The notes below the pieces were generated by a model that was not told where the DNA came from, searched no databases, and was given only the letters and a program-made list of their open reading frames with translations. 34,111 bases of DNA from Clostridia bacterium (GTDB taxonomy: Bacteria > Bacillota > Clostridia > UMGS1883), in assembly GCA_017505525.1 (NCBI GenBank), contig JAFVPB010000041.1:1-34111 (forward strand), read 5' to 3'. The position numbers were made by a program, and so were the translations under genes. Positions 1 to 34,111 of this stretch are shown in pieces (the stretch's first letter is position 1; each line of letters begins with the position of its first letter).

Positions 1-253
1 AGGGGATGTTTAAATTCTCCAGAACGCAAAAAGGCGAAAGTTATAAGAATTAAAAAGGTGTAAATAATGAATTCTTGTGATTTTGGATTGAAAAATCTCA
101 TTCTATTCAATTTTTCCTTTTTAATAAGCCTTTTTGCTACGAACAAACTTCGCCTCTCGCGGTATCCACATACCGCTTCGGATAACCTGAGAAAGCCTAT
201 ATTAGGCTTTCTCAGCTCAGTTTGTCCGTTCTGAAAAATTTCTCCTATCCCCT
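1..253 (-). repeat. Dispersed MITE-like element, copy 1 (reverse orientation)
   Basis: First of four related intergenic elements (others near 15521, 22543 and 27286). It starts AGGGGATG and ends ATCCCCT, so the two tips are inverted repeats; inside them lie CAGAACGCAAAAAGGC at the left and the complement of CAGAACGGACAAACTGAGC at the right. The core stem pairs AGTTTGTCC-type arms around a variable centre that contains CTGAGAAAGCC...GGCTTTCTCAG. No open reading frame of note lies inside. The left tip coincides with the window edge, so the true boundary cannot be confirmed. The 23-bp terminator palindrome follows three bases later. Confidence 0.75.
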
Positions 254-255
254 AT

Positions 256-305
256 AAAAGAGGATGTTTAAAAACAAAAGATTTTGTTTTTAAACATCCT
301 CTTTT
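256..305. terminator. Perfect 23-bp palindromic terminator
   Basis: Arms 256-278 and 283-305 are perfectly complementary around a four-base loop, with A-rich and T-rich outer ends, so it can act on both strands. The stem contains GAGGATGTTTAAAAAC, a word shared with the terminator at 12078 and with the dispersed-element tips. It probably ends a gene lying left of the window. Confidence 0.7.
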
Positions 306-424
306 GCTTGCTTCTGTTCAATACAATCTCTACCGTACAATCGTACGCCGACGAGCTTGTATTGAACAGATTTACCTTCCTTTTTCCCAGTCTGCCAGCG
401 TGCCGATAGGTTTATCGACACACT
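306..424 (+). other. Structured non-coding stretch, possible small RNA body
   Basis: A 13-bp perfect inverted repeat (314-326 with 357-369, CTGTTCAATACAA) encloses a second hairpin CGTAC-AATC-GTACG at 334-347. A third hairpin CGATA-GGTT-TATCG lies at 404-417, and a strong terminator follows at 425. This order of hairpins plus terminator resembles a short RNA gene or leader. I see no convincing promoter and no match to a riboswitch or T-box consensus, so the RNA reading is tentative. Confidence 0.3.
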
Positions 425-457
425 GAGGGGAGGGCATTAGTGCCCTCCCTTTTTTTA
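425..457 (+). terminator. Intrinsic terminator / REP-like palindrome
   Basis: GGGAGGGC and GCCCTCCC form a stem with loop ATTAGT-type bases, followed by seven T residues at 450-456. The AGGGGAGGG...GTGCCCTCCC wording is shared with the palindrome at 1895-1921, so this may be a third member of that short palindrome family acting as a terminator. Confidence 0.65.
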
Positions 458-490
458 TTTGTTGTATCATAGAAAATTTTGCTTTATTCT

Positions 491-517
491 GTAGGGGCTG
501 GCGTCTTCGACAGCCCG
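491..517 (+). repeat. 27-nt REP-like palindrome, copy A
   Basis: The unit begins GTAGGGGCTG and ends CAGCCCG, giving a GGGCTG/CAGCCC stem. It has the same length and the same GTAGGGG...CCCG ends as the inverted copy at 1895-1921. Two more small hairpins follow directly (TGCGG/CCGCA at 525-540 and GTTGAATTTTCAAC near 542-555). Confidence 0.5.
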
Positions 518-597
518 TTTTTAATGCGGAAAAAACCGCAGGTTGAATTTTCAACGAAAAAACAATTAAAAATAGAGGAAATTTGGGTAAAATTTCC

Positions 598-625
598 TTG
601 CAATTACGGAAAACAGTGGTATAAT
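598..625 (+). promoter_or_regulatory. Promoter of the glycolytic run
   Basis: TTGCAA at 598-603 and TATAAT at 620-625 are 16 bases apart, with an upstream TGG extended -10. It sits about 50 bases before the pgk start and after the hairpin cluster, so it is the natural promoter for pgk and the genes behind it. Confidence 0.65.
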
Positions 626-677
626 AAAATAGTATAGAAAAAATTTTATAAGGAAAAATATGTATGGGGTGAATATT

Positions 678-1865
678 ATGACAATGAATAAGAAAACAAT
701 CGAAGACATCGAAGTTAAAGGTAAAAGAGTGCTTGTACGTTGCGATTTTAACGTTCCGCTCGATGCCGACGGAAATATCACAGACGAAAACAGAATAGTT
801 GGTGCTATGCCCACTATCAAGTATCTTGCAGATAACGGTGCAAAGGTTATCCTCTGCTCTCATATGGGTAAGCCCAAGGGCGAGCCTAAGCCTGAATTCT
901 CACTTGCCCCCGTTGCAAAGAGACTCAGTGAAAAGCTTGGAAAAGATGTTGTGTTTGCTGCTGACGATAACGTTGTTGGCGAAAATGCTAAAAAGGCTGT
1001 AGGCGAAATGAACGATGGAGATATCGTTCTTCTTGAAAACACACGTTACAGAGCAGAAGAAACAAAGAATATTGATACATTTTCTAAGGAACTTGCTTCA
1101 CTTGCAGAAATTTTTGTAAACGATGCTTTCGGTACAGCTCACAGAGCTCACTGCTCAACAGTTGGCGTTACAGATTATCTTCCTGCAGTATGCGGCTACC
1201 TTATTCAAAAAGAAATTGCATTCCTTGGTAATGCAGTTAACAACCCTGTTCGTCCCCTTGTTGCAATTCTTGGCGGAAGCAAGGTTTCAAGCAAAATCAG
1301 TGTAATAGAAAATCTCCTCGACAAGGTCGACACACTTATTATCGGCGGAGGTATGGCATATACATTTATGAAGGCAAAGGGCTATGAAGTAGGTAACTCT
1401 CTTTTAGAGGCAGATTATATCGACTATGCAAAGGAAATGATGGCAAAAGCAGGCGATAAACTTCTTTTACCTATCGATACAGTTGTTGCAAAAGAGTTCT
1501 CTAACGATGCAGAAAGCAAAATCGTCCCCGAGGGCGGAATCGAAGAAGGTTGGGAAGGTCTCGATATCGGACCTGAATCAATCAAGCTTTTCTCAGATGC
1601 AGTTAAAAACGCTAAAACAGTTGTATGGAACGGACCTATGGGCGTATTTGAAATGCCTTCATTCGCAAAGGGTACAAATGCAATAGCAAAGGCTCTTTCA
1701 GAAATCGATGCTACAACAGTTATCGGCGGTGGCGACAGTGTTGCTGCAGTTAACCAGGCAGGCCTTGGCGACAAGATGTCTCACATTTCAACAGGCGGTG
1801 GCGCAAGCCTTGAATTCCTTGAAGGAAAAGACCTTCCGGGTATAGTGGCACTTTTAGATAAATAA
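678..1865 (+). CDS. pgk: Phosphoglycerate kinase
   Basis: Cytosolic glycolytic enzyme that transfers the acyl phosphate of 1,3-bisphosphoglycerate to ADP. The 395-residue product has the family's usual length. Motifs run in the right order: RCDFNVP at residues 21-27 for 3-phosphoglycerate binding, the GGSKVSSKI loop, NGPMGVFE, and GGGDSVAA for nucleotide phosphate binding. Start 678 is chosen because GGGGTG at 666-671 sits six bases upstream and homologues begin NKKTIEDI; an in-frame ATG at 660 would add six residues and 684 would remove two. It is followed by tpiA and gpmI, a normal clostridial glycolytic order, although gapA is not present just upstream within the window. Confidence 0.97.
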
Positions 1866-1866
1866 T

Positions 1867-1990
1867 AAACGGGATGTTAAAAATGCCCGTTTGTCGGGAG
1901 GGCACAGAGACCCTCCCCTACAAGCACTGCTCACTGCGGTAGTCCTTGTAAGGAGTTAAAATCGAGGTACACGCCCTCGGTTTTAACGGA
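1867..1990 (+). other. Hairpin-rich spacer between pgk and tpiA (contains REP-like copy B)
   Basis: Four consecutive palindromes fill this spacer: CGGG/CCCG (about 1870-1889), the 27-nt REP-like unit at 1895-1921 (reverse copy of the one at 491-517), ACAAG/CTTGT (about 1920-1951), and GTTAAAATCGAGG pairing with CCTCGGTTTTAAC (about 1955-1988). None has a good T-tract, so read-through into tpiA is expected. They may instead stabilise or process the transcript. Confidence 0.5.
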
Positions 1991-2037
1991 ATTTATGTTA
2001 AGGAAAATTCATGTTTACGAAAGGAATTGAATATACA

Positions 2038-2784
2038 ATGAGAAAAATTCTTGCAGCAGGCAACTGGAAGATGAACAACACTCCTTCCCAAGCCGTAGCT
2101 ATGATTAACGAACTTAAAGATAAGGTAAAGGATTGCAAAAACGAAGTTCTTCTTTGCCCCACATTTGTTTGCCTTGATGCAGCAGTTAAAGCAGCAGAGG
2201 GCACAAATATTCAGATTGGTGCACAGAATCTTCACTTTGAAGATAAGGGCGCATTCACAGGCGAAATCAGTGCACAAATGCTTAAGGAAATCGGCGTAAG
2301 CCACGTTATTATCGGCCACAGCGAACGCAGAGAATACTTTGCAGAAACCGACGATACAGTAAATGCAAAGGTTATTCAGGCTCTTAAATACGGCCTTGTT
2401 CCCGTTCTTTGCTGCGGTGAGTCTTTAAAGCAGCGTGAAGATGGAATCACTTTCGATTTTATCCGCAGCCAGATAAAGATTGCATTCCGCGGTATCAGCA
2501 AGGAAGATGCAGTTAAAATCGTTGTTGCATACGAGCCTATCTGGGCTATCGGCACAGGTAAGGTTGCAACAAGCGAGCAGGCTAACGAGGTTTGCCACGA
2601 TATTCGTGAGTGCCTTAAGGGTATCTACGATGCTGAAACTGCAGAAAATATCCGCATTCTCTATGGCGGAAGCGTAAATAAGGATTGTGCCCAGGAGCTT
2701 TTTGCAATGTCAGATATTGATGGCGGACTTGTAGGCGGTGCAAGCCTCAAGAGTGAAGATTTTTCAATAATCTGTAACGCTTAA
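2038..2784 (+). CDS. tpiA: Triose-phosphate isomerase
   Basis: Interconverts dihydroxyacetone phosphate and glyceraldehyde 3-phosphate in glycolysis. The 248-residue TIM barrel carries all catalytic residues: Lys11 in AGNWKMN, His94 in [10 protein letters not shown], Glu166 in [13 protein letters not shown], and the phosphate-binding GGSV and GGLVGGASL turns. The start is uncertain. ATG 2038 gives the family-typical [13 protein letters not shown], but its best ribosome site (AAAGGA, 2020-2025) is 12 bases away. ATG 2011 has AAGGA six bases upstream and would add nine residues (MFTKGIEYT). It lies between pgk and gpmI, with a terminator-like hairpin after it. Confidence 0.96.
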
Positions 2785-2793
2785 ATATTAAAG

Positions 2794-2831
2794 AAAAAAG
2801 TCCGCAATACTATGGTATTACGGACTTTTTT
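2794..2831 (+). terminator. Terminator-like hairpin between tpiA and gpmI
   Basis: AAAAAGTCCG-type and CGGACTTTTTT-type arms form a long stem with one C/A mismatch around a TATG loop and end in six T residues. Because gpmI starts 18 bases later with no clear promoter of its own, it may be a partial attenuator within the glycolytic run rather than a full stop. Confidence 0.65.
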
Positions 2832-2848
2832 GAGAAAGGAAAGAAATT

Positions 2849-4369
2849 ATGAATAAAAAGCTTACAATGCTTATGATACTCGATGGCTACGGCTATAACG
2901 ATAAAACAGAGGGAAACGCCGTGTATTCAGCAAAAACTCCTGTTATGGACGAGCTTCTCAGCAAATACCCAAACACACTTATTGAAGCAAGCGGTATGAA
3001 CGTTGGTCTTCCCGATGGTCAGATGGGCAACAGCGAAGTCGGCCACACAAATATTGGTGCAGGCAGAATCGTTTATCAGGAGCTTACAAGAATTACAAAA
3101 TCAATAACAGATGGAGATTTCTTTACAAACGAGGCTCTTTTAAAGGCTATCGCTAACTGTAAGGAACATGGCAGTGCACTCCATCTTTTCGGCCTTTTAT
3201 CTGATGGCGGTGTTCACAGCCATATCAACCATCTTTTTGCTCTTATCGAGCTTGCAAAGAAAAACGGCCTTACAAAAGTTTTTGTTCACGGCTTTATGGA
3301 CGGACGTGATGTTTCGCCCACAAGCGGAATAGAATTTGTTAAGGCACTTGAAGAAAAAATGAAGGAAATCGGCGTTGGTAAAATCGGTGTTCTTTCAGGA
3401 AGATACTATGCTATGGACCGCGACAACCGTTGGGAAAGAGTGGAAAAGGCTTATGCTGCACTCTGCTACGGCGAGGGCGAAATGGAAGATAGCGCAGTTG
3501 AAGCTATGCAGAAATCATACGATAACGGTATTACCGATGAATTTATCGTTCCCACAGTGATTTCAAAAGACGCAAAAATCAGCGCTAACGACAGTGTTGT
3601 TTGCTTTAACTTCCGCCCCGACAGAGCGCGTGAAATAACACGCACATTTGTAGATGCAGATTTTGAAGGTTTTGAACGTAAAAACGGAATGTTCCCTGTT
3701 TACTACGTTTGTATGACACAGTACGACGAGAAAATGCCAAACGTTGACGTGGCATTCCGCCCCGAAAAGCTTACAAATACTTTTGGTGAATATATTGCAT
3801 CAAAGGGACTTAACCAGCTTAGAATTGCTGAAACGGAGAAATATGCTCACGTTACATTCTTCTTTAACGGCGGTGTGGAAGCACCATATGAAAATGAAGA
3901 TCGCGCGCTTATTCCTTCTCCCAAGGTTGCAACATACGACCTTCAGCCTGAAATGAGTGCATATCAGGTTACGGATGAAGTGATAAAAAGAATTGAAAGC
4001 GGAAAGTACGACGTTATAATTCTTAACTTTGCAAACTGCGACATGGTTGGCCACACGGGCGTTTTCAACTGTGCAGTAAAAGCAGTTGAAGCAGTAGACG
4101 AATGCGTTGGAAGAGTTGTTGAAGCAGTAAGAAAGCACGATGGCGTTGTATGTATCACTGCTGACCACGGAAATGCAGACCAGATGGTTGATCCTGAAAC
4201 AAAGGATGTATTCACGGCTCACACAACAAACCCTGTTCCGTTCATTGTTGTGGGTAAGGACTGCACACTTCGTGAAACAGGTCGCTTAGCTGATATTGCA
4301 CCCACTCTTCTTAAGATAATGGATATTGAAAAGCCGGCTCAGATGTCGGGAGAAAGTCTTATAAAATAA
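2849..4369 (+). CDS. gpmI: 2,3-bisphosphoglycerate-independent phosphoglycerate mutase
   Basis: Manganese-dependent mutase that converts 3-phosphoglycerate to 2-phosphoglycerate without the bisphosphate cofactor. The 506-residue length is standard. Visible signatures: LDGYGY with metal ligand Asp12, DGQMGNSEVGHTNIGAGR with nucleophile Ser62, SDGGVHSH, HGFMDGRDVSP, GRYYAMDRDNRW, NFRPDRARE, NFANCDMVGHTG and TADHGNADQM. AAAGGA lies about eight bases before ATG 2849. It follows tpiA and precedes murI by 13 bases, so it probably shares a transcript with both. Confidence 0.97.
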   Translation: MNKKLTMLMILDGYGYNDKTEGNAVYSAKTPVMDELLSKYPNTLIEASGMNVGLPDGQMGNSEVGHTNIGAGRIVYQELTRITKSITDGDFFTNEALLKAIANCKEHGSALHLFGLLSDGGVHSHINHLFALIELAKKNGLTKVFVHGFMDGRDVSPTSGIEFVKALEEKMKEIGVGKIGVLSGRYYAMDRDNRWERVEKAYAALCYGEGEMEDSAVEAMQKSYDNGITDEFIVPTVISKDAKISANDSVVCFNFRPDRAREITRTFVDADFEGFERKNGMFPVYYVCMTQYDEKMPNVDVAFRPEKLTNTFGEYIASKGLNQLRIAETEKYAHVTFFFNGGVEAPYENEDRALIPSPKVATYDLQPEMSAYQVTDEVIKRIESGKYDVIILNFANCDMVGHTGVFNCAVKAVEAVDECVGRVVEAVRKHDGVVCITADHGNADQMVDPETKDVFTAHTTNPVPFIVVGKDCTLRETGRLADIAPTLLKIMDIEKPAQMSGESLIK

Positions 4370-4382
4370 AGGACGGTGCTTT

Positions 4383-5189
4383 ATGGATAATCGCCCTATA
4401 GGTGTTTTCGACAGCGGACTTGGAGGGCTTACCACTGTGAGGCAGATAATAGAGGCAATGCCCGGTGAGGATATAATATATTTTGGCGACACGGGAAGAG
4501 TTCCCTATGGTAACAGAAGCTGTGAAACCATAATCCGCTACACGAAGGATGATATAGATTTCCTTTTAAAACACAATATAAAAATAATAATAGCTGCGTG
4601 CGGTACTGCAAGCAGTGTCGCACTGCCACAGTTATATGATAAATACGATATAAAAATAATAGGAGTGCTTGAGCCTGCCTGCGAGGAAGCCGTAAGAGTA
4701 ACAAAAAACGGGCGTATTGGCGTGATTGGTACAACGGGAACGATAAAGAGCGGTAAATATACCGAGCTTATTAAAAATATCAATCCCAAGCTAACGGTTG
4801 TTTCAAACGATTGTCCGATGTTTGTTCCGCTTGTTGAAAACGGCTATGCCGAAAGCGAGGCGGCGCGTCTTATTGCCATGGATTACCTTAAGCCCCTCAA
4901 GGAGGAAAATGTGGATACAATTATCTTAGGATGCACACATTACCCCTTGCTTGAAAAGGTGATTTCCGATATAATGGGAAAAGAGGTTAATCTTATAAGC
5001 CCGGGTGCTTTAGCTGCTAAAAAGGCACAAAGCTATCTTAAGGAAAACAATCTTCTTGCAGAAAAGTGCTCCGGCGGAAAAAGTGAGTTTTATGTATCGG
5101 ATTCTGTGGAGAGCTTTCAGGGCCTGGCAAGCACATTTTTGGGCCGCACCATAGAAGGTCATATTCACAGGGCGGAGGTGCTTTTATAG
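4383..5189 (+). CDS. murI: Glutamate racemase
   Basis: Makes D-glutamate from L-glutamate for peptidoglycan precursor synthesis in the cytosol. The 268 residues include FDSGLGGL (Asp10, Ser11), YFGDTGRVPYG, the first catalytic cysteine Cys73 in AACGTASS and the second, Cys184, in LGCTHYPLL, the two-base mechanism of the Asp/Glu racemase family. AAGGACGG precedes ATG 4383. Its stop codon overlaps the start of the next gene by one base, so the two are translationally coupled. It links the glycolytic run to cell-wall synthesis. Confidence 0.96.
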   Translation: MDNRPIGVFDSGLGGLTTVRQIIEAMPGEDIIYFGDTGRVPYGNRSCETIIRYTKDDIDFLLKHNIKIIIAACGTASSVALPQLYDKYDIKIIGVLEPACEEAVRVTKNGRIGVIGTTGTIKSGKYTELIKNINPKLTVVSNDCPMFVPLVENGYAESEAARLIAMDYLKPLKEENVDTIILGCTHYPLLEKVISDIMGKEVNLISPGALAAKKAQSYLKENNLLAEKCSGGKSEFYVSDSVESFQGLASTFLGRTIEGHIHRAEVLL

Positions 5190-5608
5190 TGAAAAAAGAT
5201 GTTTATATCTCGATAAAGGGCCTTCAGGAGCTCGACGGAGAAAAAGATAATATAGAAATTACAACCGAGGGCCGTTTTTACAATAAAGACGGCAAATACT
5301 ACATAAGTTATAACGAGGGCGAGCTTTCAGGACTTGAGAAATGCAGTACAACCCTTAAGATTTCGCCCGATGGTATTGTAACTATGATGCGCCGCGGTCA
5401 GACAAATACGCATCTTGTTTTTGAAAAGGGAAGATGCCACACAGGGCATTATGAAACTCCCTACGGAGATTTCACAATAAGCGTAACGGCAAGGAAAATG
5501 AATGTTGATATTGACGATAACGGCGGAAATATTGATATAGATTACGTTTTGAATATTAATAACATTGCACAGACTAACAACGGAATTTCACTTAAAGTTC
5601 ATGGTTAA
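5189..5608 (+). CDS. DUF1934 (YwiB-like) beta-barrel protein
   Basis: 139 residues beginning at GTG 5189, one base inside the murI stop codon. The pattern (KKDVYISIKG start, alternating beta strands, MMRRGQTNTHLVFEKG in the middle, PYGDF and a closing strand near LNINN) matches the DUF1934/YwiB family, small calycin-like barrels of unknown role often placed beside argS in Firmicutes. No signal peptide or membrane segment is visible. Function is not known; the coupling to murI and the argS neighbour are the only clues. Confidence 0.85.
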   Translation: MKKDVYISIKGLQELDGEKDNIEITTEGRFYNKDGKYYISYNEGELSGLEKCSTTLKISPDGIVTMMRRGQTNTHLVFEKGRCHTGHYETPYGDFTISVTARKMNVDIDDNGGNIDIDYVLNINNIAQTNNGISLKVHG

Positions 5609-5652
5609 GATGCCAAACTTTAAAAATTACTGATGAAAGGATGAATAATCCA

Positions 5653-7332
5653 GTGGCAAACACACTTGAAGCTAAAAAAAATCAAATATATGAAACCGTA
5701 AAAAATGCGGCACAAAAGGCATATCCCGAAATGGAAATCCCCACATTTACAATTGAGGCGCCGCGCGATAAAGGGCACGGAGATTATGCCGTGAATATTG
5801 CTATGCTTCTTGCAAAGGCGGCAAAAAGTGCTCCCCGAATGATAGCAGAAAAAATTGTGGCTGAGTTAAACGGAGCCGATTTCGGTGCTGAAAAAATCGA
5901 GGTTGCAGGCCCCGGCTTCATAAATTTTTATCTTGATAAAAGCTATCTCTATAACACTCTTCTGGAAATTGAACAGGAGGGAGAAAACTACGGTCATATC
6001 GATATTGCAAACGGAAAGAGCGTGGTTGTTGAATTTGTAAGCGCAAACCCCACAGGTCCTATGCATATGGGTAATGCACGTGGCGGTGCGCTTGGCGATA
6101 CTTTGGGAAATGTGCTTAAAGCGGCAGGATGGAATGTTACAAAGGAATTCTATATCAACGATGCAGGTGCACAGATTGATAAATTCGGCAGAAGCCTCGA
6201 TGCAAGATATATTCAGCTTATAAAGGGCGAGGATGCCATAGAATTTCCCGAAGACGGATATCAGGGCGACGATATAAAGGTGCATGCTGCAAACTACAGA
6301 GCGAAATTTGGCGATGCCCTGCTTGAAAAAAGCGAAGAAGAGAGAAAGAAAGAGCTTGTAGCTTATGCCCTTCCTCTTAATATAGCGGCTCTTAAAGAAA
6401 CTCTTGATGAATACAGAATTAATTATGATGTGTGGTTCAGCGAAAGCACCCTTCATAACGACGGAAGCGTTAAAGAAACGCTCGAGCTTCTTAAAAAGAG
6501 CAATATCACATATGAAAAAGACGGTGCGCTATGGATAAAATCCACAGAATTCGGTGCGGAAAAAGATGATGTGCTTGTTCGTGCAAACGGTATTCCCACA
6601 TACTTTGCTGCAGACATAGCATACCACAGAAACAAGCTTGAAGACCGCGGATTTGACTTAGCTATCAACATCTGGGGTGCAGATCACCATGGACATATTG
6701 CCCGAATGAAAGGCGCCATGGAAGCAGTTGGAATCAGTGGAGACAAGCTTGATGTACTTGTGATTCAGCTTGTAAGGCTTATGCGTAACGGCGAGGTTGC
6801 ACGTATGAGTAAGCGTACAGGTAAGATGATAACACTTGCTGATTTAATTGAAGAAATCGGAGTTGATGCAGCAAGATATTTCTTTAATATGAGAGCAGCT
6901 GGAAGCCATATGGACTTTGACTTAGACCTTGCAGTGAGCCAGTCGAACGAAAACCCTGTTTTCTATGTGCAGTATGCTCATGCAAGAATTTGTTCGATTA
7001 TTCGTATTCTTAAGGAAAGCGGAGTAGATATTCTTCCTTTTGATAAAACGGATTGCTCTTTACTTAAAAAAGAAGAAGAAATCGAACTTCTTACAAAGCT
7101 CAGCCAGCTTCCGCTTGAAATAAAGGCAGCGGCAGAGTCTTTCGACCCGAGCAATCTCACACACTATCTTATAGATGTGGCGGCACATTTCCATTCATTC
7201 TACAATGCTTGCCGCGTGCGTGATGAAGAGCCAAACCTTATGCAGGCAAGGTTGAAACTTATCGAAAGCACAAGAGTGGTTATTAAAAATGTGCTTGATA
7301 TTCTGGGCGTTTCAGCACCTGAAAAAATGTAA
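5653..7332 (+). CDS. argS: Arginyl-tRNA synthetase
   Basis: Class I synthetase that charges tRNA-Arg with arginine. About 559 residues, in family range. It has an N-terminal additional domain (to about residue 95), the HIGH-type sequence HMGN inside SANPTGPMHMGNARGG, the KMSKS equivalent ARMSKRTGKMITL, and a C-terminal DALR anticodon-binding domain starting at ENPVFYVQYAHARI. GTG 5653 is preferred because the ribosome site AAAGG (5636-5640) directly touches the in-frame ATG 5641, leaving no spacing; if 5641 is used, four residues are added. The gene follows the DUF1934 gene by about 45 bases. Confidence 0.95.
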   Translation: MANTLEAKKNQIYETVKNAAQKAYPEMEIPTFTIEAPRDKGHGDYAVNIAMLLAKAAKSAPRMIAEKIVAELNGADFGAEKIEVAGPGFINFYLDKSYLYNTLLEIEQEGENYGHIDIANGKSVVVEFVSANPTGPMHMGNARGGALGDTLGNVLKAAGWNVTKEFYINDAGAQIDKFGRSLDARYIQLIKGEDAIEFPEDGYQGDDIKVHAANYRAKFGDALLEKSEEERKKELVAYALPLNIAALKETLDEYRINYDVWFSESTLHNDGSVKETLELLKKSNITYEKDGALWIKSTEFGAEKDDVLVRANGIPTYFAADIAYHRNKLEDRGFDLAINIWGADHHGHIARMKGAMEAVGISGDKLDVLVIQLVRLMRNGEVARMSKRTGKMITLADLIEEIGVDAARYFFNMRAAGSHMDFDLDLAVSQSNENPVFYVQYAHARICSIIRILKESGVDILPFDKTDCSLLKKEEEIELLTKLSQLPLEIKAAAESFDPSNLTHYLIDVAAHFHSFYNACRVRDEEPNLMQARLKLIESTRVVIKNVLDILGVSAPEKM

Positions 7333-7356
7333 TGATAAATTAAAGGGGGATTAAAT

Positions 7357-8814
7357 ATGAAAAAAAGAATATTGGCAACTCTACTTGCAGCGATGCTTGT
7401 TTTTTCCTCCTTTGGATTGGCTTTTGCTGAGGAAAATGAGGAAATTGTAAACAAGTATTCCAACAGCATGCTTAAAAGGCTGGTTAACATATATGCTCAT
7501 CATATTGCCGATAATTATTATTACGGCATCGATGACGACGAGCTTTTATTCAGCATTATCTGCGACACTATTGATAATGGAGGATTCGACCTGAATCGTT
7601 CAATTGAAGCAATGATTAATGCTCTGCCCGACGAGCATGCGCAGTTTTATTCTCCTGAGGAATATCGCGAACTTACAGAGGATATCGGCGGAGAATTTGC
7701 AGGAATAGGTGTTACAATAACTCAGGACCATAATGGTATTGTGGTGGTTTCACTTATCGATGGGGCACCCGCAATGCGTGCAGGAATAAAACCACGCGAT
7801 TATATAATCGCAGTAAACGGTACCTCAACCGTAGGGATGACATCTTCAGAGGTGCGTTCTCTTGTTACAGGTCCTATCGGAACATCTGTTAAAATATCTG
7901 TTTTGCGTGGCAGCGAGACTATTGAGGTGGAATGTGTGCGTGAAAAAATTGAAGTACAGCACACTGAAAAAAGAATGGTAACAGACGATGTTGCTTATAT
8001 AAGGTTAGACCAGTTTTCTAAAAATTCTCCAACGGAAATAAAGGATTACGTTTCAGAAATTCAGAGCAAGGGAATTAAAAATCTTATTCTTGACTTGAGA
8101 AACAACCCCGGTGGTGATCTGGAAGCGGCAAAGCAAATAGCAGAAATATTTATAAGTGCAGGTACAATAGCTGAATTAAGATATAAAAATTCAGAAGAAA
8201 ATCAGTTTGTTAAATCATCAAACTACAATGCTCCGAAAATTAAAGTTGCGCTTTTGGTTAACGAATACAGTGCCTCTGCAAGTGAATTTATAGCTATGGC
8301 AATGCAGTCAAGAGGTGCGGCGAAAATCTTCGGAACAAAAACCTATGGAAAAGGCAGTATGCAAGCCGTATACAAGCTTCCAACGGGAGCGGGAATGAAG
8401 TTTACCGTGGGAGAATTCTACAGCGTTAAAGGTGAAAGAATAAACACAATCGGTGTAACGCCCGATGTTGTGATAGAAAACACTGCAGTTGCTGTTAATG
8501 AAGATGAATTTGAAAAAATCGATCTCGACAATCTTGAAGAAGCAGGAAAAGACGGAAAGATGACACTTGCTCTTGAACAACGACTTGAAGCCTTAGGTGC
8601 TTTCTACAGAGAACCTGATGAGATTTTTGATGAATTTACTGTTGAGGCAGTAAAAAAGCTTCAGAGAGCACTTGGATACGAGGAGACAGGAATCCCTGCA
8701 TTTTATGAGTATCTTTATATTAAAGATTTATCGTATGAGTTTGAAAAGGTTGTAGATCTTCAGCTTGAAGAAGCAGTAAAATATTTAAATAATCGGTGGT
8801 ATTATGCAAAATAA
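7357..8814 (+). CDS. S41-family carboxy-terminal processing protease (CtpA-like), exported
   Basis: Membrane-associated or secreted serine protease of the tail-specific/CtpA type. Residues 1-25 are a clean signal peptide ending AFA. A PDZ domain covers roughly residues 110-190 (GEFAGIGVTITQ to KISVLRG), followed by the S41 catalytic core with the Ser-rich nucleophile motif EYSASASEF (Ser305/307/309) and catalytic Lys332 in TKTYGKGSMQ. A C-terminal segment around VEAVKKLQRALGYEETG resembles a short peptidoglycan-binding helix bundle. AAAGGGGG precedes ATG 7357. It overlaps the next gene, an AraC-type regulator, by 11 bases, so the two are one unit. Confidence 0.92.
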   Translation: MKKRILATLLAAMLVFSSFGLAFAEENEEIVNKYSNSMLKRLVNIYAHHIADNYYYGIDDDELLFSIICDTIDNGGFDLNRSIEAMINALPDEHAQFYSPEEYRELTEDIGGEFAGIGVTITQDHNGIVVVSLIDGAPAMRAGIKPRDYIIAVNGTSTVGMTSSEVRSLVTGPIGTSVKISVLRGSETIEVECVREKIEVQHTEKRMVTDDVAYIRLDQFSKNSPTEIKDYVSEIQSKGIKNLILDLRNNPGGDLEAAKQIAEIFISAGTIAELRYKNSEENQFVKSSNYNAPKIKVALLVNEYSASASEFIAMAMQSRGAAKIFGTKTYGKGSMQAVYKLPTGAGMKFTVGEFYSVKGERINTIGVTPDVVIENTAVAVNEDEFEKIDLDNLEEAGKDGKMTLALEQRLEALGAFYREPDEIFDEFTVEAVKKLQRALGYEETGIPAFYEYLYIKDLSYEFEKVVDLQLEEAVKYLNNRWYYAK

Positions 8815-9415
8815 CATAGAAATTCTTTCAGAGCTTATAGCAAACGGAAGAATATCAGAGGCAAAAAGCTTTGTGGAAAGATGTCAGGATAAATCACGCA
8901 ATATTCATTATATTAGCGCATACAGGGCGGTGCTTCTTGTAGAAACGGCAGACCATCTTATGAAAACTATCGGTAACTTCTACTGTGATATCGAAGAGCT
9001 TACAGAGAAAATATCTGAACGTCCGGCGCATTTGGTTGCGTCGGACGTTGTAGATTTTTTATGGGTGAAAGTTAAGAAAGCAAATCATAAGAGTGCGTTT
9101 GAACTCTATAAAAAGGCTGTGTGGTATATAAATGAAAATCTAACATCAAAGCAGCTAAGTCTGGAAAGCTGTGCCGATGCCCTTGGGGAAAGCAGTGTAA
9201 CCCTTATAAGGCTTTTTCAGAAATATGCAGCTGTTACCCCATCGGAATATATTTTAAGAAAAAGAATAAATATAGCTCTTTCCTGCCTGAAAGATACAAA
9301 CGGAAATGTAAACTACAGTGCCGATGCGGCAGGCTATTCATCGGTGGGAACTTTTATCCGGGTTTTCAAGCGAATGCTTGGGACAACTCCCGGGAAATAC
9401 AAATTTATGAAATAA
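8804..9415 (+). CDS. AraC-family helix-turn-helix regulator with helical N-terminal domain
   Basis: 203 residues. The last 100 form a standard double helix-turn-helix AraC DNA-binding domain (LSLESCADALGESSVTLIRLF, then AGYSSVGTFIRVFKRMLGTTPGKY). The first 95 are helical with no recognisable cupin fold, so the sensed signal is unknown. Its start lies inside the end of the S41 protease gene (11-base overlap), which implies coupled translation and perhaps a role in envelope-stress control; that is inference. An unusual perfect palindrome lies within the coding sequence at 9018-9049, between the two domains. Confidence 0.88.
   Translation: MQNNIEILSELIANGRISEAKSFVERCQDKSRNIHYISAYRAVLLVETADHLMKTIGNFYCDIEELTEKISERPAHLVASDVVDFLWVKVKKANHKSAFELYKKAVWYINENLTSKQLSLESCADALGESSVTLIRLFQKYAAVTPSEYILRKRINIALSCLKDTNGNVNYSADAAGYSSVGTFIRVFKRMLGTTPGKYKFMK
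9018..9049. repeat. Palindrome inside the AraC-type gene
   Basis: AACGTCCG (9018-9025) pairs exactly with CGGACGTT (9042-9049). GCGCA and TGCGT extend the stem with one wobble, leaving a TTTGGT loop. It is followed after four bases by a run of T residues (GTAGATTTTTT), so it looks like a terminator although it is coding. It falls at the junction of the N-terminal and DNA-binding domains. Confidence 0.6.
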
Positions 9416-9441
9416 TTACCTTTCCTTACATTAATTTGCCC

Positions 9442-9470
9442 TTTAATCAGTGCGCTTGATTTGGTATAAT
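9442..9470 (+). promoter_or_regulatory. Promoter of the MecA-like gene
   Basis: TATAAT at 9465-9470 with an upstream TGG extended -10. The -35 region (TTTAAT, 9442-9447) is weak, which fits an extended -10 promoter. It lies 25 bases before the MecA-like start codon. Confidence 0.5.
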
Positions 9471-9494
9471 CAATATATATTAAGGGGTGAGAAG

Positions 9495-10082
9495 ATGAAG
9501 ATAGAGATGCTTAAAGAAAACAAGCTTAAAATAATGCTTGAGCCCGATGATTTAAAACGCTGGGGCATAGATGCTTCCAATGTACTTAATAATGAGCCGT
9601 ATTCGAGAAATTTGTTTGCGGAGATACTTAAAAGAGCAGAAAAGGAAACGGGATTTAGCTGTGTGAATTCGAAACTTGTGGTGGAATCAAGGGTGAACAG
9701 CGAAAAAAAACAGCTTACTTTATATGTTACCAAGGTTGCAACTGACAAAGACATGGAACTTTTTGATGAAATATACCACGAAAACGATTTATGTATTATC
9801 CCGGCAGAAAAGGTTAATTCCCAAAACGACGACGGAATTATGGTGATGCTTGAAACTCTTGACGATGTTCTTGAGGTGAGTAATGCTTTTAAGAGCTTTT
9901 GCGGATGCGAGCTGTTTACGTATGATAAAAACTACTATATTACAGTGCAAAGCAATTTAGAGAATAAAATTTCAGAATTCGGGAAGATTTTAAGTAACTG
10001 CCAAAGAGCTATTATTGAAGAACACGGAAACAAAATTATAGGAAGAAATGTTTTTTGCGTTATCAGAGAGGCATTTAATTAG
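9495..10082 (+). CDS. MecA-like adaptor protein for ClpC
   Basis: 195 residues starting MKIEMLKENKLKIML, the recognisable N-terminal signature of the MecA/YpbH (NegA) adaptor family. The N-terminal part (about 1-90) would bind substrates and the C-terminal part (about 110-195, from LETLDDVLEVSNAF) would bind ClpC and target proteins for ClpCP degradation. Between them is a short acidic linker. ATG 9495 is chosen because AAGGGGTGA lies directly upstream; a longer reading from 9450 lacks a ribosome site and would run through the -10 box. It has its own promoter and no clear terminator before the efp promoter. Confidence 0.82.
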   Translation: MKIEMLKENKLKIMLEPDDLKRWGIDASNVLNNEPYSRNLFAEILKRAEKETGFSCVNSKLVVESRVNSEKKQLTLYVTKVATDKDMELFDEIYHENDLCIIPAEKVNSQNDDGIMVMLETLDDVLEVSNAFKSFCGCELFTYDKNYYITVQSNLENKISEFGKILSNCQRAIIEEHGNKIIGRNVFCVIREAFN

Positions 10083-10122
10083 AATTTTTATCCAATAAAT
10101 TAATATAATAGTAAAAAAGTGC

Positions 10123-10151
10123 TTGATATTTATCCCAATATGTTGTAGAAT
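10123..10151 (+). promoter_or_regulatory. Promoter of efp
   Basis: TTGATA at 10123-10128 and TAGAAT at 10146-10151 are separated by 17 bases, about 37 bases upstream of the efp ATG. Confidence 0.65.
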
Positions 10152-10187
10152 AGTAGTTGTGAAAAGATACACGAAAGGATAGATATT

Positions 10188-10745
10188 ATGATTTCAGCAG
10201 GAGATTTTAGAAACGGTATTACTTTTGAATATGATGGAAGCGTTTATCAGATAATTGAATTCCAGCATGTTAAACCCGGTAAGGGAGCAGCTTTTGTAAG
10301 AACAAAGATTAAAAACGTTATTTCAGGCGGTGTTGTTGAAAAAACTTTCAACCCCACAGATAAGATGCCTAAAGCTCATATCGACCGCAGAGATATGGAA
10401 TATCTTTACACAGATGGCGACCTTTACTACTTTATGGATCCCGAAACTTACGAGCAGATGCCTGTAAGCCCTGACCAGATTGGCGATGCTCTTAAGTTCG
10501 TAAAGGAAAATATGCAGGTTAAGATTCTTTCTTTCAAGGGAAATATTTTCGGTATTGAGCCTCCGAACTTTGTTGAGCTTGCTATCACTGAAACAGAGCC
10601 CGGCTTTGCAGGAAACACTGCAACAGGTGCTACAAAGCCTGCTACACTTGAAACAGGCGCAGTTGTTTATGTTCCACTCTTTATTGATAACGGCGAAGTA
10701 GTTAAAATCGATACACGTACAGGAGAGTACATGGGCAGAGCATAA
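10188..10745 (+). CDS. efp: Elongation factor P
   Basis: 185-residue tRNA-shaped factor that enters the ribosomal E site and rescues ribosomes stalled on proline runs. Three barrels are visible: the KOW-like domain I with the loop [12 protein letters not shown], whose tip Lys32 contacts the peptidyl-transferase centre, then two OB folds ending in [15 protein letters not shown]. No dedicated lysine-modification gene is seen nearby. GAAAGGA precedes ATG 10188. The next gene begins 20 bases later and may share the transcript. Confidence 0.97.
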
Positions 10746-10765
10746 TTAAGTTTAGGAGGATTGTT

Positions 10766-11176
10766 ATGAGTTATTTAACAGAAAAAATGGCTTATATCCG
10801 CGGTCTCGCAGAAGGCCTTGAAATTGACGAAACAACAAAAGAAGGAAAGCTTCTTTTAGCAATTGTTGAAGCTCTTTCCGACACAGCAGATGAACTTTAC
10901 GAGCTTGGTGATATTCAGGATGAAATGCAGCTTCAGCTTGACGAGGTTGATGAAGACCTTGACGAACTTGAAAGTTTTGTTTACGGCGACGAAGACGAAG
11001 ATTTTTACGATGATGATGAAGAAGAATACGAAGTTGAATGCCCCAATTGTGGCGATATGATTTGCTTCGATGCAGATCTTCTTGATTCAGATAAAATCAA
11101 CTGTCCCGCTTGCGGCGAAGAAATCGAGCTTGAGTTTGAAGATGGCTGCGAAAATTGCGGATGCTGTGAAGAGTAA
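10766..11176 (+). CDS. CD1247 N-terminal domain-like acidic protein with C-terminal zinc ribbon
   Basis: 136 residues. The N-terminal 60 (MSYLTEKMAYIRGLAEGLEID) match the clostridial family named after CD1247. The middle is a strongly acidic Asp/Glu run with aromatic residues, and the C-terminus is a zinc-ribbon-like knuckle (CPNC...CPAC) plus a trailing Cys-rich tail CENCGCCEE. The paired CxxC motifs suggest metal binding. Biological role is not known. TTAGGAGG precedes ATG 10766; it follows efp closely and is closed by the terminator at 11190. Confidence 0.8.
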   Translation: MSYLTEKMAYIRGLAEGLEIDETTKEGKLLLAIVEALSDTADELYELGDIQDEMQLQLDEVDEDLDELESFVYGDEDEDFYDDDEEEYEVECPNCGDMICFDADLLDSDKINCPACGEEIELEFEDGCENCGCCEE

Positions 11177-11189
11177 TTAAAAATACAGA

Positions 11190-11228
11190 TGTAGCAAAAT
11201 GAAAAAATCATTTTGCTACATTTTATTT
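11190..11228 (+). terminator. Intrinsic terminator after the CD1247-like gene
   Basis: A 13-bp perfect stem (TGTAGCAAAATGA with TCATTTTGCTACA) around a five-A loop, followed by TTTTATTT. Confidence 0.85.
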
Positions 11229-11257
11229 GGTTTGGTAATCGACGGAGGATAAAACGT

Positions 11258-12070
11258 ATGGGCAAGTTTTGGAAATTTATATTTCTGTTTCTCGGATTTT
11301 TTGTTTTAAATAAATATTTCGGGATTTTAGCAGGAGCGGCATTTATTGTTTTGGTGTTGCTGTTTTTAATATGGAACAATCGCGCAACTATTATGACGCG
11401 GATTGCTACACAGGCTTATTTTATTCGCGGAGAAAAGGAAAAAAGCGCTAAGCTTTTTGAAAAAGCATATAAAACAGAAATGATGACCTCAAACAGCAAA
11501 ATATATTACTCTTCTTTCTGCCTTCGTGAGGGAAGGCTTGAAAAGGCAAAGCATCTTTTAACGGAGGTTATTAATTCAAGGTATTCAAACGATGCCGACA
11601 GAATTAGCGGAAAGCATAATATGGCAGTGGTTTTGTGGCGTGAGGGCGACCTTGCGGGTGCCATAGATTTAATGCGCGAAGTACACAAAAAGGCTACAAG
11701 CTCAGGCACATATGGTACATATGGTGTGCTTCTTCTTGAAAAGGCAAAAGAAACTAAAGATTTTGAAGAAATCCGCGAATTTATGGTTGAAGCTTACGAG
11801 TATAACGAAGATGATAAAACCATTGCCGACAATCTTGGCGAATTTTATTATAATACGGGCGAGTACGACAAAGCAAAAGCGGTGTATGAAAAGCTTTTGA
11901 TAAAAGAATTTGTAACGCCTATGCCATATTATAATTACGGAAAGGTATTAAAAGAGCTTGGCAATACCGAAAAAGCAAAGGAAATGTTTGAAAAAGCACT
12001 CACATGCCGCTTTACAAACGTAATTACTGTAAATCGTGAAATGGTAGAAGATGAGTTAAAAAAACTGTAA
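11258..12070 (+). CDS. Membrane-anchored TPR protein
   Basis: 270 residues with two adjacent membrane helices at about 4-21 and 24-42, then a cytoplasmic array of tetratricopeptide-like helical pairs (for example ARLEKAKHLLTEV-like, GEYDKAKAVYEKLL and GNTEKAKEMFEKAL). TPR arrays hold protein partners; no enzyme motif is present. ATG 11258 has CGGAGG eight bases upstream; a longer reading from 11213 begins inside the preceding terminator and is rejected. It stands alone between two strong terminators. Partner and process are unknown. Confidence 0.78.
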   Translation: MGKFWKFIFLFLGFFVLNKYFGILAGAAFIVLVLLFLIWNNRATIMTRIATQAYFIRGEKEKSAKLFEKAYKTEMMTSNSKIYYSSFCLREGRLEKAKHLLTEVINSRYSNDADRISGKHNMAVVLWREGDLAGAIDLMREVHKKATSSGTYGTYGVLLLEKAKETKDFEEIREFMVEAYEYNEDDKTIADNLGEFYYNTGEYDKAKAVYEKLLIKEFVTPMPYYNYGKVLKELGNTEKAKEMFEKALTCRFTNVITVNREMVEDELKKL

Positions 12071-12077
12071 TGAATGG

Positions 12078-12115
12078 GATGTTTAAAAACTTTTTGTTTT
12101 TAAACATCTTTTTTA
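12078..12115 (+). terminator. Intrinsic terminator after the TPR gene
   Basis: GATGTTTAAAAAC and GTTTTTAAACATC form a 13-bp perfect stem around a TTTTT loop with a six-T tail. The stem word is the same as in the palindrome at 256-305. Confidence 0.88.
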
Positions 12116-12132
12116 TATAAGAAATTAAGCTA

Positions 12133-12161
12133 TTGACAAAAAAGAGAAAGAGGAGTATTAT
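12133..12161 (+). promoter_or_regulatory. Promoter of the nucleotidyltransferase-kinase pair
   Basis: TTGACA at 12133-12138, 17-base spacer, TATTAT at 12156-12161. The start codon is 76 bases further on, leaving a short untranslated leader in which I see no known riboswitch. Confidence 0.65.
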
Positions 12162-12237
12162 TATTCTGTATGAGAATGTCTGAAAAAGTTTCTTTAATAT
12201 ATACAGAACTCTGATATGGAGAAAGGGAGGAAACATA

Positions 12238-13086
12238 ATGCTTAAAAAAACAACCCTTGTTGTTATGGCGGCAGGGATGGGGAGCCGCTTCGGAGGTTTA
12301 AAGCAGATTGAGCCAGTTGGACCAAACGGAGAAGTAATACTCGATTTTTCAGTTTATGATGCTGTTAAGGCAGGGTTTGATAAGGTTATATTTATAATAA
12401 GAAAAGATATAGAAAAAGATTTTCGCGATATAACAAAAAAGCGTATTGAAAATATGGTTGATGTGGACTACGTTTTTCAGGACGGAAACAATCTCCCCAA
12501 GGGATTTTCTCTTCCCGAGGGAAGAACAAAGCCGTGGGGAACAGGCCATGCAACCTACTGTGTGAAAGATGTTGTGAACACTCCGTTTACTCTTATTAAT
12601 GCCGACGATTATTACGGTCAGAGTGCATATAAGCTTATTCACGAAAATCTTGTTAATTTTGATGAAACCTGTATGGTCGGATACCGCCTTGGTAACACAA
12701 TTACGGAAAATGGAACAGTTGCACGTGGTATTTGCGAAATAGAAAACGGAATTCTTAAAAGCATTACAGAGCATACCTCACTTGATAAAAACAGCGGTGT
12801 TCCGCTGGATACAACCGTTTCTATGAACTTCTGGGGATTTATGCCTAATATTTTCGATGATATTGAAAACGATTTCAAAGAGTTTTTAACAAACCTTAAT
12901 AATCCGCTTAAGGATGAATTTTATATTCCATTCGTGGTTGATAATATGATAAAAAGCAAAGGCACTAAGGTAAAGGTGCTCGAAACCGATGAAAAATGGT
13001 ACGGAGTAACTTACAGAGAAGACCTTGAGGACGTAGTTAAAGCTATGCAGAAAAAGATTAGCGGAGGTTTTTATGATGGAATATAA
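12238..13086 (+). CDS. Sugar-phosphate nucleotidyltransferase
   Basis: 282-residue nucleotidyltransferase of the NTP_transferase fold. The nucleotide-binding signature is VVMAAGMGSRFGGLKQ near the N-terminus, with a second conserved stretch INADDYYG, where the acidic residues would hold the metal. It probably joins NTP and a sugar 1-phosphate to form a nucleotide sugar. The overlapping downstream gene looks like an anomeric kinase that would supply that sugar 1-phosphate. AAAGGGAGG precedes ATG 12238. The exact sugar and nucleotide cannot be read from sequence alone. Confidence 0.85.
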   Translation: MLKKTTLVVMAAGMGSRFGGLKQIEPVGPNGEVILDFSVYDAVKAGFDKVIFIIRKDIEKDFRDITKKRIENMVDVDYVFQDGNNLPKGFSLPEGRTKPWGTGHATYCVKDVVNTPFTLINADDYYGQSAYKLIHENLVNFDETCMVGYRLGNTITENGTVARGICEIENGILKSITEHTSLDKNSGVPLDTTVSMNFWGFMPNIFDDIENDFKEFLTNLNNPLKDEFYIPFVVDNMIKSKGTKVKVLETDEKWYGVTYREDLEDVVKAMQKKISGGFYDGI

Positions 13087-14149
13087 TCTTAAAGATATTC
13101 TTGCTCAGTTTGATGTTGATACCAATATTGAAGTTTACGGAAACGGACATATTAACGATACATATATGTGCGAAACAGATCCCAGATTTATTCTTCAGAG
13201 AATTAATTCCAATGTTTTTAAAAAACCCTGGGAGGTTATGGAAAACATTGCAAATGTAACGGCTCACGTGGCAAAGAAGATTAAGGCAACAGGCGGAGAT
13301 GTTAACCGTGAAACGCTTAATGTTATAAAAACAAAAGACGGAGAAAACTACTACAAGCTGGATGAAGAGAATTATTTCAGAATGTATAAGTTTGTGGAAG
13401 ATACTATAAGCTATGAAATAGTTGACGACCCGATTCAGATGTATAACACAGGTCATGCTTTTGGTAAATTCCAGAAAATGCTTAACGACTTTCCTGCCGA
13501 TAAACTTTATGAAACTATAGTTAAGTTCCATGATACTCCAGAAAGAGTAAATCAGCTTAAAGAGGCTATCGAGAAAAATGCTTCAGGCAGAAAAGAAAGC
13601 GTAAAGGCTGAAATTGATTTTGCTCTTTCTTATAGCAAATATGCTGCAGAAATTATGGAAGCTATGAAAAAAGGCGAAGTTCCGCTGAGGGTTACCCACA
13701 ATGATACAAAGCTTAACAACGTTCTTTTTGACGACAAAACGGGAGAGGGAATCTGCGTTATCGACCTTGATACTGTAATGCCGGGTTCGCTTCTTTACGA
13801 TTTTGGTGATGCTCTTCGTTTTGGCGCTTCAAGCGGAACGGAAGATGAAAAAGACCTTGATAAAATCTATTTCGATCTTGAAAAGTTTGAACAGTTTGCA
13901 AAGGGCTTCCTTGAAGAAACAGCTGATTGCTTAACCGAAAAGGAAATAGAACTTTTACCATTAAGCGCTCTTTTAATGACGTATGAGTGCGGTATAAGAT
14001 TCCTTGCCGACCACATTAACGGAGATACATACTTCAAAATACACCGCGAAAACCACAATTTAGACCGCGCAAGAACGCAGCTCAAGCTTGTGTATGATAT
14101 CGAATCTAAATTAGATGTAATGCACGATATAATAAAGAAATATTTGTAA
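13073..14149 (+). CDS. NahK-like N-acetylhexosamine 1-kinase (APH-fold phosphotransferase)
   Basis: 358-residue kinase with the aminoglycoside-phosphotransferase fold. The N-terminal pattern GNGHINDTY and ILQRINSNVFKKPWEVMENI is characteristic of N-acetylhexosamine 1-kinases of the lacto-N-biose/mucin sugar pathway. The catalytic loop THNDTKLNNVLFD (Asp about 210) and the metal-binding VIDLDTVMPGSLLYDFGD are intact. It overlaps the nucleotidyltransferase by 14 bases, with GGAGG placed for ATG 13073 or 13076. Inferred role: phosphorylate a free amino sugar at C1 for activation by the upstream enzyme, a salvage route useful for host glycans. Confidence 0.82.
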   Translation: MMEYNLKDILAQFDVDTNIEVYGNGHINDTYMCETDPRFILQRINSNVFKKPWEVMENIANVTAHVAKKIKATGGDVNRETLNVIKTKDGENYYKLDEENYFRMYKFVEDTISYEIVDDPIQMYNTGHAFGKFQKMLNDFPADKLYETIVKFHDTPERVNQLKEAIEKNASGRKESVKAEIDFALSYSKYAAEIMEAMKKGEVPLRVTHNDTKLNNVLFDDKTGEGICVIDLDTVMPGSLLYDFGDALRFGASSGTEDEKDLDKIYFDLEKFEQFAKGFLEETADCLTEKEIELLPLSALLMTYECGIRFLADHINGDTYFKIHRENHNLDRARTQLKLVYDIESKLDVMHDIIKKYL

Positions 14150-14173
14150 GAATGTACAAACTTGCGAAAATTT

Positions 14174-14234
14174 AATATTGTGCAAAAAATAATAAATATT
14201 GTGTAAATACAATTTATAACCTTCTTGTTATAAT
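14174..14234 (+). promoter_or_regulatory. Promoter with paired upstream direct repeats, M24 gene
   Basis: TATAAT at 14229-14234 with the extended -10 TGT before it and no good -35 box. Just upstream are two 13-base direct repeats, AATATTGTGCAAA (14174-14186) and AATATTGTGTAAA (14195-14207), 21 bases apart, close to two helical turns. This is the layout expected for an activator-dependent promoter. Confidence 0.5.
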
Positions 14235-14288
14235 AAAGTTAATAGCAGTATAACTGCAAAACTGAATTATAACAGGAGGTTATTTATT

Positions 14289-15467
14289 ATGGGTAGAATT
14301 TGTATTCCGGATAGCGAATATAAGGAGAGAATTGCAAAAGCAGCTAAGCTTGTTGCAGACAAGGGACTTGACGTAATGGTAGTTTGCTCAACAGAGTCTG
14401 ACTATGCTAACGCAAGATATTTCAGTGGCTTCTGGCCTCTTTTCGAGCGTGCAGGTGTTGCTATCGCAGCTAATGGACAGGCAGCTCTTATGGTTGGTCC
14501 TGAATGTATCATTTTTGCAAAGGACATTTCAGGCTCAAGAATCGAAAAGATTTTCTGCCTTCGTGAGTTCAGAGAATCAGCAGACCCTGCTTATCCTGAA
14601 CTTCAGGCAAGCACATTCAACGATGTATTTAAGGCAATCGGCGTAACAGGCGAGAACATCAAGATTGGTCTTGGCAGCTACGTTGAATGCACACTTCCCA
14701 TCATGGAAGGTCTTAAAAACAGCTATCCTAAGGCTGAAATTTCAATGTGCAACGATATCATGGTTACTCTTCGTAAGATCAAGAGTATCAACGAGCTCGC
14801 TTGTATTCAGGAAGGTTTCAGAATTGTTGATATTGCAACAGACGAAGTTATCCGCAATCTTAAGCCCGGCGTAACAGAGCTTCAGATGGTTGGTATAGCT
14901 CAGAAGGTTATATACGAAGAAGGCGCAGAATACGAAGGTCTTCCAATGTATGTATTCAGCGAAAAATCAACAAGCCACGCTATCAGCCGCAGCGGTTACA
15001 GAACAATCGGCAAGGACGATATCGTTCAGCTTAACCTTTCAGCTAAGATTGATGGTTACTCACCTGCAATCGGTCTTCCTATTGCTATGGGTAAGCTTGA
15101 AGGCGAAAGAAGAAAGGTTGTTGAATTCTGTAAGCAGGCTCACGACTGGACAGTTAGCCAGCTTAAAGCAGGCGTAATGGCATGTGATATAGCTAAGGAT
15201 TACTACAAAATGTTTGTAGACAACGGCTATGAAAAGAACTTCGTTTACGGTCCCTGCCACGGTACAGGTATGATCGAAGTTGAAGCTCCTTGGATGGAAA
15301 CATCTTCAGAATATCCTCTTGAAGAGAATATGACATTCCAGGTTGATAACTTTATTATGGGCGACGGCTTCGGCTGCAGATGGGAAATCGGTGCTGCTAT
15401 CACTAAGGATGGTTGCCACAAGATGACAGATTACCTCAACAAGGGTATTATTGAACTTGGTTTCTAA
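14289..15467 (+). CDS. M24-family creatinase/prolidase-like hydrolase
   Basis: 392 residues with an N-terminal creatinase_N-type domain (to about 150) and a pita-bread M24 domain. Metal peptidases of this fold use two Asp, one His and two Glu. Here the His (His324 in GPCHGTGM) and the two Glu (about 346 in LEENMTF and 366 in RWEIGAA) remain, but the two Asp positions read Asn249 (QLNLSAK) and Ala260 (GYSPAIG). Loss of the metal ligands is the state found in creatinase, which works without metal. The convergent neighbour is a creatininase-family protein. AGGAGG precedes ATG 14289. Alternatives are a non-creatine amidinohydrolase or a prolidase relative of unknown substrate. Confidence 0.8.
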   Translation: MGRICIPDSEYKERIAKAAKLVADKGLDVMVVCSTESDYANARYFSGFWPLFERAGVAIAANGQAALMVGPECIIFAKDISGSRIEKIFCLREFRESADPAYPELQASTFNDVFKAIGVTGENIKIGLGSYVECTLPIMEGLKNSYPKAEISMCNDIMVTLRKIKSINELACIQEGFRIVDIATDEVIRNLKPGVTELQMVGIAQKVIYEEGAEYEGLPMYVFSEKSTSHAISRSGYRTIGKDDIVQLNLSAKIDGYSPAIGLPIAMGKLEGERRKVVEFCKQAHDWTVSQLKAGVMACDIAKDYYKMFVDNGYEKNFVYGPCHGTGMIEVEAPWMETSSEYPLEENMTFQVDNFIMGDGFGCRWEIGAAITKDGCHKMTDYLNKGIIELGF

Positions 15468-15480
15468 TAAAAATTACAAA

Positions 15481-15511
15481 AAGGCAGACACAAAAAGTGT
15501 CTGCCTTTTTT
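15481..15511 (+). terminator. Terminator after the M24 gene
   Basis: AAGGCAGACAC and GTGTCTGCCTT form an 11-bp perfect stem around AAAAA, followed by TTTTGTTG. The dispersed element copy 2 begins ten bases later. Confidence 0.88.
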
Positions 15512-15520
15512 GTTGTTTGT

Positions 15521-15738
15521 AGGGGATAGGAGAAATTTTTCAGAACGGACAAACTGAGCCAAAGATGTATTGATATACTTCGAAGGCGAAGTTTGTCCGT
15601 AGCAAAAAGGCTAATAAAAAAAGAAAAATCTCATAAAATGAGATTTTTCAACCCAAACAATGAAAGAACATTATTTGCACTTTATATAATTTTTATAACT
15701 CTTGCCTTTTTGCGTTCTGGGAAATTTAAACATCCCCT
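15521..15738 (+). repeat. Dispersed MITE-like element, copy 2
   Basis: The most compact full copy (218 bp) and the best reference. It begins AGGGGATAGGAGAAATTTTT and ends with TTTAAACATCCCCT, so the tips are imperfect inverted repeats, each followed inward by CAGAACG. Next come the stem arms GGACAAACTGAGCC and GGCGAAGTTTGTCC, enclosing a short variable centre. Then AGCAAAAAGGC, a GAAAAATCTCAT/ATGAGATTTTTC hairpin (about 15622-15648), and the second AAAAAGGC-type box before the right tip. It lies exactly between the M24 terminator and the creatininase stop codon, which overlaps its last base. Confidence 0.8.
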
Positions 15739-16475
15739 TAGTTTATTGCTTCGCGAAGCCACTCAAGAGTACATTCAACCATATGCTTTCCTGTTTCAAC
15801 AGAAGCTTCTTTTGCGCTTTCTGCAAACCATTCTGTATTCTGAGAGCAACGGCTTAAATCAACGTTTTCGGGATAAGTACCCATCATTAAGCTTGTTTCC
15901 CATTTTCCTGCATGGTCGAAACCACCGCATTTAATCTGTGCATCAGCACCGATAAGAGGAATAACCTTAATGTATGAGAATGGATCTTCTCCGCCGCCAA
16001 GGTTTTCGTAGTAAGAAGCATAAGAATCGCTGCCCCACCAGCCCTTGCCGAGAGTTTCTTCCATATATTCCATTGTAACTTTCTTTGCTGCCTTATGGCA
16101 CGCAATTGTCATAGGCATAAGACCTGCACCCTCTGTCTGATGATGAGGAACAAGATAAATGTTCTTAATACCGCCTGCAATCATTGATTTAAGAATGCAA
16201 TATAAATACTGTGCGTATGTATCTTCGTCAACATGTATGTGGTTAGGCTTTGGAGCACATACGGCATAAGAAGCAACACCGTACCAGATTGGCGGACAAA
16301 TTACTACTTCCTTTTCTTTCTCGAGCTCACGAAGACATCCGTTTACTACCATGGTATCTGTTCCGCAGGATGCGTGATGTGCATGGTATTCAATAGTACC
16401 TATCGGAATAATAAAAGGCACCTTTCTTTCTACAGCATCTTCAATCTGATCGTGAAACATATTAATTAGTTGCAT
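15738..16475 (-). CDS. Creatininase-family amidohydrolase
   Basis: 245 residues of the creatininase/MftE fold. The metal-binding pattern PIGTIEYHAHH...GTD supplies Glu29, His31 and Asp40, with the same spacing as the three ligands of Pseudomonas creatininase. A later His (VPHHQTEG, His111) aligns with the NGH motif although the following Glu appears replaced by Gln113. The HAGKWETS motif is the usual HAGEWETS with Glu to Lys. Substrate may be creatinine or another cyclic amide or formamide. AAGGGGG precedes ATG 16475. The promoter upstream carries an operator-like palindrome. It converges on the creatinase-like gene. Confidence 0.83.
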   Translation of the reverse strand: MQLINMFHDQIEDAVERKVPFIIPIGTIEYHAHHASCGTDTMVVNGCLRELEKEKEVVICPPIWYGVASYAVCAPKPNHIHVDEDTYAQYLYCILKSMIAGGIKNIYLVPHHQTEGAGLMPMTIACHKAAKKVTMEYMEETLGKGWWGSDSYASYYENLGGGEDPFSYIKVIPLIGADAQIKCGGFDHAGKWETSLMMGTYPENVDLSRCSQNTEWFAESAKEASVETGKHMVECTLEWLREAIN

Positions 16476-16506
16476 AATATAGCCCCCTTGAAAAATTAAT
16501 GATAGT

Positions 16507-16559
16507 TTAGATTAAATCTAATTTTAGATTATTATATAATAATTTGCCAAGGTTGTCAA
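16507..16559 (-). promoter_or_regulatory. Consensus promoter with operator palindrome, creatininase-family gene
   Basis: Reading leftward, TTGACA (16559-16554), 17 bases, TATAAT (16536-16531). Immediately downstream lies the perfect palindrome TTAGATTAAATCTAA (16507-16521) and one more half site, TTTAGATTA, at 16523-16531, overlapping the -10 edge. A perfect promoter with an operator over the start site is the arrangement of a tightly repressed, inducible gene. Confidence 0.75.
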
Positions 16560-16617
16560 TTAAATACAGTGTATATGTTCTGCTTTTTAATTCTTTTTTT
16601 CAATTATTTACAATGTA

Positions 16618-16646
16618 TTGAAATTTATGAAAAATAATGATATAAT
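16618..16646 (+). promoter_or_regulatory. Promoter of the VanY envelope cluster
   Basis: TTGAAA at 16618-16623, 17 bases, TATAAT at 16641-16646, with a TGA extended -10. It drives the three-gene run beginning at 16680. Confidence 0.7.
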
Positions 16647-16679
16647 AAAACATAATGCGACAAGAAAAGTGGTGTACTA

Positions 16680-17687
16680 ATGAATCAGTTACAAGAGAGA
16701 GAACTTAAAAGTCAGCGAATGGAAGAACTTCGCAGACGGAGAATTCTTGAAAGAAAAAGGGAAATTGCCCGCAAAAAGAAGCGAAAAAAGCTTATAAGAA
16801 AAGTGCTTATATCAATGCTTCTCTTTTTTGCTGCAACAGCAACGATAGTTCTTTGTGTTTTGCTTTTTGATACAATAATAAAAGATGCATCAAGCAGAAA
16901 AACTCCTGTTGCAACTCAGGTTGAATATACACAGCAAAACAGTGAGGATGTTGTGGAAGAACCGATTGAGAAAAAAGAGGAACAGAAGATTATTGTTGAT
17001 GACAGTATAGAATATAAAGACGAAACTAAAGAAGAAAGGTATGCTTCTTATAAAAAGCAGAATCCTCACTTTAGTGATGAAGAAATTATATGGCGCGTAA
17101 ATGCAAACCTCGATAAGCCCAAATACGAATACGACATTCCCGTTTCAGGGTATGATGACCCGTATATTATAGTTAATAAATATTATAAAGTGCCCGATGG
17201 CTACCATCCGCCCGACCTTAAATCTTTTGACGGACAGCTTCTGCGTGAAGAAACAGGTAATGCCTACAAAAAAATGCGTGAAGATGCACTGAAGCAAGGA
17301 CTTAATATCCGTGTTGTTTCGGGATACAGGTCGGTAGAATATCAAAGAGGATTGTATAATCGCTATCTTTCAAATGACTCAAGGGAAAATGTTGACCGCT
17401 ACAGTGCTCGCCCCGGGTATAGCGAGCACCATACAGGTATGGCAATGGACATCTTTGGATCGCAGGATGGACTCCGGAATTTCGAGAATACTCCTGAGTA
17501 TCCGTGGGTAAGAGATAACTGTTATAAATATGGATTTATCATAAGATATCTTGTCGAAACCGAGGATATAACGGGATACGAATCTGAACCGTGGCACCTC
17601 AGATATGTAGGGACTAAGGTCAGCACTGAAATGAAAGAGAAAAATATAAAAAGTTTTGAAGAATACCATGCTAAATATCTGCAGTAA
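16680..17687 (+). CDS. VanY-type D-alanyl-D-alanine carboxypeptidase (M15B), membrane-anchored
   Basis: 335 residues. A basic cytoplasmic segment (1-40) precedes one membrane helix (about 43-64), and a charged linker leads to an extracellular M15B domain. Catalytic signature: SGYRS near 214, SEHHTGMAMD at 248-257 giving zinc ligands His250 and Asp257, and EPWHLRYVG at 303-311 with general base Glu303 and ligand His306. It trims the terminal D-alanine of peptidoglycan stem peptides. Nearby genes show no VanRS, VanH or D-Ala-D-Lac ligase, so housekeeping wall remodelling is more likely than glycopeptide resistance. Confidence 0.9.
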   Translation: MNQLQERELKSQRMEELRRRRILERKREIARKKKRKKLIRKVLISMLLFFAATATIVLCVLLFDTIIKDASSRKTPVATQVEYTQQNSEDVVEEPIEKKEEQKIIVDDSIEYKDETKEERYASYKKQNPHFSDEEIIWRVNANLDKPKYEYDIPVSGYDDPYIIVNKYYKVPDGYHPPDLKSFDGQLLREETGNAYKKMREDALKQGLNIRVVSGYRSVEYQRGLYNRYLSNDSRENVDRYSARPGYSEHHTGMAMDIFGSQDGLRNFENTPEYPWVRDNCYKYGFIIRYLVETEDITGYESEPWHLRYVGTKVSTEMKEKNIKSFEEYHAKYLQ

Positions 17688-17701
17688 AGGGAGTGTTGAA
17701 A

Positions 17702-18373
17702 ATGAGTAAAGGAAAGAAAACTGAATTAATCATAGTTATTTCAATTCTCAGTGTTTTGATAATAGCACTGATGATATTTGCATCTTATTTCCTGATAACA
17801 AGAGGAACAAACCAAACTGGGCAAAATGTAAATCCCCCCGTAGTGAATATAACATCCTGCCCTCAGCAGGTAACTTCTGATAATCCCAATGTAATCATAG
17901 AAGGTGTTATGATCAGTGATGCTCCGTACTGCAATCTTACAATAAACGGAGAAGTTGTAGCAACTTCAACAGGCAAGGGAATGCAGGTGCAGTGGAGTAA
18001 GAATTATGTTCTTACTGCAGGAGAAACAAGAGAATTCAATATTGAAGCAAAAGATTCAAATAATCTTGTTACCGTTCAGAAGAAGACGGTGTATTGCCAG
18101 GAACTGAATACAAAGAAAAACAGAGCTCCTATTTCGCCGGGATGTACTCTTGTAAAGAAAAAAGCGAACGGCCTGAATATAAGAGAATATGCAGGAACTG
18201 ATTACGCTATAGTTGATTACATACACGGAAGCGACTATACTTCAGAAATGGTGTTTACAGGGCATTATGAAGTGGATTATCAGGGGTATACGTGGTATGA
18301 GGTGGTTTCTCCCAAGGGTAAACACGGATATGTAAGAAGCGATCTTGTGCAAACAAATACTTTCGTTGATTAA
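17702..18373 (+). CDS. Membrane-anchored Ig-like and SH3b protein
   Basis: 223 residues: short cytoplasmic start, one membrane helix (about 8-33), an extracellular Ig-like beta domain (about 45-125, with ITSCPQQVTS and LTINGEVVATS) and a C-terminal bacterial SH3 domain (about 145-220, NGLNIREYAG to GYVRSDLVQ). SH3b domains usually bind wall peptides. ATG 17702 follows GGGAG by eight bases, 14 bases after the VanY gene. It is clearly paralogous to the next gene. Probable role: wall-binding partner of the carboxypeptidase; this is inference from order. Confidence 0.78.
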   Translation: MSKGKKTELIIVISILSVLIIALMIFASYFLITRGTNQTGQNVNPPVVNITSCPQQVTSDNPNVIIEGVMISDAPYCNLTINGEVVATSTGKGMQVQWSKNYVLTAGETREFNIEAKDSNNLVTVQKKTVYCQELNTKKNRAPISPGCTLVKKKANGLNIREYAGTDYAIVDYIHGSDYTSEMVFTGHYEVDYQGYTWYEVVSPKGKHGYVRSDLVQTNTFVD

Positions 18374-18391
18374 CTGAAAGGAGAGATTAAT

Positions 18392-19150
18392 GTGATTTGC
18401 AGCAAATGCGGAAAACCGCTGGCAGAAAATGCAGCTTTTTGTATGGTGTGCGGAACTCGTGTGGAAGTGCCACCTAAAGGGAACTATCAGCAAACTGACA
18501 ATTCTGAGGATTATCAGGCGCGTGATGTTATAGAGAGTTCATCTTCAAAAGGTTCGATTTTATTGCCGATTATAATATCAATAAGCGCAATTTTGCTTGT
18601 CTTTATTGTATGCTTGTCTCTTGTTTTAACATCAATGTTTGGCGGAAAGCTTGCAGTTAATATTGATGCGTATCCGGAAAGGACGCAGGCAGGTTCGGTG
18701 GTTATCAGCGGCAGAGCATCTACAAAAGGCTCCAATGCAACAATAAGCATTAACGGTGAGTTTGTAAGCAACATTACAGCAAACAGTGATAATCAGTACT
18801 GGTCTAAATCGGTGGATCTGAAAGACGGAAGCAACACATTTGTTGTAACCATTACAGATACAAAAGGAAATATGGCCACAGAAAATGTTAGTATTATATG
18901 TGATTCGCAGGTAGTGTTTAAAAAGGGTACAATTCTGGTTAAACACAATGCCTCGGGGGTATATGTAAGACCTACTCCCCAGATCAGCAATAAATATATT
19001 ATGCTTATCGACAGAAACGACTACACATCTCGGTTCGTTTGTCTTGGTGAAGAATCAACAGATTCCGAAGGGTACATCTGGTGCAAGGTGAGTACTCCTA
19101 ACAAAGGAATAGGTTGGGTTCGCTCTGACCTGATGAGAGTTTTAGAATAA
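18392..19150 (+). CDS. Zinc-ribbon, Ig-like and SH3b membrane protein
   Basis: 252 residues beginning at GTG 18392, eight bases after GGAG. Residues 1-27 form a zinc ribbon (CSKCGKPL...CMVCGTR) of the zinc_ribbon_2 type, so the N-terminus is cytoplasmic. One membrane helix follows (about 51-76), then an Ig-like domain (VNIDAYPERTQ, ISINGEFVSNI) and an SH3b domain ending GIGWVRSDLMRV. The extracellular part repeats the architecture of the upstream gene, indicating tandem duplication with gain of a ribbon on one copy. The unit closes at the terminator at 19155. Confidence 0.8.
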   Translation: MICSKCGKPLAENAAFCMVCGTRVEVPPKGNYQQTDNSEDYQARDVIESSSSKGSILLPIIISISAILLVFIVCLSLVLTSMFGGKLAVNIDAYPERTQAGSVVISGRASTKGSNATISINGEFVSNITANSDNQYWSKSVDLKDGSNTFVVTITDTKGNMATENVSIICDSQVVFKKGTILVKHNASGVYVRPTPQISNKYIMLIDRNDYTSRFVCLGEESTDSEGYIWCKVSTPNKGIGWVRSDLMRVLE

Positions 19151-19154
19151 AAAA

Positions 19155-19188
19155 GGTGTGAAGAACTTGGTTCTTCACACCTTTTTTT
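19155..19188. terminator. Bidirectional terminator between convergent units
   Basis: GGTGTGAAGAAC and GTTCTTCACACC (12-bp perfect stem, TTG loop) flanked by A residues on the left and seven T residues on the right. It serves both the VanY cluster and the leftward AraC gene ending at 19197. Confidence 0.9.
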
Positions 19189-19196
19189 GCCTTTGT

Positions 19197-20072
19197 TTAT
19201 AAATTAAGCTTTGCTTTAATCGATTTCATATACTCCATAGGCGATTGCCCTGTTTCTTTTTTAAACAGACGGCAAAAATAATGGATTGAGTTGAAACCTA
19301 AATTTTCTGATATTTCCGTTACGGAATAAACGCTTTCACGAAGCATAACTTTTGCTTCTTTCACTCTCAGCTTGTTTATATAGGAAAGAACAGTTGTTCC
19401 GTAGGCTTCTTTAAAGCTCTGACAAAGAGAGGTTTTATTTGTGCCGAATAAAAAGCAAATGTTATCAAGAGAGATTTTTTCTTTATAGTGCTCAGATATG
19501 TAACGATAGATATCGGCAATTTTTCCGTCGGTTGAAATATCGGCAGATGGACCGTTGGTTTCGGGAGTCTGACTAGAACGTATAAGAGAAATAAAGAATG
19601 CCTCAAGCCTTATTTTTACAAGCTGGTCGGCACCAAAAGGATATATGGTGTTTTTTGCGCTCATAATATTTGGCTGGTCATATGGTGGAGGATAAACGCT
19701 CATCCCCTCCTGCATGATTTCGGCAAGAAGCTTTTTCTGCGCGCTTGTTAAATTTATTGCTTCCCTTGAAAAAGGTTCTAAAAATTCACTTTCACACTCA
19801 AAACCTATTATAATAACGTTAGGGGCGGTATCTTCTTCGCATTCAAGAGAATGCACCTCGTCGGGGCGATGAACTATAACCTGTCCCTCGGAAATGGTTC
19901 CCGAAAAATTCTCTGCATTCACATTGATTTTTCCTTTGTCCACATAAAGCATTTCACAGAAAGTGTGTGAGTCGCCAATGGTGTAGTAGCTTTCAGTGAA
20001 TTCAAAATAGTTTATGTTTGCGATTTTGCTTACACTTATTGCTATATCAAACGGTTTAAGATTGTAGCTCAT
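19197..20072 (-). CDS. AraC-family transcriptional regulator with cupin domain
   Basis: 291 residues. The N-terminal half is an AraC-type cupin barrel (GQVIVHRPDEVHSLE is the familiar sugar-sensing strand) and the C-terminal 100 residues are a double helix-turn-helix (ISLDNICFLFGTNKTSLCQSF and LGFNSIHYFCRLFKKETGQSP). Start 20072 is set by GGGAGG on the leftward strand; the longer open frame to 20258 crosses the promoter and is rejected. It faces the SGNH hydrolase gene across a 125-base divergent promoter region, so it probably controls that gene in response to a sugar. Confidence 0.88.
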   Translation of the reverse strand: MSYNLKPFDIAISVSKIANINYFEFTESYYTIGDSHTFCEMLYVDKGKINVNAENFSGTISEGQVIVHRPDEVHSLECEEDTAPNVIIIGFECESEFLEPFSREAINLTSAQKKLLAEIMQEGMSVYPPPYDQPNIMSAKNTIYPFGADQLVKIRLEAFFISLIRSSQTPETNGPSADISTDGKIADIYRYISEHYKEKISLDNICFLFGTNKTSLCQSFKEAYGTTVLSYINKLRVKEAKVMLRESVYSVTEISENLGFNSIHYFCRLFKKETGQSPMEYMKSIKAKLNL

Positions 20073-20094
20073 AAAAGCACCTCCCTTCGCCAAA

Positions 20095-20123
20095 ATTATA
20101 GTATAAATGAAAATAAAAGTCAA
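20095..20123 (-). promoter_or_regulatory. Leftward promoter of the AraC-type regulator
   Basis: TTGACT (20123-20118), 17 bases, TATAAT (20100-20095) read leftward. It stands back to back with the rightward hydrolase promoter, 20 bases apart. Confidence 0.7.
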
Positions 20124-20142
20124 TAATCCCGCATCCGTTTTA

Positions 20143-20171
20143 TTGACAAAGCCCCACTCAGCGAGTATAAT
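20143..20171 (+). promoter_or_regulatory. Consensus promoter of the SGNH hydrolase-ddh unit
   Basis: TTGACA at 20143-20148, 17 bases, TATAAT at 20166-20171, both perfect consensus boxes, 26 bases before the GTG start. Confidence 0.78.
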
Positions 20172-20197
20172 TACATATATTAAAGGGGGAGAGCGCA

Positions 20198-21490
20198 GTG
20201 GAAGATAATATAAGAGTGGTACTGCCAAAAAAATTCGACCTTGTTGTGGGCGACACATTTCAGCTTTTTTTCGTGGGAGTGGTTGAAGCTCCGAATCCGT
20301 ATATATACGATATTCTTGCAGTTTGCGAAAAAGGAAGAAATTACCCCCGATATTTTGAATACACGCCTGAGGAAGAGGGCGAGCACCTTCTTACAATTTC
20401 GGTTTTTGATGCAGGGAAGAACCTTCTTGGAAAAGGCGAAACACTGCTTAATGTTGTAAAAGGAAAAAGCCCCAAAAAAGAAACGAATATTTTGTGCATA
20501 GGCGATTCGCTTACTGCAGGCGGGCACTGGGTAAGCGAGGTTAACCGCAGATTAACCTCAAATGATGGTGTGCCCGAGGGCGATGGCTTTAAAAACTTTA
20601 ATTTTATTGGAACCTGCAAAAAAGACAATGTTGGCTTTGAGGGCTACGGCGGATGGAAATGGGAAGACTTTACAAGAGAAGAGAGTACAACCAATCCATC
20701 TGTGTGGGTAACCTGTAAAACAAATAAAACTGTGGAAGACCAGCATTCTTTATGGGAGGATGACAACGGAAATCTGTGGCAGATAGAAACAATAGATATA
20801 GGAAGATTAAAGTTCAACAGATTCAAAGGGCACAGTGCTCCTCGTCCTGAAAGCGGAAGGCTTACGCATTTTAAAAATGCAATTAATAAAGAAACAATTG
20901 AAATTATAAACACTTATAATGAGGACCCTAATCCGTTTTACGATGAGGAAAGTAAAAAGGTCAGCTTTAAGGCATACTGTAAAAAGAATAACTTTAAAGG
21001 GATAGACGGAGTGTATGTTCTTTTAGGGGCAAATGGGCTTATAGGAAACACAAAGCCTTATGAAGATTTTTGCATAGAGCTTAAGGAAAAGGCAAAGAAA
21101 CTTATTGATTTTATTCACGCCGACTACCCCGAAGCGCAAATCAAGATTATGATGATGCCAGTTCCGTCGAAGAACGGAGGTGCGGGGGCAAGCTATGGTG
21201 CAGAGTTGCCGTACTGCGATGATTATGGCTTGGCTCACTATGTTATGGAAACAAATATGGCGTATGAAAAGCTCGCTCTTCAAAAAGAATATTGTGCATT
21301 CGTTGAGTTTATAAATGTATCGGCGCAGTTCGATACTGATAATAATTATCCAAGTGCCGAAAAACCCGTGAATACACGAAGTGCGAAAAAAGAAATAATA
21401 GGAACAAACGGCTTGCACCCAACAATAGGCGGATATATGCAGATAGCCGATGCAGTATACAGAAATGCAGTTAAATCATTTTGCAAATAG
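20198..21490 (+). CDS. SGNH/GDSL-family esterase with N-terminal beta domain
   Basis: 430 residues from GTG 20198 (GGGGGAG upstream). Residues 1-95 form a beta-sandwich like those fused to carbohydrate esterases; the rest is an SGNH hydrolase: block I ILCIGDSLTAGG with the nucleophile Ser, block II Gly in GFEGYGGWKW, block III Asn in VLLGANG, and block V His in NGLHPTIGGY, where the usual Asp of DxxH reads Asn. No signal peptide, so it acts in the cytosol. Likely a carbohydrate acetylesterase under control of the divergent AraC regulator; substrate unknown. ddh follows 15 bases later. Confidence 0.84.
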   Translation: MEDNIRVVLPKKFDLVVGDTFQLFFVGVVEAPNPYIYDILAVCEKGRNYPRYFEYTPEEEGEHLLTISVFDAGKNLLGKGETLLNVVKGKSPKKETNILCIGDSLTAGGHWVSEVNRRLTSNDGVPEGDGFKNFNFIGTCKKDNVGFEGYGGWKWEDFTREESTTNPSVWVTCKTNKTVEDQHSLWEDDNGNLWQIETIDIGRLKFNRFKGHSAPRPESGRLTHFKNAINKETIEIINTYNEDPNPFYDEESKKVSFKAYCKKNNFKGIDGVYVLLGANGLIGNTKPYEDFCIELKEKAKKLIDFIHADYPEAQIKIMMMPVPSKNGGAGASYGAELPYCDDYGLAHYVMETNMAYEKLALQKEYCAFVEFINVSAQFDTDNNYPSAEKPVNTRSAKKEIIGTNGLHPTIGGYMQIADAVYRNAVKSFCK

Positions 21491-21505
21491 AAAAGAGGAA
21501 GAAGT

Positions 21506-22486
21506 ATGAAAATAGCAATTTACGGATATGGAAATCTTGGGCGCGGAATTGAGGCAGCGGTAAGACAAAACAGTGATATGGAGCTTTTCGGTGTGTTTAC
21601 ACGCAGAAATCCCGAAACAGTTACAACAAATACCGAGGGACTTAAAGTGTATAGCTCAGATGATATATTAAAATATAAGGAAGAAATTGATGTTTTAATT
21701 ATCTGCGGCGGAAGCGCAACCGACCTTCCCGAGATGACGCCCGAGTTAAGCAAGAACTTCAACGTTATAGATAGCTTCGATACTCACGCAGAAATAGTAA
21801 ATCACTTTGAAAGAGTGGATAAAGAGGCTAAGGCAAACGGAAATATTGCCCTTATTTCGGCCGGTTGGGATCCTGGAATGTTTTCAATCAACCGCCTTTA
21901 TGGCAGTGCAATACTTCCCGACGGAAACGATTACACTTTCTGGGGAAGAGGCGTAAGCCAGGGCCACAGCGATGCAATAAGAAGAATCGATGGAGTTCTT
22001 GATGCACGCCAGTACACAGTTCCCGTGCCTGAAGCTCTGGAAAAAGTAAGAAACGGAGAAAACCCAACTCTTACAACGTGCGAAAAGCATCTTCGTGAAT
22101 GCTACGTTGTGGCAGAAGAGGGTGCAGATTTAGAAAGAATTGAAAACGAAATCAAAACGATGCCCAATTATTTTGAGCCTTACGATACAACAGTAACATT
22201 TATCACGGAAGAAGAATTAAAAAAGTATCACAGCGAAATTCCTCACGGTGGCAGCGTTATCCGCACAGGAAAAACAGGATTTGAAGGCTCGCACAATCAC
22301 GTTGTTGAATTCAGCCTTAAGCTTGATTCAAACCCCGAGTTTACAGCAAGCGTTATAGTGAGCTTTGCCCGTGCAATACACAGAATGCACCAGCGCGGAG
22401 AGGTAGGCTGCAAAACTGTATTCGATGTAAAACCTGCCGACCTTAGTGTTCTTTCATCAAAGGAACTTATGGCACATCTGTTGTAA
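21506..22486 (+). CDS. ddh: meso-Diaminopimelate D-dehydrogenase
   Basis: 326 residues, the family's length. It makes meso-diaminopimelate directly from tetrahydrodipicolinate with NADPH and ammonia, a one-step branch of lysine and peptidoglycan synthesis. Seen: the Rossmann loop GYGNLGRGIEAA, CGGSATDLPE, DSFDTH, SAGWDPGMFSINRLYG, WGRGVSQGHSDAIRRIDGV and the C-terminal HNHVVEFSLKLDSNPEFTA. GAGGAAG precedes ATG 21506. It sits 15 bases after the SGNH hydrolase gene, so it is in the same unit, which is an unusual partner for a lysine gene. A terminator follows at 22501. Confidence 0.95.
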   Translation: MKIAIYGYGNLGRGIEAAVRQNSDMELFGVFTRRNPETVTTNTEGLKVYSSDDILKYKEEIDVLIICGGSATDLPEMTPELSKNFNVIDSFDTHAEIVNHFERVDKEAKANGNIALISAGWDPGMFSINRLYGSAILPDGNDYTFWGRGVSQGHSDAIRRIDGVLDARQYTVPVPEALEKVRNGENPTLTTCEKHLRECYVVAEEGADLERIENEIKTMPNYFEPYDTTVTFITEEELKKYHSEIPHGGSVIRTGKTGFEGSHNHVVEFSLKLDSNPEFTASVIVSFARAIHRMHQRGEVGCKTVFDVKPADLSVLSSKELMAHLL

Positions 22487-22500
22487 TTCAAGAAAAGGTA

Positions 22501-22541
22501 CGGGGATGTAGAAAATGAGTTTTTTACATCCCCGTGTTTGT
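22501..22541 (+). terminator. Terminator after ddh
   Basis: CGGGGATGTA and TACATCCCCG close a stem that continues through AAAA/TTTT pairs. The 3' arm plus flank is repeated almost exactly on the far side of dispersed element copy 3 (22766-22793). Confidence 0.7.
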
Positions 22542-22542
22542 T

Positions 22543-22780
22543 GGGGATAGGGAAAAATGCTTCAGAACGGACAAACTGAGCCAAGCGAAGCTTGGGTTAC
22601 CCGAAGCTGTATGTGTATACAGCGAGAGGCGAAGTTTGTTCGTAGCAAAAAGATTTAAAAATACAGAAAAATCGAATAAAATGAGATTTTTCAACCAAAT
22701 TAGAATTCTCTATGAATTTTAAACTATTTGATTTCGTATTATTATCGCCTTTTTGCGTTCTGGACTTTTTTTACATCCCC
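22543..22780 (+). repeat. Dispersed MITE-like element, copy 3
   Basis: Same orientation as copy 2: left tip GGGGATAGGG, then CAGAACGGACAAACTGAGCC, a variable centre with nested small palindromes (AAGCGAAGCTTGGG, CTGTATGTGTATACAG), GGCGAAGTTTGT, GTAGCAAAAAG, an AT-rich segment, then GCCTTTTTGCGTTCTGG and tip ACATCCCC. It occupies nearly all of the spacer between ddh and the rpmG promoter. No coding potential is seen. Confidence 0.78.
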
Positions 22781-22802
22781 GTTTAAAATTTGAAAAAAAT
22801 AG

Positions 22803-22831
22803 TTGACAATTATAATTTGTTATGGTAGAAT
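22803..22831 (+). promoter_or_regulatory. Promoter of the rpmG-secE-nusG cluster
   Basis: TTGACA at 22803-22808, 17 bases, TAGAAT at 22826-22831 with TGG extended -10. Confidence 0.75.
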
Positions 22832-22903
22832 ATCCTTACCTCGCTTTGAAGGCTTTTTTTACGTGCAATAAAATCGAGAGAATATTACTCAGGAGGCGTA
22901 ACC

Positions 22904-23053
22904 ATGAGAGTTAAAATTACATTAGCATGCACAGAATGCAAGCAGCGCAATTACAATACTATGAAGAATAAGAAGAATACCCCCGACAGACTTGAAATGA
23001 ATAAGTATTGTCCTTTCTGCCGTAAGCATACATTGCATAAAGAATCTAAATAA
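22904..23053 (+). CDS. rpmG: 50S ribosomal protein L33
   Basis: A 49-residue protein beginning [17 protein letters not shown] and ending HTLHKESK, the zinc-binding L33 type with two CxxC pairs (CTEC and CPFC). It binds 23S rRNA near the E site. CAGGAGG lies eight bases before ATG 22904. Clostridia usually place this gene directly before secE, as here. It keeps both cysteine pairs, so it is the zinc-dependent form rather than the zinc-free paralogue made in zinc shortage. Confidence 0.96.
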
Positions 23054-23068
23054 TAGAGGGTGAATGAT

Positions 23069-23284
23069 ATGGGAGAAACAGTTAAAAAAGAAGGCATATT
23101 TGCTCGTATAGCTAAGTCTGCAAGGGCAACAAAGTCTGAATTCAAAAAGGTTATCTGGCCTTCAAAGAAGCAGCTTATTAATAATACTGCTATCGTTATT
23201 GTTGCTTTAGTTGTTATCGGACTTGTTATATTCGGCCTTGATACACTCTTTATTTCACTCAGCAAGCTTGTTCTTGGTAAATAA
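23069..23284 (+). CDS. secE: Preprotein translocase subunit SecE
   Basis: 71 residues with one C-terminal membrane helix (about 40-62) and the conserved amphipathic segment KSEFKKVIWPSKKQL just before it. It stabilises the SecY channel. ATG 23069 is chosen over an in-frame GTG at 23060 because GAGGGTG sits six bases before it. It lies between rpmG and nusG as in other Firmicutes. Confidence 0.95.
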   Translation: MGETVKKEGIFARIAKSARATKSEFKKVIWPSKKQLINNTAIVIVALVVIGLVIFGLDTLFISLSKLVLGK

Positions 23285-23323
23285 TTTCGAAATAAGGAGG
23301 AAGGGCGCTGTGCCCAAGGTATT

Positions 23324-23851
23324 ATGAGTGCTGAATTTAAATGGTATGTTGCTCATACCTATTCGGGTTATGAAAATAAAGTAAAAGACAGCATTGAAAA
23401 AACCGTTGAAAATCGCGGACTCGGCGACCTTATAGGTGAAGTCTGCATTCCAATGGAAGAGACTGTGGAAGAAAATGATAAGGGCGAACAGAAAGTTGTT
23501 TCCCGCAAAATATATCCCGGATACGTATTTATAAAAATGCAGATGACGGACGAAAGTTGGTATGTTGTTCGTAACACAAGAGGATGTACCGGTTTTGTTG
23601 GCCCGGGAAGTAAACCTGTGCCGCTGTCAGATGCTGAGGTAGAGCGCCTTGGCGTTGAAGAGGCAGTCGTGGAAATTGATATCAGCGTAGGCGATACAGT
23701 TCGCATCACTGATGGAAGTATGGAAGGATTTATGGGCGAAGTGCTCGAAATCAACAATGAAAAACGCAAGCTCAGCGTTATGGTAACAATGTTCGGCGGA
23801 AGAGAAATGCAGGTGGAATTTGATTTCCATCAGGTAGAACCGCTTGAATAA
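23324..23851 (+). CDS. nusG: Transcription termination/antitermination factor NusG
   Basis: 175 residues. The NGN domain (1-115, WYVAHTYSGYENKVKDSIEK and PGYVFIKMQM) binds RNA polymerase, and the C-terminal KOW domain (from DISVGDTVRITDGSMEGFMGEV) binds partners. It modulates pausing and, in Firmicutes, promotes pausing at T-rich sites. The ribosome site is AAGG seven bases before ATG 23324. A conserved leader with the L1 operator separates it from rplK. Confidence 0.96.
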   Translation: MSAEFKWYVAHTYSGYENKVKDSIEKTVENRGLGDLIGEVCIPMEETVEENDKGEQKVVSRKIYPGYVFIKMQMTDESWYVVRNTRGCTGFVGPGSKPVPLSDAEVERLGVEEAVVEIDISVGDTVRITDGSMEGFMGEVLEINNEKRKLSVMVTMFGGREMQVEFDFHQVEPLE

Positions 23852-23887
23852 TTAAGTTTGGTTAATAGGCCGTTTGGCTTGTTATAC

Positions 23888-23919
23888 GGGTGGGAGGATT
23901 AATTTCCGCTAACACCACA
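23888..23919 (+). promoter_or_regulatory. L1 operator upstream of rplK (23S rRNA mimic)
   Basis: GGGTGGGAGG, a short loop, then CCGCTAACACCAC. The paired GGTGGGAGG/CC...ACACCACC pattern copies helix H76 of 23S rRNA where ribosomal protein L1 binds. In many bacteria L1 represses rplK-rplA by binding this mRNA copy. The hairpin ends 23 bases before the rplK start codon. Confidence 0.7.
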
Positions 23920-23941
23920 TTTTTTCTAAGGAGGTGCAACT

Positions 23942-24367
23942 ATGGCACAGAAAATTACAGGTTATATCAAATTGCAAATTCCTGCAGGTAAGGCTACACC
24001 AGCTCCACCAGTAGGTCCGGCTCTTGGTCAGCACGGTGTTAACATTGTGCAGTTCACTAAGGAGTTTAACGAAAGAACAGCGAAGGATGCAGGCTTAATT
24101 ATCCCTGTTGTAATCACTGTTTATGCTGACAGATCATTCAGCTTCATCACAAAAACTCCACCGGCAGCAGTTCTTATCAAGAAGGCCTGCAAAATTGAAA
24201 GCGGAAGCGGAGTTCCCAACAAAACAAAGGTAGCTCAGCTTAAGAAAGCTGATCTTCAGCAGATCGCTGAAACAAAAATGCCTGACCTTAATGCGGCAAG
24301 CATTGAAGCTGCTATGAGCATGATTGCTGGTACAGCAAGAAGTATGGGCGTAACAGTAGAGGAATAA
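23942..24367 (+). CDS. rplK: 50S ribosomal protein L11
   Basis: 141 residues, full length. The N-terminal domain carries the Pro-rich [21 protein letters not shown], which meets elongation factors and thiopeptide antibiotics; the C-terminal domain binds 23S rRNA helices 43-44 ([21 protein letters not shown]). AAGGAGG lies before ATG 23942. It is paired with rplA and both have L1-type hairpins in front of them. Confidence 0.98.
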
Positions 24368-24375
24368 TTAAAGAA

Positions 24376-24403
24376 TGTGGGAGGGTAAATCCCGTAAACC
24401 ACA
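24376..24403 (+). promoter_or_regulatory. Second L1 operator, upstream of rplA
   Basis: TGTGGGAGGG and CCCGTAAACCACA fold into the same H76-like shape as the site at 23888 and end exactly at the rplA ribosome site AAGGAGG. L1 bound here would block its own initiation directly. Confidence 0.68.
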
Positions 24404-24416
24404 AGGAGGTAACAGT

Positions 24417-25109
24417 ATGAAACACGGTAAGAAATATGAAGCCGGTGCAAAGCTTATTGAAGCCGGCAAGCAGTATGATCCTGCTGAAGCTCTTGACCTT
24501 GTTGTAAAGACTGCAAGTGCTAAGTTCGATGAAACAATCGAATTTCACGTAAAGCTCGGTGTTGACTCACGTCACGCTGACCAGCAAGTAAGAGGTGCTG
24601 TTGTTCTTCCCAATGGTACAGGCAAGAAGGTTCGCGTTCTTGTTTTTGCTAAGGGAGAAAAAGCAAACGAGGCTCAGGCTGCAGGCGCTGAATATGTAGG
24701 CGCAGAAGAATATATTGAAAAGATCCAGAAAGAAAACTGGCTTGATTTCGACGTTGTAATTGCAACACCCGATATGATGGGTCTTGTAGGTAGAATCGCC
24801 AGAGTTCTTGGACCTAAGGGCTTAATGCCTAACCCCAAAGCAGGTACAGTTAATATGGATGTTGCTAAAGCAGTTAACGATGTTAAAGCAGGTAAGATTG
24901 AATACCGTCTTGATAAGACAAATATCATTCACTGCCCCATCGGTAAGGCTTCATTCGGCGCTCAGAAGCTTCAGGAGAACTTCGATGTTCTTATGAACGC
25001 TATTCTTAAGGCTAAGCCTGCAACAGCTAAGGGACAGTACATCAAGAGTGTTGCAATCGCAAGCACTATGGGTCCCGGAATAAAAATTAACCCCTCAAAA
25101 ATAGGTTAA
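24417..25109 (+). CDS. rplA: 50S ribosomal protein L1
   Basis: 230 residues. Binds the mobile L1 stalk of 23S rRNA and helps release E-site tRNA. Typical sequence [18 protein letters not shown] at the start, then [22 protein letters not shown] and [17 protein letters not shown] 24417 follows AAGGAGGTAACAGT; a reading from 24375 would begin in the operator hairpin and is rejected. It ends eight bases before a new promoter for rplJ. Confidence 0.97.
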
Positions 25110-25116
25110 TTTTTTC

Positions 25117-25257
25117 TTGACAAACTAATAATTCTGATGTAATATAATTACGTTAGATTATTTTCCATAGACAGTAGGCACATATAAGTCCTACCGAGGA
25201 ATTTTCCTAAAACATTTACGGGATTCTTTGTGTCTATGGGCAAAGAATCCCTTTTAT
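25117..25257 (+). promoter_or_regulatory. Promoter and L10 leader attenuator of rplJL
   Basis: TTGACA at 25117-25122 with TAATAT at 25140-25145 (17-base spacer; TATAAT at 25143 is the alternative). The leader then holds CCATAGACA (25165-25173), hairpin GTAGG/CCTAC (25174-25194), and a terminator GGGATTCTTTG/CAAAGAATCCC (25220-25251) ending in TTTTATT. The terminator loop TGTCTATGG is complementary to CCATAGACA, so the closed leader and the terminator can interact. This is the arrangement of the L10 leader, bound by the L10(L12)4 complex to shut off rplJL. Confidence 0.8.
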
Positions 25258-25278
25258 TATTATTTGTGAGGTGAAAAT

Positions 25279-25908
25279 ATGCCAAGTCAGAAGATTCTCG
25301 AAGAAAAGAAACAAATCGTTTCATCTCTTGCAGAGCAGCTTAAGAGCGCAGTATCAGGCGTTTTGGTTGACTATTGCGGTCTTTCTGTTGAACAGGATAC
25401 AGAACTTCGTAACAAGCTTCGTGAAGCAGGCGTAGAGTACAAGGTTGTAAAGAACACACTTACTCGTTTCGCAGCTAAAGAAGTTGGTTTCGACGAATTA
25501 GATTCTGTTCTCAACGGTCCTACATCTCTTGCTATCAGCATGACAGATGAAGTTGCACCGGCAAAGGTTCTTGCAGAATTTGCAAAGAAGAACGAGCAGT
25601 TAGAAATTAAGGCAGGTTTCCTCGATGGTAAGGTAATTTCGCTCGACGAAGTTAAAGCACTCGCTTCTACACCCAATCGTGAAACTCTTCTTGCTAAATT
25701 GCTCGGTAGCTTGAATGCTCCTGTTTCAAATCTTGCTCGCACATTGCAGGCATTGGTTGATAACGGAGTTGAACCAGCAGACATCAAGATAGAAAAGGCA
25801 GAAGCAGAGGCTCCCGCCCAGGAAGCTCCTGCAGAGGAAGCTCCTGCAGCAGAAGAAGCAGCAGTTGAAGCTCCCGCAGAGGAAGCACCCGCTTCCACAG
25901 AAGAATAA
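25279..25908 (+). CDS. rplJ: 50S ribosomal protein L10
   Basis: 209 residues. Residues 1-170 are the normal L10: an RNA-binding domain (IVSSLAEQLKSAVSGVLVDY, KVVKNTLTRFA) and the helix that holds L12 dimers. The last 38 residues are an unusual Ala/Glu/Pro-rich tail (EAPAEEAPA repeats) that most bacteria lack and that carries repeated GAAGCTCC-type codons. GAGGTG precedes ATG 25279. It is followed by rplL, and the L10 leader lies upstream. Confidence 0.96.
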   Translation: MPSQKILEEKKQIVSSLAEQLKSAVSGVLVDYCGLSVEQDTELRNKLREAGVEYKVVKNTLTRFAAKEVGFDELDSVLNGPTSLAISMTDEVAPAKVLAEFAKKNEQLEIKAGFLDGKVISLDEVKALASTPNRETLLAKLLGSLNAPVSNLARTLQALVDNGVEPADIKIEKAEAEAPAQEAPAEEAPAAEEAAVEAPAEEAPASTEE

Positions 25909-25935
25909 AACATATTATTTAGGAGGTAAGTAATA

Positions 25936-26307
25936 ATGAGTAAAATCGAAACAATAATTGCAGAAATTAAAGAATTAAAGCTCCTTGAAGTAGCTGAACT
26001 TGTAAAGGCTATGGAGGAAGAATTTGGTGTAAGCGCAGCAGCTCCCGTTGCAGTAGTAGCAGCAGGTGGAGAAGCTGGCGGTGCAGCTGAAGAAAAATCA
26101 GACTTTGATGTTGTTCTTGCAGATGCAGGCGCTGAAAAGATTAAGGTTATTAAGGTTGTTCGTGAAATCACAGGTCTTGGCCTTAAGGAAGCTAAGGAAG
26201 CAGTTGATGGTGCTCCTACAACTCTTAAGGAAGGCGTATCTAAGGACGACGCTGAAAAGATCAAGGCTCAGCTTGAAGAAGTTGGCGCAAAGGTTGAACT
26301 TAAGTAA
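25936..26307 (+). CDS. rplL: 50S ribosomal protein L7/L12
   Basis: 123 residues. The N-terminal dimerisation helix pair ([18 protein letters not shown]), the Ala/Gly hinge and the C-terminal factor-binding domain ([20 protein letters not shown]) are all present. It forms the stalk that recruits translation GTPases. TAGGAGG precedes ATG 25936. A strong terminator follows at 26324, then hslO, not rpoB. Confidence 0.98.
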
Positions 26308-26323
26308 TTTAGTTTACTTAGTA

Positions 26324-26354
26324 AATGGGTGTGGCGAGCCACACCCATTTTTTT
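26324..26354 (+). terminator. Terminator after rplL
   Basis: AATGGGTGTGGC and GCCACACCCATT form a perfect stem with a seven-T tail, ending the ribosomal-protein unit. Confidence 0.9.
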
Positions 26355-26402
26355 ATAAAATAACAATAGAACTTTAGCAGTCAGTGGGAAAGGAAGAAAA
26401 CT

Positions 26403-27284
26403 ATGGCTGATTATATGGTTAAAGCAATCACTTCCGATGGGGCAATCCGTGTGGTTGCAGTTGATACAACAGAATTGTGCAATAAAGCACAGAAAATTCA
26501 TAACCTCTCAGCAACAGCATCGGCAGCACTTGGCAGAGCACTTACGGCAGTAACAATAATGGGAGGAATGCTTAAATCAAGCGACGATGCCGTAACACTT
26601 CAACTTAACGGCGGAGGACCTATAGGCAGAGTTGTGGCAGTATCTAACGGAAGGGCACAGGTAAAGGGATATGTTAGCAATCCTTTGATTGAACTTCCTT
26701 TAAATGAAAAAGGAAAGCTTGATGTTGGTGGAGCAATAGGCAAAAATGGAATGCTCAGCATTATTCGGGATTTAGGGTTAAAAGAGCCATATGTTGGGCA
26801 GGTTCCTCTTGTGAACGGAGAGGTTGCAGAGGATTTAACATATTACTATGCAAACAGCGAACAGCTTCCCACCGCCGTTGCTTTGGGCGTGCTTGTAGAT
26901 GTTGATTATTCTGTTCGTGCGGCAGGCGGCTTTGTTCTTCAGCTTCTTCCAGGTGCTATGGAAGAAGACATAGATAAAGTTGAAAAAGCAGTTGCAGCTA
27001 TTTCTTCTGTAACAGAAATGCTCGATAACGGCAAAAAACCTGAAGATATTGTAAGTCAGCTTTTAGAGGGTTACGAAATAGAATATTTTGATAATGAACT
27101 TCCCGTATATCAGTGCGACTGCTCGAGAGAGCGCACCGATAAAGCACTTATAAGTATTGGAGAAAAAGAACTTCAAAAGCTTATAGAAGAAGATGGTAAG
27201 GCAGAAATTACGTGTCATTTTTGTGATAATGTGTATAACTATACAAAAGAACAGTTAGAAGAGCTTTTGAAATCAGCGCGATAA
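26403..27284 (+). CDS. hslO: Redox-regulated chaperone Hsp33
   Basis: 293 residues. The N-terminal substrate-binding fold is followed by the C-terminal zinc redox switch: CDC near residue 238 and CHFC about 30 residues later (YQCDCSRERTDK, AEITCHFCDNVYN). Oxidation releases zinc and activates the holdase. GGAAAGG precedes ATG 26403. There is no clear promoter in the 48-base gap, so some read-through from rplL is possible. It is followed by dispersed element copy 4 and then its terminator. Confidence 0.95.
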   Translation: MADYMVKAITSDGAIRVVAVDTTELCNKAQKIHNLSATASAALGRALTAVTIMGGMLKSSDDAVTLQLNGGGPIGRVVAVSNGRAQVKGYVSNPLIELPLNEKGKLDVGGAIGKNGMLSIIRDLGLKEPYVGQVPLVNGEVAEDLTYYYANSEQLPTAVALGVLVDVDYSVRAAGGFVLQLLPGAMEEDIDKVEKAVAAISSVTEMLDNGKKPEDIVSQLLEGYEIEYFDNELPVYQCDCSRERTDKALISIGEKELQKLIEEDGKAEITCHFCDNVYNYTKEQLEELLKSAR

Positions 27285-27285
27285 A

Positions 27286-27679
27286 ATGTCCAGACCGCAA
27301 AAAGACGAAGAATGTATTAAACGTAAATAGCAAAAAATGAGGTTTTTCAAATTAATGTTGAAAAATCTCATTTTTCGATTTTTCTTTATTTTTAAGCCTT
27401 TTTGCTACGAACAAACTTCGCCTTCGCACGTCGCAAGGCTCGCTGAGGTTTAAGTTTTAATAAAACTTAAACTTACCGCTCGTTTGCTCCTTTTCCCCAT
27501 AAAGTCTTGCGACTTTCGGGGACCCCGAAAAGCAGAGGATGCTTTTTGGGGAGAAGGAAAAATAAAGCATAGTGCGAATGTTTTGCTTTTAAGCAAAACG
27601 AAGCATCGTCTGCTTTGTTTTGACGTTATACATCTTTGGCTCAGTTTGTCCGTTCTGAACTATTTTCTCTTTGCCTGCT
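27286..27679 (-). repeat. Dispersed MITE-like element, copy 4 (reverse, expanded centre)
   Basis: Reverse orientation. It starts with CCAGACCGCAAAAAGACG (a diverged CAGAACGCAAAAAGGCG box), then a GAAAAATCTCATTTTTC-type hairpin, GCTACGAACAAACTTCGCC, and at the right end GGCTCAGTTTGTCCGTTCTGAA. The centre is about 200 bases, several times longer than in the other copies, and is packed with palindromes such as TTTAAGTTTTAATAAAACTTAAA and TTTTGCTTTTAAGCAAAA. Tips are degraded. No product-encoding frame is credible. Confidence 0.7.
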
Positions 27680-27718
27680 AAAAGGGTGTGGTAAAATGAT
27701 ATTTTACCACACCCTTTT
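27680..27718 (+). terminator. Terminator following hslO and element copy 4
   Basis: An 18-bp perfect stem (AAAAGGGTGTGGTAAAAT and its complement, three-base loop) ending in TTTT. It resembles the rplL terminator, with which it shares GGGTGTGG. Confidence 0.85.
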
Positions 27719-27863
27719 GTTGCATATAAATAGAGGTTCGCAAGAACCCCAACAAATTCATTATATCATTAAATAATGGTGTTTGTAAAGGAAAAATTGC
27801 TTCGTGAAGAAAATTTCTCCCATTTAAACAAAAACTCATTTTTATCTTTTAATATAATGCCTA
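27719..27863 (+). other. Spacer before the RNA promoter, nothing coding
   Basis: AT-rich spacer with one small hairpin (GGTTC-GCAA-GAACC near 27736-27749) and no credible reading frame. Nothing else is recognised. Confidence 0.5.
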
Positions 27864-27893
27864 TTGAAAAAGGGTATTTACATATGCTACACT
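27864..27893 (+). promoter_or_regulatory. Promoter of the candidate structured RNA
   Basis: TTGAAA at 27864-27869, 18-base spacer, TACACT at 27888-27893 with a TGC extended -10. A start near 27900 is predicted, with no ribosome site and reading frame behind it. Confidence 0.6.
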
Positions 27894-27899
27894 ACAAGT

Positions 27900-28350
27900 G
27901 AGGAAAGGAAGGTACAGTCCAATGTACAAGTAAAAAACTCAAAATCTGAAAAAGGAAGGTACGGTCCGATGTACAGATGATCTAAGTTTTATATGAAGGA
28001 AAAATGAAAAGTGATTTGAACATAAAAAAGAAATCAAAAAGAAAGGCTAAAAACAAAAAAACACGACGGTGTTACGTTTAATATATAAGAATGCAAGATT
28101 AAATATAAAGTTCAAATCAGATTGAACCTTCGTAATAAAACAAGGAAATTCGTCCTGTGAAAAGAAGTGAATAGCACAAAAGTGGTTCTCCGTAGAGAAA
28201 ATAAAGAAGGTGCAAATGAACGAATAAAAGCGCGGGACAGATTAGGAAAGAGAGGATAACAAAAGATGTTAGATATCAAGAGCGTCGAGAAGTGATCATT
28301 AGCTGCGTGTAAAGAAATGCAGTTGATGATCACTTCTCTTTTTTGATTTT
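27900..28350 (+). ncRNA. Candidate structured non-coding RNA, about 450 nt
   Basis: This stretch has a promoter in front, a very strong terminator at its end and no credible gene inside. The transcript is purine-rich and carries many short hairpins. Two tandem copies of AAGGAAGGTAC-[A/G]-GTCC-[A/G]-ATGTACA (about 27905-27929 and 27953-27976) each fold as GTAC...GTAC with a GTCC loop, and the two differ at positions that keep pairing possible. Others: TTTAAT/ATTAAA (28077-28103), GTTCAA/TTGAAC (28110-28127), AGGA/TCCT (28143-28156), and GCAC/GTGC (28174-28213) enclosing TTCTC-CGTA-GAGAA. I do not recognise it as RNase P, tmRNA, 6S or SRP RNA. It could be a large ornate RNA class or a new one. 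Confidence 0.55.
28287..28350. terminator. Strong terminator of the candidate RNA, bidirectional
   Basis: GAGAAGTGATCAT (28287-28299) pairs perfectly with ATGATCACTTCTC (28326-28338); an inner CTGC/GCAG pair extends it, and TTTTTTGATTTTT follows. It also lies at the end of the leftward gene that stops at 28350. Confidence 0.88.
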
Positions 28351-28598
28351 TATACAATTTTTTTCTGTCTTGATATCTTTAAAAGGCGCCGGTATTCTTC
28401 CTGCGCTATTTTTAATTTTGAAGCATATATGTCGGCTGTTTTTGCATCTTTGGAATCAAGAAGTGCAGCGCGAAGATTAGCTACTTCCATTTTTGAAAGA
28501 GCAAGTCTTTCCTGAGTATCGCAAGTGGCATATTTTGTGTCTTTAAGCCTTGTATACGCATTTGTAAGATATTTTGCTATAGCATCTTTATTAATCAT
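28350..28598 (-). CDS. Small helical protein of unknown function
   Basis: 82 residues from ATG 28598 (MINKDAIAKYL). A strong AAGGAGGCGG sits directly upstream on the leftward strand, which favours it over a longer frame reaching 28694. It is predicted to be all helical, charged, with a coiled-coil-like C-terminus (KLKIAQEEYRRLLKI). I recognise no family. It ends against the candidate RNA's terminator, and the small XRE regulator lies upstream in the same direction, so an accessory module is possible. Confidence 0.65.
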   Translation of the reverse strand: MINKDAIAKYLTNAYTRLKDTKYATCDTQERLALSKMEVANLRAALLDSKDAKTADIYASKLKIAQEEYRRLLKISRQKKIV

Positions 28599-28718
28599 AT
28601 TTTCCGCCTCCTTGTAAAAGTATACGATGGTACGATGAAAAAAAGAACAGGGATTGTGGGAGAGTGTTTTTTTGATAGATATTACTTGGTGCAATTTGAA
28701 GGTAAGTATAACTGAAAA

Positions 28719-28745
28719 GCGACTTGTGTTTACAAGTCGCTTTTT
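28719..28745. terminator. Terminator overlapping the XRE stop codon
   Basis: GCGACTTGT and ACAAGTCGC form a nine-bp stem with T-tracts on both sides. The leftward regulator gene's last codons and TAA lie inside the hairpin. Confidence 0.75.
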
Positions 28746-28936
28746 CTATACTCCGCTATATCTTCAAGTTTACAATCTAACGCATCACATAATTTATCAA
28801 GTGTTTTTGTTTCAATATTCTCATTCGCTTTAAGTCTTCGTACAGTTTTACTGTCTATTCCACACTTTTCTCTAAGAGTATAAGTAGAAAATCCTTTTAA
28901 CTCCATAGTTTTCCAGAGCTTGTCAAAAACTATCAT
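28730..28936 (-). CDS. XRE-family small helix-turn-helix regulator
   Basis: 68 residues, entirely a Cro/CI-type DNA-binding domain (HTH_26-like): LREKCGIDSKTVRRLKANENIETKTLDKLCDAL is the helix-turn-helix region. AAGGGGGA precedes ATG 28936. It is divergent from a strong promoter whose boxes lie within an inverted repeat, so it is likely a self-regulating repressor that also controls the gene to its right, now a pseudogene. Such tiny regulators are typical of accessory DNA. Confidence 0.85.
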   Translation of the reverse strand: MIVFDKLWKTMELKGFSTYTLREKCGIDSKTVRRLKANENIETKTLDKLCDALDCKLEDIAEYRKSDL

Positions 28937-28977
28937 TATAATTCCCCCTTGACAATTAATATTATGGGGGTTATAAT
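28935..28977 (+). promoter_or_regulatory. Divergent promoter with operator-like inverted repeat
   Basis: Rightward TTGACA (28949-28954), 17 bases, TATAAT (28972-28977), both perfect. The promoter is enclosed by an inverted repeat: ATTATAATTCCCCC (28935-28948) and GGGGGTTATAAT (28966-28977). The left arm reaches the regulator's first codon, so the XRE protein binding here could block both promoters. Confidence 0.65.
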
Positions 28978-29020
28978 CTAAAACATTAAGGGGATATAAT
29001 TCCCATAAAGGAGATTGTTA

Positions 29021-29320
29021 ATGAAAAGTTGTACGTTTTTTTGGTCATAGATATGTTTTTGACAAAATTGAAGAGGTTTTAACGTTGCTGTTAACAAAGA
29101 TAATTATAGCATAGATTATTCTAAAAACACTTTATATCCGGAAGGGCTTGAGTCTGTGCATCCCAAATATGCTATTGTAAAACGAAATCAATGGATGATA
29201 GAAAAATCTGATTATGTTATAGTATATGTAAAGCAATCTTCTGGCAATGCTGCAAAATTTAAAGAGCTTTCTGAAAAGAAAGGGAAAATCGTAATTAATG
29301 TTGCAGATTTTATTGAGTGA
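29021..29320 (+). pseudogene. Broken SLOG/DUF1273-like gene
   Basis: ATG 29021 begins MKSCTFF and, after a frameshift in a run of seven T residues, continues GHRYVFDKIEEVL, the expected start of small SLOG-fold (DUF1273-like) proteins. The frame then stops near 29113. A second frame resumes at about 29098 and runs to TGA 29320: LYPEGLESVHPKYAIVKRNQ, WMIEKSDYVIVYV and NAAKFKELSEKKGKIVIN, which match the family's C-terminal half. The Rossmann-like middle (about 40-50 residues) is missing. SLOG proteins sense or make nucleotide ligands, often in defence or toxin settings. It has a perfect promoter and GGAG ribosome site, so it decayed recently. Confidence 0.72.
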
Positions 29321-29357
29321 AACTAACTAAAAAGCAGAACCAATGAGGTATTTATGT

Positions 29358-29530
29358 TTTAGCTAAATTTTGCACTATTGTGCAAAGCGAAATTATTGCT
29401 TCGCAATAGCTAAATTGTTTTTCAAAACAGCTAAATTAAATTCGCTATTAGCGTGCGTAGCACATTTAGCTGCCGCAGGCAATTTAGCTGAGCTTGCTCA
29501 ATTTAGCTCGCATTAGCGAATTTAGCTAAA
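29358..29530 (+). repeat. Array of ATTTAGCT words separating mini-hairpins
   Basis: The octamer ATTTAGCT or its complement AGCTAAAT occurs about seven times. Between the words are minute hairpins with different arms: TTTGCAC/GTGCAAA, ATTGC/GCAAT, GTTTT/AAAAC, CGCTA/TAGCG, GCC/GGC, GAGC/GCTC and CGC/GCG. It lies between the broken SLOG gene and the tRNA-Gln terminator. I know of no standard class for it. Confidence 0.6.
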
Positions 29531-29562
29531 AAAACAGATTTCGCATCCGAAATCTGTTTTTT
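29529..29562 (-). terminator. Terminator of tRNA-Gln
   Basis: AAAAACAGATTTCG and CGAAATCTGTTTTTTT form a long stem with a GGAT-type loop, read leftward directly after the encoded CCA end of the tRNA. Confidence 0.8.
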
Positions 29563-29564
29563 TC

Positions 29565-29638
29565 TGGTTGCCGAACTAGGATTCGAACCCAGACAAACAG
29601 AGTCAGAGTCTGCTGTGCTACCCTTACACAATTCGGCA
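29565..29638 (-). tRNA. tRNA-Gln (anticodon CTG)
   Basis: A 74-nt leftward tRNA with encoded CCA. Acceptor stem TGCCGAA/TTCGGCA, D loop GGGTAGCAC, anticodon stem CAGA/TCTG with loop CTCTGAC giving anticodon CTG, T arm GTCTGGGTTCGAATCCTAG. A promoter lies about 30 bases upstream. Decodes CAG. Confidence 0.95.
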
Positions 29639-29668
29639 AAATTATTAACTTAAATCAAGTACCTATAT

Positions 29669-29697
29669 AATATACAACTTTAATTGGATTTTGTCAA
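29669..29697 (-). promoter_or_regulatory. Promoter of tRNA-Gln
   Basis: Leftward TTGACA (29697-29692), 17 bases, TATATT (29674-29669), about 31 bases before the mature 5' end. Confidence 0.65.
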
Positions 29698-29760
29698 TGC
29701 TTTTTTAAAAAAATTTTAAAAATTAATATGTAGGATTTTAAAGAAATTTCATTTTTTTTC

Positions 29761-29789
29761 TTGTATCGTGAATTTTTTTGTGCTATACT
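29761..29789 (+). promoter_or_regulatory. Promoter of the acidic membrane protein gene
   Basis: TTGTAT at 29761-29766, 17 bases, TATACT at 29784-29789 with TGC extended -10. Confidence 0.62.
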
Positions 29790-29825
29790 ATCACTATAAA
29801 GAATAAAATAAGCGGAGGGAAAAAT

Positions 29826-30422
29826 ATGGAAGCAAATAATTACAGAAGCGTAACACCTCTCAGGAAAAAAAGAAAAAAGATTACTATGACGGCGGCACTT
29901 ATATTGTGCCTGGTGTTTTTTGTTGTAGGTATTGCATGTGGAAGATCAGTTTCTTCAAACAAGCAGGAAAAAGAAGCTAATGAAAAAATTCAGAAGCTTG
30001 AAATGGATTACAACGAAACACTAAGCGCCCATCAGGAGAAAATAGATACACTCGAAGGTTTGTTAAATGAAAAAAAGGGTGAGCTTGCTGATGCCAAGAA
30101 GCAGATAAAAGATATAAATAAGGCACAGGAAGAAAAAGAAGAACAAAAAGAGGAAAAAGAAGCAGAGGCAGAGCCAACAGAGGTGCAGGAAGAAAAAGAG
30201 GAAGCTCCCAAGGCTAAAGGCACAAGCAGTGTTTTAAGAAAAATTATTATTATAGGTCTTGTGGTAATAATAATTGTATGTATTCTTATTGCTTTATCAA
30301 TACTTATCAAGAAAAATGACGATGAAGATGGCGACGAAGACGAAGATGATGCCGAGGATGAGTATATCGAAGACGAAGAAGAATATTATTATGAGGACGA
30401 CGAGGAAGAAGAGGAAGAATAA
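29826..30422 (+). CDS. Two-pass membrane protein with coiled coil and poly-acidic tail
   Basis: 198 residues from ATG 29826 with GCGGAGGG upstream. Basic start, membrane helix at about 19-39, a long charged coiled-coil (about 45-130) in which the second half is a Glu/Lys run, a second helix at 139-161, and a C-terminal tail of about 35 residues that is nearly all Asp, Glu and Tyr. If both termini are cytoplasmic, the coiled-coil would be extracellular. I recognise no family; the acidic tail suggests metal or protein binding. The next gene encodes an exported SH3 protein. Confidence 0.72.
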   Translation: MEANNYRSVTPLRKKRKKITMTAALILCLVFFVVGIACGRSVSSNKQEKEANEKIQKLEMDYNETLSAHQEKIDTLEGLLNEKKGELADAKKQIKDINKAQEEKEEQKEEKEAEAEPTEVQEEKEEAPKAKGTSSVLRKIIIIGLVVIIIVCILIALSILIKKNDDEDGDEDEDDAEDEYIEDEEEYYYEDDEEEEEE

Positions 30423-30428
30423 AAAAAT

Positions 30429-30457
30429 GGAGATGTAAAGAATTTTACATCTCCTTT
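30429..30457 (+). terminator. Terminator after the acidic membrane protein gene
   Basis: GGAGATGTAAA and TTTACATCTCC form a perfect stem with a short T tail. The GGAGATGT word recurs in other terminators here. Confidence 0.8.
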
Positions 30458-30469
30458 AAATTAGATTGA

Positions 30470-30498
30470 TTGACATATTAATCTGGATGATGTAAAAT
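30470..30498 (+). promoter_or_regulatory. Promoter of the SH3-repeat gene
   Basis: TTGACA at 30470-30475, 17 bases, TAAAAT at 30493-30498, 54 bases before the start codon. Confidence 0.65.
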
Positions 30499-30551
30499 AT
30501 TTTTGTTGTTTAATGTCTGAAAGAGTACTAAATTCGAAGGAAGATAAAATT

Positions 30552-32117
30552 ATGATTAAAAAGTATATTGTGCCGCTATTAACGGTACTGTTGATTTTCC
30601 TGTTGCCGCTGTGTACATTTGCGGCAGAAAAACTTTATACAACATCTCCGACAGGGATAATACCGCTTAGAATGCAACCTGACGAAAAATCATATGAGAT
30701 AATAAAAATTCCTGCCTGCTCGAAAATTAAGGTTATTGAGAAAAGAAATACCTGGGGAAAGGTGATTTTTGAGAATAAGTGTGGATGGATAAATCTTTGT
30801 TTTACAGCGCCAAAGTATAATGATGCGGCGCAAACCACAGGAATAGATTCTGTGAAAAATGTAAGTGTAGAGGCTAAAGACGGAAAAACAAAGCTTTACA
30901 ATATCCCTTCTGTGGAAGAAAAGCTTGGAAGCACAGTAAAAGTAAATATTCCAAATGGCACTGTTCTAAGCCTTAAGCGTGAAACAGAGAACGGTTGGGG
31001 CCTTGTATTAATGAACAAGAATTACGCATGGGTGAGAATGGAAGATACTAAAGAATTTGATTCTTACGGAGAAGATAATTTAGAAGAGTATGGCATTTTC
31101 TATGTTTATGTGAATTCTGCAGGCGGAAACGGAATTGAACTGAAGAGTCGCAACAGTAACGATTCCAGCACCTTATCAACAATTCCCGATTGTGTAAAAC
31201 TTACAGTAAGGGAAGAAAGCGGGAATTTTGGATATGTGTCGTACAACGGACTAAATGGATGGATAAATCTTAAAAACACATCAAACTCATATTCAAATGC
31301 TTTATCAAAAACAGGCAAACCTCTTAACGAGGAGCGTACCGTTATTAGCGATGGCGAAAATCTTTTGATGAGCGTCCCGTCGCAAGATGAGGAATCAGGA
31401 ACTTACAGCGTGGGAAAGGTTGAAAATGGGGAAACTGTTTTTATTCTTTCCGAAACAGAAAGTGGATGGAGTCTTATTTCGAAAAACGGAGTAAGAGGAT
31501 GGTTCCCCACTGAACATCTGGGAGAGGCATCGTCTCAACAAAAAGATAATATCGAGATGTGTGAAGCTTACGAGGTGTTTGTTTCAACAGAAAAAGCGGC
31601 AGGTATTAAGCTTTATGCTTATCCTGATTTGGAAAGCACCAGGATTTGCACCATGCCCGAGTGTGCGAAAATTACCGTTGTTGCACAAAGCGGAGAATTT
31701 TTATATGTAATGAACGATTACGCCGCCGGATGGACAGAATCTCGCGAATTTGCAAATACCTACCAGGAAGCTCTTGAAGGAAAAGGCGAAAAAATATATT
31801 CTTACTATAAAATAGATGACGAAACAACATTGAGGTCGCTTCCGATTTATTCGGAAATATGCGGAAGCGAAGAACTAATGCTTTTAGAGGTCGGCACTGA
31901 ATTTTCAGTGGAAAGAATCTGCCAGACGGGAGATCGCAAGTGGGGACTTGCTGAAATCAATGGAAAACAAGGTTGGGTTAACCTCAACTGTGCGGATAAA
32001 TCAGTGCCCTTGATTTTTAATATCCTTATAGCTGCAGGCATAATTGCAGTATTGGCAGCAGTTGTACTTCTGGTTGTAAAAATAATTAGGAGGAAAAGAA
32101 ATGAACAAAAGATATAA
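30552..32117 (+). CDS. Exported protein with six SH3-like repeats and C-terminal membrane anchor
   Basis: 521 residues from ATG 30552 (GAAGGAAG upstream). Signal peptide to about residue 25 (TFAAEK), six SH3-like repeats, then a membrane helix (about 487-507) and a basic tail RRKRNEQK. The repeats alternate between two types: A, ending in GWINL-like plus a Y..AL..G linker, and B, ending in GW.P/W. The pairs start near residues 28, 180 and 350. Single-membrane anchoring with the array outside suggests wall binding. The following phosphoribosyltransferase start overlaps its end by 17 bases, an unusual coupling of a wall protein to purine salvage. Confidence 0.8.
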   Translation: MIKKYIVPLLTVLLIFLLPLCTFAAEKLYTTSPTGIIPLRMQPDEKSYEIIKIPACSKIKVIEKRNTWGKVIFENKCGWINLCFTAPKYNDAAQTTGIDSVKNVSVEAKDGKTKLYNIPSVEEKLGSTVKVNIPNGTVLSLKRETENGWGLVLMNKNYAWVRMEDTKEFDSYGEDNLEEYGIFYVYVNSAGGNGIELKSRNSNDSSTLSTIPDCVKLTVREESGNFGYVSYNGLNGWINLKNTSNSYSNALSKTGKPLNEERTVISDGENLLMSVPSQDEESGTYSVGKVENGETVFILSETESGWSLISKNGVRGWFPTEHLGEASSQQKDNIEMCEAYEVFVSTEKAAGIKLYAYPDLESTRICTMPECAKITVVAQSGEFLYVMNDYAAGWTESREFANTYQEALEGKGEKIYSYYKIDDETTLRSLPIYSEICGSEELMLLEVGTEFSVERICQTGDRKWGLAEINGKQGWVNLNCADKSVPLIFNILIAAGIIAVLAAVVLLVVKIIRRKRNEQKI

Positions 32118-32658
32118 TATGAATATTGCAGGTCTTAATCGTGAGCTTCCAATGTTTGCGGTTAACGAAAACCTGATGATAGCTGCGTTTATACTTTTTG
32201 GAGATGTAGAGCTTACAGTTAACTCTGCACGCGACCTTTTAAAGGTTGTGCCCGAACATGATATTATGATTACGGCAGAGGCTAAAAGCATTCCTCTTAT
32301 TCACGAAATGGCACGTCAGAGCGGAGTTAATAACTACATTATTGCCCGTAAGGGTCCAAAGGTTTATATGAGTGATATAACAACTGTTTCTGTGCAATCA
32401 ATCACAACAAAAAAGGAGCAAACTCTTTGTCTTGGAAAAGCAGAAGCAGACCTTATGCGTGGAAAAAGAGTGCTTATAGTGGATGATGTTATCAGCACAG
32501 GCGAATCACTTCTTGCACTTGAAAAGCTTGTAAATGAGGTTGGCGGTAATATCGTTGGAAAAGCTGCTGTTTTAGCAGAGGGCGATGCCGCGGAACGCGA
32601 CGATATTATTTTCCTTGAAAAACTTCCGCTTTTTGACGGGAACGGAAAGGCTATATGA
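32101..32658 (+). CDS. Adenine/purine phosphoribosyltransferase family protein
   Basis: 185 residues of the type I PRTase fold. The PRPP loop is VLIVDDVISTGES near residue 125; the N-terminal hood has ITAEAKSIPLIHEMA and the middle YIIARKGPKVYM, as in the clostridial subgroup usually annotated as adenine phosphoribosyltransferase. It joins a purine base to PRPP for nucleotide salvage in the cytosol. It starts inside the previous gene (AGGAGG before ATG 32101). A palindromic terminator follows. Specificity for adenine, xanthine or another base is not certain. Confidence 0.84.
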   Translation: MNKRYNMNIAGLNRELPMFAVNENLMIAAFILFGDVELTVNSARDLLKVVPEHDIMITAEAKSIPLIHEMARQSGVNNYIIARKGPKVYMSDITTVSVQSITTKKEQTLCLGKAEADLMRGKRVLIVDDVISTGESLLALEKLVNEVGGNIVGKAAVLAEGDAAERDDIIFLEKLPLFDGNGKAI

Positions 32659-32659
32659 A

Positions 32660-32692
32660 AAATGGGAGATGTTTTAAACATCTCCCATTTTA
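32660..32692. terminator. Symmetric terminator between convergent genes
   Basis: AAAATGGGAGATGTTT and its exact complement form a full palindrome with A and T flanks, serving both the phosphoribosyltransferase and the leftward membrane protein gene. Confidence 0.85.
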
Positions 32693-32705
32693 AACGGCTA
32701 TATTT

Positions 32706-33368
32706 TTATTTTGCTTTTTTACTGCTGAGGCTGAGGATTAATCCAAGCACCAATGAAAGTGCCGCTGCCATCATAACCTGATATTGACCTGGAAGCATAA
32801 ATGTAACTGTGTGGGCAGGAATCCAGAAAATCGGAACTGTTTTAAATATTGTAAACGAAACAAAGCCTGTCCAGTCAATACTATTTATAACGCTTGGAAG
32901 AGAAGAATCTTCTTTCTGGTGCTTAAGTAAAAGCCATTGGTCGGTGCATTTGTGAAATGCCATAAATGTTGGCCCGAAAGATGTGTTCATAAACACGCTT
33001 GTGTAGAAAGCACGGAGAAAAGCATTGTCTTTTCCGGGGATTATGCCCTGTGCCATAAGTGAAGCTGCAGCGGAAGAAAAAACTTTCATCATAAATGTAA
33101 TCCATACGCCGATTAATCCCCATATAACAAAACGTGCCACTATTTTAACGGGCACATTTGCTTTCCCTGCGCGGATTGAAGAAGCGATAAGCTCACCGGC
33201 TGTGGCAAGGAGTGCAAATTTAATAAATCCCATTATGTAAGGATGACCGGAAGATAGACCTTTAAAAACTTCCCTTGACTGTGGAATGATAAGAATAAGG
33301 GCAAAACCGATTATTGTTACCACAACATAGAAAGGAAGCCAGAATGAAGCTTTAGATTTGTTTCTCAA
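32706..33368 (-). CDS. Mpv17/PMP22-like integral membrane protein
   Basis: About 220 residues with roughly five to six membrane helices. The C-terminal block FWIPAHTVTFMLPGQYQVMMAA and an earlier SFGPTFMAFHKCTDQW resemble the bacterial members of the Mpv17/PMP22 family, which in eukaryotes sit in peroxisome and mitochondrial membranes. No catalytic motif is present; a channel role is suggested for the family. The start is probably TTG 33368, ten bases after AAGGA; GTG 33377 is too close to it. Function in bacteria is unknown. Confidence 0.65.
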   Translation of the reverse strand: MRNKSKASFWLPFYVVVTIIGFALILIIPQSREVFKGLSSGHPYIMGFIKFALLATAGELIASSIRAGKANVPVKIVARFVIWGLIGVWITFMMKVFSSAAASLMAQGIIPGKDNAFLRAFYTSVFMNTSFGPTFMAFHKCTDQWLLLKHQKEDSSLPSVINSIDWTGFVSFTIFKTVPIFWIPAHTVTFMLPGQYQVMMAAALSLVLGLILSLSSKKAK

Positions 33369-33396
33369 AAAAATCACGTCCTTTTTGTTTTTTCTA

Positions 33397-33425
33397 ATAA
33401 TACCATATCGGTCAAAATAAGTCAA
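33397..33425 (-). promoter_or_regulatory. Promoter of the Mpv17-like gene
   Basis: Leftward TTGACT (33425-33420), 17 bases, TATTAT (33402-33397) with TGG extended -10, about 28 bases before the start codon. Confidence 0.65.
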
Positions 33426-33490
33426 TAAATTAATACGAGGTTGCTTTTTATTGCTCTGTAAAAAATAAATAAAAATTTTGAAAAAACATA

Positions 33491-33519
33491 TTGACAAATC
33501 GAATAAAACCTATTATAAT
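33491..33519 (+). promoter_or_regulatory. Consensus promoter of the tRNA cluster
   Basis: TTGACA at 33491-33496, 17 bases, TATAAT at 33514-33519. Transcription would begin near 33526, about 45 bases before tRNA-Asp. Confidence 0.8.
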
Positions 33520-33570
33520 ATATCAAGTCAGCAGATGATTTATAGTCGACGTCTGACGTGGCTTATATCT

Positions 33571-33647
33571 GGCCCGGTAGTTCAGTTGGTTAGAACGCCA
33601 GCCTGTCACGCTGGAGGTCGTGGGTTCGAGCCCCATCCGGGTCGCCA
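33571..33647 (+). tRNA. tRNA-Asp (anticodon GTC)
   Basis: A 77-nt tRNA with encoded CCA: acceptor GGCCCGG/CCGGGTC, D loop AGTTGGTTAGAA, anticodon loop CTGTCAC reading GTC, T arm GTGGGTTCGAGCCCCAT. First of a three-tRNA transcript. Confidence 0.97.
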
Positions 33648-33651
33648 ATAC

Positions 33652-33727
33652 GCTGCCCTAGCTCAGCAGGCAGAGCACTTCCTTGGTAAGGAAGAGGTCG
33701 GCAGTTCGAATCTGCTGGGCAGCTCCA
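33652..33727 (+). tRNA. tRNA-Thr (anticodon GGT)
   Basis: A 76-nt tRNA with encoded CCA: acceptor GCTGCCC/GGGCAGC, anticodon stem CTTCC/GGAAG with loop TTGGTAA giving GGT, T arm GGCAGTTCGAATCTGCT. Four bases separate it from tRNA-Asp. Confidence 0.97.
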
Positions 33728-33732
33728 TAAAT

Positions 33733-33808
33733 GTGCCATTAGCTCAGTTGGTAGAGCACCTGACTCTTAATCAGGGTGTCCAGGGTTCGAGTCCCTGATG
33801 GCGCACCA
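33733..33808 (+). tRNA. tRNA-Lys (anticodon CTT)
   Basis: A 76-nt tRNA with encoded CCA: acceptor GTGCCAT/ATGGCGC, anticodon loop CTCTTAA giving CTT, T arm CAGGGTTCGAGTCCCTG. Its last 21 bases, counting the A residues just after it, are repeated exactly at 33995-34015. Confidence 0.97.
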
Positions 33809-33847
33809 AAACAAAAAAGTATACCTTTTGGTATGCTTTTTTGTTTT
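33808..33847 (+). terminator. Terminator of the tRNA cluster
   Basis: AAAACAAAAAAGTATACC and GGTATGCTTTTTTGTTTT pair across a TTTT loop with one wobble; the T-rich arm acts as the release tract. Confidence 0.85.
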
Positions 33848-33852
33848 GCTTA

Positions 33853-33880
33853 TGCGCCGAGGGGACTCGAACCCCGAGGG
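33853..33880 (-). pseudogene. 3' half of a tRNA, leftward
   Basis: Read leftward this is a T arm and 3' acceptor strand: CGGGGTTCGAGTCCCC followed by TCGGCGCA. No matching 5' half, D arm or anticodon arm lies upstream; instead the hairpin-rich segment at 33881-33994 occupies that place. It looks like the remnant of a different tRNA gene. Confidence 0.55.
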
Positions 33881-33927
33881 GGCAGCGAGCGTAAATAAAA
33901 CGATTGATAATCGTTTTTAGCGAAGCT

Positions 33928-34015
33928 GGTGCGCGGACGGGTACCGCGAGCAATGCGGAGCGGTCGTCAAGCAGGCAAGATGCGAAGCATCTGTGTCCCT
34001 GATGGCGCACCAAAA
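33928..34015 (+). repeat. tRNA-like palindromic segment ending in a copy of the tRNA-Lys 3' end
   Basis: 33995-34015 repeats 33791-33811 exactly (21 bp: the T-stem 3' side, acceptor 3' strand, CCA and trailing A residues). GGTGCGC at 33928-33934 can pair with GCGCACC at 34005-34011 to close an 84-nt fold that contains further hairpins (ACCGC/GCGG and GATGC-GAA-GCATC). An exact tRNA 3'-end duplication is the usual mark of an integrase attachment site, but only about 180 bases lie between the two copies. Confidence 0.5.
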
Positions 34016-34020
34016 AAGGT

Positions 34021-34053
34021 AACACTTACTTCGGTAGGTGTTATTTTTTTTTG
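34021..34053 (+). terminator. Terminator at the right edge
   Basis: AACACTTAC and GTAGGTGTT pair around TTCG with one wobble, followed by A and nine T residues. The last 58 bases of the window show nothing further. Confidence 0.8.
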
Positions 34054-34111
34054 TATTAGTAATTTCACTTTGGATTCTATCCCTTGCGCCATCCTAAAGG
34101 CGGATTCAAGC

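Follow-up and report, generated by a model that had tools for sequence, protein, structure and literature searches.

The locus and its homologues

The window, i.e., the whole analysed stretch of 34,111 nucleotides, contains between positions 27888 and 28350 a region that was read with its surroundings, folded, compared with Rfam 15 and searched for in the genomes of relatives. As read from the sequence, it holds an RNA gene of about 450 bases on the plus strand, running from a promoter at 27864-27893 to a terminator ending near 28344. There is also an 82-residue ORF ending at 28350 and an XRE-like gene (28730-28936), both on the minus strand, and a SLOG-like remnant on the plus strand (about 29156-29320). 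These names come from sequence inspection, and the three neighbours are those already listed in an earlier sequence-only reading of this DNA. Many TTTAGCT / AGCTAAATT units, which look like a degenerate repeat, lie between the SLOG remnant and a tRNA-Gln gene (29360-29530), and an L10 leader (RF00557, 47.2 bits; 25147-25265) precedes rplJ, as expected.

The promoter (TTGAAA-18-TACACT) carries a TG before its -10 hexamer. This extended -10 had been proposed from the sequence, and the alignment of homologues bears it out, showing a TTGAAA-like -35 hexamer, a spacing of 17-18 and a TG-extended -10. The conservation reaches about 190 bp upstream at near-constant spacing across loci. A conserved block in this part, TTTCTCCCATTTAAACAAAAA (27814-27834, plus strand), keeps a near-constant spacing to the promoter and is possibly a regulator site; the pattern used to search for a regulon with this block was too strict, and even the known site was not recovered. 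On the minus strand, a divergent promoter-like site, TTTACA-18-TATAAT (27760-27789; 11/12 match), precedes the first ORF of the element (ORF1, see below) by about 200 bp; 31 of 33 loci have a match to it, with the -35 hexamer usually 193-211 bp from ORF1. In the window this site is followed by a short hairpin (27750-27733), and in at least 11 loci a hairpin resembling a terminator lies no more than about 90 nt from the divergent promoter (window region 27678-27789, minus strand). A tiny divergent RNA may exist beside the element. The divergent promoter is kept near consensus and at a near-fixed distance, yet it has no conserved product.

Thirty-four homologous loci from several families of Clostridia were read, most of them derived from MAGs. 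BLAST gave matches in 12 other genomes, the best parts being the 3' 105 nt and the 5' 45 nt. An alignment (A1) of the 3' part served to build a covariance model (R1), and genome scans with this model detected the element in 10 of the 28 order-level genomes, in 9 of the 16 genomes of one family and in 19 of 391 genomes drawn from the class; among 398 genomes drawn from the phylum, it was found only in the window's own genome. The named homologue records are uncultured MAGs, several of them from goat and roe deer gut, and the distribution, as far as these scans describe it, is that of scattered uncultured gut Clostridia. The element is mostly single-copy, with one per genome in most genomes.

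At the level of known families, the region gave nothing at or above the gathering score of any Rfam 15 model, and the matches that appeared at E up to 10 were at chance level. The element was likewise unmatched in 20 homologous loci; in the window and these loci together, the matches were limited to tRNAs, an L10 leader, Gut-1 and c-di-GMP-I, all outside the element. It is described nowhere in the literature searched. The reading of the stretch as a free-standing RNA gene with its own promoter and terminator, new to Rfam, is supported by these comparisons of sequence. The proposal of a new structured RNA is upheld by the homologues, by the covariation described below and by the lack of a Rfam match above threshold.

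A size of a few hundred nucleotides and an occurrence in gut Clostridia would suit one of the large RNA families already known (ROOL, GOLLD, raiA, OLE, HEARO, 6S or tmRNA), and the sequence-only reading had named ROOL and GOLLD as the closest idea. This explanation is very improbable, since neither the window nor the homologous loci gave a gathering-score match and no plausible one appeared at E up to 10. The element resembles ROOL, GOLLD, raiA and OLE in being stand-alone, several hundred nucleotides long, endowed with covarying helices and orphan in function; it differs from them in lacking a Rfam match and in being built around tiny ORFs. ROOL and GOLLD occur in phages or mobile elements, and their covariance models did not match the window. 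No homologue of the element was found in the collections searched, which comprised viral contigs (by exact patterns) as well as phages and plasmids (by blastn), and a phage or plasmid origin was rejected on these zero matches.

The tRNA-like domain and tag frame of tmRNA (RF00023) were not matched in the element either, and a tmRNA gene of its own exists in most of the relatives tested (18 of 20 comparison genomes). Neither the window's genome nor one other genome (G235) has a tmRNA above the family cut-off. For the genome of the window an assembly gap is the probable reason, and a role of the element as a tmRNA replacement was discarded.

Translation units at both ends of the transcript

The sequence-only reading had described the transcript as free of reading frames and had taken two tandem GGTAC hairpins, differing by supposedly pairing-preserving changes, as a sign of selection on structure. 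It is partly supported overall: the new structured RNA holds, and the hairpin evidence and the ORF-free reading do not. The 5' end carries two ribosome-binding sites, each followed by a three-codon ORF, and a 9-codon ORF occupies 28266-28295; all are conserved in homologues. The first unit (27904-27933, plus strand) consists of the Shine-Dalgarno sequence AAAGGAAGG and the ORF ATG TAC AAG TAA (MYK; 27922-27933). The second (27951-27980, plus strand) repeats AAAGGAAGG before ATG TAC AGA TGA (MYR; 27969-27980).

Over 33 loci, the first unit has the approximate consensus GAAAGGAAGGTACASTCCA-ATG-NNN-NNN-stop. The ATG is found in 33/33 loci and a stop at codon 4 in 32/33; a stop at codon 3 appears in three loci, i.e., L069, which is the only one without the codon-4 stop, and two that have both. 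Conservation in these 33 loci is high in the Shine-Dalgarno sequence and the ATG, falls to 48-79% in codons 2-3, rises to 91-100% at the stop and is low beyond it. The tripeptides differ between loci (MRK, MRI, MRN, MKL, MKI, MEK, MYK, MFR and others), so that what is conserved is a ribosome start followed by a near-immediate stop. Since the peptide of the first ORF is not conserved, the act of translation rather than its product seems to be selected, and, as codons 2-3 are not conserved, the unit has no specific stall sequence. The number of units also varies, from one to three, with two in the window and in L028 and three in L010. In a pattern search of six genomes, perfect mini-ORF units were found at the element only.

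On this comparative evidence, the tandem GGTAC hairpins are ribosome-binding sites with three-codon ORFs. Between the two copies in the window, the first purine change replaces A-U by a G-U pair and the second falls in the loop, so that nothing is compensatory. A GTAC/GTAC hairpin can form only with TAC as codon 2, which is the case in 7 of 33 loci; pairing is thus usually impossible, the hairpins were dismissed as a conserved structure, and the earlier evidence for selection on them fails.

Every comparative sign points to translation of the 3' end as well. The Shine-Dalgarno sequence GAAAGAGAGG and ORF2, which runs from an ATG at 28266 to a TGA ending at 28295 and encodes MLDIKSVEK, occupy 28246-28295 (plus strand). 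The ORF2 frame is present in 34/34 loci, with 9-10 codons, a MLDIKSEQK-like sequence, ATG, GTG or TTG as start and TGA, TAA or TAG as stop. Relative to the consensus, its codon changes comprise 27 synonymous and 43 non-synonymous ones, single-base changes offering 10 and 62, respectively, which is a rough sign of purifying selection. These features could be those of a very small protein gene, in which ORF2 (M-LDIK-SEQK) is the product and the upstream part its regulatory leader, an explanation backed by the universal frame, by a lysine that every locus has four codons ahead of the last sense codon and by the excess of synonymous changes. We regard it as improbable: the product would have only 9-10 residues, its last residues vary (EQK, VEK, HRK, QWE, NRK) and are bound to terminator pairing, and two loci read SEPKNEQK and AEPKSEEN.

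The last codons and the stop of ORF2 lie within the 5' arm of the intrinsic terminator (28287-28344, plus strand). The terminator is strong and confirms that of the sequence-only reading, which had given it a 13-bp stem and a long T-tract; the stem is in fact longer, with 22 predicted pairs at about 28287-28338, and the T run that follows (CTTTTTT) is short. The ORF2 stop lies inside the stem base in the aligned loci, and those loci of alignment A1 whose stop is TAA instead of TGA have GGTTA instead of GGTCA in the opposite arm. The stop and the opposite arm change jointly, so that both the frame and the stem are preserved.

An ORF whose stop lies in a terminator stem is the layout of leader-peptide attenuators, and ribosomes on ORF2 might keep the terminator from forming, so that transcription would continue into the next gene. 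That the element is a cis leader of this kind is quite improbable, because the gene that follows varies from locus to locus and, in the window, L002, L011, L066, L069, L070 and L076, lies on the opposite strand or is a convergent tRNA gene. On either side of the element, the loci have unrelated neighbouring genes in varying orientations; the window and several of the other loci have a convergent gene next to the element, and no conserved target or downstream gene was found among the loci compared. As a general rule, a cis leader was therefore rejected.

A tRNA-Pro gene immediately follows the element in five loci (L002, L033, L036, L065 and L066). Three of these genes are co-directional with it and two are convergent, and they possibly mark an ancestral site common to these loci or a hot spot for insertion. 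In L065, a Gut-1 RNA (RF01706, 72.6 bits; 1813-1887) is found shortly downstream of the element and the tRNA-Pro gene.

The folded core

Between the translation units the RNA is predicted to fold into a core, whose helices were assigned on the plus strand from swap controls and pair probabilities. An outer helix P1 (strands at about 27986-27999 and 28127-28141) encloses helix P2, formed by TGATTTGAAC (28012-28021) and GTTCAAATCA (28110-28119). Inside lies the core motif ACACGACGGTGTTACGTTTAATATA (28061-28085), with an ACAC/GTGT hairpin; its loop, ACG, is able to pair with the CGT at 28075-28077. Helix P4, formed by GTCCTGTG (28152-28159) and CGCGGGAC (28231-28238), encloses hairpin D (TTCTC-CGTA-GAGAA; 28186-28199). 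When the window is folded alone, P2, P4, hairpin D, the terminator and outer P1 have pair probabilities near 1. The folding energy is far below that of shuffled sequences (z -7.3), a large share of it coming from the terminator.

Covariation was judged by simple swap and pair-count controls on the homologues rather than by R-scape. The P1/P2 duplexes have a mean energy of -28.1 kcal/mol with their own partners versus -17.0 kcal/mol with swapped ones (sd 0.96), and 0 of 5000 permutations were as good; this control ignores relatedness, but kinship between loci is expected to improve the fit of swapped partners rather than to impair it. The core motif, ACACGRCGGTGT..ACGY, takes one of two forms without exception: 12 loci combine R = A with Y = T, and 11 combine R = G with Y = C. 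Both pair types (A-U and G-C) are present within the window's own genus, so that the change occurred more than once. Paired cells amount to 100% in the core-pair helix and to 96.6% in the structure, compared with 9.9-71.9% for slid versions. The ACAC/GTGT hairpin shows only one both-sided change, and together with the core pair it is proposed as a candidate small pseudoknot. P4, just upstream of the second Shine-Dalgarno sequence, also covaries (0 of 5000 swaps), its segments and those of hairpin D having been taken by hand with flanking motifs as anchors, in a register that is our own choice. The helices supported by evolution are thus P1, P2, the RCG/CGY core pair, P4, hairpin D and the terminator, and not the GGTAC hairpins. 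By these comparative tests, the folded core is real and conserved by compensatory changes.

The core is nevertheless dispensable in some lineages. L010, a short form, has three mini-ORFs as well as ORF2 and the terminator but no core motif, and L030, which keeps ORF1 and ORF2, also lacks it. The short forms retain the promoter, mini-ORFs, ORF2 and terminator, so that these make up the irreducible set. That this set persists without the core argues that translation is central, and it follows that P1 cannot be the readout in those lineages.

Two further ORFs inside the core of the window sequence are not conserved in the homologues. A 25-codon lysine-rich ORF (28004-28081), MKSDLNIKKKSKRKAKNKKTRRCYV followed by a stop, was considered as a conserved mid-element ORF and rejected, its frame not being preserved in homologues. 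An extra three-codon ORF, ATG AAC GAA TAA (28216-28227), follows AAGAAGGTGCAA and is equally unconserved.

A possible reporter of ribosome state

The presence of ORFs of three and of nine to ten codons, each driven by a ribosome-binding site, suggests that the RNA is probably not purely non-coding and may report the state of the ribosome through the occupancy of ORF1. This is our preferred reading, to which we assign a probability of roughly 0.4. P1 starts a median of 5 nt past the ORF1 stop, and in the window at about the same distance counted from the second unit. Given the size of the ribosome footprint, a ribosome on ORF1 would cover the first P1 pairs. We propose that a ribosome would initiate on the three-codon ORF and be held there by an inhibitor of the first peptide bonds, by slow termination or by slow recycling. 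Because P1 begins a few nucleotides after the ORF1 stop, the held ribosome would cover its first bases and P1/P2 would be unable to form fully; a freely terminating ribosome would allow them to form. The two folds might leave the second ribosome-binding site accessible to different degrees or give the RNA a different stability, and the output could be a target in trans, the short peptide or the level of the RNA itself. Three observations weigh against this reading: the variable codons 2-3, which offer no particular stalling signal, the short forms that do without the core, and the absence of a conserved target or downstream gene among the loci.

The main rival to the ribosome-state reporter is a trans-acting structured RNA whose ORFs only stabilise the transcript. 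Ribosomes bound at the first Shine-Dalgarno sequence, which is a strong one, would block a 5' exonuclease, the immediate stop would spare the core, and ORF2 would act likewise at the 3' end. The position of this Shine-Dalgarno sequence, about ten nt past the -10 element, its resemblance to an extended anti-Shine-Dalgarno complement and the retention of the stop while codons 2-3 vary agree with such end protection. We hold it to be unlikely, since it leaves unexplained the purifying selection on ORF2 residues, the tandem mini-ORF copies and the short forms that have ORFs without the core.

The reporter reading draws on a known sensing principle. Three-codon upstream ORFs act as ribosome sensors in the leaders of ABCF genes, with MRI/M in cplR, MIN in vmlR and MKL/Q, a prediction, in vmlR2 (PMC10201436, PMC9226507). 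The element shares with these ARE-ABCF leaders a Shine-Dalgarno sequence and a three-codon ORF in a short 5' leader, then hairpins and an intrinsic terminator (PMC10201436, PMC9226507), and its tripeptides (MRK, MRI, MKL, MYK and others) can be set against their MRI, MIN and MKL/Q. It differs in being free-standing, without a constant downstream gene, in its covarying core, in having a 9-10-codon second ORF that runs into the terminator and in carrying up to three tandem mini-ORFs. The same-strand ABCF gene that directly follows such leaders is not found here, the next gene being convergent in the window and unrelated elsewhere. The sensing step would be the same as in ABCF leaders, here in a stand-alone RNA with the core fold or the use of ORF2 as output.

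Whether three-codon ORFs serve here as the sensor of a free-standing RNA acting in trans, i.e., as a general gauge of translation status and the first such device, is doubtful. Three-codon ORFs have been described as sensors of antibiotics ahead of resistance genes; in this element they are conserved beside a covarying core, in several families of Clostridia and with no gene to control. If the proposed mechanism holds, the cell would have a new way to measure ribosome function. Whatever its mechanism, the element represents an RNA family that Rfam lacks, recognisable by a sharp and testable signature, and it indicates that RNAs called non-coding can be built around minimal translation units invisible to annotation tools. 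Dual-function small RNAs such as SR1 and RNAIII are regulatory RNAs that also hold a short ORF. The element shares this feature with them and differs by a first ORF of three codons whose peptide is not conserved.
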